Below are positions 1 to 64,000 of a stretch of DNA of 64,000 bases, one piece after another. The notes beneath the pieces are model-generated. The model was not told where the DNA came from. It did no database searches and saw only the letters and a list, made by a program, of their open reading frames with translations. The first letter of the stretch is position 1. The number at the start of each line of letters is the position of its first letter. The stretch is from assembly GCA_029565675.1 (NCBI GenBank), contig JAKQNP010000025.1, positions 1 to 64,000 of the forward strand. The letters are read 5' to 3'. The position numbers were made by a program, and so were the translations under genes. The stretch is from a bacterium (GTDB taxonomy: Bacteria; Zhuqueibacterota; Zhuqueibacteria; Residuimicrobiales; Oceaniaggregativiventaceae).

Positions 1-420
1 ATGGTCCTGCCAGTTATCGATCATCAGTTGGTCGTTGATATACAGAACTGAACCGTCGTCACTTGAGAGGCTGAAATCGTATTTTCGGGTTTCGGGTGCG
101 GTGAACTTTGCTGTCCAGCGAATGGAAAAATGATCGATGCCGAGTCTCGGGTCGGGACTGGCGGTTTTGTAATCAAAATCAATATTGTCATCGACACGGG
201 TAAAGATCGGCTGACCTTGTAATTTCTGATTGTTGAAATACTCACCCCAGAATCCGTTGGATTTACCGTCAGGCGTTTTGAAATGTTCCAATGGAATACG
301 GACAGACTGGAAAGTGCCGATGTGGACGCCTTCGCTGAATTCCACTTTTATACTGTCGCCAAGCAGCCGGGTCAGGCCTTCATAAGGGCTGACGGCGTGC
401 CGCGGATATCTCCCCCCCTG
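1..420 (-). pseudogene. PA14-domain fragment, probably from a GH3 beta-glucosidase, 5'-truncated
   Basis: The minus strand is open from about 420 to the window edge. It reads as the linker and first half of a PA14 domain: VSPYEGLTRLLGDSIKV, then GFWGEYFNN, FTRVDDNIDFDY, SIRWTAKF and the hallmark SSDDGSVLYINDQL. In GH3 beta-glucosidases a PA14 domain sits inside the C-terminal half, after an SPYEGL-like segment, so that family is the best guess. No ATG, GTG or TTG start lies between the upstream in-frame stop (near 445) and the domain. The catalytic GH3 part expected upstream is absent, because that space belongs to the opposite-strand gene starting at 514. I infer a truncated gene; the rest continues outside the window. 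Confidence 0.7.
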
Positions 421-513
421 CCGACCTCCTGCAATTCCTTGCGCACATAATCAAAAATTGCTACATTGCAGCAGCTATCCATCCGTCCTTATTTTCAGCA
501 AAGGAGATGTGTT

Positions 514-2796
514 ATGCGGAAAATCCCCACCTATCTGATACTCCTCATGATCTTCATGCTTGCAGCGCTGACTTTTGCCCGGGAGGGCTTTCAGCGCACG
601 TCCGATTTCCTGCCGGTCTCGGTCTGGTACAGCGGCGGCACCGCCCGCGCCCCGATGCTCTCGACCATCACCCCGGAGTCCCGGGAGCAGTGGCGCCGCG
701 ATCTGGCGCAGATCAAATCCCTCGGCTTCAACACCGTGCGCACCTGGGTCGAGTGGGCTCACTGCGAGCCGCGGCCGGGGGAATACCATTTCGAAAACCT
801 CGACCTCCTTTGCGAGCTGGCCCGCGAGCAGGGGCTGCGCGTCATCTGCCAGATGTACATCGACTCGGCGCCGGACTGGGTGGCCAGGCGCTTCCCCGAC
901 GGCCTCTTTGAGGCGCAGAGCGGCGACAAGGTGACTCCGCAGTCGGCCCCCGGCTGCTGCACCGACCATGCCGGGGTACAGGATGCGGTGCTCACCTTTT
1001 TCACCGAGACCGCCAAAAGGGCGATGAAACATCCCAACTTTCACGGCTGGGATCTCTGGAGCGAACCCCACATCATCAACTGGGCCTATATCAATTATGT
1101 GCCCAACGCCACCTTCTGCTACTGCCCCCACACCATGCAGGTTTTCCAGGAGTGGCTGCAGAAAAAGTACACCACCCTCGAGGCCCTCAACCAGGCCTGG
1201 TACCGCAATTTCACCGCCTGGAGCGAGGTGAGCGCCCCGCGCTTCGGCACCATCCTCAGCTACACCGATTTCATCGACTGGAAGAATTTCATCTACGAAA
1301 AACTGGCGCGCGATCTGCGCCTGCGCTATGAGGCAATCCGCAAGGCGGACCCGATCCACGTCATCACCTCGCACGCCGCCGTGCCCTCGATCTTTTACTC
1401 GCCCTATGTCGGCGCCGGCGCCACCGACGATTTTCTCATGGCTGAGCAGATCGATTATTACGGCACCTCACTCTATCCCAAGCACAGCAACCCGAGTACC
1501 CACTGGGAGCGCTGGCGCTTCCAGGCGGCGGTCGATTTTTCGCGCAGCGCCAACAAACGCAACGGCGGCTTTTACGTCGGCGAACTGCAGGCGGGCAAGG
1601 GCACCTACGGACTCAATATCGGCAATCCGATCACCCCGGCAGACCATCGCCTCTGGATCTGGTCGGCCATCGCCAAGGGGGCCAGGGCAATCAACATCTA
1701 CGCCTACTACCCGATGTCCTCGGGCTATGAATCGGGCGGCTACGGATTGATCAACCTGGACGGCAGTGTCACCGAGCGGGCAATTGCCGCCGGCAAGACG
1801 GCGCAGATCATTACCAGCAACATGGCCCTGCTGCTCAACTCGACCCCTGAACCGGCCCAGGCAGCGATCGTCTACAACCCCCTGGCCCAGATGGTGGGGG
1901 GTGAACAGCGCACGGTCACCAGCGACATGCACCAGCTCTCCCTGCTCGGCTGGTACCGCTTTTTCACCGAGCGCAACATCCCGGTCGATTTCATTCACAG
2001 GCAGAATCTGGAAAGAGGTGATCTGGAGGGGTACAAACTGATCATCGTCCCCTATCCCCTCATGTTCACGGAAAAAGCGGCGGAGGGGTTGAAGAACTTT
2101 ATCGCCGGGGGCGGATTCGTGGCGAGCGAGGCGCGCCTGGCCTGGAATGACGAGCGCGGCTTCGCCGCTCCGGCGATCCCGGGGATGGGGCTGGACAAGG
2201 TCTTCGGGGCGCGGGAGAGTTCGGTGAGGATGGGCGAGCGGCCCGGCCTCGGCGCGGCCGACAAGCTCCACCCGCTGATGGAAGGCTTGACTCCGGCAGA
2301 TTCCCTGCGCGGGGCCAACTTTGCCGAATCGCTCGAGCTGCTGCCGAACAGCAGCTCCGTTGCGCTGGCCCGCTTCTCCGACGGCACGATCGGCCTGGCG
2401 GCCGGCAAGTATGGCAAGGGCGAGACCCTCCTCATCGGCACCTTCCTGGGCATGGCCAATCATGTCAAGGCCGATCCCGCCAATGAGCGGCTGATGGAGA
2501 ATATGGTGCGCTGGAGCGGCATCGAGCGCCCCTTCACCAGCTCTCACGACGGCCGCAAGGAGGCGCCGGTGGAGATCCGGCTGCGGCGAACAGCCGCCGG
2601 ATCGATTCTCTTTCTGCTCAATCACAGCGAAGCGGATCAGCAGGTTGCGGTCGACCTCGGGGTGGCAAAACCGGGGAGATACAAACTGCGGGAGCTGGTA
2701 CGTGACCAGGAGCAGGAGCTCACCGAGCGTGGCCTGAGGCTGAAGTTGAGTTCGGAGATCAAGGCGCGGGATGTGCAGGTGTGGGTGATCGAATAG
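514..2796 (+). CDS. Secreted GH42-like beta-galactosidase family glycoside hydrolase
   Basis: 760 residues. The start is set at 514 because AAGGAG lies at 501-506 and the product then opens with a signal peptide (MRKIPTYLILLMIF, ending near AALTFA). The body is a GH42-type TIM barrel: an N-terminal Trp-rich strand (VRTWVEWAHCEPRPGEY), the acid/base segment WDLWSEPH with Glu184, and a nucleophile-like segment YVGELQAGKG with Glu357. A Rossmann-like trimerisation domain (LIIVPYPLMFTEKA) and a small C-terminal beta domain follow. It should hydrolyse beta-galactosides or related plant or algal oligosaccharides in the periplasm or outside the cell. It stands alone, head to head with the PA14 fragment on its left. 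The exact substrate is unknown. Confidence 0.87.
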   Translation: MRKIPTYLILLMIFMLAALTFAREGFQRTSDFLPVSVWYSGGTARAPMLSTITPESREQWRRDLAQIKSLGFNTVRTWVEWAHCEPRPGEYHFENLDLLCELAREQGLRVICQMYIDSAPDWVARRFPDGLFEAQSGDKVTPQSAPGCCTDHAGVQDAVLTFFTETAKRAMKHPNFHGWDLWSEPHIINWAYINYVPNATFCYCPHTMQVFQEWLQKKYTTLEALNQAWYRNFTAWSEVSAPRFGTILSYTDFIDWKNFIYEKLARDLRLRYEAIRKADPIHVITSHAAVPSIFYSPYVGAGATDDFLMAEQIDYYGTSLYPKHSNPSTHWERWRFQAAVDFSRSANKRNGGFYVGELQAGKGTYGLNIGNPITPADHRLWIWSAIAKGARAINIYAYYPMSSGYESGGYGLINLDGSVTERAIAAGKTAQIITSNMALLLNSTPEPAQAAIVYNPLAQMVGGEQRTVTSDMHQLSLLGWYRFFTERNIPVDFIHRQNLERGDLEGYKLIIVPYPLMFTEKAAEGLKNFIAGGGFVASEARLAWNDERGFAAPAIPGMGLDKVFGARESSVRMGERPGLGAADKLHPLMEGLTPADSLRGANFAESLELLPNSSSVALARFSDGTIGLAAGKYGKGETLLIGTFLGMANHVKADPANERLMENMVRWSGIERPFTSSHDGRKEAPVEIRLRRTAAGSILFLLNHSEADQQVAVDLGVAKPGRYKLRELVRDQEQELTERGLRLKLSSEIKARDVQVWVIE

Positions 2797-3102
2797 GGAG
2801 CAGGGCTGGCTGATCAGATCGCCAAATGTCTGCGTTGCCCGCAAATATGAGACACAAAACGAGGCATAAAACAGGCCTGATTTTATAATTTCGATGCACT
2901 TGCGTCATCTCTTGTCGAGATTGCTCGCGATGTAGGTGATTGATCAGACTCACTTGGGATTCATCGGTATTTGCTTTTTGGGAGACTTGGCGATTTCTTG
3001 ATGGGCTTGATCCTGAAGTGGTTGACTGTGGTCATGCAGGGTTTGTAGGCATTTGCTTTTTAGGGCCGCTCCGGCTCCGCGCGCTGCCTCGTCCGCAAAA
3101 GA
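2797..3102. other. Intergenic, no gene seen
   Basis: No convincing reading frame. Two imperfect copies of a TATTTGCTTTTTGGG-like string occur near 2969 and 3049. The stretch leads into the repeat block that starts near 3103. Confidence 0.5.
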
Positions 3103-3427
3103 GGCGGACTCGGCGATCGCGCTCCGCAGAATTTTATAAGGATTCTCGCTTCATCCCCACGGGGCTTGCCCCCGCGGGATGGGGATTGACTGCCAGAACT
3201 CGAAGATGGCAAAGCCCCATCACCGCAGGGCGTGTCCCTGCGGGATGATGATTGAAAGACAGAAAAACGCCGCACCACTGCCCATCCCCCCCAAAAAAGT
3301 GGTTTAGGGTCTCGTTTTCTGGCTATCAATCACCGCTCCGCGGGGACAAGCCCCGCGGGAGCGGAACATTTTTAGCTCACACACCCCCCCTCATAAAATT
3401 CAGCGGAGCGCGACCCCGCAGGCCGCC
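3103..3427. repeat. Large imperfect inverted repeat, MITE-like, GC-rich
   Basis: The left arm, around 3103-3140 (GGCGGACTCGG, then CGCGCTCCGCAGAATTTTAT), matches the reverse complement of the right arm around 3392-3427 (CATAAAATTCAGCGGAGCGCG, then CCCCGCAGGCCGCC) with a few mismatches. Translating both strands gives similar nonsense peptides from the two arms (QSPSRGGKPRG and QSPLRGDKPRG), which confirms the inverted symmetry by eye. There is no transposase inside. It may be a non-autonomous element or a structured noncoding locus. Confidence 0.6.
3152..3366. repeat. Three palindromic hairpin units inside the inverted repeat
   Basis: Three related palindromes lie at about 3152-3184, 3219-3250 and 3329-3366. 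Each has a CCCGCGG-type arm, a short TTGC/GTGT/CAAG loop, and ends in an ATTGA or ATCA flank. They look like REP-type units. Related GC-rich fragments (CGCAAGCCGTAGCCGGAGGCGAC near 3547 and CGCAAGGCAGAGCCGGAGGCGA near 3717) continue the pattern to the right. Confidence 0.55.
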
Positions 3428-3760
3428 GCTCCTGCGGCCGAGGAGGCGCGCGCAGCCGCCGCAGGCTCACGGCTTGCGACCCCCAAATTCAGTGATTCTG
3501 CGCCAGCAAAAAAACTCGGAAAACATAAAAGAGTATCGGTAATCCGCTCGCAAGCCGTAGCCGGAGGCGACAAAATCACCATCCCGGTAAAAACCCCTGA
3601 AAAGTATCACAAGATAAATTTTTCCGCCGCAGGCTCCTGCCTTGCGGCTGCAGAAACGCTAGATCCCACAAAGACGCAATTCGCCAACAATCGGCACTAA
3701 ATGTGAAAAATCGAGCGCAAGGCAGAGCCGGAGGCGAACAAAAGAAGAAAGTGCCAAGGA

Positions 3761-3793
3761 AAAAGGTAAAAGGTAAAAGGTAAAAGGTAAAAA
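3761..3793 (+). repeat. Short tandem repeat, heptamer AAAAGGT, four copies plus a partial
   Basis: Four perfect AAAAGGT units followed by AAAAG. It lies in noncoding DNA downstream of the one-carbon operon. A slippage-prone tract; no function is visible. Confidence 0.9.
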
Positions 3794-3922
3794 GATTAAG
3801 TTCCCAATGCGAAATGAAAAAAGTGGCAACCGCCAAGTCCAAGTTCAAGGCGGGAAACCCTAAGAACCTATCGTTAAAACCCTCCTGTGGCCATCTGATA
3901 CTATCGTTGATTTAATTCTCAT

Positions 3923-4885
3923 TTACAATTTTGAGATATATTCTTTCGTTTGCAGCACTGTTTCGGGTTTGGTTTCATACGGCAGCACGCCGGTGCCGAT
4001 ACAGACCTTTTCTCTGCCTTTTGCCAACGCGACAACGCGATCAACCTCTTTAAAGACAGCGGGCAGGTCGCCTTCGGATAGAATCAATGGATCCATGTTG
4101 ATTCTGACCATCACTTCCGGATGCTTTTTCATCTGTTCCATAAATTCTTGCTGATTGGTCTCGGAAGGGCAAATGACATAGCCTGTGCCGGTCTCCATAA
4201 TCGATGCAAGAATGGAAGTCGTATCTCCGCCGATAATGCAGGGCACCGGATGGCCCACGATGGCTGTGGCCTGATCGATGATCGACTTCAACGGCGGCAG
4301 CACAACATCGCTGAAAATCTGCGGCGGGATGATTGGCGGCGTTGCGGCTGATTCAAAGAAGGCAATATCCAATCCCTGCTCCACAATCGCCCTGCAAAAA
4401 TTAACCTGTCCTTCGACTATGTGATTCAAAGCTTGCATGACACTCGCCGGGTCCATGACGATTTCCAACAGCAGCGTTTCAAATCGCACCAGATTGCTGG
4501 CAATAGAAAAGGGCCCGCTGACGGGTATGCGGACATCCGCTTCAGGAAGAACGCGGGCAAGACGCTTTGCGGCCTCTATTGCCATCGGAATTCGACCGGC
4601 GCTCTGGGGATCAAACAAGGGCAATTCGCTCATTTCCTTCATCGATGAGCAGAGATGATGGGTAATTGCCGGAATGCCGTTAAGTTTTGGCTTTTCGATC
4701 GTCGAGCCATACGCTTCGGGTTCCAGGTTATAGATATCGATACCCACGACGACGGGTGAATGGTGATACAGTTCGAACGCCTTTTTATGGCCCTGGAACA
4801 GCATCTCACCATCCCGGGAAGCTTCCCAGGGGGATTTGCCGATCAAGCTGGCAGCGTGCTCATAAACTGCGGGAGTAAATTTCAT
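3923..4885 (-). CDS. Uroporphyrinogen decarboxylase-fold methyltransferase (MtaA/CmuA type)
   Basis: 320 residues, the last gene of a leftward run of five. It has the UroD fold used by methylcobamide:coenzyme M methyltransferases and by substrate-demethylating MT1/MT2 enzymes: an RIPVSGPFSIASNL segment (about 120-133), EQGLDIAFFESAATPP (169-184), VPCIIGGDTTSI in place of the usual H-x-C-G zinc loop (Cys216), and CIGTGVLPYETKPET near the C terminus (Cys295). True HemE is unlikely because this gene sits behind a corrinoid protein and folate genes. The likely job is methyl transfer between a methylated substrate and the corrinoid protein encoded just upstream. The substrate cannot be read from the sequence. 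Confidence 0.8.
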   Translation of the reverse strand: MKFTPAVYEHAASLIGKSPWEASRDGEMLFQGHKKAFELYHHSPVVVGIDIYNLEPEAYGSTIEKPKLNGIPAITHHLCSSMKEMSELPLFDPQSAGRIPMAIEAAKRLARVLPEADVRIPVSGPFSIASNLVRFETLLLEIVMDPASVMQALNHIVEGQVNFCRAIVEQGLDIAFFESAATPPIIPPQIFSDVVLPPLKSIIDQATAIVGHPVPCIIGGDTTSILASIMETGTGYVICPSETNQQEFMEQMKKHPEVMVRINMDPLILSEGDLPAVFKEVDRVVALAKGREKVCIGTGVLPYETKPETVLQTKEYISKL

Positions 4886-5005
4886 CTTCTCACGATCCTT
4901 ATATTAAATGAACCTTCAGCAGCCGAATTCTTATCGATCGAATTCATCAAAATCATCTTAACGATTTTATTGTATTTGCATTAGCCACGATTTGCAGCCC
5001 TGTAC

Positions 5006-5133
5006 GGTGCACAGCACCGGATCCTCACAGAAAATAAACCTGTTTGCGATACGCAAAAGGTGAAAAGTTCCCTTTTCGCAACCGCATAGAAAATAAGCGA
5101 TTGAATGTTTGATGATTCGGTTAACACCGAATC
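5006..5133 (-). repeat. Dispersed double-hairpin repeat, copy A (inverted)
   Basis: The reverse complement of this stretch matches copies at 14093-14223 and 17406-17537. It has a hairpin at each end (GATTCGGTTAACACCGAATC at 5114-5133, and GGTGCACAGCACC near 5006-5018). About 85 bp lies between them and includes TTCTATGCGGTTGCGAAAAGG. It occupies most of the gap between the corrinoid-protein gene and the UroD-type gene, inside the operon. Confidence 0.75.
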
Positions 5134-5241
5134 TGGGTTGCACCCGTTTGGTACAAATATCCGATTGTATTTATCGGATTTTCGGTGCTTTGCACCGTAA
5201 CCGGGGTCAGTGCTGCCCCGTCTGACGACAGGACACCACGG

Positions 5242-5904
5242 TTAAACATTCTTATTCAGATATTCCACGGCCTCATGCGGATTAGGCGAATAGAAATCCG
5301 CGCCTATGCGGGTGCAAAAATCCCGGGTGATGGGGGCACCGCCGATCAACACTTTGGTATCCGGATATATTTCCTTGATTTCCTTGACGCTGCTTTCCAT
5401 GTTGCGCATGGTGGTCGTCAGCAAAGAGGAGAGCCCGACAAAACAACCGGGATGCTGAACAATGGCGTCCAGGAATTTGCTGGTCGGGACATCCATGCCG
5501 AGATCGATCACTTCAAAGCCATTTCCGCGGATCATCATGGCCACCAGATTCTTGCCGATGTCATGCAGATCACCGGCAACGGTTCCGATGACAAATTTTC
5601 CTTTGTGTTTCACTTGATCGGATTCGAAGAATGGCTTGATATGCTTCATGACCGCATTCATGGCCTCGCCGGAGATAATCAGGTGGGCGACAAACGCCTT
5701 CCCTTCGCTAAACTCTTTGCCGACTCTATCCATTCCCAGCATGCAGCCCTTCAAAAGATCGTCCGGGTCAATACCGTTCTTTAACGCTTCCGCCGCAATC
5801 TCATCAGCGCCGTCTTGATCTTTCATGTCGGGTGGAAACCAGGCTGATCTGGATATCTTCCCTTTGGCGATGCAATGGGCTATTCTTTCAACCACGTCTT
5901 GCAT
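5242..5904 (-). CDS. Corrinoid (B12-binding) methyltransferase protein, MtbC1 family
   Basis: About 220 residues. The start at 5904 is preferred over 5910 because the GGGAG motif is then correctly spaced. The N-terminal half is the helical B12-binding cap (DDLLKGCMLGMDRVGKEFSEG). The C-terminal half is the Rossmann-like cobalamin domain with the base-off ligand motif D-x-H-x-x-G (GDLHDIGKN, His near 114), then GLSSLLTTTMRNM and a GGAPI segment. It carries the methyl group on cobalamin between the two methyltransferases of this operon. The gap to the next gene downstream is filled by repeat copy A. Confidence 0.93.
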   Translation of the reverse strand: MQDVVERIAHCIAKGKISRSAWFPPDMKDQDGADEIAAEALKNGIDPDDLLKGCMLGMDRVGKEFSEGKAFVAHLIISGEAMNAVMKHIKPFFESDQVKHKGKFVIGTVAGDLHDIGKNLVAMMIRGNGFEVIDLGMDVPTSKFLDAIVQHPGCFVGLSSLLTTTMRNMESSVKEIKEIYPDTKVLIGGAPITRDFCTRIGADFYSPNPHEAVEYLNKNV

Positions 5905-5923
5905 GATCATTCTCCCTCATTTA

Positions 5924-6811
5924 TCAGGTCAATTTGGCTTCCTGGACTATCGTCGGTGCAATGCTCTCCCACATCACCGGCATCAAGTGGATACCCCGAA
6001 CGCCTGTTATTTTTTTTACGGTTTGAATGATTTCAACCGCCATTTTGACGCCTTCTTCTTTTGGATCGCCCGCCTGGCTCATTCGATCGATGTATTCGGC
6101 ATTTATCTTGACGCCGGGCACTTGTTCCTTCATGTAGAGCAATGCTTTCGCTGATTTGACCGGCATGACGCCGGCGATAATCGCAATTTTTTCATGCAAA
6201 CCCATGGCGACAATCCGATCCATCCAGCGGCTGAAAATCTCCAGATCAAATACCGGCTGCGTTTGCACGAAATGCGCCCCGGCGTTGATTTTTTTATAGA
6301 GCCGGATCAACCGCATCTCAAACGGCTCGGCGAACGGATTGGCTGCTGCACCGATGACAAATTCCGGTGCCTTTTTCATTTCAGTCCCGGAAAGCAAAAA
6401 TCCGCTGTTCATTTGGGCGACCGTCGCAACCAGTTGGATGGAATCGAGATCAAAAACACCCCTGGCTTCGGGGTTGTCGCCGAATTTCTGGTAATCGCCA
6501 GTCAGACAGAGCACATTCTGGATACCCAGCGCAGCAGCGCCCAAAAGATCGCTTTGAATCGCCAATCTGTTGCGGTCGCGGCAGGTCATCTGGATGATCG
6601 GCTCAACGCCTTCATCCAGCAAGATCTTTGCAGATGCAATGCTCGACAGGCGGGCAATGGCCGTCTGGTTATCGGTGATATTGACGGCATCGACAAAGCC
6701 CTTGAAATATTTTGCCTTATTCCGGATTGCATCGCCGTTGCAGCTTTGCGGCGGTCCAATTTCACCGCACCAAACGAATTGTTTCGATTCAAGCTTCTCT
6801 TTGAAGGTCAT
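5924..6811 (-). CDS. metF: Methylenetetrahydrofolate reductase
   Basis: 295 residues, a full-length MTHFR TIM barrel: CGEIGPPQS at the start, DAVNITDNQTA, VEPIIQMTCRDRNR, VLCLTGDYQ, the FVQTQPVFDLE substrate region and GVMPVKSAKAL. It interconverts methyl-THF and methylene-THF using flavin. It overlaps the upstream Cys-rich gene by 23 bp and precedes the corrinoid protein by 19 bp, so the three are co-translated. Together with that Cys-rich partner it resembles the MetVF type of acetogens, which lacks the C-terminal regulatory domain. Confidence 0.95.
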   Translation of the reverse strand: MTFKEKLESKQFVWCGEIGPPQSCNGDAIRNKAKYFKGFVDAVNITDNQTAIARLSSIASAKILLDEGVEPIIQMTCRDRNRLAIQSDLLGAAALGIQNVLCLTGDYQKFGDNPEARGVFDLDSIQLVATVAQMNSGFLLSGTEMKKAPEFVIGAAANPFAEPFEMRLIRLYKKINAGAHFVQTQPVFDLEIFSRWMDRIVAMGLHEKIAIIAGVMPVKSAKALLYMKEQVPGVKINAEYIDRMSQAGDPKEEGVKMAVEIIQTVKKITGVRGIHLMPVMWESIAPTIVQEAKLT

Positions 6812-7247
6812 CAGCGATTCTGTCCTTCACTCTTTGTTTGTCATTGCGAACCAGCCAGATGGGTGCATCGATTCGTTTTTTGAATACATTCAGCCACGCC
6901 GATGTCCCTTCCAGGTTCCAGTTGTGAATTTTGTTCAGCTTGTATAACAGACTGATGCGATGCAGCCTCCTGGAACGAAAATAGATCCGGTACCACACGC
7001 ATTTTCTTTCCGGATACACCTCACAAGATCCATCTTCGCCGGTTCCCCCACAGGGACCGTTGCGCAATCGTTTTGGGCAACGCTGGCAACAGATGAATGC
7101 TGTCGAGGATAAAATACATTCACCACAATGCTGACAACCAAACAGCGGCACTTTGATCAGGTCTTCAAAAAAAAGAAAAAACCGCGAGAATTTTCTTTCG
7201 CGTGCAGAAATGGGAGGTTTGCATAAAGAAACCAAATCATTTGGCAA
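6789..7247 (-). CDS. metV: MetV-like zinc/cysteine-rich partner of methylenetetrahydrofolate reductase
   Basis: 152 residues. A TTG start at 7247 with GAGGA seven bases upstream. The core matches the MTHFR C-terminal (MetV) family: FGCQHCGEC (Cys38, 41, 44), a CCQRCPKRLRNGPCGG block (Cys53-66) and further Cys at 75 and 83. In acetogens MetV binds metal, pairs with MetF and links it to an electron carrier. The coupling here (23-bp overlap with metF) supports the same complex. The tail after residue 90 is basic and of unknown role. Confidence 0.85.
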   Translation of the reverse strand: MPNDLVSLCKPPISARERKFSRFFLFFEDLIKVPLFGCQHCGECILSSTAFICCQRCPKRLRNGPCGGTGEDGSCEVYPERKCVWYRIYFRSRRLHRISLLYKLNKIHNWNLEGTSAWLNVFKKRIDAPIWLVRNDKQRVKDRIADDLQREA

Positions 7248-7394
7248 AGGACTTTCCTCGGTTTTATTTTGAGGCTGATGTGTGATTTAACCTAATTTGA
7301 AAGGCTGAGGCAAAGGCCAAAACAGGCTTTGCTATCGACTCGGTCTTTTCGTGAAACGAATTGCAGCATTTCCATCTTTGGGATTTCTGGGCTT

Positions 7395-8267
7395 TTATGA
7401 ACAATACATCATCACCCGCATCACGCCTTGCACCCCTTCCATCTTGAGCACATCTTTTAGACATTGCATGGCCGGATCATCATCGGGTAAAAGCGAGTAT
7501 TTTCTTTTTACGGAACCGATGATGGTGTTCAATCCCAATGGCATGGCCAGGGTGAGAAAAGCACTTTCCAGTGGACCTTTCAATGGAGAACCGTCCGGTT
7601 TCTTGGAAGGCAGCATCTGGGTAAAATTGCTGATTCCGACGGACATGTTGATGCCGGTAAAATCGCTGTCCTGATGGATCCTTGTCATCGCATTCATGAG
7701 CCGCTTGAAATCCCCTTTTGCATCGCTTCCAATCGGCATGATACCCGGATCGAGAACAAGCTGATCATTGCTCACGTTGTCGATGTGTTGGCGAGCGAAC
7801 CGCACCATGGATTTCGCGGTCGCCCAGATTTGCTCGGCTGTTCTGTTCATGCCGATTTCACCGGCGTCATCTTTGCCTTCTGTGATGAGCAGAATGGGAA
7901 TAAACGGCTGTTTGGCATAGAGGTCGAACATTTCCAGGCGAGCTTCGGAAATGGAATTCAGAATCGGTTTTTTGTTGCCTGCCCGTTCGACATCATAAGC
8001 CGCCAATCCTGCTGCCGCCAATTCAGGATCAGGGGTATCGATTGCCAGCGGCAGCGAAATATGCTGTTGAATTCTCTTAATCACGTCGGCCATAAAGCCA
8101 GGCGAACGGGGACCAACGTTGACATCGATATAAGCCGCGCCTTTTTCAGCTTGAAATTGTGCCAGATCAACGATGCCCGCAATATCATTTTCCTCGAACA
8201 ATCGATGAGTCGAGGGGACAGAGTCATTGATCGACTCGCCGATAACGGTCAGACCGGGAATACTCAA
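7395..8267 (-). CDS. Pterin-binding methyltransferase (methyltetrahydrofolate:corrinoid methyltransferase, AcsE-like)
   Basis: 290 residues, the first gene of the operon. A TTG start with a strong AGGAG at 8276-8280. The dihydropteroate-synthase-like barrel shows VIGESIND, AYIDVNVGP, LPLAIDTPDPELAAAGL, KPILNSIS, LVLDPGIMPIGSD and GINMSVGISNFTQMLP. These are the MeTr signatures, distinct from FolP. It should move the methyl group between the corrinoid protein and tetrahydrofolate, next to MetVF. No cobalamin riboswitch is visible in the 180 bp upstream. Confidence 0.9.
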   Translation of the reverse strand: MSIPGLTVIGESINDSVPSTHRLFEENDIAGIVDLAQFQAEKGAAYIDVNVGPRSPGFMADVIKRIQQHISLPLAIDTPDPELAAAGLAAYDVERAGNKKPILNSISEARLEMFDLYAKQPFIPILLITEGKDDAGEIGMNRTAEQIWATAKSMVRFARQHIDNVSNDQLVLDPGIMPIGSDAKGDFKRLMNAMTRIHQDSDFTGINMSVGISNFTQMLPSKKPDGSPLKGPLESAFLTLAMPLGLNTIIGSVKRKYSLLPDDDPAMQCLKDVLKMEGVQGVMRVMMYCS

Positions 8268-8448
8268 TTATTTATCTCCTTTTTTTCGCTTTTCTGCAAT
8301 CGGTATCCAAATCGGACATGCTGCAAAATTGCATTTCAGGTATGCGCACACCTCTTGTTTATTTGATCAAGTGCCTCTCGTCTTCGACCTCCGGTTTGTC
8401 CGCTTTCCTCTGAGAGGAGACAATCGCCCATTCATACGGTCAGGCGGT

Positions 8449-9894
8449 TCAGTTGTTTGTGGTCCCGGGTTCTGCCAGCCGTATCGTGCCCAACCGGTAG
8501 CGTTGCTGGCCGTCGTCGCCCTGCAACGGAAGCGCGATCTGCGGTGTGCCGTCGCGGCTGCCGATGGAAATATACACCTCATAGGTACCGGGTTTGGTGG
8601 ATGGACCAAATTGCCCGATGGTGAATTTGCTTTCCAGCTGGATCGTCGGGGGTTCTGCAGAAGGCCCGACTTGCAGGTTGCGCATGTTCAACGCATCGTC
8701 GGCGAGGACCGACACGATGCCGCCGTTATCGTCTTTCAACGTCAGAGCGGGAAAACCGCCGGGATAACAGGGCGCAACGCCGCGGTTGGACCATGTCCAG
8801 CTCACAAAAAATGCTTTGCCGATCTCCACCGTTTGGGGCCAGCTCACCCGCACCGGGTGCAGCCGATAGCCCATCCGCAGGTTGATCTGATCGATGATGT
8901 CGCGATTTTCCTGCAAAAATTCCCCTGGCCACCAGTGAATCGACAGGTAGCTGGCATGATACTCTTCGACCGCCTGCAGCAACAACTGCTTGTCCCAGGC
9001 CCCCCGCTCCTTTGAAGGCCCGTAATGCTCGTGTTCGAGGATGACCGGCAATGCAGGCCAAAATTCCTGGGCCATCTCGGCATGATACCACGAAAGCGGC
9101 GGCGGCTGGACCAGAATGCTGTCGTCGCGCAGCGTCACACCTTTGGACAGGGCATAGTCGATAATCGGGAAGTGGCGTCCGGGTTTGTTATACCCGGCAA
9201 AGTCATCGCTGATACAGAGCAGGGTGCGCTTAAAGTGTTTGACGTGCAGGTCGATGTGAAGTTTTTGCACATCGATATTGTCCTGCCGACTGCTCATATG
9301 GGTGTGGCCTTCTCCCCAGAGTCCAAAGGTGCCGATATCAATAAAATCGATGTTTGGATTGCCGTCGTACCGTGCGGCAACGGCCGCGAGAAAATTGTCC
9401 AGTTTTTCGAGAAAGACCGGATCATCGAAAAAAGGATCCCAGGTTTCGCTCTTTTCCACCGGGCCTTTTCCGAATTCATAGAATGTACCCCTGGCCCCCG
9501 CCTCTTTGACCCATTCCGGGGTAGCAAACGGGATCCACTGTTCAGAACACGTCAGCCGCAAGGCAACGCGTTTGCCCTTGGCGATCCAGCGTTGGGAGGG
9601 TGTATCGAGCAACGCCCAGTTGTACTGCCCTTCGTCGGGTTCAACCATCCCCCACGGCACACGCAGATATACGGTAGACAAACCCGGAAAGTCGTCGAGA
9701 GTATCCGAACAGTCGAGCCGGGATCCATACGTTGCCGGGTTGTTGGAGTAGAAATGGATCGTCCAGCCCATTCCTGGATTGACCAGAGCAATGTTGGTAT
9801 GTTCCGGCATCACGGTCACCAGGATCGGCTGTTGGGCTGATACGGCGCGACACAACAAAATTGATAACAAAATGATTTGACAGTACATCTTCAT
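8449..9894 (-). CDS. Secreted glycosidase-like protein with DUF4832-type domain
   Basis: 481 residues with a signal peptide (MKMYCQIILLSILL, cleavage near SAQQ). The N-terminal two thirds is a GH-A-like barrel: NPGMGWTIHFYS, YLRVPWGMVEPDEGQYNW, LRLTCSEQW, then DIGTFGLWGEGHT, whose Glu is a candidate catalytic residue. The C-terminal third is a beta domain (VSWPQTVEIGKAFFVSWTW) like DUF4832. It probably acts on extracellular carbohydrate. The substrate is unknown. The next gene on the same strand begins 181 bp downstream, too far to claim an operon with the methyl-transfer genes. Confidence 0.75.
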   Translation of the reverse strand: MKMYCQIILLSILLCRAVSAQQPILVTVMPEHTNIALVNPGMGWTIHFYSNNPATYGSRLDCSDTLDDFPGLSTVYLRVPWGMVEPDEGQYNWALLDTPSQRWIAKGKRVALRLTCSEQWIPFATPEWVKEAGARGTFYEFGKGPVEKSETWDPFFDDPVFLEKLDNFLAAVAARYDGNPNIDFIDIGTFGLWGEGHTHMSSRQDNIDVQKLHIDLHVKHFKRTLLCISDDFAGYNKPGRHFPIIDYALSKGVTLRDDSILVQPPPLSWYHAEMAQEFWPALPVILEHEHYGPSKERGAWDKQLLLQAVEEYHASYLSIHWWPGEFLQENRDIIDQINLRMGYRLHPVRVSWPQTVEIGKAFFVSWTWSNRGVAPCYPGGFPALTLKDDNGGIVSVLADDALNMRNLQVGPSAEPPTIQLESKFTIGQFGPSTKPGTYEVYISIGSRDGTPQIALPLQGDDGQQRYRLGTIRLAEPGTTNN

Positions 9895-10408
9895 GAGGAA
9901 GCCGTTTCATTTTTATCTAAGCATGATTTGCCGACAGGCAGTTTTCTCGAATAAAGCCAGCAGCGAACTACAAACACTGATCGGATCGCCCGATTATCTC
10001 GGGATCATCGATCACAAATTTTAAGATGCTTTTGGTAATTTATGATCATTTTTTGAAATTCAAAATTTTTATTTTAAAAACCTCTGAATAATACGACTTT
10101 ATGACAGCATTCCTTTTGCAAATCGGCTGCACACGAATCTCGATCGATGATCAAAAGCTCGATCGCCGGGAAAGGTCGAACAAGCATGGGCAATCGTTTC
10201 CAAGCGAGAACATTTGGTCTGCCCCATTAGCTTTGACTCGGGGGTTTTGCAGTTGTGGAAATGACATGGGTCGGAAATTGCTGGAACCTCTATTTCAAAA
10301 AAATAGTTGTTTTATATGTTGCGCATTCCATTGTTTTTCTTTATCGTATAGTAATACCATCTATTTGTTCAGCATTTGAGGTTGGCTGCACAGAGTGGGA
10401 TGGTTTTA
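9895..10408. other. Intergenic, AT-rich
   Basis: No supported gene; a frame at 10101-10379 has no recognisable composition. The stretch at 10290-10326 (TTTCAAAAAAATAGTTGTTTTATATG) recurs near 36320-36356, directly ahead of the broken aminopeptidase copy. It must hold the promoter of the rightward propeller gene. Confidence 0.5.
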
Positions 10409-10478
10409 TTGGGGAGTGATGATGAGAGCTCATGAGCAGGACATGTGGGACTGTTTGTGGGCTTTTTGTGTTTATACC
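10409..10478 (+). repeat. 70-bp dispersed repeat, copy 1
   Basis: TTGGGGAGTGATGATGAGAG through TTTATACC, 67 of 70 positions identical by eye to 42727-42796. It contains the perfect palindrome GCTCATGAGC. It lies 33 bp upstream of the propeller gene start. The three differences would all change the amino acid if it were coding, which argues for a noncoding or regulatory role. Confidence 0.85.
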
Positions 10479-10511
10479 TGGACTTTTGCACTTTGGAGGA
10501 GGGAGAATATC

Positions 10512-12674
10512 ATGAACAGGCCCCGTTTCTCGTTTGTTGCCGTCCTTCTGTTCTGCCTGGGTTCGACCGCTTTTACCCAACTTTCCCACCAATTCCTGAA
10601 TACCGCTCACAATTCACATTTTGGCATACCTCAGGGTGTGGCGGTAGGATCCGACGGAGTTGTCTTTCTCGCCAATGGCAATGACGGTTTGCGAGCCTAT
10701 ACCTATGACGGCAGTGCTTTCACCAACACCGCACACAGAAACGACGGTGATTATGCATTCGGTCTGGCGGTCGGTCCGGACGGCACGGTGTTTCTCGCCA
10801 ACCGTTATGATGGACTGCGGGCCTATACCTACGACGGCAGCTCTTTGACCAATACCGCCCATATCAATGACGGCGGCAAGGCTTTGAGTGTCGCGGTCGG
10901 TTCCGACGGCACGGTCTTTCTCGCCAACAGCGGTGATGGATTGCGGGCCTATCACTACGATGGGGCTTCATTCACCACCATCGCCCATATCGATGACGGC
11001 GGCGGCGCCGCCGATGTGACGCTCGGTTCCGACGGCACTCTTTTTCTTGCCAATTACAACGACGGCCTGCGGGCCTATACCTTTAATGGGACCTTGTTCA
11101 CCAATACAGCTCACATCGATGACGGCGATTATGCCCGCAGCGTGGAGGTGGCCCCTGATGGAGCAGTTTTTCTCACTACAGATGGGGACGGCGTGCGGGC
11201 TTATACTTATAACGGCACGTCGTTCAGCAAGACCGTACATACCGATAATTCGTGGTATCCCCACGCCCTGGCAGTAGGATCTGACGGTACGGTGTTTATC
11301 GCATACAAATTTTATGATTTGCGCGCGTATTCCTACAACGGCACATCGCTTACAGAAACGGGCGTGATAAACTATGGATGGGAAGCCAACAGCATGGCGA
11401 TCGGTCCGGACGGAACACTCTTTCTCGCCATTCAGGAAGGAGGACTGCAGGCCTTTACTTTTGACGGAGCTGTTTTTACCCATAAAGCCCGCATTTATGA
11501 CGCGGGCAACGCACATAAAGTGGCGATCGGGCCTGATGGAACCGTTTTCCTGGCCAATGGCTATGACGGATTGCGCGTTTATACCTATGACGGTGTCAGT
11601 TTCACCGATGTTGCCCATGCGAACGATGGGGGATGTGCCTACAATTTAGAGGTCGGCTCCGATGGCATGGTCTTTCTCGCCTGCGGCACAGACGGGTTGC
11701 GAGCCTATTCTTTTAGAAACAATACTCTGGTGAATCGAGCCCACATCGATGTGGGCGACAACGACGGCTATGCCGCTGGCATCGCAATCGGTTCTGACGG
11801 CACGGTTTATCTCGCCAACGGCCATGACGGCCTCCGTGCGTTTACCTATAACGGCAGCGCTCTTCTCAATTTAGCGCACATCGATGATGGTGGTTTTGCC
11901 TTCGATGCAGAGGTCGGCCCGGATGGAACGATTTTTCTCGCGAACGGCGAGGATGGTCTGCGGGCGTATACTTATAACAGAAATGTTTTCACCAACACCG
12001 CATTCGTCGATCTCCAGGAGTATTCCTACAGCGTCACCGTCGCACCAAATAGCACGGTTTTTCTTGCCAATGGCGGCGATGGCCTGTGGGCTTTTAGCTA
12101 TGATGGGAGTGCTTTTACCGCAACCGCGCACCTTGCCGATGCTGGTTACTCAGAGGATGTTGCGGTTGGACCCGATGGTACGGTTTTCCTTGCAAGTAGA
12201 AGCGGCGGCTTGCGGGCTTTCAGCTTTGATGGCGCTGCTTTTGCCAATACCGCGAACATCAATGAAGGTAATGCTGCCTATGGTGTGGCGGTTGGATCAG
12301 ACGGCACGATCTTTCTCGCCAATGAATTTTTGGGAATGTTCGCCTACACCTATGCCCCGGTTACCGGGATCAAAGACCAAATTGTGACTGAACCGAATCG
12401 CTATTTTCTGGCCCAGAATTATCCCAATCCTTTCAACCCATCCACTACCATCGGGTATGATTTGCCCCAAGCGGTCCATCTTCGTCTGGTCATTTACGAT
12501 GTACTCGGAAGACATATCCGGACCTTGATGGATGGACAACAACCAGCAGGCCACTTCCAAACAACCTGGGATGGCACCGATGAGTTCAGCCTGCCTGTAG
12601 GTAGCGGATTGTACTTCTGCCGCATGGAGTCGGCTGAGTTTGTGAAGGTAGTCAAGCTGCTGTTGGCTAGATAA
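10512..12674 (+). CDS. Secreted 14-repeat beta-propeller-like protein with type A sorting domain
   Basis: 720 residues. The start at 10512 is set by a GGAGGAGGGAG motif and a signal peptide (FVAVLLFCLGSTAF). The body is about 14 copies of a 42-residue unit with consensus VGSDGTVFLANG..DGLRAYTYDG, ending in an NTAHIDDG-like turn, about 126 bp each. Fourteen units would fit two seven-bladed propellers. The last 90 residues are a sorting/FlgD-like domain (NYPNPFNPSTTI, VYDVLGR-like, GSGLYFCRM). It is probably exported and attached to the surface. The ligand is unknown. Unit 9 carries a three-residue insertion; units 5-7 are the most diverged. Confidence 0.85.
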   Translation: MNRPRFSFVAVLLFCLGSTAFTQLSHQFLNTAHNSHFGIPQGVAVGSDGVVFLANGNDGLRAYTYDGSAFTNTAHRNDGDYAFGLAVGPDGTVFLANRYDGLRAYTYDGSSLTNTAHINDGGKALSVAVGSDGTVFLANSGDGLRAYHYDGASFTTIAHIDDGGGAADVTLGSDGTLFLANYNDGLRAYTFNGTLFTNTAHIDDGDYARSVEVAPDGAVFLTTDGDGVRAYTYNGTSFSKTVHTDNSWYPHALAVGSDGTVFIAYKFYDLRAYSYNGTSLTETGVINYGWEANSMAIGPDGTLFLAIQEGGLQAFTFDGAVFTHKARIYDAGNAHKVAIGPDGTVFLANGYDGLRVYTYDGVSFTDVAHANDGGCAYNLEVGSDGMVFLACGTDGLRAYSFRNNTLVNRAHIDVGDNDGYAAGIAIGSDGTVYLANGHDGLRAFTYNGSALLNLAHIDDGGFAFDAEVGPDGTIFLANGEDGLRAYTYNRNVFTNTAFVDLQEYSYSVTVAPNSTVFLANGGDGLWAFSYDGSAFTATAHLADAGYSEDVAVGPDGTVFLASRSGGLRAFSFDGAAFANTANINEGNAAYGVAVGSDGTIFLANEFLGMFAYTYAPVTGIKDQIVTEPNRYFLAQNYPNPFNPSTTIGYDLPQAVHLRLVIYDVLGRHIRTLMDGQQPAGHFQTTWDGTDEFSLPVGSGLYFCRMESAEFVKVVKLLLAR

Positions 12675-12829
12675 GGATTTTTTTCGGCAAGTTACGCGAT
12701 TTAATCAGGCACTATTGATGGAACTCAAATGAAACGCTTAGCCAAAACTGACTTTTTTTCAATCTTGACCACTATTCATACTCTGACAGAGATATCCCGA
12801 CAAGAAACACCCCTGAACAAAGGTACAAA

Positions 12830-14002
12830 ATGAAACATTTCGATATTGTCGACTTTATCGAGCAAACATTTTCTCCTTCAGAGAATGAAACCCTCTTGTT
12901 TATGGTCGATGACTCTGATCCCAAAAGGAATGAGCGGGTGGAAGAATGGGCCCGTGCAATGCAAAAGGCTGGAAAGTTACGAGTACTGCCTGTTTTGCAT
13001 CACAAACAAACCGGTCGAAATGGAGCGAATCTGCCCCCAACCGGGACCCAAAATGGGCAGAAGGTCAGCATAGCTGATATTTTGAAAGCGGCTGACATTG
13101 TCTGGAGCCTGCCCAGGTACTCTGCGACTCGACCCCTTTTTCAGCTCAAAGACAAGCTTGAATTTCGTGTCGGAAGCAGTCCAAACTTTCAAATCCCCAT
13201 GCTGGATTCTGTAATGCGCGAGAGTCCCCTGGATATCCAGGCAAGGGGCAAAATTCTGCTGCCAAAAGTGAGACTGGCTGACGGCCTGTTGATCGAGTTT
13301 GCGACCGGACATCATGTCTATTTTGACATCCGAAATGTTCCATGGGAAGAGGATCTGGGTAATATCACAAAAGGAATGGGGATGGCACTTGGCAACATTC
13401 CGTTTGGAGAAATTTGTGCCCCCCAGCATGAAGGATCGCTTTTTTCCTACCTCCTGCAAAAAGACAGAGAAAGTGATGCCAGGGATTTGGCCGACTTTTA
13501 CAAAAAATACAAATTCAATGGAAGTAATGGCAAATCCCTTTTAAGACGCGACGGGACGATTATCGAAACAGAGACACATGGGTATATACCGATTTCAAGA
13601 AATAAAGATTTTTGGATCTACCGCATAGAAAACGGTTTCGTCAGGGAAATCATCGGGGATGGTAAAACAGCAGCAGAACAAAGAAAGCTTTTAAAGAAAG
13701 AACTGTTTTGGGGATATATTGCGGAAGTGGCCTTTGGACTGAACAGTCGAGCCGATAAAAATTCTCCTTACACGTTGGAAAATGAAAAAAGTGCAATTCA
13801 TTTTGCCATCGGAAATTCAGCGCAGGCAGGCGGATTCAGCACACCCTTCCAACACAAAGCTGTCGAGCACCATCAGGATTATACGCTTACTTCGCCGGTT
13901 GTCGCGGAGGCAAAACTGATCTATAACCACAAGAGCATTGTTCCTTCGGAAACGATTATAACAAATGGCAAATACACCATCTTCGGCAAGCTGAATTTTT
14001 AA
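12830..14002 (+). CDS. M29-like (thermophilic) metalloaminopeptidase family protein
   Basis: 390 residues. Likely cytoplasmic; no signal peptide. Features resembling M29 aminopeptidases: an N-terminal domain with NETLLFMVDDSDPKRNERV, a central GNIPFGEICAPQHEGS (metal-site glutamate region), IAEVAFGLNSRAD, then IHFAIGNSAQAGG and KAVEHHQDY near the C terminus, equivalent to the His-x-Asp metal ligands. The family cleaves N-terminal residues using Co or Zn. A decayed second copy of its first 78 codons lies at 36357-36590. It is followed by a repeat and a TPR gene, an arrangement that was itself duplicated. Function beyond the family is not known. Confidence 0.65.
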   Translation: MKHFDIVDFIEQTFSPSENETLLFMVDDSDPKRNERVEEWARAMQKAGKLRVLPVLHHKQTGRNGANLPPTGTQNGQKVSIADILKAADIVWSLPRYSATRPLFQLKDKLEFRVGSSPNFQIPMLDSVMRESPLDIQARGKILLPKVRLADGLLIEFATGHHVYFDIRNVPWEEDLGNITKGMGMALGNIPFGEICAPQHEGSLFSYLLQKDRESDARDLADFYKKYKFNGSNGKSLLRRDGTIIETETHGYIPISRNKDFWIYRIENGFVREIIGDGKTAAEQRKLLKKELFWGYIAEVAFGLNSRADKNSPYTLENEKSAIHFAIGNSAQAGGFSTPFQHKAVEHHQDYTLTSPVVAEAKLIYNHKSIVPSETIITNGKYTIFGKLNF

Positions 14003-14092
14003 CCCGGGAGACAGCAGTGCCCCGGCACAGGAAACCACCCGGCGAAATTGCAGCCCTCAGAGCGAAAATTTGACCGGACTTGTTCCGACCCA

Positions 14093-14223
14093 GATTCGGT
14101 GTTAACCGAAGCAAGAAATATTCACTCGCCTATTCTTTATGGGGTTGCGCAAAGGGTACCCTTCATCTTTGGTGTATTGCCATCAGATTGATTTTCTGGG
14201 GTATTCGGTGCTTCGCACCGAAT
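14093..14223 (+). repeat. Dispersed double-hairpin repeat, copy B
   Basis: The left hairpin GATTCGGTGTTAACCGAA starts at 14093; the right hairpin ATTCGGTGCTTCGCACCGAAT is at 14203-14223. The interior (TTCTTTATGGGGTTGCG, GCCATCAGATTGATTTTC) matches copies A and C. It lies between the aminopeptidase and TPR genes. Confidence 0.8.
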
Positions 14224-14225
14224 AT

Positions 14226-14425
14226 AGAGCTGACCGACACGATGCAAAAATTGTAACAAATTTTTGTTCTGAGAGTGATTGGTGACAGTCGTGTTTGCTT
14301 CATTTCATTGCATTGTTCCGATGCAGTGCCGGCCGGTGATTTTGTTGCAAGACGTTAACTATTTTAAAAAAGGTTAAATATTATGCAATTAAAATACGTT
14401 ATAGGTCTGGTCGCAATTCTGGCAA
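14226..14425 (+). repeat. Segment duplicated at 36678-36876 (promoter and start of TPR gene)
   Basis: GAGCTGACCGACACGATGC onward is nearly identical to 36678 onward through about 130 noncoding bp. The match then continues with lower identity into the first codons of the TPR gene. It includes the palindrome-rich GTGCCGGCCGGTG motif. High conservation of the noncoding part suggests a recent copy or a constrained upstream region. Confidence 0.85.
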
Positions 14426-15231
14426 TCCTGCTTTTCTCAACTTTCCGCTTTTTCAAAACAGAAGATTATGATTCTGTGCCTGTTGACGACCAAACCAAAG
14501 TCAGCCATTACGAAATGTTTTGTGACACAGAAAATAGTCAAGCCTCAAAAGCATTTACTGCAGCAGTCGATTTTGAAATGCAAGGGAATGCCGAAAATGC
14601 AATTGAACAGTATCTGATCGCGATAGAGCATGATTCTCTGTTCTGTGATGCAATGGACAATTTGGGAAGACTATATCGCTACCTGGGAGAGTATGACAAG
14701 GCTATTTATTGGTACAAAAAGTCAATCACCATTTTGCCTTCCAACTTTGTTGCTCATCTAAATCTTGGGGTTGCCTATCAAAATTCCGGCAAAATAGATG
14801 AGGCAATAACGCAATTTGAAAAATTGATCGAACTGGATACCAACAATGCTGAAGGCTACTATGGCCTTGGTAACTTGCACATCAAGACCAACTCGCCTGC
14901 AAGAGCCATTCCTTTTTTGGACAAGGCAATAGCGATTTATGAAAATTCTTCATCCTCATATTTGGTCGATGCTCTTTATTTAAAAGGTTTGGCTTGTTTT
15001 ATGGTAAAAGATTATGGCGGTGCAATCGAAGTGTTTGAGAAAGTTTATCCCGATTTAGAAAATAATCCACAATTGAATTATTATTATGGTTTGAGCTTTC
15101 TATATTCAGATAACAAGGATATCGATAAAGCAACCCAATACTTGAAGATGGCAGAACGGCTTGGGTATAACGTAACAGAAGAGATAAAAAACAAGCTCAA
15201 GAAGCTGTCCTCTGAACCAGAAAAACAATAA
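14383..15231 (+). CDS. Membrane-anchored TPR-repeat protein
   Basis: 282 residues. One N-terminal transmembrane helix (VIGLVAILAILLFSTF) then about five tetratricopeptide repeats, with typical YLGEYDKAIYWYKKSI (about 105-120), YQNSGKIDEAITQFEKLIELD and KATQYLKMAERLG. It is a scaffold for protein contacts on the outer face of the inner membrane or the periplasm. Its first codons are repeated in a broken copy at 36833. No partner can be named from context. Confidence 0.85.
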   Translation: MQLKYVIGLVAILAILLFSTFRFFKTEDYDSVPVDDQTKVSHYEMFCDTENSQASKAFTAAVDFEMQGNAENAIEQYLIAIEHDSLFCDAMDNLGRLYRYLGEYDKAIYWYKKSITILPSNFVAHLNLGVAYQNSGKIDEAITQFEKLIELDTNNAEGYYGLGNLHIKTNSPARAIPFLDKAIAIYENSSSSYLVDALYLKGLACFMVKDYGGAIEVFEKVYPDLENNPQLNYYYGLSFLYSDNKDIDKATQYLKMAERLGYNVTEEIKNKLKKLSSEPEKQ

Positions 15232-15387
15232 TTTGACCTATTTCTGGTTGATGCGGTCTTTAGCACATGTTGCCGTTTCCCGGTGGATACACAGACCCTC
15301 TTGTTTTGCTGCGGATATTTGTCTATATTGCTTCGCGTGTTTACATCATCGCCCTGCCAATTCCGATACTCGAATACAAGCAAAGAA

Positions 15388-16953
15388 ATGACAAGAGGAA
15401 AAATCACAGACACTCTGAATGATGGATTTCGCCGGTTACCCATTTTTTTGCATAAAAATGGTTTTACGGCTTCCTGGTTGATCCTTTACCTGGCCGCCGG
15501 CTTGCTGCTTATAGCCCACCATGAGATGTGGCGGGATGAGCTGGAAGCCTGGCTGATCGCACGGGACACCTCGCTGCCAGGATTATTCTCTCATCTTCAC
15601 ACCATTGGTCACCCGGTTCTGTGGTATCTTTCGCTGAAAATGCTCCAGCTCTTCACGGTCGATCCATCCGCCATGCAGTACCTGCATCTGCTGTTTGCCC
15701 TGGGTTCCGTTACACTGTTCGTTCGTTATGCACCCTTTTCACGGCTCGAAAAAATCCTGCTTGCATTCAGCTATTTTTTCCTCTATGAATTTGCCGTCAT
15801 CGCCAGAAATTATGCGCCAGCCATTTTTCTCATCGTGTTGATAGTGGTTTTATATTCACAGCCCCGCAAAAATCTTTGGCTGCTTGCTCTGGCAAGCGTA
15901 CTGCTGATCAACACCCATGTAATCGGCATCCTCTTTATGTTTTTTTTCCTGACCCTATTCGCGTATGATTGGCTGGGATCATCGGGGAATAAAATCATAC
16001 CTAACCTATTATTCGGCACAGTCTTACTAATTCTGTTATTATTCGCCTTTGGATTGGCATGGCAATCGCTCGTCCCGGCAGGCATCCATGAAATCGGGAA
16101 TATGGTCAAGAATCCATTCCATAATCTCATCAGGCTGGAATATGTCGCCCAAACGGTGTGGTCCAGTTATGTGCCCATACCGCGGCTGACGCTGCATTTC
16201 TGGAACAGCAATCTCATCCCCACGTATCTGGCCCGAATTTGTCTCTCCATCCTGGTTTTTGCGGTTGCGCTGCATATCGTGTCACCCAGCCGCAGGGCGC
16301 GGATGTTTTATACCATGGGAAGCAGCAGCCTGCTCGTATTCTTTCTCTTGTTTCATCCCGGCTTTTTGCGCCACCACGGTTTTCTTTTCCTGGTTTTCCT
16401 GGTCAGTTATTGGATAAAAAGGAATGAAAAGCCAGGTGAACCAGAGAGAGCGGATACAAAAAAGCGTTTGTTCCGGTTGATCTTGATGGGACAGTGCCTT
16501 GCAGGATTGACTGCAGGTACGCTGGAGATGCTTTACCCCTTTTCCGCCAGCAAACAAGTCAGTAAATATATTGAGACCCAGGGGCTGCAAAAGGACACGA
16601 TCATCGCCGGTGATTGGGATTATGTCAGTCAATCGGTTTCAGCCTGGCTGAATCAGCCGCTCTATTATCCGGCCATCCAGGCCTACGGCAGCTTTATTGT
16701 CTGGAGCGATCCGAGGAGACAGTTTCCGGTCAAAACCAAACCGGAACGCCGCGCTTACAAGGAATATGTCATTCGCCATCTTCAGGATTTGGCCGATGCG
16801 GAACAAAAAAACGTACTGTTGCTTTCGACCTATGCACAAAAACGCCCCCTGTTAAAAAGTTTTACCAAGGCCGTGCAGGCAGATGAGGTCTTTTATCTCT
16901 ATCTGATCACTCCGGATTCGTGTAAAATTCAGGGGAGCATCACGGACCGATGA
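15388..16953 (+). CDS. Multi-pass membrane glycosyltransferase, GT39/ArnT-like (GT-C fold)
   Basis: 521 residues from the ATG at 15388; an upstream in-frame extension to 15283 is possible but poorly composed. The HHEMWRDELEAWLIARD segment in the first loop carries the Asp/Glu signature of lipid-linked-sugar GT-C enzymes, followed by about ten hydrophobic helices and a soluble C-terminal domain (IIAGDWDYVSQSVSAWL). It probably transfers a sugar from a polyprenyl donor at the periplasmic face. Its stop overlaps the start of a truncated GT4 gene (ATGA), so the two were one operon. Confidence 0.75.
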   Translation: MTRGKITDTLNDGFRRLPIFLHKNGFTASWLILYLAAGLLLIAHHEMWRDELEAWLIARDTSLPGLFSHLHTIGHPVLWYLSLKMLQLFTVDPSAMQYLHLLFALGSVTLFVRYAPFSRLEKILLAFSYFFLYEFAVIARNYAPAIFLIVLIVVLYSQPRKNLWLLALASVLLINTHVIGILFMFFFLTLFAYDWLGSSGNKIIPNLLFGTVLLILLLFAFGLAWQSLVPAGIHEIGNMVKNPFHNLIRLEYVAQTVWSSYVPIPRLTLHFWNSNLIPTYLARICLSILVFAVALHIVSPSRRARMFYTMGSSSLLVFFLLFHPGFLRHHGFLFLVFLVSYWIKRNEKPGEPERADTKKRLFRLILMGQCLAGLTAGTLEMLYPFSASKQVSKYIETQGLQKDTIIAGDWDYVSQSVSAWLNQPLYYPAIQAYGSFIVWSDPRRQFPVKTKPERRAYKEYVIRHLQDLADAEQKNVLLLSTYAQKRPLLKSFTKAVQADEVFYLYLITPDSCKIQGSITDR

Positions 16954-17220
16954 CGGCACGAAAAAAAAATACTGCTCGTTCAACCGGATTTGCGGCCGCC
17001 GGGCGGCGGCAACAGCGTCGCCGCATGGATGTTGCAAGCATTGAAGGCAGAGTACGATCTGTCGACGCTCACCCGGGATCGTTATGATTTGCAGGTCAGC
17101 AGTGATTTTTATGGCACATCGCTGAACGCTTCTGATCTCCATGCACGCTGCACGCCGCATTTGCGCCAGCTGGTTGACACGGCCGGACCAGCGCCGGATG
17201 TTTTCAAAAAAAGTGACTGA
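16950..17220 (+). pseudogene. Truncated and frameshifted GT4 glycosyltransferase (N-terminal stub)
   Basis: The ATG at 16950 overlaps the previous stop. After MTARKK the frame shifts by one base in a run of nine A (16961-16969) into ILLVQPDLRPPGGGNSVAAW, a textbook GT4 N-terminal nucleotide-binding start. That frame continues to 17220 (MLQALKAEYDLSTLTRDRYD) and then stops, where an intact enzyme would need about 280 more residues. The break coincides with the noncoding repeat region that follows. One fewer A would restore the stub frame, so the shift may be real or an assembly error; the truncation is real either way. Confidence 0.75.
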
Positions 17221-17405
17221 TAGGAATTTTGATTTTGTTGGGGGTCAACTGATAAACTGACAGGAACGGATAACCGATAATTTTGATGAATGATAATTTC
17301 CAGAAAAGGTACGAGAAATGTGCAAAACTGTTTGTATGTAAATATACAAGAGCCGATTTGTCAACTATGCTGGCGAAACTCTCACAAAAATCAGTTTCGT
17401 TCTCA

Positions 17406-17537
17406 GATTCGGTGTTCACCGAATCAAAAAACATTCAATCTCTTGTTCTTTATGCGGTTGTGAAATGGGCACTTGTCACCCTCTGTGCATTGCTATCAGA
17501 TTGATTTTATATGAGATCCGGTGCTGCGCACCGGATC
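17406..17537 (+). repeat. Dispersed double-hairpin repeat, copy C
   Basis: The left hairpin GATTCGGTGTTCACCGAATC is at 17406-17425; the right hairpin GATCCGGTGC-TGC-GCACCGGATC is at 17515-17537, with a 10-bp perfect stem. The interior TTCTTTATGCGGTTG and CTATCAGATTGATTTTA match copies A, B and D. It fills the gap between the truncated GT4 and the nucleotidyltransferase gene. The rest of 17221-17581 shows nothing else. Confidence 0.85.
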
Positions 17538-17581
17538 CGGGTCGTTGTTTCACGCAGCAAAATAATAATATGTCACTGGAC

Positions 17582-19045
17582 TTATGAAATAGAGTACCAA
17601 GTGAATAATTCATGATTTGTGGAGTGCGCCACATGTTCAAAAAGCCGGCAGACCATATCTGAATGGTTCCTGATAACTTTATAACAATACATTCGATCCT
17701 GGAGCGAATCGATTTGGGCCCGCTCTTTTATGTGCGCCAAGTTTGTAAAATCGACCGGATAATATTTTGCCAGCTCTTCATGCCATTGACGCTTGTATAT
17801 CCTGACTATGCCTTTGTCGAAATAGAGTCGCAATTTCAAGAGTTGCGCAACAGCGCGGACCAAATCGTCACACAAATTGACATCCCTCCCTTTGATAGTG
17901 AAAAACGCCTCACTCTGAGCAAAATTCAATGCTTTGCCCATACTGTCCAGCAGTTGCCAGGTAAAAGATTTCAATGATGGTGCCGGCAGGTGGTACACAG
18001 AATCCTTTCCCCACAGCAGGTTCCTTTTCCAGCGCAGGCTGGCATACAAATCAGGGCAATAATACGCGAGAGCATATTTAAACATGGGCATGGTCAAAAT
18101 CACCTGTGAATGAAGGCCAGCTGTTGCTGAATGCTTTAAAATCCTTACAGTATGTTCAAGTTCAGCCAGTGTCAAATCAGCCTGAAGAATGACAAAATCC
18201 CGGCCGCTTTCTCGATAAATCGAAACCAGGAAAGGGAGAATCTCTTGTAAAGAGCTAGTAATCTGGGAATTGGAAAATTCTTCATCCAACTCGTGCCACG
18301 GGGGAAAAAGGTCGGTTGAAGCCGAAGTACCTGGATTATTCTTAGAGCTGAATTGTACCACATAGCGTTCCAAATTATAAAGAGTATTGGCGATCATGGC
18401 AATATCATCCATCGAATCGTGACAGAACAGAGTGTTTACCTGATCACTGTTCTGATACCGGATGCCATAACGAATGATTTTATTGGCGATCCTCAAGAGC
18501 CGAAGCCTGGCCAGAGAACCTTTGTCGATGGGATGGTGGAACAGCGGCAACAGAATCCATTGATAAACGACGAATGCATGATTCAGGGCATCCCGGAATC
18601 TGTCGGCCGGGAATCCTGTATCTGCTTCACGTGGGCACTCTTTTCCGAATATTTTTTGCCAATCGCGAGCCTCGTAACCCGAAATGGTAAATCCCGTCCA
18701 AGCCTTCATCTGGCGTAACGACAATATGTTTACATCCGTGAGCATTGGCAACCATTTGCGAATCCGCTGGAATTTCTGCCAAAAAGCCAATAGAAAATGA
18801 AATTCCGAATCCCATTCCTGTTCATCCTTAATGACCACGGTCAAATCAATATCGCTTAACCCCGGTTGCCAGTTCTCATATACCATACCATGTCGGAGAT
18901 ACAACGCATGAATCTCCGGAAATTGCCTGCTGAATTGTATGAACTGTAATATGGCAAATTTATACGGCAATTTATTGACGAGATTGAAAGGCCAATGGGG
19001 ATTGGTGAGGAGGACGATTTTTCGAATGACCGATAAAAGCTTCAT
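17582..19045 (-). CDS. Nucleotidyltransferase-fold protein, large
   Basis: 487 residues from the ATG at 19045; a TTG at 19063 is also open. Residues about 55-80 read ALYLRHGMVYENW, then PGLSDIDLTVVIKD, the polymerase-beta-type nucleotidyltransferase core with its Asp-x-Asp metal pair. The remaining 400 residues are helical and not recognisable, with a second possible domain around VHTVRILKHSATAGLHSQ. It faces an HprK-like kinase gene across 540 bp. The pairing suggests nucleotide-based modification of a product of this glycan region, but the substrate is unknown. Confidence 0.6.
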   Translation of the reverse strand: MKLLSVIRKIVLLTNPHWPFNLVNKLPYKFAILQFIQFSRQFPEIHALYLRHGMVYENWQPGLSDIDLTVVIKDEQEWDSEFHFLLAFWQKFQRIRKWLPMLTDVNILSLRQMKAWTGFTISGYEARDWQKIFGKECPREADTGFPADRFRDALNHAFVVYQWILLPLFHHPIDKGSLARLRLLRIANKIIRYGIRYQNSDQVNTLFCHDSMDDIAMIANTLYNLERYVVQFSSKNNPGTSASTDLFPPWHELDEEFSNSQITSSLQEILPFLVSIYRESGRDFVILQADLTLAELEHTVRILKHSATAGLHSQVILTMPMFKYALAYYCPDLYASLRWKRNLLWGKDSVYHLPAPSLKSFTWQLLDSMGKALNFAQSEAFFTIKGRDVNLCDDLVRAVAQLLKLRLYFDKGIVRIYKRQWHEELAKYYPVDFTNLAHIKERAQIDSLQDRMYCYKVIRNHSDMVCRLFEHVAHSTNHELFTWYSIS

Positions 19046-19172
19046 AATCCGATGACACCGCAATGTTCTTTACATGCACTGTGATTTCATCTTGATCTGC
19101 AGGCACGTATCACCGGAATATATATATTCAAAAGACAAGAATCAAGAGGGCTGTAGAGCGGCTATTCCTCAT

Positions 19173-19436
19173 CTACGGCAACCTGAAACCAATATTCAGA
19201 CATGGCCAATGAATAATCCCGGGGGGGTTCTTCGTCCAGGCGGATTCAATATTTTCTGGCAAGGTATAGGCAGTGTCACATCTCAGAGGTGCACGCGTTC
19301 GATCAAATCCCATTCGATAATTTTCTTGATTATTACTATCTGAATATCTACATTTTGACCGAAAAAACTGTGCCAGCGGAGGCAACGATACACCCCGATA
19401 ATACTGAGGGAGGAGGCGGGACAATTTTTTAATCAT
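19173..19436 (-). CDS. Possible small protein, 87 residues, between nucleotidyltransferase and kinase genes
   Basis: An open frame on the same strand as and just upstream of the nucleotidyltransferase gene. A weak AAAAGGCG motif precedes the ATG at 19436. The product is basic (MIKKLSRLLPQYYRGVSLPP) and ends NIGFRLP. I recognise no family, and it could be chance. It is listed because kinase plus nucleotidyltransferase pairs sometimes act on a small peptide encoded beside them. Confidence 0.3.
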   Translation of the reverse strand: MIKKLSRLLPQYYRGVSLPPLAQFFRSKCRYSDSNNQENYRMGFDRTRAPLRCDTAYTLPENIESAWTKNPPGIIHWPCLNIGFRLP

Positions 19437-19583
19437 TTATACGCCTTTTTTTTATTTGGACAGGAGGGGAATTTCCGATCCTATCCATAATTATACTGAT
19501 TTCGCTCCGGAAACAGCGGATTGTCACGAGGGAAGCTCGCAGCCATACAGGAAAATCCTATTTATAAGGACGATGGGAAGCGG

Positions 19584-20588
19584 ATGAATAAACTGATTCT
19601 GGATATGTATGGCTTTATAGTAGAATGTCAATCCGATTCCGTCAACATCATTCAAACCCTGGTGCGGCCATTCCGGTTCTTTGTTCAAGAATCGGGAGAG
19701 CCGCACACTATCGTCACGATCCATACCTTTGCACCTCCCTATAATGATTTTCCCCCGATCAAGGCGGCGTTTTCATCTCCACGCAACATTGTGTTCAAAG
19801 ACGGCACCACCAAAATTATTGATTATTTTCATCAAGGCGTGGTCATCCAGAAGGAAAATGAATTCCAAATTTATGGGACAGATCGGAATTTCCTGCAGGA
19901 ATCCTTTTTGCTGCTGATTCTTTCTTGCTTCGGCCAATATTGCGACTCCCACAGGATGATGCGCATTCATGCGTTGGCCCTCTCCTGCGGAGAAATGGCC
20001 ATCATATTGCCGATGCTGCCGGGAAGCGGCAAATCCACATTGGCTGTGGCCATGCTGAACTCAGATGGCATCGGACTTATTTCGGATGATTCTCCGCTCG
20101 TCAATAAATACGGGCAGGTACTTCCATTCCCCATGCGCATTGGAACGAATGACGCCCGCCTGTTGAAGGCGATCCCCGGAAAATTCAAGTACCAAGTAGA
20201 CCGTATGGAGTACGGCATCAAGTCATTTGTCGATGTCGAATATTGGCAGGACCGTATCCAGCGCCATCCTTTCCGACGTACACTATTGTTTATCTCTTAT
20301 CAAATGCTGAACGGTGCTCCCCGTATTCATTCCGCATCGTACTGGATGGCTTTAAAGGCCCTTATCCGCGATGCGGTCGTGGGTGTTGGGCTGTTTCAGG
20401 GTGTAGAATTCCTTTTCAGCCATAATACATGGGAGGTGCTGAAGCAGATCAAAACCGGCTTTATGCGCCTGAATCTAAGCCTCAAGCTTTTGCGGAAAAG
20501 TCGCGTTTATTGCTTTGCCCTGTCGCGGAATCCCGAGGAGAATGCGGCCATGCTGCAGTCATTTATCCGGACCGAACTAAAATCCTGA
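19584..20588 (+). CDS. HprK-like serine kinase (HPr kinase/phosphorylase fold)
   Basis: 334 residues from the ATG at 19584; a TTG at 19521 extends the frame. The P-loop LPGSGKST is at about 145-152, and SDDSPLV at 167-173 corresponds to the HprK metal-binding strand. The N-terminal 120 residues are unlike true HprK and there is no HPr-binding CR signature, so it is a stand-alone relative of the type found beside glycan and peptide-modification genes. It should phosphorylate a Ser, or another hydroxyl, of an unknown partner. It leads a rightward run into the ABC exporter genes. Confidence 0.7.
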   Translation: MNKLILDMYGFIVECQSDSVNIIQTLVRPFRFFVQESGEPHTIVTIHTFAPPYNDFPPIKAAFSSPRNIVFKDGTTKIIDYFHQGVVIQKENEFQIYGTDRNFLQESFLLLILSCFGQYCDSHRMMRIHALALSCGEMAIILPMLPGSGKSTLAVAMLNSDGIGLISDDSPLVNKYGQVLPFPMRIGTNDARLLKAIPGKFKYQVDRMEYGIKSFVDVEYWQDRIQRHPFRRTLLFISYQMLNGAPRIHSASYWMALKALIRDAVVGVGLFQGVEFLFSHNTWEVLKQIKTGFMRLNLSLKLLRKSRVYCFALSRNPEENAAMLQSFIRTELKS

Positions 20589-20758
20589 GGACAGAGCAGG
20601 GACGGGCCCATTCGTCTTTTCCGAATAATCCCGACGTCAATGCTGCTTCGGGCGCCGTGGGGGCAGGTTTTGTATCTTCCTGCCACGTCGGGTCCGCAAC
20701 ATCACCGCGCAGGACCTAAAAAGATCCATCAATTGACTCTTTTTGACAGGATCGTCTA

Positions 20759-21592
20759 TTGAAAGAAATTAAAGACGACACGGTGAATCGAAACAGATCC
20801 TTTCAAACAGAATCGGCGATTATCCATTCACTTGCCAGCTACTGGAATCTCACGCGTGAATTGACACTGGCGCAAATCAAACTCAAGGACCAATCCACGA
20901 TACTGGGATTTTTATGGAGCTTTCTCAACCCCCTGTTATTGTTGTGTATCATTTATGTCATGTTCAGCAAACGGTTTGCGGATCAAACCGAACATTACGC
21001 TCTTTATGTGCTTATCGGCCTTGTTCACTACACCCACTTTGCCAATGTCACGACCGCCGCACTGCCCGTATTTAGCAACATGCGGCAATTGGCCACGCAA
21101 ACTATTTTTCCCAAATCGCTGCTTGTTATCAGCGTCCTTCTTTCGCGAACCGTGGAATTAATCATCACCATGGTTATCACTATGGGTATTGGTTTCGCCA
21201 CTGGTGTCCAGCAGACCTGGGCGTTACTGGGTTTACCTTTTGTGCTTTTCCTGCAGATGCTGTTCGTCCTGTGGGTTTCCCTCTTGCTGGCAATGCTATA
21301 CGTTTTTGTCAGGGATATTTTTCATATTTATCAAGTGATCCTGCGCCTTTTCTTTTTCATGTGCCCAATTTTTTTCACTATCAATTTTGTAGATACCATC
21401 AGGACAGCACGAGTCGTTCTCCTGATCAATCCTCTCACCCATCTGATGACCTACTCGAGAGACATTATTCTTGAAGGACAATTACCTTCCATAAACCACT
21501 ACCTTCTCTGGCTCGCCGTCCATGCCGTCCTGGCAACGGCGATTTTGATGCTGTTTAACAGGATAGAACCGCGGCTTGTGGAGCGTGCCTGA
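20759..21592 (+). CDS. ABC-2 type polysaccharide exporter permease (Wzm/TagG-like)
   Basis: About 277 residues; TTG at 20759 or GTG at 20783 are the candidate starts. N-terminal amphipathic segment with LTLAQIKLKDQSTILGFLWSF, the standard entry of O-antigen/teichoic-acid export permeases, then six hydrophobic helices. It pairs with the ATPase that follows, overlapping its ATG by one base (TGATG). Together they should flip a finished, lipid-linked glycan across the inner membrane. Confidence 0.9.
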   Translation: MKEIKDDTVNRNRSFQTESAIIHSLASYWNLTRELTLAQIKLKDQSTILGFLWSFLNPLLLLCIIYVMFSKRFADQTEHYALYVLIGLVHYTHFANVTTAALPVFSNMRQLATQTIFPKSLLVISVLLSRTVELIITMVITMGIGFATGVQQTWALLGLPFVLFLQMLFVLWVSLLLAMLYVFVRDIFHIYQVILRLFFFMCPIFFTINFVDTIRTARVVLLINPLTHLMTYSRDIILEGQLPSINHYLLWLAVHAVLATAILMLFNRIEPRLVERA

Positions 21593-22344
21593 TGGATCCC
21601 ATCATACGCATACGTGATCTCTCCAAGCGCTTTCCGGTACGCCAGGGGCGTGTTTCATTGCTGACCATGGTACGCGATTCCGTGGTGGATCGTACAGCGC
21701 AATCGTTTATGGTTGATGCCCTCCGTGATGTTAACCTCGACATCATGCGAGGGGAGAAAATCGGAGTCATCGGTAACAACGGCGCTGGAAAAACAACCCT
21801 GTTGAAAATTATCGCCGGATTGTTGCGCCCCGATCACGGACGACTGGAGGTTCGAAGTACGGTCACTTTTCTGGCCGGATATGGAATCGGTATGTTGGAT
21901 GATTTAAGCGTTGAAGAAAATGCCATTTTATACGGTGCCATTTACGGATTGAGGCGGCAGACTGTTCTTGCAGCAATGGAGGAGCTGCTGAGCTGGGCCG
22001 AATTGACAGACTTTAGAAATGCCAAACTGAAAACCCTATCCAGCGGTATGTTTGCTCGACTGGCGTTTTCTGTGACCCGTTATATTGAAAGGGACCTGTT
22101 TTTGCTGGATGAGGCTTTGTCGGCTGCGGACCGGTCCTTTCAGCGCAAGTGCGAATCCGTATTCGCCGTCCGTAAAGAGGGTGACAAAACATATGTTGTC
22201 GCCACGCATAATCTGAGCTTCGTCACACAATTCTGTGAAAAAGCGCTGTGGCTGCATCACGGAAGATGCATGGCTTTCGGTACGGCCGATAAAGTGGTGG
22301 ATGCCTATATTAAATCGAATGGAAGCGGGCCAAAAATCTCATGA
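21592..22344 (+). CDS. ABC transporter ATPase for polysaccharide export (Wzt/TagH-like)
   Basis: 250 residues. Walker A GNNGAGKTT (61-69), signature LSSGM (149-153), Walker B LFLLDE (169-174), and an H-loop in VATHNLSF. The length equals the nucleotide-binding domain alone. The C-terminal carbohydrate-binding domain of O9-type Wzt is missing, so export probably does not read a terminal cap. Start overlaps the permease stop. Confidence 0.92.
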   Translation: MDPIIRIRDLSKRFPVRQGRVSLLTMVRDSVVDRTAQSFMVDALRDVNLDIMRGEKIGVIGNNGAGKTTLLKIIAGLLRPDHGRLEVRSTVTFLAGYGIGMLDDLSVEENAILYGAIYGLRRQTVLAAMEELLSWAELTDFRNAKLKTLSSGMFARLAFSVTRYIERDLFLLDEALSAADRSFQRKCESVFAVRKEGDKTYVVATHNLSFVTQFCEKALWLHHGRCMAFGTADKVVDAYIKSNGSGPKIS

Positions 22345-22522
22345 CAGGCTGAAAATGATGGTGATGGAAAAATGGGCAACGGTATTACTCTGGTGTGTCT
22401 TTTGGGCCTTGAAAAAATCCTGCATGAAAAAATAGCTCGGCTGGCAGGTTGATACCGGTTTTTCGGTCCGGATTTGACTCGTTAGAAAAAAGTGGAGCCA
22501 TTCTTTGAGGTTTGAACTTCCC

Positions 22523-23641
22523 ATGCTGTCAGCGCCTGACTTGCGGAATAGCATCCGCATTGCCTTTGTCTACCGACGGGATAACTACTCGACCCTGTTG
22601 ACCGCCGGCATGAGCCATCTGCGCTTCTTTCGAATGGCCGAGGCCCTGGCTCGGCGTGGCTATCAGGTCGATATCATCATCAACCGCCAGCGCGAGATCG
22701 CCGTGGTCAGCCCGAACTTGCGAGAAGTGCCATTTAACCTGGTGCGCTGGGATGAGTATTCTGTTATCAAAACCGTTTTTCACGAAGGCATGCGAACACT
22801 GATCAAAGAGGGAGGAGGCGAACACCCTTTTATTATCTCAAAACTTGGTTCGGTGATCGCCAGTTCCGAGCATCCCGGGGTTCATTTTCATGGAGATGTC
22901 CGCCAGGACCTTTTTATGCTCCAGTGCGAGGTGGCAAAACGCAGCCGCGCGGTTACCGTACTGACACAAGCAAGCCTCGAACTCTTTCGCAGCGAACATG
23001 GCGATAAACAATTATTTCTGATACCAACCGGTGTGGATGCGGTCATTCCGGAACCGGGCCCGAATCCGTACACCCGTATGGGGATAAGCGATCCGGTCGC
23101 CATCTTTGCAGGCAATCTCTATGATAATACCCGTCAGCCTGAAGTAAACCGGATCTGGCAGGAACGCCTGAACCGACTCGGTCGAGCGCTAAAAGCGCGG
23201 AGAATCCAACTGGTTGCCATGGGTGTTGGTTTAACCAACCTTCTCGATCCGCAGATCGTGCTTCATGTCGGCGCCATCGAAAACAACGCGTATTGGGATT
23301 GGCAGCGATATGCCGCGGTTGGAATCGTGTTGGCTCAAGGAGTGGTCCAGCATAATGAGAGCAGTAAAATATATTATTATCTGCGAACCGGCCTTCCCGT
23401 TGTTTGTGAATCGCCGGTGCCAAACGCTGGTTTGATCAGCAGGTTGGGTCATGGTATGCTGTGTGCTTATGATGATACGGAAGAAATGGCCGATCAGGCG
23501 GCATTTTACTGCCATCATCCTCCGGACAAACACCGGGTGATGCAACGGATGATTGCTGAACACTCCTGGGATCAACGGGCCGCAATGTATGACCGTCTTC
23601 TTTTGCAAACGCTGCCTCACGTTGCGCCAGAGGAGGCGTAA
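22523..23641 (+). CDS. Glycosyltransferase, GT4-like (GT-B fold)
   Basis: About 372 residues; the first ATG is 22523 and an in-frame TTG lies at 22505. IRIAFVYRRDNYST starts the N-terminal Rossmann domain. LIPTGVDAVIPEPG and FAGNLYDNTRQPEV mark the start of the donor domain, and SSKIYYYLRTGLPVVCESP matches the GT-B E-x7-E region, with the first Glu replaced. Adds a sugar during assembly of the glycan exported by the adjacent ABC pair. Its stop adjoins the next start. Confidence 0.75.
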   Translation: MLSAPDLRNSIRIAFVYRRDNYSTLLTAGMSHLRFFRMAEALARRGYQVDIIINRQREIAVVSPNLREVPFNLVRWDEYSVIKTVFHEGMRTLIKEGGGEHPFIISKLGSVIASSEHPGVHFHGDVRQDLFMLQCEVAKRSRAVTVLTQASLELFRSEHGDKQLFLIPTGVDAVIPEPGPNPYTRMGISDPVAIFAGNLYDNTRQPEVNRIWQERLNRLGRALKARRIQLVAMGVGLTNLLDPQIVLHVGAIENNAYWDWQRYAAVGIVLAQGVVQHNESSKIYYYLRTGLPVVCESPVPNAGLISRLGHGMLCAYDDTEEMADQAAFYCHHPPDKHRVMQRMIAEHSWDQRAAMYDRLLLQTLPHVAPEEA

Positions 23642-25285
23642 GTGAAAGATACGATGCAGCGAAAATCCGACAAAATCCGGGTCGGCTTTATCTGTGATCA
23701 ACTTGAAATCGGAGGGCAGGAGAGAGCCTGCTATCGCATACTTCAGCATTTGGATCGCAAACGATTCATTCCCTTTCTCTATGCCTTTCGCCCCGGAATG
23801 ATGCTCGAGGATTTTTTTGCCCTTCAAATACCGATCTACCTTGGCCACACACGGCCGGGAAGAGACAAAGCCTGGAACACCATCGACCGGCTCGCGCGCA
23901 TTGATTGGCGCAAACGGCTGACGCATCTTCTCCAAAATGATCGAATCGATGTCGTTGTGGTATTTTCCTGGCGGGATGGGCCGGCTGCAGCCCGCGTCGC
24001 GGGCGTGCGGGCGATTGTGGAGCGGGTCGATGGCCCGGCCCTGGCGGAGCGGATTAATGACAAATCTGGAATAACGCGCGTGGTGTGCGAATCTCGCTCC
24101 GTCTATCGTCTTCTTACATCGCAGCGCAAACGCTTCGGCTTGACGAAAAAGCAGGTCAAGATTGTCCTAAACGGTATAGACCGCAATCAGTTTAATCCTG
24201 GCCGACTTTCGAGACGGCAGTGCCGCAAGGTGCTTGGCATCGCGCATGACGAATTTGTTGTCGGAACCGTCGCCCGTCTGGCTCCCGTGAAAAACATAGG
24301 CACTATGGTTCGCGCGATCGCGTTTCTAATGTGCCAAAATAGCAACATATTACAATCTAAATTGCGCTTTATTGTGGTGGGTCCAGATGGGGGTGAGCAT
24401 AAGGCGCTCCAGGGACTTGCACGTGAACTAGGAATTTCCAACAAGGTTACATTCCTTGTCATGCGGACAGACATTCCGGAAATATTGCGGGCACTTGATC
24501 TCTTTGTCTCCACCTCTATCAATGAAGGTACACCGAATGCCATGCTGGAGGCTATGGCCATGGCTCTTCCAGTGATAGCTACGCCTGTCGGCGGAGTCAC
24601 GGACTTGATCGACAGACGCTATCTCATTTCGCCAAATAATTATCAGTTGCTCGCTAAAAAGATTTTAAAATTGTGGCAGGAACCGTTACTGCGAAAACGG
24701 CTGGGAAAGCAAAACCGCCAGAAAAGTGCGCAATATGAAATCACTGATGCGGCCAGGAAATTTGAACAAATTCTGATAGAAGCGATTGGCGCTGGACAAC
24801 GTGGCCCGGCTTTAGCAAGACGATTGCTGTTCATCTCGTCGCAGAATGGATTACACCGGCTCACACAGTCTTTCGCAGACCAGCTGAAAAAAGAAAAAGT
24901 TAACGTAAAATATATCAGGCTGCATGATCGCAAATCTGAAGACCGCTTAATTCTCCAACAACTACACCGTATCAGCGATCCGGATTTGCTCCTGGTGGAA
25001 GATGTCGAGATTGCAAAGTTTGTGAAAAAAGTACTTCCACACATCGAGATTGTATTTTTGCAGCAGGATAACGAACCATTGCTGCAGAATCCCAAGAAAT
25101 ATGCTGCTGTAGATCATATCCTGTTCTATTCGGAGTTGTCTGCGGCTGCGGCGCAAAATGACTTTCCATTTTTAGTCGAAAAAATATTGCCGGGATCCAT
25201 TGACCCGACTCAAAAGAACCTCGCTGCAAAACTTGCAGGGCTACTTGAGCAAAAGTCAAACAACCGACAGCCGGAGGGACTTTGA
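23642..25285 (+). CDS. GT4 glycosyltransferase with an extra C-terminal domain
   Basis: 547 residues, GTG start directly behind the previous stop. Residues 1-390 are a complete GT4 enzyme (QLEIGGQERACYRIL, VLNGIDRNQFNPG, VGTVARLAPVKNIGTM, NEGTPNAMLEAMAMALPVIATPVGG). Residues about 397-547 form an added alpha/beta domain (RLLFISSQNGLHRLTQ, DLLLVEDVEIAKFVKK, DHILFYSEL) that looks like a receiver or GT-B N-terminal fold without known catalytic residues. The extra domain may bind acceptor or partner. The last four bases overlap the next gene. Confidence 0.82.
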   Translation: MKDTMQRKSDKIRVGFICDQLEIGGQERACYRILQHLDRKRFIPFLYAFRPGMMLEDFFALQIPIYLGHTRPGRDKAWNTIDRLARIDWRKRLTHLLQNDRIDVVVVFSWRDGPAAARVAGVRAIVERVDGPALAERINDKSGITRVVCESRSVYRLLTSQRKRFGLTKKQVKIVLNGIDRNQFNPGRLSRRQCRKVLGIAHDEFVVGTVARLAPVKNIGTMVRAIAFLMCQNSNILQSKLRFIVVGPDGGEHKALQGLARELGISNKVTFLVMRTDIPEILRALDLFVSTSINEGTPNAMLEAMAMALPVIATPVGGVTDLIDRRYLISPNNYQLLAKKILKLWQEPLLRKRLGKQNRQKSAQYEITDAARKFEQILIEAIGAGQRGPALARRLLFISSQNGLHRLTQSFADQLKKEKVNVKYIRLHDRKSEDRLILQQLHRISDPDLLLVEDVEIAKFVKKVLPHIEIVFLQQDNEPLLQNPKKYAAVDHILFYSELSAAAAQNDFPFLVEKILPGSIDPTQKNLAAKLAGLLEQKSNNRQPEGL

Positions 25286-26334
25286 ACATCCTCTCGGTCA
25301 TCGAAACCTTCGCGCATGGTGGTGCGGAAACGGTTTTGGCGAATCTGGTTCTCTCGCTCCAGGAGCATGTTCATCGCGTTTTACATTTTAGCAGTGCTAA
25401 TGAAACGATGGCACACGGATCCTTTGTTGCGGCGCTCAATAAAGCAGGCGTAACCGTGATCGACCAGCACTGGTCCGTATTGAACGATCCGGCCGCCCGA
25501 CAGGAGGTGTTCGGAGACTCTCAGCCGGATGTGATTTTTTTCCATTGGTGGGGAAAGGATCCGTGGCGATCCTATATAAACGGTATTGATAAAACGGCGA
25601 AAAAACGCCCATGGCTGGTGTTGATTTTGCATCACGCCGTGATTCCCGCACCGGCCGGGTATGATCAATACGTTTTGGTTGCGGATTTTCAGAAAAGTCA
25701 GCTATCGAATCATTCAGCAGAGAAGGTCGTCGTCATCCCCAACGGAATTGATCTGGCACGCTTTAAAGAAAAACCAATGAAAGCGGTAAAAGGATTTGTT
25801 ATTGGCAGACTGAGCGGGCTGCGGCCAGGCAAGATCCCCATGAATTGGGTGCGCACAGCCATAGGTTTTAATGTCCCGGGCGCTACCTTTATTATTGCCG
25901 GAGACGGGGAGCGGCGCAGGATCCTTGAACTGGAAGCGCAGCAGCTCGGAGTGTCTGACCAATTTTTGTTTCCTGGATATATCCCGTTCGATGAGGTCCC
26001 ACGTCTTTTAAGCACTTTTGATGTATTTTGTTATGCAACCGACACGGCAATCGAATGTTGCCCACTGGCATTGTTGGAGGCTCTGGCCGCTGGTGTTCCG
26101 ATTGTGGCCGAAGCACGTGGAGGTATCCCTGAAATCGTGGTTCATAATCAGAACGGCCTTTTGGCCAGGTCTCCAGCCGAAATGGGATTGCACCTGCGCG
26201 CGCTGGCGGCAGATCCCGATCGGCTGGCCGAACTCGCTCGGCGTGCGCACATTTCGGCGGAGCGTTTTTCTCTTGCACGGCAGATTGAGGATTTTCGCAA
26301 GCTGCTGAACGTGCATTCGAGGAGTGTGCAATGA
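25282..26334 (+). CDS. GT4 glycosyltransferase
   Basis: 350 residues from a TTG start inside the previous stop codon region (translational coupling). SVIETFAHGGAETVLANL is the classic GT4 N terminus. VIPNGIDLARF, FIIAGDGERRRIL and ECCPLALLEALAAGVPIVAEARGG form the donor site, with the E-x7-E-like motif. A retaining sugar transferase in the same export operon. Confidence 0.88.
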   Translation: MNILSVIETFAHGGAETVLANLVLSLQEHVHRVLHFSSANETMAHGSFVAALNKAGVTVIDQHWSVLNDPAARQEVFGDSQPDVIFFHWWGKDPWRSYINGIDKTAKKRPWLVLILHHAVIPAPAGYDQYVLVADFQKSQLSNHSAEKVVVIPNGIDLARFKEKPMKAVKGFVIGRLSGLRPGKIPMNWVRTAIGFNVPGATFIIAGDGERRRILELEAQQLGVSDQFLFPGYIPFDEVPRLLSTFDVFCYATDTAIECCPLALLEALAAGVPIVAEARGGIPEIVVHNQNGLLARSPAEMGLHLRALAADPDRLAELARRAHISAERFSLARQIEDFRKLLNVHSRSVQ

Positions 26335-26425
26335 TCCCATGGTTTGCAGTTGGGCAGAACTGGCGAAGGTACAGGGGATCGATACACAAACAAAGCCCTT
26401 TGCGGAATCCTAGGTGGAACAGGCC

Positions 26426-27244
26426 ATGAATCCTCAACCCTGCGCAACAATCATAATCCCCTTGCTGCGTCAAAATGATCGCTGGCTGGAGCAATCGGTT
26501 CGGTCGGCACTTGTGCAAAGCGCTTTTTCAGATGTACTCATAGTAATATCCCCAGAAACCCCCGCTTCGAATCTCGCTGTTCTTGCTGCGCTGCGACGAG
26601 AATTTCATTCGTTGAGAATTATTAGAGAAAAACCCGGAAGGGGATTTCCCGGTGCACTCAATGCCGGTATCGCCGCAGCCACTACATCGCGTGTGGGCTT
26701 TTTGCTCTCGGATGACTGGCTGCTTTCCGATGCCGTTGCTGAATGCCTGCCTTTTTCCGCGGATATTGTGAGTACAGGTCTGACAGTATATGCTGCGGAT
26801 GGCCTCACACCCCTTGAACACATCAGCAGCCATATCACATGGTCTGGCTATGAGAGTCAGGCTAACCTCGAGCGCAAAGCGGCTTATCTCACTCATTTTT
26901 TCCTGTTTAACAAAAAAAAGCTCGAAGAGGTGGGCTGCCTCGACGAATCGCTCGGCGATGCGCCGGGAATTGACGATTATGAGCTGATTTGGACCATGCT
27001 GGAACGAGGGGCTTCTGTTGCAATTGTCGGTAAAAGTCTCTATTGTTACCGGGATCACGAAGAGATTCGCCTCACCTTGAGGGAAAAGCAAAACCTCATA
27101 AGGACCATGGAACGGATTTTAGATAAGCATGGCGTTCCTGGTGCTGAACGTGAGCATCTTTTAGCGAGACATGCGCGCTGGTTTGGGAAACCCATTCAGA
27201 CCGTATGGAAAGAGCTTAATCAGGCGAGGCGTGGTACATCATGA
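26426..27244 (+). CDS. GT2 family glycosyltransferase
   Basis: About 272 residues; the ATG at 26426 is preferred and a GTG at 26414 is also open. GT-A fold: TIIIPLLRQNDRWLEQSVRSAL, GFPGALNAGIAAA, FLLSDDWLLSD in the place of the DXD motif, and CLDESLGDAPGIDDYELIW near the acceptor site. It probably adds a hexose by inversion. The stop overlaps the next ATG by four bases. Confidence 0.82.
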   Translation: MNPQPCATIIIPLLRQNDRWLEQSVRSALVQSAFSDVLIVISPETPASNLAVLAALRREFHSLRIIREKPGRGFPGALNAGIAAATTSRVGFLLSDDWLLSDAVAECLPFSADIVSTGLTVYAADGLTPLEHISSHITWSGYESQANLERKAAYLTHFFLFNKKKLEEVGCLDESLGDAPGIDDYELIWTMLERGASVAIVGKSLYCYRDHEEIRLTLREKQNLIRTMERILDKHGVPGAEREHLLARHARWFGKPIQTVWKELNQARRGTS

Positions 27245-28569
27245 AAGCCTCTCCGCCGGCAGCAGCCTTTGTAAAAAAGGCTTTTCCAGAACGGTATTGG
27301 TTTTCGCATGACGTAGCCGCCCTGCCCAAACCATATCCGGATACATTTCTATTATTGGAGCGGCGCGGATTTCCTCGCGAGGTGCTCCGCAGCGGAATTC
27401 CCTACCAGTTGAATGTATACTCCGACGAACTGGGAGGACTCCCTGAAGAACTTTTTAATGACCGGGCGATCAACTGGCATCAGCAGCAGTTTGGCAGAGT
27501 GGGACTCATTGCTGCAGCCGGTCTATTTCAATGGTCCGACAAATTGATCGTGACTGTTCTGCAGTCAGATTTGTGTCAGCAGATTTATCGCAGTTCGCGA
27601 TATAAATCGCTTGCCAAAACCAGAATCGAATCCCGCTTCAAATCCTGGCCACGCATTCTGCTCAATGCTGTCCTCGATTTTGCCGCCTCGCGACAAATCA
27701 CTGCGGTTTATATACCGGTTGCAGATGAGGTGTTGCGCCGTACAAAAAAACAACTGATCCCCGATCTCTTTCGGCGCATTTACAACAGCCCGGTCGAGCG
27801 TTACAGCCATGTCCGCTGCCAGCTTTTCGATACCGAGTATTGGACGATCGTGCCAAACGATAATATCGAAAAAATTGTTCCGCTGGAAGTACGGCCTGCA
27901 ACAGCTCCCGCACCCCACCACAAAGAAATCTGCATCTTTCACGATATCGAAGAGAACATCGATACGGACATAGATCCTGAAAAATGCCGGTCGGCTCTTA
28001 ACGAAATGCTGGTGATCGAATCTCGGCACGGCGTACGCGTGACCTACAACATTCTTGCCGCGCTTTACAAATCTAAAGTCGAATTGATTGCACCAGGTGG
28101 ACATGCTTTAGGTTTTCATTCCTTCGATCATGCCCTTCAAGGCAGTGAACAGCTCGCACGCTCGCGCAGGATGGACCTCCAGGTGCGCGGCTACCGTCCT
28201 CCAAGGTCAGAGCTGACACCCGAACTGAGTGAATTCAACCTGGCTTATTACAACTTTGACTGGCTTTTGTGTTGGTCGAAAGCACTCGCCCTCGACGATC
28301 CCACGCTGCAGGGGGGAATTGTCAAAATCCCTGTCCAGCTTGATGATTATGGCCTGCATACCGGCCGATATGACTACCCGGGTTGGCTGACCAGACTTCG
28401 TGGATTCCATAAAAATTCTTTTATCGCTATTGGATTACATGACTGCTATGCAGAACACTGGCTCGCGCATTACGATGAATTGCTCGATGAGCTTTCTCGC
28501 GTAGGCCGTCTCGTCACGGCGGACCAGGTGGCCGATCGAATTTTTCTGTCTTCAGAGGAGAACCGGTGA
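27241..28569 (+). CDS. Two-domain protein with C-terminal CE4-like polysaccharide deacetylase fold
   Basis: 442 residues. The N-terminal 225 residues are not recognisable (PYPDTFLLLERRGFPREV, AVYIPVADEVLRR). From about 230 the NodB-like barrel appears: EICIFHDIEENIDTD (equivalent of TFDDG), APGGHALGFHSFDH (the His pair), VRGYRPPRSELTP (the Arg-Pro motif) and FIAIGLHDCYAEHW (the late Leu-His motif). A metal-dependent N- or O-deacetylase acting on the glycan is the best guess. It is coupled to both neighbours by overlapping stop/start codons. Confidence 0.6.
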   Translation: MKASPPAAAFVKKAFPERYWFSHDVAALPKPYPDTFLLLERRGFPREVLRSGIPYQLNVYSDELGGLPEELFNDRAINWHQQQFGRVGLIAAAGLFQWSDKLIVTVLQSDLCQQIYRSSRYKSLAKTRIESRFKSWPRILLNAVLDFAASRQITAVYIPVADEVLRRTKKQLIPDLFRRIYNSPVERYSHVRCQLFDTEYWTIVPNDNIEKIVPLEVRPATAPAPHHKEICIFHDIEENIDTDIDPEKCRSALNEMLVIESRHGVRVTYNILAALYKSKVELIAPGGHALGFHSFDHALQGSEQLARSRRMDLQVRGYRPPRSELTPELSEFNLAYYNFDWLLCWSKALALDDPTLQGGIVKIPVQLDDYGLHTGRYDYPGWLTRLRGFHKNSFIAIGLHDCYAEHWLAHYDELLDELSRVGRLVTADQVADRIFLSSEENR

Positions 28570-29525
28570 ACTATTTTTGGTACCTGTTTTCTCAAAACGG
28601 CTGGCATGATGGCGGCAATTCGACCGAACAGTATGGCCGTGCGCTTTCCGGCGAACCCAGCATTTTTATTCATGGCGATCGCAGCGAACTCAAAGCCAAA
28701 TATCATTATCTGGAAATCATTCCGCGAGGTGAAGAATATGTCATACCGGCGCTTGAGAAATCCGTTGAACAAGCGAAAATCGGCATGTTTTGCAAACCGA
28801 GTGAGAATTTTTTACGATATTTGGAGTATTGCAGGGTTGCTGGAATAAAAACCATATACCGTTGCGTGGACGACTGGCGCCACAACTTCGGCGAAGGCTG
28901 GTTTGATCCGGCCATCGAAGAGAAAATGATCGCGCTGGCAGATCTCGCCGTGGCCTCCTCTCGTCGCATGGCGGACTTTTATGGGATCCGCTATCTTCCC
29001 AATGCCTGCGCCTGGATTCGGCCGAAAATTCCGTCCCCAGGCAATACTCCCCTGGTCGGCTTTGCCGGATTAGCGGACCTGCCGCGCTTCGATCTTGATC
29101 TGGTGCGGTCGCTCGCCGAACAATTTCCAGACATCCGTTTCGAAATCGTGGGCACCCGAAATCCGTGGCGCACACGCAACATCACGGCACGGGCCAGTTG
29201 CTTCTGGCACGAAGCCATTCAGCATATGAAAAACTTTGACGTGGGGATTATTCCATATTGTGGTGATCACCTCGACGGTATGCAGCCGATTAAATCCTGG
29301 GAGTATCTCGGGATGGGAATTCCTCAATTGAGCCAGCATGATCTGGATCTGCCGCGCCATAACTCTGTGTACAGGTACAAAACGCTCGATGAAAGTATTG
29401 AAAAATTGAGATCAATCCTGGCCACACTCGCCACCCTGAATAAAAGTCCGATTCTCACCTATGCTTCGCAGAACACCTGGCAAACGCGTATCCGCCAGTT
29501 AGTTGATTGGCTGGATCTCCCCTGA
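28566..29525 (+). CDS. Glycosyltransferase, GT4-like, short
   Basis: 319 residues, GTG start overlapping the previous TGA. The N-terminal domain is shorter than usual (FWYLFSQNGWHDGGNSTEQ). The donor half is clear: YLPNACAWIRP, LVGFAGLADLPRFDLDLVRSL, VGIIPYCGDHLDGMQPIK and SWEYLGMGIPQLS. Last gene of the tightly coupled run 22.5-29.5 kb. Confidence 0.75.
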   Translation: MNYFWYLFSQNGWHDGGNSTEQYGRALSGEPSIFIHGDRSELKAKYHYLEIIPRGEEYVIPALEKSVEQAKIGMFCKPSENFLRYLEYCRVAGIKTIYRCVDDWRHNFGEGWFDPAIEEKMIALADLAVASSRRMADFYGIRYLPNACAWIRPKIPSPGNTPLVGFAGLADLPRFDLDLVRSLAEQFPDIRFEIVGTRNPWRTRNITARASCFWHEAIQHMKNFDVGIIPYCGDHLDGMQPIKSWEYLGMGIPQLSQHDLDLPRHNSVYRYKTLDESIEKLRSILATLATLNKSPILTYASQNTWQTRIRQLVDWLDLP

Positions 29526-29937
29526 GGTGATTTAAGGTATCCGCAGCTTGAATGAAGCCTGGAAATATGTGATTTGCAATTTTCAGGCGTAAGGGTGTTC
29601 TCACTACGCTGGTTTCTATTCCATATCATCTTGTTCACGAAAAACAGATCATGAACATTTTGAAAGAATGCCTTGACCAGTATACTTCACAGGGTCCTTA
29701 CCAGGGAATGGATCAGCCAATGACGATTGGGCATAAAGTCAGGCTATCTGTCAGGGTAATGCAATATGAAGTCTCCGGCGGATTTTCAATCTTTGCGAAA
29801 AAGGAAGAATGATGAACAGGCTTTTCCCTTCCCCCGCGTCTGGTGTTCAATCGTACGATTGGCGGTCGGTTTTGGTAACGCGGAAAGCGGCTTCGGCATG
29901 CAACGCAGTTGCTTCTTTATGAAATCATCTGAACCTA
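29526..29937. other. Intergenic between convergent gene runs, with one possible 53-residue frame
   Basis: A small open frame runs from the ATG at 29651 to 29812 on the plus strand (MNILKECLDQYTSQ to GFSIFAKKEE). It could be the tail of a lost gene. A second frame at 29766-29984 is not convincing. Nothing else is visible. Confidence 0.4.
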
Positions 29938-30963
29938 TCATTGTAATTGAATCGATCCGCTTTTCTTCAACAATAGTTTACTGAATTGGAATTGTACTGT
30001 TTTCAAGATAAAGGCAAGTCCACCAGATAGATAATAAAGCCAATGCCAGGGGATGGTCCGAAGTGCGAATAGATAACCGCGTTTGCGTCGGAAGAAGCAA
30101 TAAACCGGCATATTTAGAGATACCAGTAACAGTGCGAGTATGGCGCTCACGTACAACCACACCGGCCTCCACCAGGAGACGGACAACGTGGCAAGGATAC
30201 CGTAAACGAGGACGACGCTGATGCGATTTGAGGTTTTTAAATTAAGATCATTAATGAACTGTTGCTGCTGCAGGATCAATTCCGTCCATGGCAGTGCCCG
30301 CCGGAAGAAATCGGTTTTGAGCATGTTGGCTATTTCCCAGCGTTTTAAATGTTTGACCGTGAGCGTTTTAACCAGACGGATGCGGTGGCCTGCCCTTTTT
30401 AACCGGTAGCCTAGCTCGATGTCCTCGATACAGGCTTGGCGATAGTGTTCATTAAAGCCGTTAATCTGCAAAAAAACATCCCGTCGTATGACGCCGCAAG
30501 CGCCCCAAAAGGTCGAAGCCTCTGCGTTGCTGGTTTGATGGATGTAATGGTGCAACAGATTTCGATATTGTGACAGAAAATTATTTTCCGCGGGTGCGTC
30601 GTCATAGGAGCCGATTACCGCAGCCAGATCCGGTTCCTGTTGGAAAATGGCGATCACTTGTTTAATGGCGTTGGGCTCGATCGTCACATCAGAATCGACG
30701 AAAAAAATCAAGTCGCCCTGTGCGGCGTACGCACCGAGATTGCGTGCATGTGCGGGTCCAAATCGTTCGGTGGTCGTCAAGACGACCGCACCTGCCGACT
30801 CAGCGGCGTCCCGTGAGTTGTCCGAAGCGACATCTATGACGACAATAATTTCCAGCGGTGCTGGATCGACTTTTAAAAGGCTCGCTAAACATTGTTTGAA
30901 TTTTTCGCCGCCGTTATGAACAGGTACGATCAAGGAAATCGTCGGTGGTTGATTCATCATCAT
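29938..30963 (-). CDS. GT2 family glycosyltransferase with C-terminal membrane segments
   Basis: 341 residues. ISLIVPVHNGGEKFKQCLASL, IIVVIDVASDNSRD and LIFFVDSDVTIEPN (DXD) form the GT-A core. ACIEDIELGYRLKRAG carries the ED motif of processive and polyprenyl-linked GT2 enzymes. Two or three hydrophobic segments follow (LVYGILATLSVSW, LYVSAILALLLVSL). Likely membrane-bound and acting on a lipid-linked acceptor. It starts 2 bp after the stop of the upstream gene. Confidence 0.85.
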   Translation of the reverse strand: MMMNQPPTISLIVPVHNGGEKFKQCLASLLKVDPAPLEIIVVIDVASDNSRDAAESAGAVVLTTTERFGPAHARNLGAYAAQGDLIFFVDSDVTIEPNAIKQVIAIFQQEPDLAAVIGSYDDAPAENNFLSQYRNLLHHYIHQTSNAEASTFWGACGVIRRDVFLQINGFNEHYRQACIEDIELGYRLKRAGHRIRLVKTLTVKHLKRWEIANMLKTDFFRRALPWTELILQQQQFINDLNLKTSNRISVVLVYGILATLSVSWWRPVWLYVSAILALLLVSLNMPVYCFFRRKRGYLFALRTIPWHWLYYLSGGLAFILKTVQFQFSKLLLKKSGSIQLQ

Positions 30964-30964
30964 A

Positions 30965-32305
30965 TCAGCGCCTTAGCTTTTCCAGAAGTATTCTTTGCAG
31001 AAAAAAGGCTCCATGGATAGAGAATATTATAACGAAAGGCATAATGGGAAGTCTGTAGCGGTCCGTAAAACTGAAAGGAGCCGAAGCAATGGTAAAGTAA
31101 AAAATGATCACCATCAGCAGCACAAATTTAACACGTTCACTTCTATAAAGGGTGAAAAATCCCAAACCAGCGGTCATATAAAGAACAAGCAGATCGACTG
31201 TGCAAAAACACAGCCAGGCCAAGCTCCCGACACTGCGATTCCGGGTCAGTACGGTTACTTTTTCCAATAGACCTTTGTTCGTATTGATGTTGGCCAGTCT
31301 ATAAACGGGAAGATCTAATAGTTCAAGGAGCTTGTTGCTTCCGGGCAGCATGAAAAAATGGATTGCTCCCGATATGTATTTCTTTGTGTCAAGAACGACT
31401 GCTTGAGCCATTTTATTTAATAAGGATGTACGGGGATTTAGTTTTTCCATATCATTCATCTTTGTATTGGCATTCAGATCAACGCCAGATGCCAACGGGC
31501 GAGGATCTTTCGATGCCCGTAACAAAACGGAGACGTGTTTCATGTTCCATCTAATCACCGCCCTTTGATGATAAGAAATCGTGAACGAATCGGATACGAC
31601 ATAATTGCGAACCATCCATGGCGCAATCGTCAAAAAGAAAACAAAGGCAAACAACGCATACTTTCTCATGCCGATCATCAGATTGCTTCTGAACCGGAAG
31701 CAGAAAACGACGATCAAAAAAATGACCAAATAAACGCTCACAGGCCGGCAAAGTGTGGCAAGCCCAAGGAGTATCGCAGCCAGGGTCACGTCCTTATTGT
31801 CTTTTGTCGTTATGAACCTTGCCAGAAAAAAAATGCTGGAGCAGAAAATAAAAAGAAACATTGTTTCCGAAAGCAACAGGTTTGTGTGGATGACATTTGT
31901 ATATTCGAAAGCAAGAAGCCAGCCAGCGGCAACGGCTATTTTTTCATTGAAAAGAGTAGCGGCTATTTTATAGAGGAGAAGGCAGGTAAAAGCTCCGATA
32001 ATTGTTTGAACAAAAATCGCAATGAAAGGATGCTGCCCCACCATGGCATAGATGACGGCCAGAAAAAAAGGATAGCCTGGCGTTCTGGTCGTATCGGACT
32101 CGTACGGACTTTTGGATGAAGCGGAAAAAGTCTGATGGTCCAACAAATTCACTGCAATGCGGTGATATTCTGCAGCATCACTTACAAGCAGTTTATTTAT
32201 AAAGACTTCGACTTTCCAGGGACCGATCAGAAGAAACAGACCCATTCGAAGAAGAATGGCCGCTAAAAAAATGAAAAGTAGATGTCTGTGGCTATCGACC
32301 ATCAT
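30965..32305 (-). CDS. Multi-pass glycosyltransferase, GT39/ArnT-like
   Basis: About 446 residues, with paired ATGs at 32305/32302 behind GGGGAG; a GTG at 32338 is also open. SDAAEYHRIAVNLLDHQTF and RTPGYPFFLAVIYA are the loop signatures of dolichyl-phosphate-mannose-type transferases. About ten hydrophobic helices follow (FIAIFVQTIIGAFTCLLLY, YALFAFVFFLTIAPWMV). Transfers a sugar from a polyprenyl-phosphate donor in the periplasm. It forms a two-gene unit with the GT2 gene below it. Confidence 0.8.
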   Translation of the reverse strand: MMVDSHRHLLFIFLAAILLRMGLFLLIGPWKVEVFINKLLVSDAAEYHRIAVNLLDHQTFSASSKSPYESDTTRTPGYPFFLAVIYAMVGQHPFIAIFVQTIIGAFTCLLLYKIAATLFNEKIAVAAGWLLAFEYTNVIHTNLLLSETMFLFIFCSSIFFLARFITTKDNKDVTLAAILLGLATLCRPVSVYLVIFLIVVFCFRFRSNLMIGMRKYALFAFVFFLTIAPWMVRNYVVSDSFTISYHQRAVIRWNMKHVSVLLRASKDPRPLASGVDLNANTKMNDMEKLNPRTSLLNKMAQAVVLDTKKYISGAIHFFMLPGSNKLLELLDLPVYRLANINTNKGLLEKVTVLTRNRSVGSLAWLCFCTVDLLVLYMTAGLGFFTLYRSERVKFVLLMVIIFYFTIASAPFSFTDRYRLPIMPFVIIFSIHGAFFLQRILLEKLRR

Positions 32306-32508
32306 GACTCCCCGTATAAAAAAAAGCCTCATTCTCACGCCATACCATCGTCAGACAAACTTCCGGCCCCGGTATGCCATATTAACAAAAAATACAGTCA
32401 TGATCGAAATACGGGTTGGAGATCGATGCCAGCAAAACGATAGTCTTGGTGAAAAACGTGACCGGAACTTTTAGCACTTTTCGATGGAGCTGTGATCTAT
32501 TCCATGAT

Positions 32509-34011
32509 TTAATTTGAAGATGGAATGGATCTAGCTGTAGCCGGGTCCAAGACCATTTCGGGCCTTTGTTGATCATCGCCCCTTGCTTTTTCTGGATTCA
32601 GTTCCTCATGATAGACCATTTCGGTATTAACCATCCACACGTCGTTGGTTTCACCGGTGATGTTGCGTGCGGCAAAAATGCCTGTGAGCATCGAGTGATC
32701 CTGATTGTTGTATCGGTGCAGACCATTACGGCCGATTGTTTGTAAATTTAAAAAACTCGCCAAGTACTGTCGTAGAATATTTAAGTTATCTCGATAATTC
32801 TCATGATAGACCGGATACGTTTTTCTCATGCGCACCACGGTACTATCGATCACTTCGTGAGGTTCGATAAGACCGATTTTTGTACATTCGCGAATGCCAG
32901 TTTCAATCATACGCTCTTCTGGCCAGTTCCATTCTTCATCTTTGTCCCATAAAAAATACTCGAGGCCGAGCAGCGTATGGTTTGGATTGGGCACCATATC
33001 CGGGCTCCAATTTTTATAATTTTGTACGCGACCGAGTTTCACATCCGGCGCGTGAATGTAAATCCAATTATCGGGGAATACGTCTTTACGATTGATAATA
33101 AGCACAACGGTTAGATAATCGCGATGGTGCAGGCGGTCCGCTGCCTGTAAAATAGTATGCGGCGGCAGAGGATCAAGGGCGTAGATCAATTCTCGTAAGG
33201 GCATGCTTGAAATAAAATGCTTACCGTCCAATTCGATGGAAAGACCGTCATCGGTTGTACCATACATACTCTCGATGCGACGATTGCGATGGCGAAGGCG
33301 CTCGACGCGTACTCCGCGGAGCGTTTCGCTACCCTGCTGCGCCAGCCGTGATTCGCAACATTCCCACATCATACCCGGGCCGAGGCGGGGATAATGAAAC
33401 TTTTCGATAAGCGTGGTAATGCGTTTGTCATTGTGGCGGTTTAGAAAAAACGCGTCATGCACGGCATTCCATAGTGAGAGATTATTGATGCGCTGGGCTG
33501 CCCAATCCGCGGAAATTTTATCACATGGAATGCCCCAGACTTTTTCCGTGTAGGTTTTGAAAAAAATATCGTATAAACGATAGCCAAACCGGTTCGCCAC
33601 CCACAACTCAAAGTTGTTGTCATCGCCATATGGAAGCACTTTGGCGCGGAAATAACTAAGACCGATGCGAACCGCTTCCAGAGGACCCAATCCCACCAGC
33701 GCATTGAGAGGCTTGAGCGGATAATCGTAGAAACGGCCGCTATAATAAATACGGGAGAGTCGCGGCCGCAACAGGAAATCATCGCCGATAATTTCCTGCC
33801 ATAGTTTATTGATGTACGGAATTTTCGAAAAGAAACGATGTCCGCCAATATCGAAACGATAACCTTTATAATTCACAGTACGTGAAATGCCGCCGACCTG
33901 TGCATCCGCTTCTACTATTGTCGAGCGCATTCCCAGTTTTGCAAGTTCATAAGCCGCTGTCAAGCCGGCCGGTCCGGCACCGATCACAAGTGATTCAGAC
34001 AATGAAGACAA
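32509..34011 (-). CDS. FAD-dependent amine-oxidase/UDP-galactopyranose-mutase-like protein
   Basis: 500 residues, TTG start. Dinucleotide-binding [15 protein letters not shown] at about 11-25, then [19 protein letters not shown] and [14 protein letters not shown], the arrangement of protoporphyrinogen-oxidase-like and UGM-like flavoproteins of polysaccharide loci. The C terminus has [13 protein letters not shown], which closes the FAD site. Likely role: redox or ring isomerisation of a nucleotide sugar or lipid-linked precursor. UGM proper is usually about 370 residues, so a related desaturase or mutase is equally possible. Confidence 0.7.
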
Positions 34012-34228
34012 GGCTATGCTTTCTCAATTTCAATTAGTTGCTAATTGCTGGTGCAAAAAGCATGTTATCAAATCACGGAGAGCATTTGCAGTCATCATCT
34101 TCCTGGAGGTGCAAATGAGATAAGAGTCCCTGCTACACCTGTTTTTGAGCGACTGGTCCAGCGTATGGCCTTTTCCGCTCCTGACTCGCTGAAAAGGTAG
34201 CCAAACATGATCTAAAAAACAAACAAAA
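34012..34228. other. Intergenic upstream of the flavoprotein gene
   Basis: No reading frame with gene-like composition. It precedes a strong hairpin and the defective ISL3 element. Confidence 0.5.
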
Positions 34229-34259
34229 TCACTGGTGTCCGGTAACCGGACACCAGTGA
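34229..34259 (-). terminator. Perfect 15-bp-arm hairpin, terminator-like on the minus strand
   Basis: TCACTGGTGTCCGGT and its exact reverse complement are separated by one A. On the minus strand it is followed by a T-rich run (TTTTGTTTGTTTTTT). It could end leftward transcription from the IS, or be a relic of an element boundary outside the IS ends. Confidence 0.55.
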
Positions 34260-34327
34260 AACAAAATTATTAATAAATAAAGAAATGCGAATAGAGTCTA
34301 CGGGAAGAAATGGAAAGTAAAAAAAAT

Positions 34328-35207
34328 GGTTCTCTGCAACATTGAGTGGGTAAAATTGTGGTAATTTTAGTAAATTCCTTTTTGATGAGCAATACAAACA
34401 AGACATCAGAAAGGAATAATATGGCAACAGCAGAACTCTTTAGTTTAGCGCCTGGTCTTGAAGAGCCGTGGTATGTATCGGATGTCAAATTTGACCCCAG
34501 TAATAGGCGATTGGATCTGACGATTGATTTCAAGCGAGGCTCTCATTTTAGCTGTCCTGAATGTAAAAAATCTGATTGTATTGCATGTGCATCCCGACAG
34601 CCTGTGGCGGATCTTGGGACATTATGTTGACCAAGCTGTCCAGCAAGCAGATCTAAGCAGCCTGACCGATGTCGGCATAGATGAAGTTGCCAAAAAGAAA
34701 GGCCATGAGTATATCACCGTTTTGGGCGATCTGCGCATGTCAAAGGTTGTTTATCTTGCAGATACGCGGGAATCTTCGGCCATTGAAGACTTTGCTGATT
34801 ATTTAAAATACAAACTCTCGCAAGAGGAAGAAGCAAAACTGGCGTCGCTCAAGCGACTTAACTTGAAAACAGCACGAGCCCATGCCATCGTAGAATCTCT
34901 ACGGGAAACATGGAATGCAACAGATAAAAATGAGGCGCGATTCTTGCAGAAAAAATGGTACTTCTGGGCTACGCATAGCCGACTTGAGCCCATCAAAGAA
35001 TTTGCCAAAACCGTCCGAAACCATTGGGAAGGTATTCCCAATGTGTTCGATGGCTATATCACTAACGGCCTTATTGAGGGTCTTGATAACCAGATCAAAA
35101 CAGCGATGAAAAGAGCCTATGGTTTTAAATCTTTCGCGTATTTTGCGCACAATAATTTTTCTGGTCGCGGGTAAATTGGCTTTACCCACACTATCCTGAC
35201 GAGAACC
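34328..35207 (+). mobile_element. Defective ISL3-family insertion sequence, about 880 bp
   Basis: Both ends begin GGTTCTC and run into GTGGGTAAA: left GGTTCTCTGC at 34328 with GTGGGTAAAATT following, right end (reverse complement from 35207) GGTTCTCGTC with GTGGGTAAAG following. Intact ISL3 elements are about 1.3-1.5 kb, so several hundred bp are lost. No clear 8-bp target duplication is seen (AAAAAAAT left, ATTTAACA right). Confidence 0.8.
34421..35174 (+). pseudogene. ISL3-family transposase, internally deleted
   Basis: The N-terminal zinc-finger part is present (LEEPWYVSDVKFDPS, then HFSCPEC) but goes out of frame near 34600. The catalytic part resumes in another frame (LTDVGIDEVAKKKGHEYITV), then jumps to AKLASLKRLNLKTARAHAI. 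The C-terminal GLIEGLDNQIKTAMKRAYGFK is intact. At least two deletions, so inactive. Confidence 0.85.
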
Positions 35208-35258
35208 ATTTAACAAGAGTCCTATCAAAAGTGATCGGTTGACATAGGATCGGGTGAT

Positions 35259-36125
35259 ATGAGCGAACGTTTCGCAGCAGAAGATTCTTACCTGTCTTTC
35301 TTTGCCGTCGAGCATCGGCTAAGGTCGATGGTTCCGTGTTGCCGCAAAAGCATTTTGTGTTATCCCGAGCTCCCCAAAGAGTGGCATGTTATACATAAGA
35401 TGATATACCTGTTGGGCTATCAGGTTACGAATGATTATAAGGGTAAGTTTGATCTGGCAATTAACTGGGAAGACACAACGGTTCGCTCTCATTGCGCCGA
35501 ACTTTTTGGCATAGCCAGGAGGCTGGCGGTTATTAATTTGCAGTGCAGCGATATAAGCAAGACCCGGGTTGACCGAGTTTTACGGGAAGTATTCGGCTAT
35601 GGGTTGGCTGTGAATCCTTTATCGTTTGATGGACTGTGTGTCCGAAAATCGGAAAAGAATTTTGCCCATGATGGACGGGTTATTCAATGCCCCGTTCTTT
35701 TTATGGAGAAAGGGTATGTGTATCAACGGGTGGTTGATAACACAGTCGAGCAGAGCTTTGTTAAGGACATCCGGATTCCCGTTATTGGAGACAAGATACC
35801 TTTTGTGTACCTTAAATACAGGGCTATAGACCAAAGATTTAGCGCGATCAATACCCGGGTTTGCGTGGTCGGGTCCAGAAAGGTTTTGACAAAGATGGAG
35901 CAGGAGAACATAATTTTATTTTCACGCCGGATGGGATTGGATTACGGAGAGCTCGATGCCGCCCGGGACAACAAGGACGGCCAGCTCTATATTTTTGATG
36001 TGAATAATACACCTTCCGGCCCCCCCAATCACATTTCGCGGTGGGGATATGCGCGTGCCTTGAGGTCTCTGTCAACAGCTTTTGAAAAGTCATTTGGAAT
36101 TCGGAGTCGGACCAAATTAATTTGA
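35259..36125 (+). CDS. ATP-grasp-like protein of unknown substrate
   Basis: 288 residues. The C-terminal YGELDAARDNKDGQLYIFDV followed by NNTPSGPP matches the metal/phosphate end of ATP-grasp ligases (D-x-N-x-T-P). The N terminus (ILCYPELPKEWHVIHKMIYLLGY) resembles glycan-locus ATP-grasp relatives. It may join a carboxylate to an amine on the surface glycan. It begins 52 bp after the IS. Its last 17 bases belong to a dispersed repeat, so the C terminus may have been altered. Confidence 0.6.
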   Translation: MSERFAAEDSYLSFFAVEHRLRSMVPCCRKSILCYPELPKEWHVIHKMIYLLGYQVTNDYKGKFDLAINWEDTTVRSHCAELFGIARRLAVINLQCSDISKTRVDRVLREVFGYGLAVNPLSFDGLCVRKSEKNFAHDGRVIQCPVLFMEKGYVYQRVVDNTVEQSFVKDIRIPVIGDKIPFVYLKYRAIDQRFSAINTRVCVVGSRKVLTKMEQENIILFSRRMGLDYGELDAARDNKDGQLYIFDVNNTPSGPPNHISRWGYARALRSLSTAFEKSFGIRSRTKLI

Positions 36126-36206
36126 TATTATATAACAGATTATGCCGCCTTTTTTGCCCAAAAAGGGCCTTAGGGGCTATATTTTAAGCCCCATAATGGC
36201 TTCTAA
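36109..36206 (+). repeat. About 100-bp dispersed repeat, copy E1
   Basis: GGACCAAATTAATTTG, CAGATTATGCCGCC, GGGCCTTAGG, TTTTAAGCCCC and ATAATGGCTTC match 40056-40151 in the same order. Both copies sit at the 3' end of a gene or gene fragment. Confidence 0.7.
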
Positions 36207-36356
36207 GGAACGACAAAAAGCCTTTCTCAGGCGGCGGCCGCATCCTATTCCCCGGCCGAGCGATGCCGGTCGCGGCGGTGCGCGTAAAATGAGGCGATAA
36301 AGGCCGTTGAGGTCTTTGAGACAATATTTCAAAAAAAGTTATTTTATATATTGCAC

Positions 36357-36590
36357 TTTTCGATATTGTCGACTTTATCGACCAGACTTTTTCTCCATCA
36401 GAGAATGAGACACTCTTGTTTATGGTCGATGACTCTGATCCCAAAAGGAATGAACGGGTACAAGAATGGGCCCGTGCAATGCAAAAGGCCGGAAAGTTAA
36501 GAGTGTTGCCTGTTTTGCACCACAAACAAACCGGTCGAAATGGAGCGGATCTGCCCCCAACCGGGACCCAAAATGGTCAAAAGGTCAACT
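36357..36590 (+). pseudogene. Decayed copy of the M29-like aminopeptidase gene (first 78 codons)
   Basis: Aligned without gaps to 12837-13070, with about 17 differences in 230 bases by eye. The initiator region is lost (GCACTTTTCGAT where the intact gene has AAACATTTCGAT). Identity ends abruptly near 36590, after which the frame stops. Several differences are silent, so it was probably functional before decay. Confidence 0.9.
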
Positions 36591-36677
36591 TGAATGAAGT
36601 TTTTAAGGCAGCGGTTTCCGTGCAGGGACACGGCACAGAGTAACAGCATGCATCACCGCGCAAAATTGAGCGGATTT

Positions 36678-36883
36678 AGAGCTGACCGACACGATGCAAA
36701 AATTGTAACAAATTTTTGTTCTGAGAGTGATTGGTGACAGTTGTGTTTGCTTCATTTCATTGCTTTGTTCCGATGCAGTGCCGGCCGGTGATTTTGTTGC
36801 AAGACAATAAATACTTTTGAAGAAGGTAAAATATGAAGAATGGGAAATACGTAAAAGGTCTGGCCGTAATTCTGGCAAAATAA
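36678..36883 (+). pseudogene. Decayed copy of the TPR gene promoter and first 16 codons
   Basis: 36678-36810 is nearly identical to 14226-14358. Then a GAAGAAGGTAAAAT leader and an ATG at 36833 give MKNGKYVKGLAVILAK and a stop, against MQLKYVIGLVAILAIL in the intact gene. With the fragment to its left, it shows that the whole locus was copied and then deleted internally. Confidence 0.9.
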
Positions 36884-37025
36884 TCCAACCGACTGCAACA
36901 GCCGCTCGCATGGTTTGGTATCCGTGCATTTGCAAACGCTCATCATCTGGTCAGGACGGGAATGATCGATCCGATACCAGAGCCAGGATTCAACCCGGAG
37001 CGCGAAGCAATTGCGGCAACAGGTC

Positions 37026-37208
37026 ATGATCGGATACGGCAACGATATCGATGAGGAGGAAAAGAGCACCTTCATCGACCTTACGCGCAAACACCTAGGT
37101 GAGGCAGATATCGTACATCCGGATTTTGACAAACAGGTGGATGTCTATCTGACCACCTGTTCTCAAGACAGCGAAGCAATCTGTGAAGCATTCAAAAAGC
37201 ATGTCTAG
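37026..37208 (+). CDS. Uncertain small acidic protein, possibly the end of a decayed gene
   Basis: 60 codons from an ATG at 37026, ending 9 bp before the flavoprotein gene. A different frame at 36884-37054 reads RLQQPLAWFGIRAFANAHHL and then DPIPEPGFNPEREAIAATG, with coding-like composition. The two may be halves of one frameshifted protein. No family is recognised. Confidence 0.35.
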   Translation: MIGYGNDIDEEEKSTFIDLTRKHLGEADIVHPDFDKQVDVYLTTCSQDSEAICEAFKKHV

Positions 37209-37217
37209 GTGCAAGCC

Positions 37218-37811
37218 ATGAAAAACATCTGCTTCATAAATGGAAGCCTTCGAGGAAAAAAAGCTTCCTCGCTGGTTTTCCTGAACTGCATCAGCAGCAT
37301 GCTGGCCGAGGCTGAATTCAATACCGACATCATCAACGTCAGGGTAAAAGCAAAAGAAAGGTACTCGGAAGAACTTCTCAAGACCATCTCTCACGCCGAT
37401 GCGATCATCATGGTATACCCGCTTTTCACCTACGGTATCCCCGGATCTCTCATGCGCTTGCTGGAAGACTTTTACCTGTATGCAAAAGGCAAGGACAACA
37501 ACAAAGCTGCCATGGTATATATTGTCGTGAATTGCGGCTTCCCCAGGCCGGAAATCATGGGTGAACTTATCAGGGTCATGAAGAACTTTTGCAGAAGATT
37601 GTTGCTCAACTGGAGATTCGCCATATGCATGAGTGGCGGACCGGTTGCCGCCATGACCGTGAAAACGCCACTGCTGAATATAGAGTATAAAAAGGCCTTT
37701 TCGGCAATCGTCGCGGATATTCGGCATGGCGATACAATGCAAAAGGACGATTATTTCATCAAACCTATTATACCTGAACCCATCATGCTATGGATAAAAA
37801 GCGCAGTATGA
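37218..37811 (+). CDS. NADPH-dependent FMN reductase-like flavodoxin-fold protein
   Basis: 197 residues from the ATG at 37218 (AGGTG eight bases before). INGSLRGKKASSL is the phosphate loop for FMN. MVYPLFTYGIPGSLMRLLED is the flavin-ring loop, and YIVVNCGFPRPEIMG follows. Common in fermentative bacteria as a small NAD(P)H oxidoreductase. Its stop overlaps the next start (ATGA at 37808). Confidence 0.8.
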   Translation: MKNICFINGSLRGKKASSLVFLNCISSMLAEAEFNTDIINVRVKAKERYSEELLKTISHADAIIMVYPLFTYGIPGSLMRLLEDFYLYAKGKDNNKAAMVYIVVNCGFPRPEIMGELIRVMKNFCRRLLLNWRFAICMSGGPVAAMTVKTPLLNIEYKKAFSAIVADIRHGDTMQKDDYFIKPIIPEPIMLWIKSAV

Positions 37812-38788
37812 AAAGAAAATGCAAACCGCAGCAGCCCGCGAGTAATGCCCGGGTAAAATTGATCTTGATCGGCGTTGCTATAATTCTGATAATTGTTTAT
37901 ACGAATATTTATAGCAAATTCAGGCACGATCTTGCAGCCGGATACACAAAAATAAATGACCTTCAATCGCAACTTTATTCATCCAAAACTGGCGACGTGG
38001 AATACCTCTTGGAAGGTCCGGGTCCGACGATATTGATTTCGCATGGAATCACCGGAGGCATCGATCAGGGAATCGGGCTTGCAGACATGTATCTGGGTAA
38101 AGGGTATCGACTGCTGGTCCTGTCGAGGTTTGGATACTTGAAATCCTCCATGCCAGACCAACCATCAGCAGAGCTGCAAGCTGAAGCGTATAGCGATCTG
38201 TTGGCTTTTCTTCATATCGATCGCGCTTTCATCCTGGGCAATTCAGCCGGCGGTCCATCAGCGATTCATTTTGCGATCGACTATCCGGAGAAATGCAGCG
38301 GTTTGATCCTGGTTTCTTCAGCTGTTCCCGGGAACACCAAGGCGTTACCGCCGAAAGCTTTCATGAACGCGGTGTTTGGTTCGGATTTCCTGTATTGGTG
38401 TACCATTAAATTGTTCGGGACAAGCATGATGAAAATGTTTGTTCCTGAATCCATTTTGAACACACTCTCTTCACCAGAAAAAAAGAAGTTGATGGATACT
38501 GTATTTTTATCCGGATTACCTATCTCGCACTGGACAAAAGGCGTCCTGTTTGATACCTATCTTTCAAATCCTTCAATTGATGAAGACATCCCTTACGAAT
38601 CCATCACAACACAAACACTGATCTTCCATGCCATCGATGATCCTGCTCCGCCCATCGAAGGGGCACGTCTGATTGCGAAAAAAATACCCCATTGTGAACT
38701 CGTCGCCTATGAAACGGGCGGACATCTGATCATGAATCATGAAGATGAGATCAAGCGGACAATCAACCATTTTGTTTGTGATAAATGA
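37808..38788 (+). CDS. Membrane-anchored alpha/beta hydrolase
   Basis: 326 residues from the ATG at 37808, which overlaps the previous stop. One N-terminal membrane helix (LILIGVAIILIIVYTNIY), then a hydrolase fold: ILISHGITGG (oxyanion loop), nucleophile elbow GNSAGG with Ser146, HAIDDPAPP acid region and late GGHLIM His. The proline-lined elbow neighbours fit a lipase/esterase. Substrate unknown. Confidence 0.82.
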   Translation: MKRKCKPQQPASNARVKLILIGVAIILIIVYTNIYSKFRHDLAAGYTKINDLQSQLYSSKTGDVEYLLEGPGPTILISHGITGGIDQGIGLADMYLGKGYRLLVLSRFGYLKSSMPDQPSAELQAEAYSDLLAFLHIDRAFILGNSAGGPSAIHFAIDYPEKCSGLILVSSAVPGNTKALPPKAFMNAVFGSDFLYWCTIKLFGTSMMKMFVPESILNTLSSPEKKKLMDTVFLSGLPISHWTKGVLFDTYLSNPSIDEDIPYESITTQTLIFHAIDDPAPPIEGARLIAKKIPHCELVAYETGGHLIMNHEDEIKRTINHFVCDK

Positions 38789-38879
38789 ATTCTTTATATT
38801 GGACGATTAAACTTGGCCTCCTATGGGAAAGCCTGGCCTGTCGCGTTTTGCGTGGTCATGTTGTGATCGGGACTTGACG

Positions 38880-39644
38880 ATGAAAAAACTTTTCAAATAT
38901 TTCTGCTTATCTCTATTTATAACATTAGCTGTGGGTTCAGTTTGCTATCTGTACTCATTGCACAAGGCCCGGCAATATACCCTCGCGGTGATCGCTGCAG
39001 ACCTGGAAAAATCGCAGTGGAGAAATCCAGATGGGACGATCCACAAATTTGCGATTTGCAGCCAGAACTTGAGCGAAAAACAAAGAGAGATACTCATCAA
39101 AGTCGAAGACCCCGGATTTTATGACCACAACGGCATTGACTTGACGACACCGGGTGCCGGATTGACCACGATCACTCAGGCAATTACAAAAATATTGTAT
39201 TTCGACCATTTCAAGCCCGGTATGGCCAAAATAAAACAATCTTTGATCGCCAGATTCGTTGTCGATGAAATCGTATCCAAGGATGATCAACTCACACTGT
39301 TCATCAACACAATGTCTTTTGGCAGGGTCAAGGGAAAATCGATAGTTGGTCTTGCGTCTGCGGCAAACGCCTACTACCACCAATCCGTGCAAGGATTGAC
39401 CGAAGATCAGTATATCTCCCTGATCGCCATGCTGGTCATGCCGAGCACTTTTCATCCTGTCGACCACCCTGAGTGGAATCGAGATCGAGTCGATCGAATA
39501 AAGGCCTTGATCGCAGGCGAGTACCAACCAGAGGGGTTGATGGACCAGTTCTACGGAGAATTGCCAGAGGAGGTCGTCGATGCGGGTTTGCCGCCTGCCT
39601 CCTATTTTGGCAAATCATCCAAAGATATGAATATCAAAGACTGA
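38880..39644 (+). CDS. Monofunctional GT51 peptidoglycan glycosyltransferase-like protein
   Basis: 254 residues. N-terminal membrane helix (FCLSLFITLAVGSVCYLY), then VEDPGFYDHNGID with catalytic Glu76, GLTTITQAITKI (the G-x-S/T-T-I-T-Q block) and VDEIVSKDDQLTLFINTMSFG with the second Glu130. No transpeptidase domain, so it matches MtgA-type enzymes that polymerise lipid II. The lysine-rich and donor loops are shorter than usual, and the substrate may differ. It follows the hydrolase gene by 91 bp. Confidence 0.78.
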   Translation: MKKLFKYFCLSLFITLAVGSVCYLYSLHKARQYTLAVIAADLEKSQWRNPDGTIHKFAICSQNLSEKQREILIKVEDPGFYDHNGIDLTTPGAGLTTITQAITKILYFDHFKPGMAKIKQSLIARFVVDEIVSKDDQLTLFINTMSFGRVKGKSIVGLASAANAYYHQSVQGLTEDQYISLIAMLVMPSTFHPVDHPEWNRDRVDRIKALIAGEYQPEGLMDQFYGELPEEVVDAGLPPASYFGKSSKDMNIKD

Positions 39645-39834
39645 CACCGGACCAGGTCAATTAGCCGACGCAAAAAGAGGCACGGCTGATTTGCAGCGTT
39701 AGAAATTCATCACCTACTCCATGGAATGAACTTGTTGCCGATGCAGAACTTCTTTGATGGCAGTCTTTGGTAATGTTGCTCTTTTATGGCCGGTTTTTCT
39801 GAAAGAAGTTCCTGATATCATCAAACCCTTCTAA
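39645..39834. other. Intergenic, nothing recognised
   Basis: No frame or repeat stands out before the amidotransferase fragment. Confidence 0.4.
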
Positions 39835-40044
39835 AGCCATGGTCCTGAATTTTTTATCAATAATACTTCACAAATTTCCATCCTGGGCAAGACAGTCAAC
39901 GGAGACCATACCCTCATCCTTGCTTTCCCCTGTAACTCCGGCAGAGTCTTTTTAACCAGCGCTCATCCGGAATTTGACAGCACGCGCAGAGGTTGGGAAT
40001 TATTCAGAAATGCAATTGAATGGTGTTCGAAGAACGTGGACTAA
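39835..40044 (+). pseudogene. C-terminal fragment of a glutamine-amidotransferase-like (BPL_N-type) protein
   Basis: After an in-frame stop at 39832, the plus strand reads HGPEFFINN, ISILGKTVNGDHTLILAF, GRVFLTSAHPEFDSTRRGWE and ends NAIEWCSKNVD. The FLTSAHPE segment is the typical end of class I amidotransferase-like BPL_N proteins. No start is present, so only the last 70 codons remain. Confidence 0.65.
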
Positions 40045-40055
40045 AATTCAGGGTT

Positions 40056-40151
40056 GGACCAAATTATTTCGCTCTTTTTCATCAGATTATGCCGCTTAAT
40101 TGTAATAAAAGGGCTTTGGCGGCAATTTCTTAAGCTCCAAAATGGCTTCCA
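40056..40151 (+). repeat. About 100-bp dispersed repeat, copy E2
   Basis: Shares GGACCAAATTA, CAGATTATGCCGC, AAAAGGGC, CTTAAGC and AATGGCTTC with 36109-36206. It begins 12 bp after the end of the amidotransferase fragment. Confidence 0.7.
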
Positions 40152-40230
40152 GTGCCAGTTTCTCGCGTTTTTCTAAGTTATCCATTGATTTATTAGCAAG
40201 ATGATTTGGTCCGCCCCCATGACTGGCCTT

Positions 40231-40285
40231 CTGTGTATCTCTATTGGATTGATTTTCTCTCAGATCCGGTATTGCGCAGGGAATC
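40231..40285 (+). repeat. Dispersed double-hairpin repeat, copy D (right half only)
   Basis: CTGTGTATCTCTATTGGATT, GATTTTCTCTCAGATCCGG and GCGCAGGGAATC match the right half of copy C, but the terminal hairpin has decayed (GGTATTGCGCAGG). The left half is missing. Confidence 0.65.
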
Positions 40286-40385
40286 GCGGTACATTCCTTC
40301 CCTTGGCATGTCCTGCACAAACATTTAGATTTATAGAAACAATTTTAAACATGCGTATACCAAGAGTGATGAAAGAGTCTCCTTC

Positions 40386-41123
40386 TCACATCAGTTTTTT
40401 GCTTTTAAAAGAATTTTTAAGAACGCAATGTAAAAATTCCAAGCCGTAGCTAAAAATCTTCACATGGCTTATTTCTTCACCGTAAAAGGTAGGTATTGGA
40501 ATTTCTTTTATCCGCATCCCTGCTTTATAAAGCTCAATCATCAATTCTATATCAAAGACGAAAGTATTGGAGAATGACATAAAGGGAACTTTTCTTAAGG
40601 CATGACACGAATAGGCCCTGTACCCCGAATGATACTCGCTTAATTTCGTCCCTAAAAAAAGATTGCCTAATCCGGTTAATAGCCGGTTTCCTATTATTTT
40701 TTCAAAGGGCATCCCTCCCTTTATCACCTCATTGCCCAAAATTCTGGAACCCATAACCATGTCAGCGCTGTTATTTTCTAAAGGTTCAATCATCTCTTGA
40801 AGTTTTTCAGGAGCATACTGGCCGTCCCCATGCAAGTTAACAACGATGTCAAACCCCTCACTGATGGCGTACTGATAGGCCCATTTTAAATGTTTCCCGT
40901 ACCCTTTGTTGGTTTCATGCTTTATTGCTTTCAGACATTTGACATTGTTTATTTTTTTATAATCCAAAACAAGTTGAAAAGTATTATCTGATGAGCCGTC
41001 ATCTGATACCAAGAGTTCTGCAACCTTATTCTTAAGATCAGTGGGAATTCTATCCAGTACTTTTGTAATTGTTTTACACGCATTATAAGTGGGAATAAAA
41101 ATCAGGATTTTCTTGCTTTTCAT
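40386..41123 (-). CDS. GT2 family glycosyltransferase, DPM1/polyprenyl-phosphate type
   Basis: 245 residues. KILIFIPTYNACKTITKVL, LLVSDDGSSDNTFQLV, NKGYGKHLKWAYQYA and VVNLHGDGQYAPEKL give a complete GT-A core, with the DXD in HGDGQ. SEYHSGYRAYSCHAL is the QXXRW-like region. No membrane anchor. Probably makes polyprenyl-phosphate hexose or acts directly on a lipid acceptor. AT-rich with many AAA/ATT codons compared with the GC-richer genes on either side of the island. Confidence 0.88.
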   Translation of the reverse strand: MKSKKILIFIPTYNACKTITKVLDRIPTDLKNKVAELLVSDDGSSDNTFQLVLDYKKINNVKCLKAIKHETNKGYGKHLKWAYQYAISEGFDIVVNLHGDGQYAPEKLQEMIEPLENNSADMVMGSRILGNEVIKGGMPFEKIIGNRLLTGLGNLFLGTKLSEYHSGYRAYSCHALRKVPFMSFSNTFVFDIELMIELYKAGMRIKEIPIPTFYGEEISHVKIFSYGLEFLHCVLKNSFKSKKLM

Positions 41124-41144
41124 TTACACAACTCCATCAAATGT

Positions 41145-42425
41145 CTATATTATATCTTTTTCTGAAGAGAGCGCATCCTGCTCTTGTCTCAGCCTGGTAA
41201 CCAGATTCTTGTCCAAATCGACATCTCTATATGTAATCGGCTGATCCTTATTCACGTCTCTTATTAAAGTTGAGAATTCGGCCAGTCCTATAGGCAATAA
41301 ATTTTCACTTACCGCAATTGCTGAATTTTCAACTAGTCCATAGTAGTCATAACCTCCGATGACATCCAGCCTTTTTCCTTTTTCCAACTTTCTTTTGGCC
41401 AAAGCAATGGTATCCAGGTATTTCCCCTTGGGAGAGATTGTTGCACTTTTTAATAAAACCGCTTCTGCTATACTTGCAGGAGCCTCGACAAATCCCAAAT
41501 GGTGATCCCGAAAAAAAAGGTAATAAGGTCCGTCACCTTTTTTGAGCCATTTCATATTTTCATTTATTATTTTGTCTTTATTAAAGGCAATAATGAAAAC
41601 AGGCCCGCCTTGTTTTTTTTCAGTAGATCCAAGCGTATAATCGACATAGCCATTCTCCAGATGGTCGAGACCCACAATTTTATCAAAATTATCAATTATT
41701 TCTGATTTCAGGGCCTTGGGCCCGTGTAAACCTCTCTTCAAGGCATGCAATCCAAAAGCATTTCCCAAAACAGTCAACTCGAGAGACTGTTTTGAACCAT
41801 CTGTATAAGAGCAGGCTTTTATAGAGTCCACATTCGAAGGGATGAACTTTTTTACTCCCTCGGGAGTTTGGTAGATATCTAAAAATTCCTTGCAGCATCC
41901 GGCGATAATCGGTGTAAAACCTTGAAAAGAAATTTCATTCAGCATGCGGGCAAGAACGCCTGGCTGATCACCATCTGAATTGGTGTAAATGACTCCTTTT
42001 TCGTTGGCCAGACAGGCCAACCTTAACCCTATCGTAGCGTCTAATTCAGAACTCATGGTAACAAAAGGCAGCCCGGCTGCAAAAGAGCTTAACGCCGCCG
42101 TCGCCCCGGCAAGAACATTGCCCGTGCACTCATAAACGACATCTATCCCTTTCATCTCCTTGATTAATTCTATATTTGTCGAAACAATATATTTATTTAT
42201 TTTTGAATAATCTTCTGTGACTGAAATAGCTTCATCCTTTATACCATTTTCATGATACGCACAAATCGCCTTCTCGATTGTTTTTGTAATAATCGCCTTA
42301 ATGGAGAAATGTTTGGAACTCAATAATTGCCTGACAACCCCTCTGCCCACCCATCCGCATCCTACGATACAGACATTAATTGGTTCTTGTCTCCTTTTTA
42401 GCTCGGAGATTATCAGATTGTACAT
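41145..42425 (-). CDS. NAD(P)-dependent dehydrogenase with C-terminal SAF-like domain
   Basis: 426 residues. INVCIVGCGWVGRGVVRQLL is a Rossmann G-x-G-x-x-G start. VVYECTGNVLAGATAAL and NSDGDQPGVLARM follow the homoserine-dehydrogenase-like oxidoreductases. The last 80 residues (GKRLDVIGGYDYYGLVENS, LLPIGLAEFSTLIRDV) resemble the SAF domain joined to such enzymes. It may oxidise or epimerise a sugar or amino-sugar alcohol feeding the adjacent GT2. AT-rich like its partner, 21 bp away. Confidence 0.72.
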   Translation of the reverse strand: MYNLIISELKRRQEPINVCIVGCGWVGRGVVRQLLSSKHFSIKAIITKTIEKAICAYHENGIKDEAISVTEDYSKINKYIVSTNIELIKEMKGIDVVYECTGNVLAGATAALSSFAAGLPFVTMSSELDATIGLRLACLANEKGVIYTNSDGDQPGVLARMLNEISFQGFTPIIAGCCKEFLDIYQTPEGVKKFIPSNVDSIKACSYTDGSKQSLELTVLGNAFGLHALKRGLHGPKALKSEIIDNFDKIVGLDHLENGYVDYTLGSTEKKQGGPVFIIAFNKDKIINENMKWLKKGDGPYYLFFRDHHLGFVEAPASIAEAVLLKSATISPKGKYLDTIALAKRKLEKGKRLDVIGGYDYYGLVENSAIAVSENLLPIGLAEFSTLIRDVNKDQPITYRDVDLDKNLVTRLRQEQDALSSEKDII

Positions 42426-42726
42426 TTGAGTTTTCCAGTGAACCGATAGGAATTTTGATTTTTTCTGTAGGTTTTACCCGTCTCCAAAGTAAGTCAAGGA
42501 AGCGGGGTAATCGTTACTCTGAGGGCAAAAGAGTCTGATTTTTTTCGCATTTTGAGGCTATTGGGCCAGATCGGGCTCCCCTTTCAATTGCAATCGATGA
42601 AATATTAGCCAAAAAGCACTCGAAAAACAAGAACTATTTAAAAATTCGGAAGAAATTGGCGATGCCCATAGCGGTTATGCGCGAGAAATCGAGTCAGGAG
42701 AGGCTGCATCAAGGGTGACGGTTAAA
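42426..42726. other. Intergenic with fragments
   Basis: CGATAGGAATTTTGATTTT at 42444-42462 recurs at 17218-17236, where the truncated GT4 ends. A frame near 42596-42750 (LEKQELFKNSEEIGDAHSGY) has TPR-like composition but no start. I see no intact gene. Confidence 0.45.
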
Positions 42727-42796
42727 TTGGGGAGTGATGATGAGAGCTCATGAGCAGGACATTTGGGACTGTTGGTGGGCTTTTTGTCTTTATACC
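42727..42796 (+). repeat. 70-bp dispersed repeat, copy 2
   Basis: Matches 10409-10478 at 67 of 70 positions by eye. Here it does not precede a secreted-protein gene; the following 300 bp contain only AT-rich DNA with a TTAATTGG/CCAATTAA hairpin near 42997. Confidence 0.85.
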
Positions 42797-43096
42797 GATA
42801 ATTATCCGCATATAGTGAATTCATCCAGAATGCATTTCGAAAAGATGAATCTGCTCTCCCCTCCTCTTGTTTTGATGCGAATTCTGCAACTCAGGTTTCG
42901 TGAATCCGTTGCTATCGGTTTATGACTGATTATTGCAAAGTTGGTCGACCAAATATTCAATATCAGGGCAGGATATAACAACAAGATTAATAAAAATTTA
43001 ATTGGCCACCAATTAATAAATCAGTGGATTTTCCGCTGAATAGAAGGTTAGCTGGGTTTATAACAGTGGCAATATTTTTTTTAAAAACAGGTTTTT

Positions 43097-43417
43097 TTAT
43101 TGCGGGATATCCGGAGGAAATTTGATATTTTTAAGAGCTTTCAAGATTTTGTCAGCGTCCTTTTTAGCGATGATACGCAAAATAAAAACGATATCGTTTT
43201 CAATGCCATAAAATACTCGGAACGAGTCGGAGTCCAGGTCAATCCGCAGGCGATAGCAGGGAAATTTCAGTCCCTGGATGCGTTTGATCTTATTCTTGAA
43301 CGGAAAAGGATTGTTTTCAAGTTCGATCGTTTGCATAACAATTTGTCTTTGCCGATCGCTTGAAAAGCGCTTTAAATCCTTTACGGCTCTTTTGGTGAAT
43401 TCGACTTTAAACTTCAT
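43097..43417 (-). CDS. RelE/ParE-family toxin
   Basis: 106 residues from the ATG at 43417. VEFTKRAVKDLKRFSSDRQ is the RelE N-terminal helix pair. KRIQGLKFPCYRLRIDLDSD and FRVFYGIENDIVFILRII are the beta-sheet and active-site strand with the conserved YRLRI arginines. Typically a ribosome-dependent mRNA endonuclease. It overlaps the antitoxin stop by 11 bp, so the two are co-translated. Confidence 0.9.
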   Translation of the reverse strand: MKFKVEFTKRAVKDLKRFSSDRQRQIVMQTIELENNPFPFKNKIKRIQGLKFPCYRLRIDLDSDSFRVFYGIENDIVFILRIIAKKDADKILKALKNIKFPPDIPQ

Positions 43418-43679
43418 CCGGCGATTCGCTTTCGATCTGTTCGAGCAATTCACGCGCGTCTATCGTCTCATCGCTCTCATGCTCTTTTTTCGCTCGTTTA
43501 AGCTGTTTTTCAAGATCGAAATGTTTGGCCAAGATAAAATCTTCCACCTCGTCGCCATCGATTTTAGAAATAACAGCGTAAGGTTGGCCATTGCGGGTGA
43601 CAATCACATCCCCTTCCTCATTGGCACTTTTTATATATTTGGAAGGCGATTTTGACAGTTCTCTGATATTGATGAATTT
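43407..43679 (-). CDS. Phd/YefM-family antitoxin
   Basis: 90 residues from the ATG at 43679. MKFINIRELSKSPSKYIKSA and GDVIVTRNGQPYAVISKID are the Phd/YefM DNA-binding fold. The acidic, flexible C terminus (DARELLEQIESESPDEV) should wrap the toxin. The pair points away from the higBA cassette, and its promoter lies in 43680-43791. Confidence 0.9.
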   Translation of the reverse strand, partial: KFINIRELSKSPSKYIKSANEEGDVIVTRNGQPYAVISKIDGDEVEDFILAKHFDLEKQLKRAKKEHESDETIDARELLEQIESESPDEV

Positions 43680-43791
43680 CATATTGGCTCCGCTATCATG
43701 TTCTTGCAATTGTAAGTACAATATACGCTTATTCTAAATATCGCGCAACATATTTTTTATCGATCGATGTTAGGCAGTGACGCCGATAACC

Positions 43792-43872
43792 AGCTAACCC
43801 ATGCATTAACCCGATGCAGCTTCCCAACCCACATCCCGGCCACCGCTGCACGGGTTATGCGAAACGTTAGAA
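43792..43872 (+). other. attC-like integron recombination site 1
   Basis: 81 bp. The outer pair is AGCTAAC...GTTAGAA and the inner arms CATGCATTAACCC-GATGCAGC pair with GCTGCACGGGTTATGCG, giving the folded bottom-strand stem of attC sites with a one-base bulge and a central unpaired spacer. Same length and architecture as site 2. The expected cut is within GTTAG at 43866. Confidence 0.72.
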
Positions 43873-43938
43873 ATTTAAAAAGTTTGACAAAATTCAAATA
43901 TCCCTTGCAACGTATCGGGTTACACACTACATTGAAAT

Positions 43939-44217
43939 ATGATTAAATCATTCCGGCACAAAGGAATTGAAAAGCTATTTTTTGAGGATGATCGTAGCAA
44001 AGTCAACCAAGATCATGTCTCAAAATTGCTTCGTATTCTGGATAGACTCGATGCTTCGACCGGCCCACAAGATATGAACTTGCCAGGTTATCATTTTCAT
44101 GAATTAAAAGGCAAATATAAAAACATTTGGTCAGTCTGGGTTACCGGGAATTGGCGAGTTACATTTCAATTCGAGGGTCAAAATGTGATAAACGTTGATT
44201 ATCAAGATTACCATTGA
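43939..44217 (+). CDS. higB: HigB-type toxin
   Basis: 92 residues. MIKSFRHKGIEKLFFEDD, a central LDRLDASTGPQDMNLPGYHF, then HELKGKYKNIWSVWVTGNWR and INVDYQDYH are the standard HigB (RelE-like) landmarks. An mRNA-cleaving toxin placed before its antitoxin, the usual reversed order of hig loci. It begins 67 bp inside the left attC-like site. Confidence 0.93.
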   Translation: MIKSFRHKGIEKLFFEDDRSKVNQDHVSKLLRILDRLDASTGPQDMNLPGYHFHELKGKYKNIWSVWVTGNWRVTFQFEGQNVINVDYQDYH

Positions 44218-44228
44218 GGGAGTTTCAT

Positions 44229-44522
44229 ATGATTTCAAAAAGAAAACCAACTCATCCTGGCGAAATCTTACGTGAGGATGTAATAAAGCCTTTAAATCTG
44301 ACGGTCACTGAGGCAGCAAAACGATTGGGAATTACAAGAAAAACCTTATCCGCTTTGCTGAACTGCCGCGCAGGAATGAGCCCGGAAATGGCCATCCGGG
44401 TTGGTCGAGCTACAGGTACTTCGCCTGAAAGCTGGCTCTTCATGCAAGCAAAGCTAGATCTATGGTATGCTGAAAATGAAAAACTAGTCGTGAGATCACT
44501 GCAATTGGAGCCTGTGATATAA
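44229..44522 (+). CDS. higA: HigA-type antitoxin (XRE helix-turn-helix)
   Basis: 97 residues from the ATG at 44229 with GAGGGAG upstream; an in-frame TTG at 44214 overlaps the higB stop. RKPTHPGEILREDVIKPLNL, VTEAAKRLGITRKTLSALLN (helix-turn-helix) and ALSTGTSPESW-like RATGTSPESWLFMQAKLDL define the HigA family. It ends 14 bp before the right attC-like site, as expected for a cassette. Confidence 0.95.
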   Translation: MISKRKPTHPGEILREDVIKPLNLTVTEAAKRLGITRKTLSALLNCRAGMSPEMAIRVGRATGTSPESWLFMQAKLDLWYAENEKLVVRSLQLEPVI

Positions 44523-44536
44523 CACACTTACATTGC

Positions 44537-44617
44537 GTCTAACCCAAGCGTTAACCAAACGCAGTTCCCGTTCACCCCACCCAATCACCGCTGCGCTGGT
44601 TACGCTTATCGTTAGCT
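44537..44617 (+). other. attC-like integron recombination site 2
   Basis: 81 bp. GTCTAAC at 44537-44543 matches the RYYYAAC consensus exactly, and GTTAGCT is at 44611-44617. The inner arms AAGCGTTAACCAAACGCAG and CTGCGCTGGTTACGCTT pair with small bulges. Together with site 1 it delimits a 745-bp unit (43867-44611) that holds only higBA. Confidence 0.8.
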
Positions 44618-44637
44618 GCAAAACCAATAAAAAAAAT

Positions 44638-44755
44638 GCTCTTCAGCTGAACAAAAAAACCCTCACCGAAGCGGATATCCGCATAAAGTTTCATTACCCC
44701 TGCGTTGGTCGGCGCCAACAGCGACAAGTGGGACGTGATGACCCAGATACGCTAA
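44638..44755 (+). pseudogene. Type I restriction enzyme HsdR N-terminal fragment, frameshifted
   Basis: LNKKTLTEADIRIKF in one frame continues, after one extra T, as ITPALVGANSDKWDVMTQIR in the next and then stops. This is the conserved start of type I restriction R subunits. The body of the gene is gone. GC-richer than the toxin genes beside it. Confidence 0.75.
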
Positions 44756-44764
44756 GAAGCTTGT

Positions 44765-44893
44765 TTCCTCGCCGAACAGCGCCGCATCGTAGCCAAGGTG
44801 GATCAGCTGATGGCTCTGGTGGACGAATTGGAAGCGCAGCTGGCCGCCTCCCGCGCCGCCGAGGAAAAGCTCCTCGCCGCTCTCGTCGCCTAA
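44765..44893 (+). pseudogene. Type I restriction HsdS C-terminal fragment
   Basis: FLAEQRRIVAKVDQLMALVD then ELEAQLAASRAAEEKLLAAL is the C-terminal coiled-coil spacer of specificity subunits. It lies only 9 bp after the HsdR stub, so a large deletion has joined the two ends of a former restriction locus. 44894-45083 shows nothing else. Confidence 0.82.
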
Positions 44894-45083
44894 TTGACCG
44901 CCCAAAAGGAATCCCCTGCCGTCACCTGAAACAAATCCTGAGCCAATCATCGACAGGAAAGCTGTAAGCAGCCGCCATCCCTACGGCAACATTTACACGG
45001 ACAAGCGGTTCGGCAAAGATGCATGATCGACCCAGATAATCCGCCCAGCCAGTTCGCCGGCAGTACATGCCACAATCCAGCAA

Positions 45084-46649
45084 TCAGATAAACTCTTTTT
45101 CCGCCTGCCAGATTTGCGCAAAGGAAAACTGTGGGCCGCGGCAGATGAAGAACTGGCGGCCGTTTTCATGCGGCATGGCATAGGGATGGTTCGTGGTCGC
45201 CGCCAGTTCGACCTGGGTGAAGCGGCCGGGCCCCTGCAGATCGGCCAGGTTTTCCTCTGTCGTGCGATGGGCGCCCATGATAATGGCCACAGTCATGGGC
45301 CGATCGAGACGGCTTTGCCCCCACAGCCAGTAATTGTTGTGCGGACAGAGCGCCGGCGGCAAGCCATGACGGCGGCCGAAGAAATCGATGGCGGCCGCCT
45401 GTCCATAATTGCGCACATAGATCACACACCCGGACTGCTCTTCCGGCGTCAATTGCCTGTAAATCGCCGCGACCTGTTCGACCATCTCCTCCCACCCGAA
45501 CATGTCGGCATAATACTGCGGCAAATCCATCAGCGGCGAATGCTCTTCCGGTTGTGGCGTCATTCCAAGGGCATTCTGGTAAGCGATGAATTTTTCCACC
45601 GGCAGCACCGGAACGGCAAAAGGCATGACCAGCACACTCAGAAGGACCAGAGCGATCACGAAAACGGGCCGCACCCCTTTCCAGGAAAATCGCTCCAGCA
45701 GCACGGCGCCGGCGGCGAGAAACGGCGCGTAGATGGGGGTCAGATAAAAGACCTTGGCATGGGTGAGGATCATCACGGCAAAGATCAGCACATAGGCCCA
45801 GGCGAAGAACCGCACTTTTCTGCCGGAAGGATGCAAGCCGAAGAAGGCCAATCCGAGCAGCCAGAGCAGGGATTGGGCGAATCCGGACTGCATAAACTGC
45901 CCGAGGAGAAATTCGACGGGCGGCAGGGCGACATTTTTCTCGCCCGCGGCGCGGCGCATGAACTCCAGCGAGGGAAAATCATTGTTCACCTGCCAGAGGA
46001 TATGGGGCAGGAAGAGCAGAAAGGCGATCAGCGCGCCCAGCCAGAAGCGGCGGTCGAGCAGCTGCCGCCGCTGTGCGGTGAGCAGCAGTCCGGCGCCAAG
46101 GCCGGCGATCAGAAAGCCCACCGAATACTTGTTGAGCAAACCCAGTCCGGCGGCCACACCAAACCAGCTCCACCAGTCAGGACGCTCCTGCACGATGATT
46201 TTAATCGCGATCCAGGCGAGCAACGCCCAGAAAAAGAGATCAAAGGCGTTGAGGGAGTAATAGCGCGCGGCGTTGCCGAGGATGACGGGCGAGAGGGCGG
46301 CCGCGGCGGCGGCCAGGAGCTGCGCGAATCTTTTGCCGCCCAACAGGCGCGCCATCGAAGCGGCCAGCACCACCACACCGGCACCGGCCAGGGCCGGCAC
46401 GAAACGGATGGCAACCAGCGAATCACCGAACAGCCAGCGCGTCGCAGCAAGGATCAGCGCGCTCAGGGGCGGCTGATCCACGTAGCCCCAGGCGAGATGG
46501 TCGCTGCAGGCGATGTAATAGAGTTCATCGCGAAAGTAGCCGTAACGGCCGTGCAAGACCACATTCAACAGCAGCTTCAGCCCCGCGATTCCCCACACCC
46601 ACACAGCAGCGCTCCTGAACAGCTGTTGCGCGGTAATTTTAATTCTCAT
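45084..46649 (-). CDS. Multi-pass glycosyltransferase, GT39/PMT_2-like
   Basis: 521 residues from the ATG at 46649 (GGGAGGA before it). YGYFRDELYYIACSDHLAWG carries the Asp-Glu of PMT_2 transferases, and GYVDQPPLSALILAATRWL the next loop. About eleven membrane helices, then a soluble C-terminal domain (EEQSGCVIYVRNYGQAAAID). Likely adds an amino-arabinose-like or other sugar from a polyprenyl donor to lipid or protein. A long frame on the other strand is a mirror of its codon bias. Confidence 0.82.
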   Translation of the reverse strand: MRIKITAQQLFRSAAVWVWGIAGLKLLLNVVLHGRYGYFRDELYYIACSDHLAWGYVDQPPLSALILAATRWLFGDSLVAIRFVPALAGAGVVVLAASMARLLGGKRFAQLLAAAAAALSPVILGNAARYYSLNAFDLFFWALLAWIAIKIIVQERPDWWSWFGVAAGLGLLNKYSVGFLIAGLGAGLLLTAQRRQLLDRRFWLGALIAFLLFLPHILWQVNNDFPSLEFMRRAAGEKNVALPPVEFLLGQFMQSGFAQSLLWLLGLAFFGLHPSGRKVRFFAWAYVLIFAVMILTHAKVFYLTPIYAPFLAAGAVLLERFSWKGVRPVFVIALVLLSVLVMPFAVPVLPVEKFIAYQNALGMTPQPEEHSPLMDLPQYYADMFGWEEMVEQVAAIYRQLTPEEQSGCVIYVRNYGQAAAIDFFGRRHGLPPALCPHNNYWLWGQSRLDRPMTVAIIMGAHRTTEENLADLQGPGRFTQVELAATTNHPYAMPHENGRQFFICRGPQFSFAQIWQAEKEFI

Positions 46650-46746
46650 GCTTTTCCTCCCGTTTGGATCGCGTATCCGTGGTGTCCTACCATGACCGAT
46701 CACCTGCATGTCGCATCCGCAGGAGAGTTTGCTCCACCTCCACGGC

Positions 46747-47682
46747 TCATTTCAAAATAAGGAATTTATTTCTCAGTATATAATGATCATTCAAGACGAG
46801 TCGAACAAAGTATAGACCGCCGGGAAGGTGTTGGCAATTCAAGATGATATCCTGTTTGCCTGGCGGCAAGATTCCGAAGGCTTCCCAATACACCGCTTCA
46901 CCCCTGATATTGAATACCGACAAGTCAACATTGGCCGGCCGCATCAAATCGAATTCGATCCGGGTCGATCCGTTGAACGGGTTTGGATAGTTGATGACCT
47001 GATCATGGTCGGCAGGACGATCTGGGGAAGGTCCGGATTTGACGCCGACAACACAGTCCACCAGCCTGGCTCTGAAACCGATCGGCCCCGTATGGTGGGT
47101 TTCTTGCATACTCCAGTGAACTCTTTTGAACAGGCCGGTTTTATGCCGAAACAACAAGGAATCGCGCGGCCAGGTGAACGGCCAGGTGATAAGCGAATCC
47201 TCGAAATGATCGCTGAATCGATAGACCTCTTGCCGATCAAGGAATTGCCAGATTCGTATTTCACGATTCATGCTGACGCTCAGGCTGTCATTCAATTCTT
47301 GTGCATCACAGGTGATTTGATGCCGGCCCAATTGGGACTCGGTCAGTTTTAACTGAACGGTGTCCCTGACCATATAGGTGGAGTCGATTCCCCAATCCAG
47401 CGCTTGCTTGTTGTATCTTTGGATATCGACAATTTGCGAAATGGACCACTCGACGGTATAGTCATCGACAAGGGATGAATCATCGACTGTATAAACCACC
47501 ACACCTGAATCGGTCTGGCTGTGATCGAATGTGCCAACCCAATAGGTCGTATCGAATGAGGTATATTCATAAACAAACCTGTTGCCGATGGACAGGGGAA
47601 ATAAATCGTACGGTTGGCCAGGGATGGGGTTGGCCAACAGCAAAAAAAGAAAAACAAGCAAATCTCTGTGGCGTTTCAACAT
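46747..47682 (-). CDS. Secreted protein with C-terminal type A sorting domain
   Basis: 311 residues. Signal peptide (DLLVFLFLLLANPIPGQ), then an unrecognised beta-rich domain (YDLFPLSIGNRFVYEYTSFD, VDDYTVEWSISQIV). From about 228: NYPNPFNGSTRIEFDLM, VFNIRGEAVYW and GGLYFVRLVLNDH, the surface-sorting module. Probably cell-surface or released. No function can be named. Confidence 0.78.
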   Translation of the reverse strand: MLKRHRDLLVFLFLLLANPIPGQPYDLFPLSIGNRFVYEYTSFDTTYWVGTFDHSQTDSGVVVYTVDDSSLVDDYTVEWSISQIVDIQRYNKQALDWGIDSTYMVRDTVQLKLTESQLGRHQITCDAQELNDSLSVSMNREIRIWQFLDRQEVYRFSDHFEDSLITWPFTWPRDSLLFRHKTGLFKRVHWSMQETHHTGPIGFRARLVDCVVGVKSGPSPDRPADHDQVINYPNPFNGSTRIEFDLMRPANVDLSVFNIRGEAVYWEAFGILPPGKQDIILNCQHLPGGLYFVRLVLNDHYILRNKFLILK

Positions 47683-47820
47683 TCGAGAGTCGCTCCATTT
47701 TGCTCAACCAGCAGTTCCCATTCTGCACACCATTGGCGCCGCGCCTTCCGCAGCAAAGCTGGCGTTCGACTGCACAAAAGCCACCAACAGGCCAGGTGAA
47801 AGCCGTTGCGGACCGAAGGT

Positions 47821-48306
47821 CTATTCGAATTTATACTCCCAATACCCCACATCGAGCCATCGGTTGAACTTTTTCCCGATTTCTTCGAATCGCGCCACTT
47901 GCCGAAATCCCATCTTTTCGTGCAGCTTTTGACTTTTTTCATTCGGCAGGGTGATTCCTGCTACCAGGACATGAACACCTGATTCCCGCAGTTCGTCGAT
48001 CAATTTCGCAGTCAAGGCTGTTCCTATTCCTCTGCCACAGTGATCCTTTTCCACATAGACCGTTGTTTCGACTGAATGCCGATAGGCAGACCTTGCTCGC
48101 CATTTTGTTGCGTAACAATATCCGACCGCCTTTCCTGCTTCTGCATAGACCAACCAGGGATAATCGGCGGTACAGGCCTCGATCCTTTTCCGCATTTCCA
48201 TGGGGGTTATCGGTTCCTCTTCAAATGTGACAACCGTATTCTCGATGTAATAATTGTAGATGTCGGTTATCTGCTCTGCATCTGCAATCTCAACAGGACG
48301 AATCAT
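47821..48306 (-). CDS. GNAT N-acetyltransferase, phosphinothricin-acetyltransferase-like
   Basis: 161 residues from the ATG at 48306 (GAGGTC before it). IRPVEIADAEQITDIYNYYI, VTFEEEPITPMEMRKRI, VEKDHCGRGIGTALTAKLI (acetyl-CoA loop) and VLVAGITLPNEKSQKLHEKM are the Pat/Bar-type landmarks. It acetylates the amine of a small molecule. Physiological substrates of such proteins are often methionine sulfoximine-like or tryptophan-like. Confidence 0.9.
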   Translation of the reverse strand: MIRPVEIADAEQITDIYNYYIENTVVTFEEEPITPMEMRKRIEACTADYPWLVYAEAGKAVGYCYATKWRARSAYRHSVETTVYVEKDHCGRGIGTALTAKLIDELRESGVHVLVAGITLPNEKSQKLHEKMGFRQVARFEEIGKKFNRWLDVGYWEYKFE

Positions 48307-48504
48307 TCTGACCTCGCAGCAGTGTCCCCGCATTGGACGGGACACCAATGTAAATTTTCCCAACCTATTTTGCGGCAACTTGCCTCGAACCGGTGATCCT
48401 GCATTGTCAGGAGTTGCCGGCTCGCTTGTGCCCCACCCGAGCCAATTCATCCCGTTGACAGGCTGATAGGCTGGGGCGCATGGCGACAGGGCCGGGCCGG
48501 TCGG

Positions 48505-48840
48505 TTATCGGAATTTCCGTTGATCATCGGCGTCAAACTCGAGAAATTCCACCGGCGCACCGTTGCACAGCACGAATGCGACAGTCACACCCTCGGAAGG
48601 ACGGTTGGGCTCGATCAAAACTTGTTGCCCGGCGATTGCCGCGGCCAGGTCGTCCACCTCGAACGCAACATGCGCGACTGTTTTCACCAGCTCGGGAAGC
48701 GGGCAGTCAGCCTCGTAACGCATCCACTGAATGCCGAAAGGATTGTCCGCATGATCGGTACAATACATCTTGCAGGCCGCTACATAGGTCTCCCCTGCCC
48801 TGGCTAAAGTTGTCGGTATGCCGAGGTGATGGTATCTCAT
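48505..48840 (-). CDS. VOC/glyoxalase-superfamily protein
   Basis: 111 residues from 48840; an upstream ATG at 48858 is also open. YHHLGIPTT, an unusual Cys pair region (CKMYCTDHADN), VAHVAFEVDDLAAAIAG and APVEFLEFD give the two beta-alpha-beta-beta-beta modules and the metal-site His and Glu. A small dioxygenase or isomerase-like protein of unknown substrate. Confidence 0.82.
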   Translation of the reverse strand: MRYHHLGIPTTLARAGETYVAACKMYCTDHADNPFGIQWMRYEADCPLPELVKTVAHVAFEVDDLAAAIAGQQVLIEPNRPSEGVTVAFVLCNGAPVEFLEFDADDQRKFR

Positions 48841-48923
48841 CCGATCCGATCCTTTCATTTCGAGTGGGCCGATCTCCGCCTGATCGGCGAAAGGGTTTGT
48901 CTCTCCGAGTCCGGTTGCAGCGA

Positions 48924-49310
48924 CTATCGAATCCTTTTGCGGGCGGTCGACCTGGCACGCGCCTCTATTGCCCTGAACCGGACGATATCCGCGATAAGGT
49001 CGAAAGGGATTGGCTTGTCGATAAGAAACTTGACCGAGCCTTTTGCGCTCTCGTAAGGTGCCAGCTCCTCCTTGAACGCCTCAATGCCGGATGGGGTCGG
49101 ATAGAATCCGATATGATTCTTGAATGCCGCAAAATGCACCAGATTTCCATTTAAAACAAAGGTCGGAATTTGGTATCGGATCGCTTCGGCTGCATCGGGT
49201 GCGATTCTTTTTATGAGCGTTCGCAGCTGTTGCAGAAGCAGTTGCACATCGTGCGGAAAGCCGGCGATATATTCGTCGATACTCTGAGGGCCTTGCCTGG
49301 CCGTTTTCAT
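48924..49310 (-). CDS. DUF1801/YdhG-family protein
   Basis: 128 residues from the ATG at 49310 behind GAGGAG. SIDEYIAGFPHDVQLLLQQL, AEAIRYQIPTFVLNGNLVHF and AAFKNHIGFYPTPSGIEAF are the family signature, ending in a basic tail (ARARSTARKRIR). Relatives are called iron chaperones or phosphoribosyl-binding proteins; role uncertain. Confidence 0.9.
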   Translation of the reverse strand: MKTARQGPQSIDEYIAGFPHDVQLLLQQLRTLIKRIAPDAAEAIRYQIPTFVLNGNLVHFAAFKNHIGFYPTPSGIEAFKEELAPYESAKGSVKFLIDKPIPFDLIADIVRFRAIEARARSTARKRIR

Positions 49311-49582
49311 TGCGGTTCTCCTCGCCAAAATCGATAAGAATGGCTCTGATGCCAAACGTTGCTCCAGCTGCAAAGATCTCGTGTATGCGCGCCTGCTCCT
49401 TGATTTTTTAAGCCCAGACCGCGGCCATTTATACAGCCTGTGCACGAGGTGAGAGAGTAGAGAATAGGGAATAGCCTGGCGCTTCTCCTCTGATTTCTTG
49501 CTCTGCTATTCGACATATGGCGATCTCTTATCCTTCCCCTTGCAGCCGCTGCGGGCTCTCCCAGCAAAACATGGGTCGCATT

Positions 49583-49990
49583 TTATCTCAACAGGAGCAT
49601 TTTTCTGGCAATCGAATGGAACCCGCTCTGCAAACGGACCAGATAAACACCGCTGGCCATTTTGCCGCCATCGATTACCGCGGCATGAGCTCCGGTCTTC
49701 TGGAAACCATCGAACAGAGTCATGATTGTTTCGCCGCGGAGCTTGGTGATCGTCAGGCTGATACGGCAGTCCTGCTCGAGCGAATAGCGAATCGTTGTAG
49801 AGGCATTGAATGGATTTGGATAATTCTGGGCCTGCCTGCAGCAACACGGAATTTGTATAAGCGAGATTTTCACTGTACGGCCACAGCCTTTGCCGGCTCG
49901 CCTGCCAGTCAAAAGCCCAGGCGGTATCCTGGCTGCAAGACCATTTGTAAGATAAAAATTCCTGCAGTGACGCATTGTGGGTTGGCGCGA
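49583..49990 (-). pseudogene. Remnant of a secreted protein: orphan type A sorting domain
   Basis: The last 83 codons (from about 49831 down to 49583) read AQNYPNPFNASTTIRYSLEQ, GGKMASGVYLVRLQSG and end KMLLLR. Upstream the coding signal moves to another frame (SCSQDTAWAFDWQASRQRLW near 49850-49970) and no start or signal peptide is found. A frameshifted, 5'-truncated gene. 50069-50350 holds nothing recognisable. Confidence 0.75.
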
Positions 49991-50350
49991 ACGGAGTGCC
50001 CTTGGCGAAATTGCATGCAGACCTTTGGCGTCACCCGATCTCTCTTTGGCCTGCCCCTGCATGATCACCTGCTTCCTTAAAGAAATTTAACCAGGTGGGC
50101 ACTGGAAAGCAAGAATATTTCCTCTGCCCGCCCTGGTTCGGCTGCGCCTACTGACGTATAGAGGGCAAAACAGCCATCGGAGCATTAACAAGATCGTACT
50201 CTGCTCTCCCGTCGACGCTATTCGCGCATTTATAGACCTTTAGATAAAAAAACGATTCCGGTTGCGCAAGTGGCTGACGATCGGCTTTGCTTTCGAGACT
50301 CGCAGACCGGATCCCCGCGCTTGTGCCGCAATGCCGGGAGCTTGATCAAT

Positions 50351-51001
50351 TCACCGCAGTTTCCTTTTGAAGAATGCGGCAAGAGCAACAGTCGCGCCTG
50401 GCAAGGTCACCGCCCATGCCGACGCACCCCAGATCAAAGGATGATAAAAGGTTTGCAGAGCGATAAACGGCATAATGAGGCCATTGGCGATGAAAAACCA
50501 GCGCACTGCCTTTTCCAATCCCGCTCCCGCAAAAATGAATGCAGCAAAAAGAGTGGACAAACTCATAAAGCTGTATCCAAGAAGGTCAACTGAATAGGTA
50601 AATGAGTTAAAGACATTGAACAAGAAAGGCCGGATGTGGTCGCTGACCTCGCCGCGATAAAGGGCCGGGGCGACCAGAGTGAGCTGGACAAAATAGTTCA
50701 TGCAGATCAACGTGCCGTACATGATCGCAAACGCCAGTCCCGTTTGGCTCCAGATCTTTCGGTCTGCCGGCGCATGGCTGTGCACGCATCCCATCATGAC
50801 GACAAACGAGATCCCGAGAAACAGCGAAGGCACCAGCAGGATCACCAGACCATACCAGGTGCTGTCGTTCTCAGGACCACCGCCGGATCCCATGAGATCG
50901 AACCACTCGGCAAGCTGTCCGATAACATAGGCAATGCTGAAAATGGACGCGAAAACGGCTGACCAGAAACCGAGCTTGTAAACACTCTTTTGTGCTGACA
51001 T
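50351..51001 (-). CDS. Integral membrane protein of unknown function
   Basis: 216 residues, AAGGAGATCC before the ATG. Six hydrophobic segments (FWSAVFASIFSIAYVIGQLA, LVILLVPSLFLGISFVVMMG, YSFMSLSTLFAAFIFAGAG, ending WAVTLPGATVALAAFF). The ASAWAV and FLFNVFNSFTYSVDLLGY features resemble unannotated small transporters. No catalytic motif. Stands alone. Confidence 0.8.
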   Translation of the reverse strand: MSAQKSVYKLGFWSAVFASIFSIAYVIGQLAEWFDLMGSGGGPENDSTWYGLVILLVPSLFLGISFVVMMGCVHSHAPADRKIWSQTGLAFAIMYGTLICMNYFVQLTLVAPALYRGEVSDHIRPFLFNVFNSFTYSVDLLGYSFMSLSTLFAAFIFAGAGLEKAVRWFFIANGLIMPFIALQTFYHPLIWGASAWAVTLPGATVALAAFFKRKLR

Positions 51002-51737
51002 ACGGATCTCCTTCTTTTGTTAGAGAAAGGTCTATCCCTTCCTGCAGGCCAGGGCGTCGTCTGCAAAACCGGCCTGCAGACGAGTGGTTTTGAAAAGCAC
51101 GAAATGCGATGATCCGCCGCATTTTTATCCAAAAATCGCTGCCGGGCAATTTAAAAAGCCGGCAGCATACAATCTTCAGACTGCCGACCGAATAAAAGCA
51201 TCTCTGTTATCGGTAACGCAACCCGGCCATGATCTCTAGCCCTGCCCTGCAACCGGGCATAATCGGGAAAACGCTTTTTGAACCGTGGAGGCCTGCGCGA
51301 AATGAATTCCGGTCCGTGCGGGGTATGACCGTCTCCTGGGAAGCAGCAAATCGAGGATGCCAGCTGTAATCGAATAATTATAGTTAATTCATTATGCTGT
51401 ATTAGTCAAGGAAAAAGTTGTTTTTTTTTAGCAATCAGGTTTTGCGCATTGATCGACAAAAAATCTTTTTAGCCGCAGTGAGGTGGATATAAAGGGCTAA
51501 AGGCGGGCGGGATCGATGGAATGGAACAGGAAAGAGCGGACAAATCCGTCGAAAATGAGGTTATCGCCTGCCAATGCAAATGATGAAAACAGCAATCCAG
51601 CAGCTGTTCTCCAAGTTTGCAAATACAATACTTGCGCTGTTGCATCACGCAAGCGACGGCTGTCTGCAAAGGCCGGCCATGAGCTCCGTATTGCCTGGTG
51701 CAAGAGATGGAAAAAATCGTAACCAGCCGAGTGCGCC
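51002..51737. other. Long intergenic stretch after the arsenic operon
   Basis: 735 bp with no supported gene. It includes an AT-rich segment with a T-run near 51420. No riboswitch or repeat matching the other copies was found. Frames here mirror nearby codon bias only. Confidence 0.5.
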
Positions 51738-52436
51738 TCAGATCGACTGCAGAAGCAGATAGATCCCACCGGCGATAACCAGCAGGCCACACAAGCGTTT
51801 GGCCCACAGAACGCCCGCGTTTTCAGTGACCCGGTCGAGGTAATCCTGCGCTTTTTTCGCCAGGGTGCCGAAAAACACAATAACTCCACTATGCCCGAGC
51901 GCAAAAAAGAGGATCAGCAAAACCGCAGAGACAAACGACCCCTGGGCCCTGGTAAAAGCCACGCCGAGCACCGGGGCGATAAAAGCAAATGTACAGGGTC
52001 CCAGGGCGATGCCGAACACCAACCCCAGCAGCAAGGCCGAAAGCAATCCCTGGCGGGGACGGTTCCGGGGCACAAAAGACCAATCGAGCCGGAACACGTC
52101 CAACAGATGGAGCCCGACGACAAAGAACACCGCCACGACAAGAAGGTTGCCCACACGGCCGAGATCCCCCATCAGCCGTCCAAGAGATGCGGTGATCACG
52201 CCGATAAGGGCGATCGACAGCAGGATGCCGATGGCGAAGACCAGCGAAAACCCAAAAGCCCGGGCAGTGGTCTTTTTCCCCTGACTCATGACAAAGCCAA
52301 TGACCAGCGGAATGCTGGACAAATGACAGGGACTGAGCAGAATGCTCAACAAACCCCAGACAAAGGCACTCGCCAAAGAGAGCCACAGGTTTTGCGACAA
52401 GGCGGTGGAGAGGGTGGAAAACAAATCCTGAATCAT
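51738..52436 (-). CDS. CcdA/DsbD-beta-like transmembrane thiol-electron transporter
   Basis: 232 residues, six membrane helices. The two membrane-embedded cysteines typical of CcdA/DsbD are present: LLSPCHLSSIP (Cys37) and IALGPCTFAFIAP (Cys148). It passes electrons from cytoplasmic thioredoxin to an outer-face acceptor, most simply the thioredoxin-like lipoprotein encoded just upstream. Last gene of the leftward arsenic run. Confidence 0.87.
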   Translation of the reverse strand: MIQDLFSTLSTALSQNLWLSLASAFVWGLLSILLSPCHLSSIPLVIGFVMSQGKKTTARAFGFSLVFAIGILLSIALIGVITASLGRLMGDLGRVGNLLVVAVFFVVGLHLLDVFRLDWSFVPRNRPRQGLLSALLLGLVFGIALGPCTFAFIAPVLGVAFTRAQGSFVSAVLLILFFALGHSGVIVFFGTLAKKAQDYLDRVTENAGVLWAKRLCGLLVIAGGIYLLLQSI

Positions 52437-52586
52437 CTCTGTTTTACCCGGATTTTTGCGTTCAATGCTTTGGACCGAAATGAAAAGCCGATCACCTGAG
52501 ACTGAAAAATCGGTTTGTTTCCCAGATACCCTTCGGTTCCGCCGGCTGTGATGGAATGGATTCGGTATCAGACGCGCGGATCGGTA

Positions 52587-52985
52587 TTATTGATCGATGG
52601 GTGTCAGCCCCTGCTCCTGCAGGAAAACATCGATCTCTTTTTCCGGCAGAAATCCCTCGTGGCGCATGAGTTCGTTGCTATCCTTGTCGAGAAAAACCTG
52701 GGTGGGAATCAGTTTGATTTTGTATTCCTGGGCATACCTTTTTTGATCCGCTTGCCAGACATCGTAAAAAACGACCTCGATCTGATCACCGTATTTTTCT
52801 TCGATCGATTTCATGATGGGTTGCATGGCTTTGCAGGGGATACAGTTGACCGAGCCGAGCTCGACAAAGGTGATTCTGGCGCCGCCGGTCTTTCCCATTT
52901 CTGCATCTTTTTGCGAGTCTGCTTTTGTTCCACAGCCGAGCAGCGCGACCAGAGCCGATAAGATGAGCAGTCTTTCGATTCGCAT
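52587..52985 (-). CDS. Thioredoxin-like lipoprotein
   Basis: 132 residues. Lipobox LLGC puts a lipid on Cys18. The redox motif is CIPC (Cys48-51) inside FVELGSVNCIPCKAMQPIMK, with cis-Pro in KLIPTQVFLDKD. Faces the periplasm on the inner membrane. AAAGGAAA precedes the start. Expected partner of the CcdA-like protein, 150 bp downstream. Confidence 0.88.
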   Translation of the reverse strand: MRIERLLILSALVALLGCGTKADSQKDAEMGKTGGARITFVELGSVNCIPCKAMQPIMKSIEEKYGDQIEVVFYDVWQADQKRYAQEYKIKLIPTQVFLDKDSNELMRHEGFLPEKEIDVFLQEQGLTPIDQ

Positions 52986-53031
52986 GTTTTTCCTTTCGTT
53001 GCAAACTGACTGAAGCGCTTGTTTGTTCTTT

Positions 53032-53262
53032 TCAGCGGATCCACTCGAGAATTTGCTTTTCGTCAGGCAGTTTGCCGCTGCTTCTCACTTCACCATCGAC
53101 GACCAGACCCGGCGTCATCATCACACCATAGGACATAATCTCTTCGATTTCGGTCACCTTGATCAGATCGATCTCGATGCTGTTGTCGGCAGCGACTTTG
53201 CGCACACGCTCTTCAAGCGCCTTGCATTTGGGGCAGCCTTTGCCCAGAATTCTGATTTGCAT
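53032..53262 (-). CDS. Small redox-active disulfide protein (thioredoxin-like, CPKC)
   Basis: 76 residues, AGGAGGG before the ATG. IRILGKGCPKCKALEERVR and VMMTPGLVVDGEVRSSG are the family landmarks of the small thioredoxin-like proteins often encoded beside ArsP-type permeases. Cytoplasmic. It may recycle ArsC or the permease. Confidence 0.92.
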   Translation of the reverse strand: MQIRILGKGCPKCKALEERVRKVAADNSIEIDLIKVTEIEEIMSYGVMMTPGLVVDGEVRSSGKLPDEKQILEWIR

Positions 53263-53304
53263 GGTTTTGCCCTCCTGTCATTGAGAGACGGATTCAGAAA
53301 AGAA

Positions 53305-54498
53305 TTAGACTGTTCTTTCGGCTTGCGGGAACCCATGCCGGGTGCGCAGGCTGATTCGCACCAGCATAAGCATGACCGGCACCTCGATCAACACACCGAC
53401 GACGGTGGCCAGGGAAGCGCCGGAAGAGAGGCCGAAGAGCATGACCGAGGTGGCGATAGCGACTTCGAAATGGTTCGAAGCGCCGATCATGGCCGCCGGA
53501 GCAGCGTCGCGATAATTCAACCCGAGCAAACGAGCCAGGCCGTAACCGAGCCAGAAAATCAGGTTGGTTTGAATAAACAGCGGGACTGCAATCCAGAGGA
53601 TAATCAGAGGATTGGCCAGGATCACCTCGCCCTTGAAACTAAACAACAGCACCAGCGTCACCAACAGGGCTGCGATCGTAATCGGCGTCAGAACATGAAG
53701 AAATCTTTCCTTAAACCACATTTCGCCCTTTGTGCGGATCAGCCATCGTCTGGAAAAGTAACCCGCCAGAAGCGGAAGAGCCACATAAACGGAAATCGAA
53801 AGGAGCAAGGCCTGCCACGGCACCGGCAAACGGCCGACGCCGAGCAAAAAGCCGCCCAGCACGCCATAGAGCACCAGCATGGTCAGGGAATTGATCGCTA
53901 CCATGACCAGAGTCAGGCCGTCGTTGCCTTTTGCCAGGTAGCTCCAGACCAGGACCATGGCGGTGCAGGGAGCGATGCCCAACAGGATGCAGCCCGCCAG
54001 ATAGCTGCGCCACAAAGGGATCTCGAGCATCTTGACGCCATCGGCCAGGACCACGGTCCCGGCGCCATGCTGCGCGCCGACCGGCAGATCGAGGCCAAAA
54101 GGCATCTTGACCAAATCCGTGGCGTCGGCCCCGATGAATTGCCGGAAAACCACGCCGAGGAAAAGCAGCGCGATGGCATACATGGTAAAAGGTTTGACTG
54201 CCCAATTCACGAACAGCGTCAATCCAACCGGCTTGCCGCTCTTGCCGGCTTGAATAACCTGGGCGAAATCGATTTTGACCATGATGGGATACATCATGAA
54301 AAAGAGACAGACCGCAATTGGGATCGACACCACCGGCGCACTGTTGACATGAAGGGACAATCCGTCGAGAGTGCGGGCCACCCCCGGTGCGACACTCCCC
54401 AATACAATACCGCCAACGATGCAGAGCCCCACCCACAGGGTCAAATAGCGCTCAAAAACTGTCATACTCTGGGTTTCCGGAACAGCCTTGTGCTTCAT
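53305..54498 (-). CDS. acr3: Arsenite efflux transporter, ACR3 family
   Basis: 397 residues from the ATG at 54498 (GAGGAG before it). Ten membrane helices. [49 protein letters not shown] (the conserved Cys178) and [18 protein letters not shown] identify Acr3. It exports As(III) made by the arsenate reductase encoded upstream. Confidence 0.96.
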
Positions 54499-54616
54499 GC
54501 AACTCTCCTCAAACTCGTCGATCTCGTTAAAGGCTCCGGTATGGGGCGATCCGGCACAAACGAGAACAACGATTTTTTCTTTCGGTCTTGTCTTCTCCTG
54601 AATACGTTCCGCTCCA

Positions 54617-55048
54617 TCAGCTGGCGGTGCTTTGCGCTTTTCGCATAAAGTCACTAAATTCTTTTCGTATCTCGTCCCGCACCCGCCGAAAGACGGCCAG
54701 AATCTCGTCTTCGTTGCCGGCCGCCTCTGCCGGATCTTGAAAGCCTATGTGCAATTGCTCTTTGACCTCGCCCAGGAACATGGGACAGGTCTCTTTTGCA
54801 TGATCACAGACCGTGATAACCCAATCGAAACCTTGATCCACAAAGGCAGCGACATCTTGTGGTTTGGCAGCGGAAATATCGATGCCGATTTCAGCCATGA
54901 CCTGGACCGCTTTGGGATGAACCCGGGAAGAGGGGTGTGTCCCGGCAGAATAGACTTCCAGCTCCGGATCAAAGAATTTCAGCAAGCCCGCTGCCATTTG
55001 ACTGCGGCAGGAATTGCCTGTGCACAGAATCAATATGCGTTTTTTCAT
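54617..55048 (-). CDS. arsC: Arsenate reductase, thioredoxin-coupled (low-molecular-weight phosphatase fold)
   Basis: 143 residues from the ATG at 55048 (GAGGAG). [17 protein letters not shown] is the P-loop with Cys9 and Cys14. [15 protein letters not shown] holds Cys81 and Cys88, the relay pair of the thioredoxin-type enzymes. Reduces arsenate to arsenite. The two thioredoxin-like proteins downstream are natural electron donors. Confidence 0.96.
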
Positions 55049-55100
55049 ACCCGGCTCCTCAAAAACAGAATCAGCATCCTGTTGTTGTAAAAATTGTCTG

Positions 55101-56396
55101 TCAAAGCTCCCCGAACAAAAAACCGCTGATCGTTGCCATGATGACCACAAGCATCACGAAGACAACCGTTTTTTTCATGCCCATAACGCTGCGGATGACC
55201 AGCATATTCGGCAGCGACAAGGCCGGACCGGCCAGCAGCAATGCCAGCGCTGGACCTTTGCCCATGCCGTTCGCCATCAATCCCTGCAGGATGGGGATTT
55301 CGGTCAGGGTGGCGAAATACATAAAGGCGCCGACGATGGAGGCAAAAAAGTTGGCAAAAAGCGAGTTGCCGCCGACCAGCCGGGAAATCCAGTTTGCAGG
55401 AATGACGCCGTCGCCGCCATTCGGAGAACCGAGCAAAAATCCGGCAACCAGCACCCCGGCCGCCAACAACGGCAGAATCTGTTTGGCAAAATCCCATGTG
55501 GCGTGGAGCCAATCCTGCGGTTCGCCTTTGTGCCTCGACAGGAGCACTGCCGTCAAAGCGACCGCTGTCATGAAGGGCATGATTGGTCGGCCGCGGAAGA
55601 GCAGTGCAATGCCGATCGTCACTCCGCTTGCCAGCACAACCTGAAATTTGTCCAGTTTGAGCACAAACAGCAGAGAAACAACATACAGGAGGCCGAAAAA
55701 CCCGGTGATCCACCACTTGAGCTGCCAGACCAACAACCAAAAGCCCTCGGCATCGGCGGGCCGGCCCCAATTGGCGAACACCAGGATCGCCACCAGGACA
55801 AAGAAATGGTACGCCGTCTGCCACAGCGGCCTGCTCTCTTCCGCTTCCGGCAGCACCAATGCCTGTCTTTTGGCTTTTTCTTCCTTGCGGAAGAAAAACT
55901 GCATCAGCAATCCGACAATCACGCTAAAACTGACCGCACCCACAACCCGGGCAATGCCCAGTTCCGGTCCCAAAATTCTGGCCGTTAAAATGATCGCCAA
56001 TATATTGATCGCCGGGCCGCTGTACAAAAATGCCACCGCCGGCCCCAGGCCAGCCCCACGCTTGTAGATGCTGGCAAACAACGGCAAAATCGTGCAAGAA
56101 CAGACCGCCAGAATGCTGCCCGACACCGACGCCACCGCATAAGCCGCCCACATTTTTGCTTGCGACCCCAAATACTTGATCACCGACGCCTGGCTGATGA
56201 ATACGCTGATCACACCGGCAATGAAAAAAGCCGGGATCAGGCAGAGGATGACGTGTTCCCGCGCATACCATCGGGCCAAAGCCAGCGCTTCGTGGACGGC
56301 GCCGTCGAAACGAGTCGTGCCAACCGGTAAATAATAGACTGCCACAAACAATCCCGTCATCACCAACAATCTTTTCAATTCACTCCGTTCTTTCAT
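55101..56396 (-). CDS. ArsP/YraQ-type permease (DUF318 family)
   Basis: 431 residues from the ATG at 56396 (GAGGG). About ten membrane helices. SVSGSILAVCSCTILPLFAS contains the Cys-x-Cys-Thr motif of this permease family, and FLYSGPAINILAIILTARIL and SLPNMLVIRSVMGMKKT are conserved. ArsP members export trivalent organoarsenicals; other members have unknown cargo. Here it lies inside an inorganic arsenic operon. Confidence 0.87.
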   Translation of the reverse strand: MKERSELKRLLVMTGLFVAVYYLPVGTTRFDGAVHEALALARWYAREHVILCLIPAFFIAGVISVFISQASVIKYLGSQAKMWAAYAVASVSGSILAVCSCTILPLFASIYKRGAGLGPAVAFLYSGPAINILAIILTARILGPELGIARVVGAVSFSVIVGLLMQFFFRKEEKAKRQALVLPEAEESRPLWQTAYHFFVLVAILVFANWGRPADAEGFWLLVWQLKWWITGFFGLLYVVSLLFVLKLDKFQVVLASGVTIGIALLFRGRPIMPFMTAVALTAVLLSRHKGEPQDWLHATWDFAKQILPLLAAGVLVAGFLLGSPNGGDGVIPANWISRLVGGNSLFANFFASIVGAFMYFATLTEIPILQGLMANGMGKGPALALLLAGPALSLPNMLVIRSVMGMKKTVVFVMLVVIMATISGFLFGEL

Positions 56397-56495
56397 CGAG
56401 CATTCCCTCTTTTCGCTTTTCCGATTACATGTCGGTATCGGCAGTCGGAGATCAGTCATTTCGTCTAAAACCGAATTGAAAATGGGTAAATTTTT

Positions 56496-56843
56496 TTACA
56501 GCCGGCACAGCTGGTTGCGGTCCACCCGATGCACGCGGTCCGCGTCAAGGCGATGGATTTCATCGCCAAAGAGAGCCGGATCCTGAACAAGCTGCAGCAG
56601 TGCCTGCACCGCCTTATCCTGATTTTGCCGATGCAAATAATAGTTCACCCACTTGTTTTCCTTGACATCGTAGATAAAGCCCGCATCCCGCAGAATCGCC
56701 AGGTGCTGAGACACAGTCGACACCGCCAGATCGAGAATTTCACGGATCTCACATACGCACAGGGGTCGCACTTGCAGCATTTTCAGGATTCGAACCCGGC
56801 TCGGATCGGCTAACGCTTTGAACAATTTTACCATGTCTGTCAT
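56496..56843 (-). CDS. arsR: ArsR-family metalloregulator
   Basis: 115 residues; the ATG at 56843 is preferred over 56858 or 56918. MTDMVKLFKALADPSRVRIL then VRPLCVCEIREIL: the Cys29-x-Cys31 pair in helix 3 is the As(III)/Sb(III) site of classical ArsR. LAVSTVSQHLAILRDAG is the recognition helix. First gene of the run, so it probably represses all seven genes until arsenite binds. Confidence 0.93.
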   Translation of the reverse strand: MTDMVKLFKALADPSRVRILKMLQVRPLCVCEIREILDLAVSTVSQHLAILRDAGFIYDVKENKWVNYYLHRQNQDKAVQALLQLVQDPALFGDEIHRLDADRVHRVDRNQLCRL

Positions 56844-56991
56844 CGACGACCCCTTCATTTCGGCAAACGCCGAAATATACATCTTGGCAATTTCAAAGTC
56901 AAACCATTTTTTTACCAACTATTTTTTTTCGCACACCCATAACTGCGGCGCCCAAAGAGAGGTCTCGGAGACAGCGGTTGGAAGCCAATGC

Positions 56992-58794
56992 CTATTTCTG
57001 CTGTTCTAGCCAGATGGAGGTAAACAGCACCAGCCAGGTAAAACGATAGGCGTCGTAGCTCAGCTGTTGGCCCTGTAAAATTTTCGCATACAGCCTGTCC
57101 AGCACTCTCTTGCGCATAAAACCCAGCAAGGGATCTTGATCGGCCAACGCCACATGCAGCAGATAATCCTGCATCGCCGGCTGGGCAGCCATGCGCATGA
57201 ACGGCGGATCAAAGCCTTTCTTGGGACGAAAGACGATTTCTTTCGGAACAGAGCGGAGAAGCAGCTTCTTCAACAGCGACTTGTCCACGCCGTCTGACGC
57301 GCGCACCGATATGGGCAATGAAAAGCCCAGCTCGACTATTTCTCGCATTAGATAAGGCACATGGAGGTGAAGATTGTAAAGTCGATAGAGATCGCAGGAT
57401 TTGGCCCCAACCGTTCCAACCGCAAAGTGGATCAGATTTAACAAACAGTATTGATCGACCGTATCGAGTCCATCAGCGAGATCGAGTATATTGGCTTGAA
57501 TGGTCTGGTACAACTCGATGCGATTTTGTTTGGGAATTTTGTAGGCAATACCGTCCAGAGAATTGATGGCCATAACTTGTGCAAAAATCCTCGGCATTTG
57601 CCTGAGTTTGCGGATGATATTGGTCAACGTGCCCAATCTGCACTCGTTTTCCCACAGCTCCAGCCATTGGTAAACATCCGAACCCAGTGCCTGAAGCCAG
57701 ACAGGCAGCGATTGCGCCAGGGCCCATTTTTGATCAATCAATTTGTCGCTGAAAAGCTGATCGGGACCCACCCCCTCGATAACTGAGCCGTCGGTGCCGA
57801 TTTGCGAGAGACTCAGATGGACCATGAGGTTCATCGGAATAGTCGAGGAATCGCCGAAGGGAAACGAGTATTCGCGACCGATGCGAGTCAACATTTCGGC
57901 AAAATCTTGTTCTCGGTAGGCAATCTGCGTGCAGGGCATGTTCAACAGCGAGGCGACCGCGAGTGCCGCTTTGCCTTCGGCATCATCCGGCCCGAAGCAG
58001 AAATTGATCAATTGCACATCGCGGCGTTCCAGCGCGGCCAACCGGGCGGCCAGCAGGGTCGAATCGACCCCGCCGCTGAAAAATAAAAAAGAAGATTTGG
58101 GCAGCTTGAGCAACCGTTGATCCAGCAGTTCCTGCAGTTTGTCCACTGCCTCCGGTTCGCCGATATTGCGCAGGGCTTGCCGGCTTTCCGATTGCGCCGG
58201 CAAAAAGAAGGGCACAAAAGACCAGTCGCCCTTTTCGACGCGGCAGATGCAGCGATGACCGTTGGGAATGCGGTCAACACCCCGATAGAGTGCTAAATTT
58301 GGCGGAATGGCGCGGAATTGCAAAAGCGCATAGATAGCGGTCGGATTCAATTCGGCTGATTTCCAGCGTCGCATCAGACGCAGATCGTTTGCCAACATGA
58401 CACCGTGGCCATCAGAGGCGATATAGAACTGCTCTCCTGCAGCCGGCGGCACAACCACTTCGAGGGTGTTTGTTTTAAACTGATAGCTCACTATCGGATT
58501 GTCTGGAAAAGAAAAGGGAGCCAGATGTTTGGCAAGCTCGATTTCTGCTGCAAGGGCTTCCGGTTCAGTCAGAGCGGTGCTGGTCGAACAGCTCCAGCCA
58601 GCGGGCGACTGCATGATCGGTTTAACCGGCAGCTGTGTTTGACGGACAAGCCAGGCAACTCCACAATAGTGTGTATCGTCACTGCAACAGGACTCCATAT
58701 GGACGGTCAAATCCAGCCAGCGGGCATGATCGGCGAGACTCTTCTGCCATTCGGTTGCCTTTTCCCGTCGTCCACAATAGCAGCTGAAGAACAT
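56992..58794 (-). CDS. Asparagine synthase-like protein lacking the N-terminal glutaminase Cys
   Basis: 600 residues. The C-terminal synthetase domain is complete: LFFSGGVDSTLLAARL (240-246 PPi loop), GPDQLFSDKLIDQKW and RPKKGFDPPFMRM. The N terminus begins MFFSCYCGRR instead of MCG, so Cys2, the glutaminase nucleophile, is missing, although NDLRLMRRW and the rest of the Ntn fold remain. Such enzymes can use ammonia or become beta-lactam-synthetase-like ligases. It follows the flippase gene by 36 bp, which suggests amidation of a glycan or peptide. Confidence 0.85.
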   Translation of the reverse strand: MFFSCYCGRREKATEWQKSLADHARWLDLTVHMESCCSDDTHYCGVAWLVRQTQLPVKPIMQSPAGWSCSTSTALTEPEALAAEIELAKHLAPFSFPDNPIVSYQFKTNTLEVVVPPAAGEQFYIASDGHGVMLANDLRLMRRWKSAELNPTAIYALLQFRAIPPNLALYRGVDRIPNGHRCICRVEKGDWSFVPFFLPAQSESRQALRNIGEPEAVDKLQELLDQRLLKLPKSSFLFFSGGVDSTLLAARLAALERRDVQLINFCFGPDDAEGKAALAVASLLNMPCTQIAYREQDFAEMLTRIGREYSFPFGDSSTIPMNLMVHLSLSQIGTDGSVIEGVGPDQLFSDKLIDQKWALAQSLPVWLQALGSDVYQWLELWENECRLGTLTNIIRKLRQMPRIFAQVMAINSLDGIAYKIPKQNRIELYQTIQANILDLADGLDTVDQYCLLNLIHFAVGTVGAKSCDLYRLYNLHLHVPYLMREIVELGFSLPISVRASDGVDKSLLKKLLLRSVPKEIVFRPKKGFDPPFMRMAAQPAMQDYLLHVALADQDPLLGFMRKRVLDRLYAKILQGQQLSYDAYRFTWLVLFTSIWLEQQK

Positions 58795-58830
58795 CTTTTG
58801 ATGCTCCCTTTGTATCGAGTTTGATCCAAC

Positions 58831-60294
58831 TCAATCAATTCCGTTGTTGAATTTCCCGGAGCGAATAAAAGCGATCAATTCCTGCAGCATGGGGCCGGCT
58901 GCGCGCTTTAACGCCAGGAGATAAACCGCACCGCTGAGAATGATGCCGACCGCTAAATTCAACCGCTTATCGAGATCCAGGAGAGGCAAGATAAAGGATT
59001 TCAGGATCAGCACCGCCGCCACCATGACAGCGCCGGCGAGTGCAGCGGGAGCGATGGAACGGTAGAATCGGCGATCCGACAATTTGAATATCCGATCTGC
59101 AAGACTTTGAATCAGGGGAAATGTTAAAAGCAGAAGCAGCGAGATCCCGGCAGCCGCGCCGTTCAGGCCTCTTTGGGCGCCAAAATAAACCACTGCGGCG
59201 AGCGGCAGCGCATAGGCAAGATTCCATTTCAACTCAACATCCGGACGACCCAAAGCCATCAGCACCGGCCAGCGGATAACGCCGATCGATTTGGCCAGTC
59301 CCATCGGGATCAACAGGATCAAGGGCAAGGCCATATTCATCCATTTGGCGCCCATGAAAAGGTCGATGAATTCATGGGCGAAAAGCGCCAGGCCCAGGAG
59401 CAGCGGGAATATAATGATCGACAACAGCGATGAGGCTGTGAGATAGCCTTTGTGCATCTTTTTGGTGTCACCCTGAATCGCCGAAAAGGCCGGGAAAGCC
59501 ACCTTTGAAACGATGGCGGAAAGCCGAGCGACCGGAGTCTTGACCAGATTGAGGGCGAGATGATAGTAACCCAGCGCCTCGCTCCCCAGCATCCTGCCGA
59601 TGATGAGAATATCGAGATTTGCCACCCCGTAGGAAGCGATATCGTTGCCCAACACCTTGGCACTAAAAGCAAAGAGTTCCTTGAAATCACGCCAGGAAAA
59701 GATCCAGCGCGGTCGCCAGCGGCAGAAAATCCAAACCAGCAGAACGTTGACCGCATCTCTCGTCAGAGTACCAAAGACCAGACTCCAGACGCCAAACCGC
59801 AAAACCGCCAAAACAATAGAGACCAGACCGCTTGCCAGAATCGAAGCGATCTCCATAATCGCCAGCTTTTTGAATTCCATGTTTTTAGTCAGGAGCGATT
59901 TCTGAACGATGCCAAAAGAACCGATAACAAAACCGATGGCCTGCACAGCGATGACCGGCTGTACCAGAGGATTGCGGAAAAAAGCACTCAGCGGATAGGA
60001 TGCAAACAGAGAGATCGCGAAGAGCAACAAGGAAAACAAGATCCCACCCCAAAAAACCGAGGATAAATGGCTTTCAAAAATCTGGCTCTTTTGGATAATG
60101 GCTGTGCCGAGGCCTCGATCGTTGACCATGGAAATCGCCACCGTCACGATAGCCGCCATCCCGACCACGCCAAAATCCGCCGGCGTTAACAGTCGCGCCA
60201 AAACAACCATCAAGATGACCAGCATCACCTGCATGCTCGCCTTGGCCAGGCCGGTCCACAAAACACCCTGCATTGCTTTCTTTTTAAGCGACAT
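58831..60294 (-). CDS. Wzx-like polysaccharide flippase (MOP superfamily)
   Basis: 487 residues with about twelve helices. GVLWTGLAKASMQVMLVILM, LARLLTPADFGVVGMAAIV and GYYHLALNLVKTPVARLSAI are typical of the WzxC-type lipid-linked oligosaccharide flippases. It flips repeat units outward for polymerisation. A second export route besides the ABC pair near 21 kb. Confidence 0.93.
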   Translation of the reverse strand: MSLKKKAMQGVLWTGLAKASMQVMLVILMVVLARLLTPADFGVVGMAAIVTVAISMVNDRGLGTAIIQKSQIFESHLSSVFWGGILFSLLLFAISLFASYPLSAFFRNPLVQPVIAVQAIGFVIGSFGIVQKSLLTKNMEFKKLAIMEIASILASGLVSIVLAVLRFGVWSLVFGTLTRDAVNVLLVWIFCRWRPRWIFSWRDFKELFAFSAKVLGNDIASYGVANLDILIIGRMLGSEALGYYHLALNLVKTPVARLSAIVSKVAFPAFSAIQGDTKKMHKGYLTASSLLSIIIFPLLLGLALFAHEFIDLFMGAKWMNMALPLILLIPMGLAKSIGVIRWPVLMALGRPDVELKWNLAYALPLAAVVYFGAQRGLNGAAAGISLLLLLTFPLIQSLADRIFKLSDRRFYRSIAPAALAGAVMVAAVLILKSFILPLLDLDKRLNLAVGIILSGAVYLLALKRAAGPMLQELIAFIRSGKFNNGID

Positions 60295-60426
60295 CGGGAA
60301 CTCGAAGATTAGGAGAATCCGGACAGTTGTGCATCACTTGGCGCCCTGTTCCGCGCAATTGCAAAAATAAACGGCTGAAGATAATCATTTTTTTCTTGAT
60401 TTGCTAATCAGATAATGATAAATTGA

Positions 60427-61080
60427 ATTGTCTCTGTTCTGGGAAACCCGACACTCACCTTTGCAGGAATTGTCACCGGCGACCACTCTCTGCCGGTCAA
60501 ACTCTATGATTTTGCCGCCACGATCGTCGAAGATAAAATTCGGTTGCAGTGGACGACCGCCAGTGAGATCAACAATGCTTTCTTTGTGGTTGAACGTGCC
60601 GATCAGGACCCGCGTCACTTTTCCGCCATCGCTCAGATTCCCGGTCAGGGGAACAGCACATCGAACACCCGATATGAGTTCATCGATGACCGGATCATTC
60701 CGGGTATGTCTTATTGCTATCGCTTGACCGATACCAATTTCGACGGCAACCAATTTCAACATGAGTCGATTCAAATCCAGTATGTCACCGATTATCTCCC
60801 GACAGAGGTTCATCTTTTGCAAAACTTTCCCAATCCCTTCAATCTATCGACCTTTATTTCTTACGAATTGCCGACCGAGTCCGCGGTTGAAATCTCAGTT
60901 TTTGATCTTGGCGGCAAATTGATCAAAACTCTGGTCGATGGCGTTGAATCGCCGGGACTCAAGACAGTACGGTGGGATGGCCGGGACGATACCGGGCAGA
61001 TCGTTTCATCCGGAACCTATTACTTTAGAATGAACGCAAACGGAACCGCTAAATACGGCAGGGCATTGCTGCTGAAATAG
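60427..61080 (+). pseudogene. 3' part of a surface protein: Fn3-like plus type A sorting domain
   Basis: Open from just after a stop at 60424 to 61080. LPVKLYDFAATIVEDKIRLQ, then WTTASEINNAFFVVERA, is the common penultimate domain of such proteins. LLQNFPNPFNLSTFISYEL and SSGTYYFRMNANG form the sorting domain. No start codon or signal peptide exists, so the N-terminal part has been lost or lies elsewhere. Confidence 0.75.
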
Positions 61081-61128
61081 AACGCCGGCGTGCAAAAGGC
61101 GCCATAGTCAGTTTCACAAAAATAGCCG

Positions 61129-61161
61129 TGCGATGCTTGCCTGCAAGCATCGCATTTTTTT
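61129..61161 (+). terminator. Rho-independent terminator
   Basis: Perfect 11-bp stem TGCGATGCTTG/CAAGCATCGCA, four-base loop, seven T. It follows the truncated surface-protein frame, so that frame still has its original 3' end. Confidence 0.93.
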
Positions 61162-61638
61162 AATTTCCCGCATTTATCCGACAATTGACAGGCGTTCCCG
61201 TTGTTGATCCATTGTCTGCGAACGCATCCGGAGGATTGGCAATCCACAATTTTGCATCTCATCTATCCGTGATCAAGGTCAATTTTTTCCCAAAAACATG
61301 AGATCCGATGCCCTTGCAGCAATTTTTCGATTGCCATTCTCACCGGTATTTTGTATGGTTATTTTGTATGGTAAGGTGACTGCTGCAACAGCAGACGCCC
61401 CGGCTTTCAGTGCAACAATTGCATTGCATCATGTGCCCCTCGATCGATGACCGCCATTGAACCGCGGTCGCCAATCCCAGCAGCAAAGCCAGCTCCACCT
61501 ACCCGCAGATCCATCATGATGGTGTCTGGTGAAAAACAACGACTGAGAATCGAGCCTCCACTCAAACGCGCATTTGTTCTAGCTGCAAATCACCGGCCGT
61601 TTCCCCATTGACTGCAAGCCTTTAACAAGGAACGAATC
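61162..61638. other. Intergenic, nothing recognised
   Basis: No gene or repeat. It should contain the promoter of the following surface-protein gene. Confidence 0.5.
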
Positions 61639-63210
61639 ATGTCGCCTTTCCAGCGCTCTCAGCATATCGTCAGCCGCTTTGGTGTTCTTTTGTTGTTCCT
61701 TTTGCTTTTTCGCAATTGTTCGTTCCGTTCGCCCCAGGAGCCCACTTTTATCGTCGACTGGTTCCTGCCGTTGGTCGAGCACACCTGGACGATGTCCGAG
61801 TTGACCGACGATGTGAAGGAACTCGAAGTGGATGCCAAATCCGATCGCATGCTCCTCACCTATCGCAACGATCTGAGTCTGGCGTTCGATGAGCAACTCT
61901 TGCGGATCAATCTGGAAGCCGGCAATGGCAGTTCACGCAGCTATCCGAGCAACGTCGAGACCATCGACTCTCTGCTCGTCAGCACCATCGGATTTGTGCT
62001 GCAAGAACCTTCTGTCATCGATCGCGGGACGGTCGAATTCTTTTTTACCAACTCCAGCCATTCGCAGAAAATCACCACCCGCCTGGTGCTGCTCGATCTG
62101 TTGGAACCTGACGGCGTCACCCACCCCGTTCTGAACATCGCGGTTCCTCCTGCTGCGGCCGGCCAATCCACCAACTCTGTTCGCGCCTCGATCGACCTGA
62201 AAAATTATCACCTGGATCCTGCCGAGCATGGCGGGCACAATTTCTTTCGCTTCGCCGTCATGCCGCAAGGACCGGTAGCAGACTTTACCGGCGGCGTTGG
62301 GCTGTCGACCTCCCGGCGTTCTTTTATTCTGCGCGAGATCACCGGCAAGTTTGACCGGTTGCGGGCATCTTTCAGCGACGTCAAAATCCAGGATCCGATC
62401 CCGGAAGAACTCCAGGATATCCGTTTTCAAAGCGTTGAATTGATGATCCCGCTTTATGCCACGGTTTGTGTTCCGCTGAATCTCTTTCTCTTTATCAATG
62501 CGGAAAATCCGCGCAACGATCCGGCCTCACCGGTCTCGATCAGCAAATCCTATAACCCCATTCCCTGTCGTCCTGATCTGATCGATACTCTGAAAATCTA
62601 TAATGCCGCCGCTCTTTTCAACAGCAACCCGGAACGATTGTCGATCAGCGGCATGGTGGAGATCGGCGACCCCAACTCACAGATAACCATCGGCATCCAC
62701 GATTCGCTGTTTGCGCAGGCGATCTTCCGCGCGCCCTTGACGATTCAACTGCCGATCGATACGACGCTCACCGAGCCGGACACCCTCGATATCGATTCGG
62801 ACACACAAGAGCTGATTCGCGACCATATCGAAAAACTGACGATCGATGCACAAATCGAAAACCATACCCCCCTGGCCGTCACGGTGACCCTGCTCTTTTC
62901 GCGCACTCGCAGCGACAAATCGATCTACGACCATCCTGCCGATCTGGTGGTCGGCCCGATTCAATTGCCGCAACCGCAGCTGAGTGGCCAGCCGGCAACG
63001 GTCAGCAAATCCGCCACCGCCGCCTGGCAGCAAAACCTGAGCAAGGCACAAATGCAATGGTTCGCCGACAATGACCGGATCTATTTGGGCACAAAAATCA
63101 TCTATTTGGGAACAGCATCCCGCATGGTGCAGGTTCGGCCATCCGACTATGTCAGGGTCGATGCCTCGTTGAAAGCCAGTGTGTCCAGCAATCTGCCGGA
63201 GAACAAGTGA
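61639..63210 (+). CDS. Large exported surface protein of unknown function
   Basis: 523 residues, AAGGAACG before the ATG. The N terminus has a hydrophobic signal (FGVLLLFLLLFRNCSF), with Cys27 a weak lipidation candidate. The rest is beta-rich with repeated DSLLVSTIGF and DTLDIDSDTQEL-like strands and no catalytic motif. Its stop overlaps the start of the next, PorV-like gene (TGATG), so the two are coupled and may form an outer-membrane pair. Confidence 0.72.
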   Translation: MSPFQRSQHIVSRFGVLLLFLLLFRNCSFRSPQEPTFIVDWFLPLVEHTWTMSELTDDVKELEVDAKSDRMLLTYRNDLSLAFDEQLLRINLEAGNGSSRSYPSNVETIDSLLVSTIGFVLQEPSVIDRGTVEFFFTNSSHSQKITTRLVLLDLLEPDGVTHPVLNIAVPPAAAGQSTNSVRASIDLKNYHLDPAEHGGHNFFRFAVMPQGPVADFTGGVGLSTSRRSFILREITGKFDRLRASFSDVKIQDPIPEELQDIRFQSVELMIPLYATVCVPLNLFLFINAENPRNDPASPVSISKSYNPIPCRPDLIDTLKIYNAAALFNSNPERLSISGMVEIGDPNSQITIGIHDSLFAQAIFRAPLTIQLPIDTTLTEPDTLDIDSDTQELIRDHIEKLTIDAQIENHTPLAVTVTLLFSRTRSDKSIYDHPADLVVGPIQLPQPQLSGQPATVSKSATAAWQQNLSKAQMQWFADNDRIYLGTKIIYLGTASRMVQVRPSDYVRVDASLKASVSSNLPENK

Positions 63211-64000
63211 TGAAAACAGATAAAAAACGCAGGTATCGTCCTCTGGCGGTCGTGGTTTGGGGCGCCTGTTTCGCATCGGGATGGTTTTTTCCGACAACGA
63301 CGCATGCCCAAATCAGCGCGCGTTCTCTGGGCATGGGCGGAGGCGCCACCGCTCTGGCCCGCGGTGTTGACGCCGCTCTCTACAATCCAGCCAACCTGGG
63401 GCTGCGGAACAACCCGCGTTTTTCCATGACCTTTTTCTCCCTGGGCGCCGGGTTGCACAACAATAGTTTTACCAAAACCGATTATGACCGCTATCTGGTC
63501 GACGACCCGGTGTGGGATCAGAACGACATCGAAGCGATCTTGCACCGCATCCCGGAAGACGGTTTGCATGTGCACGGCCGCGCCACGAGCCGGGTGCTGT
63601 CGTTTTCCATCGGACGGTTTGCCTTGAGTATGGGCTCTGAAGCAGGATCATGGGCACAGGCAGACAAAGATCTTTTTTCGCTCGCCCTGCAGGGCAATCA
63701 GGTGGGCAGGACCTATCTCCTGCAACAAACCAATGGAGAGGCTTCTGCCATCGGTTTGATCGGGCTTTCATACGGCCATCCTCTGCGCGTGACCTTTGCC
63801 GACGCTTTTGCGGTCGGCGCCACCCTGCAGATGGTCTACGGCATTCGTCAAGCCCGCATCGTCGATGCGCAGGCGAGCTTTCTGACCCAACCGCATGGAT
63901 TCGCCGTCAACGGCGAGTATGAAGCGGCTCTGGACGTCGGCAAACCCGGCGTGAATCTGGATGCCGGCGTCGCAGCGCAATTCGGCAACCACTGGACGAT
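63210..64000 (+). CDS. PorV/DUF5723-like outer-membrane beta-barrel, 3' end beyond the window
   Basis: At least 263 residues. Signal peptide (LAVVVWGACFASGWF to TTTHAQ), then ISARSLGMGGGATALARGVD and AALYNPANLGLRNNPRFS, the N-terminal signature of FadL/PorV-like barrels of FCB bacteria (SLGMGGA...NPA). Coupled to the preceding surface-protein gene. PorV homologues shuttle sorting-domain cargo, which fits the many sorting-domain proteins here. Confidence 0.82.
   Translation, partial: MKTDKKRRYRPLAVVVWGACFASGWFFPTTTHAQISARSLGMGGGATALARGVDAALYNPANLGLRNNPRFSMTFFSLGAGLHNNSFTKTDYDRYLVDDPVWDQNDIEAILHRIPEDGLHVHGRATSRVLSFSIGRFALSMGSEAGSWAQADKDLFSLALQGNQVGRTYLLQQTNGEASAIGLIGLSYGHPLRVTFADAFAVGATLQMVYGIRQARIVDAQASFLTQPHGFAVNGEYEAALDVGKPGVNLDAGVAAQFGNHWT

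Follow-up and report, generated by a model that had tools for sequence, protein, structure and literature searches.

The window, i.e., the whole stretch of 64,000 nucleotides that was analyzed (GCA_029565675.1 JAKQNP010000025.1:1-64000), belongs to an uncultured candidate division KSB1 bacterium, which agrees with the FCB-type organism proposed in an initial annotation of this DNA. The genome is a MAG that is 95% complete. Five open reading frames, all on the minus strand, are found within positions 8267-3923, and the five genes and their domain identities were as first annotated, with all Pfam scores above the cut-off. The first gene (7395..8267, 290 aa, TTG start) encodes a methyl-THF:corrinoid methyltransferase-like protein with a pterin-binding TIM barrel (PF00809 Pterin_bind, 42.6 bits), called pterin methyltransferase in the following. 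Next are the two subunits of methylene-THF reductase, the FeS/Zn subunit MetV (6789..7247, 152 aa, TTG start, PF12225 MetV/DUF5981, 92.2 bits) and the flavin subunit MetF (5924..6811, 295 aa, PF02219 MTHFR, 134.2 bits). The fourth gene encodes a stand-alone corrinoid protein (5242..5910, 222 aa, PF02607, 55.9 bits, and PF02310, 92.5 bits), and the last one a UroD-fold protein of a zinc-less, MtaA-related subfamily (3923..4885, 320 aa, PF01208 URO-D, 109.7 bits). The initial annotation had named motifs and overlaps as its basis; the motifs are present, but the overlaps were overstated, because only MetV and MetF overlap, by 23 nt. The intergenic gaps are 147 bp between the pterin methyltransferase and MetV, 13 bp between MetF and the corrinoid gene, and 356 bp between the latter and the UroD gene.

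The 356-bp gap carries an interspersed structured repeat (4995..5146, minus strand), recognized by its genome copies and its RNA fold. About 40 copies of a core of approximately 133 bp were scored in the genome (132 candidates), with identities of 79-88%, and the RNA fold of the gap had a z value of -5.7. The repeat folds strongly and has CGGTG...CACCG-type hairpins at both ends, and two further copies are present in the window (14088-14232 and 17404-17533, both plus strand). The repeat did not match any known RNA element in Rfam, and a terminator and promoter scan gave signals at chance level.

The block was compared with a second genome of the genus, the KSB1 MAG of isolate Zod_Metabat.28. 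All five genes are kept with 83-91% amino acid identity, while both flanks are different, and thus the conservation of the block is far beyond chance. The UroD gene is included in both genomes despite the changed flanks, which favors a joint function of the five genes. In the sister genome, the gap upstream of the UroD gene has shrunk to about 100 bp in comparison with the window, and the pterin methyltransferase starts with ATG instead of TTG. A transposase-like open reading frame lies near the sister block (L040:4281-4862).

The first four genes form the core of the block. The best NCBIfam match of the pterin methyltransferase was PRK07535, with 106.8 bits under a cut-off of 259, and NF040758 reached 67.6 of the required 370 bits. 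Its residues D77, N104, D173, and N214 are conserved with the AcsE of a KSB1 relative, and we take them to be the Asp and Asn residues of the pterin site, with roles transferred from Moorella MeTr. The MetF protein matched the respective half of PRK08645 with 254.9 bits. The metV gene adjoins metF, and neither rnfC2 nor hdr/mvhD is found beside them, which is the Type II arrangement of MetVF (PMC8760232). In the corrinoid protein the DxHxxG motif is intact (DLHDIGKN); it reached 170.7 bits with an MtgC-type NCBIfam model, below the cut-off, and its best PDB relatives were stand-alone methyltransferase corrinoid proteins (1y80, E 4.6e-43). The module of methyl-corrinoid, THF, and MetVF that had been proposed initially was upheld.

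A survey of 82 genomes of the KSB1 phylum revealed close homologues of the pterin methyltransferase in 17 and of the corrinoid protein in 27 genomes. The pterin methyltransferase co-occurred with the corrinoid gene (p = 3e-6) and with Fhs (p = 4e-4) in tests that ignore phylogeny. The two genes are adjacent in 11 KSB1 loci, several of which include MetV-MetF, and two of which, in G066 and G015, include Fhs and FolD in the order Fhs-FolD-regulator-pterin methyltransferase-MetV-MetF-corrinoid gene. The UroD gene of the block was found beside the pair in two of the 11 loci, both of this genus.

The corrinoid subfamily has also other neighbors. In seven relatives (G013, G036, G037, G038, G041, G043, and G044) it adjoins a homocysteine methyltransferase, and several of these loci contain the MetH-type activation domain PF02965. 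Evidence that the corrinoid protein belongs to methionine synthase had been named beforehand as speaking against the proposed route, and these seven loci partly provide it. In a family without the pterin methyltransferase the corrinoid gene lies beside PF02574, PF02965, and a UroD-fold protein that has kept its HICG and GC motifs. Sets of a zinc-type UroD, a corrinoid protein, a homocysteine methyltransferase, and an activation domain, all without a folate methyltransferase, were seen at L164, L165, L166, and L174, and some sets adjoin a FeFe-hydrogenase-like gene; they possibly serve a folate-independent synthesis of methionine from a methylated substrate. These arrangements suggest that the corrinoid protein is a hub, which would exchange its folate, homocysteine, and UroD-type partner enzymes across lineages.

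The UroD-fold protein was modeled, as had been suggested initially. The AlphaFold model had a pLDDT of 95.4, and Foldseek placed it in the UroD/MtaA fold, with HemE structures (TM 0.78-0.82) and MtaA (4ay7, TM 0.82) as nearest relatives. The hemE model TIGR01464 did not match at E 1e-3; a HemE function was rejected, and the earlier view of a UroD fold that is not HemE was correct. The best family matches were MtaA and CmuA models, both below the cut-off (79.4 versus 244 bits and 71.3 versus 235 bits). The motif VPCIIGG, at about residues 214-220, had been read as an altered zinc loop. The loop is indeed altered, but the extent of the change had been understated: a profile alignment puts I217 at the position of the His, G219 at the first Cys, and T298/V300 at the second Cys, and all three zinc ligands of MtaA are lost across the aligned relatives of the subfamily. 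A mere local loop change was therefore rejected. KSB1 relatives have not kept the Cys of VPCIIGG, and many of the residues that are conserved in the subfamily are charged or polar, with E178, C239, R261, and N263 among the polar ones. O-demethylases have the zinc motif E-X14-E-X20-H; of this motif E178 is invariant, but conservation extends neither to the second acidic position nor to the His, and it was also rejected.

In a single tree with SH-aLRT support only and long branches, the window protein grouped with its own subfamily. The genome has 33 URO-D family hits, the best of which is not a clear HemE. The candidate at C35:3909 was rejected, because its best model was MtaA-type and the hemE score was 86.6, with a cut-off of 303. 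A true HemE was not identified in the genome, and thus the outgroup of the tree is merely a distant UroD.

A scan of GTDB genomes retrieved 213 related UroD loci; the zinc-less subfamily comprises more than 200 loci from a dozen phyla. Neighborhoods were analyzed for the best 80 of the 213, which stem from Planctomycetota, Kiritimatiellota, Verrucomicrobia-type bacteria, Acidobacteriota, Omnitrophota, and other MAGs, and have hosts such as Pirellulales, Akkermansiaceae, and Bryobacteraceae. Among these 80, corrinoid genes lie near the UroD gene in the sister genome only. In other hosts the gene is surrounded by sugar-type oxidoreductase and transporter genes; its usual companions are Gfo/Idh, SSS symporter, Nramp-like, and 3-hydroxyisobutyrate-dehydrogenase-like genes and a second UroD gene. 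Within KSB1 the presence of the UroD gene is independent of the pterin methyltransferase (p = 0.53) and of the corrinoid gene (p = 0.58), in tests that ignore phylogeny. The initial annotation had presented the five genes as a complete route; its UroD step is unsupported as a general part of such a route.

These neighborhoods and the missing co-occurrence would be explained if the UroD-fold protein were unrelated to the other four proteins, i.e., a sugar- or polyol-related enzyme that is encoded downstream by chance. A paralogue in the same genome, which is 48% identical, indeed lies in a locus with Gfo/Idh, a second UroD gene, and an alpha-mannosidase-like gene, and in the window genome the repeat-bearing gap separates the UroD gene from the block. 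On the other hand, the gap is short in the sister genome, and strand and order are identical in two species with different flanks. This explanation has a substantial chance of being right, but somewhat below even.

A smaller probability was assigned to the view that follows the route of the initial annotation, with the UroD-fold protein acting as a zinc-free methyltransferase I, which would transfer the methyl group of a methylated compound to the corrinoid protein, from where the pterin methyltransferase would pass it on to THF for oxidation by MetVF. The triad is the same as in cdmBCA of Acetobacterium dehalogenans, and CdmB is zinc-free in structure and activity, in a tree rooted on UroD (PMC13222342). 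The loss of zinc is thus no disproof of methyl transfer by the UroD-fold protein, since this related methyltransferase works without zinc. The conservation of the block in the genus, the MtaA and CmuA models as best matches, and the other UroD-fold proteins that adjoin this corrinoid subfamily in relatives are in line with such a role. However, the restriction of nearby corrinoid genes to the sister genome among the best 80 of 213 loci, the neighbors elsewhere, and the lack of co-occurrence with the core genes in KSB1 argue against it, and the often charged or polar conserved residues differ from the aromatic cavity of CdmB (PMC13222342). It is still considerably less probable that the whole zinc-less subfamily, with members in Planctomycetota, Kiritimatiellota, KSB1, and others, represents a new class of corrinoid-dependent methyltransferases, the substrate of which would be polar and perhaps of a methylated sugar type. 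If this were true, the operon would be the only place seen that links the subfamily to corrinoid and folate partners and so reveals its chemistry.

The initial annotation had noted that no acetyl-CoA synthase genes lie nearby and had considered an oxidative branch. The genome search for acs and fhs genes that it recommended contradicted this premise: a complete CODH/ACS locus is present on a separate contig (C3:61499-75226), and Fhs at C35:11913. The C3 locus encodes AcsV/RACo, AcsC, an AcsB-AcsD fusion, CooS (scored on the orthologue of the sister genome), two CooC-type ATPases, a MetE-like protein that carries the motifs HxC and C, a homocysteine methyltransferase, and a GntR/LacI-type regulator. 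The same type of regulator lies beside the four-gene core in relatives. An AcsE was not found in this locus by HMM, and the pterin methyltransferase of the window is the single hit of its kind in the 95% complete MAG.

The AcsB-AcsD fusion has 1181 aa (L192:14874-18416; G000:C3:64871-68416). Open frames with ACS domain have 1182-1193 aa in five KSB1 genomes, and shorter AcsB frames are present in four others; titles and abstracts in the literature contained nothing specific on the fusion or on ACS of KSB1. The MetE/MtbA-like protein (L193:2166-3239; G000:C3:72166-73239) has the motifs HCCG and SPSCG and no Pfam match, and look-alikes occur in the ACS loci of other KSB1 genomes. It is a candidate for a core methionine synthase, a group that has been proposed to draw on CFeSP (PMC7857596).

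All four parts of a methionine synthase are present as separate proteins. The homocysteine methyltransferase on C3 is the one PF02574 hit of the genome and stands alone, a single stand-alone activation domain (PF02965, with SPG motif) is encoded at C2:9771-10472, and the methyl-THF and corrinoid parts are those of the window. A MetH, judged by homocysteine and corrinoid domains, was not found in the 95% complete MAG. A further MetE-type protein (PF01717) and the MetE-like protein of the ACS locus would open alternative methionine routes. That the module is a dedicated split methionine synthase and nothing else is unlikely: the documented split MetH of Phaeobacter and Ruegeria (PMC12478193) and the homocysteine methyltransferases beside the corrinoid gene in relatives speak for it, but the homocysteine methyltransferase lies in the ACS locus and not at the module, reductases of the MetV type are characteristic of acetogens (PMC8760232), and the core has been retained in relatives that possess a full MetH.

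The best explanation, which was given about an even chance on sequence grounds, is that the four core genes constitute a folate-to-corrinoid methyl-transfer module with partners elsewhere in the genome, and that the UroD gene is a genus-specific neighbor. MetV-MetF would interconvert methylene-THF and methyl-THF, and the pterin methyltransferase would shuttle methyl groups between methyl-THF and the corrinoid protein with its Co(I); the flow may be reductive or oxidative. As an AcsE was not found in the ACS locus, nor a second pterin methyltransferase or a MetH in the 95% complete MAG, the methyl group would most likely be used by, or delivered from, the CODH/ACS on C3, perhaps with CFeSP, and/or the split methionine synthase, with its homocysteine methyltransferase beside the ACS genes and its activation domain on C2. 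The UroD-fold protein may have been recruited to the block, and the general function of its family would not need linked corrinoid genes; a UroD-fold protein unrelated to the other four, which was scored separately, is compatible with this explanation.

Neither partner is universal, because several KSB1 genomes have this pterin methyltransferase together with a full MetH, or without ACS. In addition, the ACS locus of G013 includes a true AcsE, and the same genome also has the pair of pterin methyltransferase and corrinoid gene, showing that the pair is not simply AcsE. It is possible that a MetH or AcsE was missed in the 95% complete MAG. With the four-gene module the picture of the organism changes from a possible methyl oxidizer without acetyl-CoA synthase to one with full CODH/ACS, the absent methyl-folate step of which is probably supplied by the operon. 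The locus also directs attention to a corrinoid protein that would act as a hub, and to a UroD subfamily that is large, unstudied, and devoid of metal ligands.

Several known systems resemble the block in part. As in cdmBCA and the O-demethylases of acetogens (methyltransferase I, corrinoid protein, methyltransferase II), a methyltransferase I candidate, a corrinoid protein, and a THF methyltransferase are encoded together. In contrast to cdmBCA, the UroD-fold protein comes from a subfamily for which no link to corrinoid genes was seen outside this genus among the best 80 loci, the block includes MetV-MetF, and a reductive activase is not part of it (AcsV/RACo is encoded on C3). In Type 1 mlp clusters (PMC10418091) a corrinoid protein is also combined with a UroD-fold protein similar to MtaA, but the latter is almost always of the His-Cys-Cys type, whereas the window protein has no zinc ligand, and they lack the THF methyltransferase of the block. 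The methyl branch of the Wood-Ljungdahl pathway (AcsE, MetVF) shares the pterin methyltransferase and MetV-MetF, in a genome with CODH/ACS and Fhs; however, the partner in the window is an MtgC/MtbC-type corrinoid protein and not CFeSP, and the pterin methyltransferase shares no more than 25% identity with a KSB1 AcsE. The split MetH known experimentally from Phaeobacter and Ruegeria (MtgC-MtgD; PMC12478193) is likewise divided into methyl-THF, corrinoid, homocysteine, and activation modules, but here the parts are spread over three contigs and are coupled to MetVF and possibly to ACS. The four-gene core itself is a known kind of methyl-transfer machine between folate and a B12 protein.

Follow-up and report, generated by a model that had tools for sequence, protein, structure and literature searches.

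The 64,000-nt stretch of DNA that was analysed, hereafter the window, lies on contig C4 of a 64-contig draft genome of 4.43 Mb. It contains two toxin-antitoxin modules, phd-parE and higBA, each with an attC site on its right (Table 1). The modules are bordered on the left by a non-coding leader and on the right by a fragment resembling the specificity subunit gene of a type I restriction system. In the higBA module, the gene of a HigB-like toxin precedes that of an HTH antitoxin, which is the order characteristic of HigBA systems. The initial annotation had described higBA as the only content between a pair of attC-like sites, and this agrees with the positions, lengths and strand of the two sites; higB begins 66 bp past site 1, and higA stops 14 bp before site 2. 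By homology, HigB is predicted to be a RelE-like ribosome-dependent mRNase, and both modules appear to be ordinary type II toxin-antitoxin systems with presumably active toxins. A block ahead of higB that is kept in homologous cassettes suggests that the higBA cassette has a promoter of its own. The best three PDB matches of the fragment to the right of site 2 are weak (E 0.009-0.06), but all of them are S subunits; the fragment has no match in Pfam.

Table 1 Features of the cassette locus; positions are those of the window
Feature	Position	Strand	Details
Non-coding left flank (leader)	42656..43047	.	recurs at C62:378684-379202, 78-84% identity
Left boundary of cassette 1, GTTAGCT	43047..43053	+	putative cut between 43047 and 43048; pairs exactly with AGCTAAC, the R'' of site 1
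Cassette 1 (phd-parE + attC)	43048..43866	+	819 bp; module in reverse orientation; homologues in genomes G003 and G002
parE-like toxin	43097..43417	-	PF05016, E 7e-7
Phd/YefM antitoxin	43407..43682	-	PF02604, E 5e-10
attC site 1	43792..43872	+	81 nt; model R1 30.3 bits; belongs to phd-parE cassette; R' from next cassette
Cassette 2 (higBA + attC)	43867..44611	+	745 bp; 89.6% identity to contig C6 of genome G013; bounded by both cut points
Promoter/operator-like block (TCCCTTGCAACGTATCGGGTTACA...)	43904..43938	+	kept in homologous cassettes
higB toxin	43939..44217	+	PF05015, 76.7 bits; PDB HigB 4mct, E 1.7e-16
higA antitoxin	44229..44522	+	HTH_3, E 1.1e-6
attC site 2	44537..44617	+	81 nt; model R1 30.8 bits; belongs to higBA cassette; cut between 44611 and 44612
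HsdS (type I restriction specificity) gene 3' remnant	44756..44893	+	between site 2 and PMT_2 gene

The identity of the two sites was assessed using a covariance model, R1, trained on 30 attC sites from other genomes, which came from class 1 integron cassettes on plasmids and from arrays beside intI and included neither of the window sites. A filter-free scan of the 64-kb window recovered site 2 with an E-value of 6e-5 and site 1 with an E-value of 8e-5, whereas the third-best match reached 11.4 bits, so that there are two strong sites and no more. The attC sites of intI-bearing relatives that were not used in training mostly score 25-54 bits with R1, which places the window sites within the range of real ones. 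An attC consists of an R box, an unpaired central spacer, an L box helix, two to three extrahelical bases and a terminal structure (PMC11641012). Both window sites have this layout, with unpaired spacers of 5 and 6 nt, an L helix, a terminal stem-loop, and two extrahelical bases, a T in the L helix and an A. The R'' and R' boxes follow the pattern RYYYAAC...GTTRRRY, and those of site 2 read GTCTAAC...GTTAGCT. The boxes of site 1, AGCTAAC...GTTAGAA, have two outer mismatches because the R' belongs to the higBA cassette and the site spans a cassette junction. The bottom strands of sites 1 and 2 fold better than shuffled sequences (z -3.05 and -3.00, respectively), and the top strands fold well too, as palindromes should. 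In the stem, as aligned across seven homologous sites, six pairs have changed on both sides, and 87.6% of the cells are paired, compared to 19-35% when the partner strand is slid. The reading of the pair as attC sites in the initial annotation is thus borne out by model and fold alike. An Rfam gathering search and a tRNA scan of the window gave no matches, and a blastn search of the source genome with site 2 returned only the site itself, since attC sites diverge too fast. The window sites share the R box, spacers, extrahelical bases, L box and terminal loop with the attC sites of class 1 integrons (aadA5, catB3 and others), but differ from them in two respects: the terminal loop is rich in C and forms few pairs on the top strand, and the extrahelical base in the 5' L arm is T where C is usual. 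Both sites retain the features that recombination requires and would probably be mobilisable by a suitable IntI.

The R'' and R' boxes are the two ends of one circular cassette. Therefore, the R'' box of site 1, AGCTAAC, predicts that its cassette starts with TTAGCT. The heptamer GTTAGCT lies at a distance of 43 bp from the stop codon of parE, and the probability that a given 7-mer occurs by chance within the nearest 50 bp is about 0.3%. This match and the comparison with the leader copy on contig C62 suggest the left boundary of cassette 1 listed in Table 1. The phd-parE module with site 1 has homologues in two genomes of the same family, with 83.8% identity to contig C10 of G003 and 90.8% identity, over the available part, to contig C194 of G002, and both alignments stop at the GTTA of site 1. 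No attC was recognised upstream of cassette 1 (best score 3.9 bits). A candidate third attC ending at 43053, with a length of 81 nt, was rejected, as it is the one that scores only 3.9 bits and its R'' is lost in the C62 copy.

The closest HigB among 99 related genomes, with 91% identity, is encoded by genome G013, which belongs to another family, on a contig with a full intI (C6, 483091-484035). The alignment of the two higBA cassettes extends from the GTTAG of site 1 to the GTTAG of site 2; there is no similarity between the window and G013 beyond it, and a different cassette is located upstream in G013. The G013 copy is the final cassette in an array of eight or nine predicted attC sites that starts beside intI. 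The housekeeping ComM proteins of the window genome and G013 are only 71% identical, against 91% for HigB, which indicates horizontal transfer of the higBA cassette. The R'' box of higBA, GTCTAAC, predicts the start TTAGAC, which is found in the copies from G013, G007 and G003, whereas the window copy reads TTAGAA. The related higBA cassettes in G007, G003 and G018 lack an adjoining upstream attC. The attC is correctly oriented after the gene, and the units of homology end at G↓TT (the arrow marks the cut). Together with the independent attC model, the fold, the covariation and the homologue in an intI-carrying array, this upholds the identification of higBA as an integron gene cassette in the initial annotation.

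Neither an intI nor a recognisable attI lies beside the cassettes of the locus. Contig C4 has no match to an integron integrase, and a tblastn search detected no intI remnant either within 38-47 kb of the window or next to the leader copy on C62, consistent with the earlier remark that the window lacks intI. In IntegronFinder 2, a CALIN is a group of two or more attC sites that lacks an integrase, and the average CALIN has almost six attC (PMC9024848). The two attC sites of the window, 664 bp apart on a contig without intI, correspond to this definition; the locus is smaller than the average CALIN, and both of its cassettes are toxin-antitoxin modules. Of the initial proposal of an isolated, CALIN-type cassette, the CALIN part stands, but the cassette is not single, since phd-parE was overlooked as a second one. 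The superintegron of Vibrio cholerae contains 19 toxin-antitoxin cassettes, and the modules known from such cassettes include those of the HigBA and Phd types (PMC11023631, PMC8618304, PMC4537255). The window locus resembles such sedentary chromosomal integrons in its two-gene modules with apparent promoters of their own and in its cassettes that close in attC, but differs from the V. cholerae superintegron in having two cassettes only, no intI nearby and a distinct 81-nt type of attC.

In this phylum, integron integrases are no rarity: 35 of the 99 relatives searched have one that passes a curated cut-off. The source assembly contains one strong IntI match, with 485.9 bits, on the 3,499-bp contig C48. 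Besides the integrase, which is complete, this contig (1-3499) has a prohibitin-like gene and part of comM, and it ends shortly after a possible attI and first cassette start. The ComM fragment shares only 51% identity with the other ComM of the genome, on contig C25, which in turn shares 67-72% identity with that of most of its order; therefore, C48 is probably contamination. The C48 IntI, which is nearest to those of Pseudomonadota, was for these reasons rejected as the resident integrase. The tetranucleotide composition of C48 does not separate it from the rest of the assembly. Direct scanning for attC covered about 1.2 of the 4.43 Mb, and absence from the genome-wide R1 search is weak evidence, as that search missed both known window sites. 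Further attC-like sites are present in the assembly. The end of contig C43 (9617-11973) has two, preceded by a cupin gene and a Gp49/HTH toxin-antitoxin pair, respectively, and an unassembled array probably begins there; contigs C31, C44, C49 and C62 have one each. With these further sites, and with both window sites well above background, the outcome that the initial annotation named as fatal to its reading did not occur.

The homology of the leader with C62 stops at ...AAGG↓TTAG, which is the cassette insertion point. On C62, the leader precedes another cassette, composed of a gene for a 146-aa lipoprotein-like protein and a 63-bp attC. Two loci of the source genome thus have the leader and the insertion point in common but differ in their cassettes. 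No attI is recognisable in the leader, which may be an old attI platform or a duplicated target. The empty target of the window locus would read ...AAGG↓TTAGCTGC, and none of the examined relatives has both flanks; the relatives with PMT_2 (G004, G009 and G011) have the right flank alone in common and provide no empty site.

Both window sites, the attC sites of two G013 higBA cassettes and their homologues constitute an 81-bp attC subfamily with covarying pairs. A second model, R2, was trained on seven subfamily sites, including those of the window, and scores these highly by construction (87.2 bits for site 1, a member of the training set). R2 matches occur in most genomes of the order, including 21 in G009 and 13 in G013, and are mostly located outside arrays. 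Among the genes upstream of them are those for PDDEXK_3 (GxxExxY) nucleases, nucleotidyltransferase-like proteins, YafQ and CopG-type proteins, as well as phd and HigBA modules. Genome G009 contains 13 alike GxxExxY nuclease cassettes with the same attC and 13 different flanks; these copies are contig-edge fragments, and their shared end has a median identity of 97.8% over 140 bp. The G at their right ends is followed by TT in ten cases, AT in two and TC in one, and thus 12 of the 13 conform to G↓WT. The left ends of three such cassettes in G013 are G↓TTGGC, matching the R'' prediction. An empty target is known for one solo cassette only, that on contig C52 of G013, the joined flanks of which match an uninterrupted sequence on contig C628 of G009 over 400 bp at 84% identity. 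The junction, CCAGG↓TTAAGC against CCTGG↓TTATGC, cut at GG↓TT, has no gap and no target duplication.

The precise G↓WT junction in a target that is not an attC, together with the lack of duplication, is as predicted for attC × attG integration. Insertion of this type outside integrons was reportedly demonstrated experimentally in E. coli by Loot et al. in 2024, and the attG consensus is said to be G↓WT. Sites of recombination that are neither attC nor attI are called attG (PMC12444791). The solo cassettes of the relatives resemble such insertions in their position at G↓WT, the lack of a left attC and the precise empty site. They differ from the experimental ones in that the process is read from natural genomes and that one cassette type occupies 13 places in G009. 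Integron machinery has apparently placed the solo cassettes outside normal integrons. The open-access literature that was searched contains no report of multi-copy solo cassettes of this kind.

Other explanations can be considered for the hairpins, for the movement of the solo cassettes, and for the origin of the locus. The 81-nt site has dispersed relatives in many genomes, and the source genome also harbours a MITE-like 142-bp repeat, and so the two hairpins could be terminators or REP- or MITE-like repeats that flank higBA by chance. This is very improbable, because a model built from foreign attC sites alone recognises both of them, the same type of site closes cassettes in an intI array, the R box, spacers and extrahelical bases are canonically arranged, and gene and site travel as a unit that breaks at G↓TT. 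It is also unlikely, if to a lesser degree, that the solo cassettes of the relatives were moved not by IntI but by a different agent acting on the attC-like end, such as another tyrosine recombinase or an IS. Their ends, G↓TTGGC...attC-G↓WT, and the absence of duplication in the one empty site have the signature of integron chemistry, the same cassette type is present inside the intI array of G013, and the conserved boxes are those that IntI needs, even though several tyrosine recombinases are found in the source genome and a spread over 13 places is the usual behaviour of transposable elements.

The window locus might instead be the leftover edge of a larger, decayed resident integron from which intI was deleted, and not an insertion outside an integron. 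The leader common with C62, where another cassette is inserted at the same point, would fit an old attI-like platform, and the hsdS remnant might be what is left of another cassette. However, the tblastn searches for an intI remnant were negative, the leader lacks a recognisable attI, and the higBA cassettes of G007, G003 and G018 also stand without an adjoining upstream attC. We regard such a decay as possible but rather doubtful.

We are highly confident that the window locus is a two-cassette CALIN, in which both phd-parE and higBA are toxin-antitoxin modules acquired as integron cassettes. In the proposed mechanism, IntI would bind the bottom strand of attC, folded as a single strand, and cut it between G and TT. 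The cassettes would have come in as circles, the first of them entering at the left boundary of cassette 1. The higBA cassette may have followed at the G↓TT of site 1, or both cassettes may have arrived together. Given that no integrase of the organism's own was found, IntI may have been lost or supplied in trans. The cassettes belong to a pool of small cassettes with a single 81-bp type of attC, which in the order mostly stand alone at G↓WT rather than in arrays. We think it somewhat probable that, in this order, cassettes with toxin-antitoxin, GxxExxY or nucleotidyltransferase-like genes reside largely outside integrons and are spread by IntI-driven attC × G↓WT insertion, in the manner of transposable elements but without a transposase of their own, and that a single cassette type can reach a dozen or more copies in one genome.

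The window locus itself is an ordinary CALIN, and the notable part is the scattering in the relatives. As a CALIN of toxin-antitoxin cassettes, it widens the distribution of integron cassettes in nature; about one third of the sampled genomes of the phylum have an integron integrase. The scattering outweighs it, as natural genomes contain many solo cassettes with one type of attC at G↓WT and one intact empty target. If the proposed spread is true, IntI would act broadly in the spread of small genes, which would provide one route by which scattered toxin-antitoxin modules reach chromosomal positions.

The array beside intI in G013 (C6:484000-503614) includes two different higBA cassettes, a VapBC-like pair and a reversed ParE/Unstab_antitox pair. 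A dispersed, MITE-like repeat of about 142 bp, the ends of which are inverted repeats, has over 25 matches in the 1.2 Mb of the source genome that was examined. It is present in the window at 5005-5138, 14087-14223 and 17405-17542, and on C62, C25 and elsewhere, and it also interrupts the leader copy on C62, as a 141-bp insertion unrelated to the leader. A 95-bp segment of the window at 10384-10478 is 88% identical to part of the left leader.
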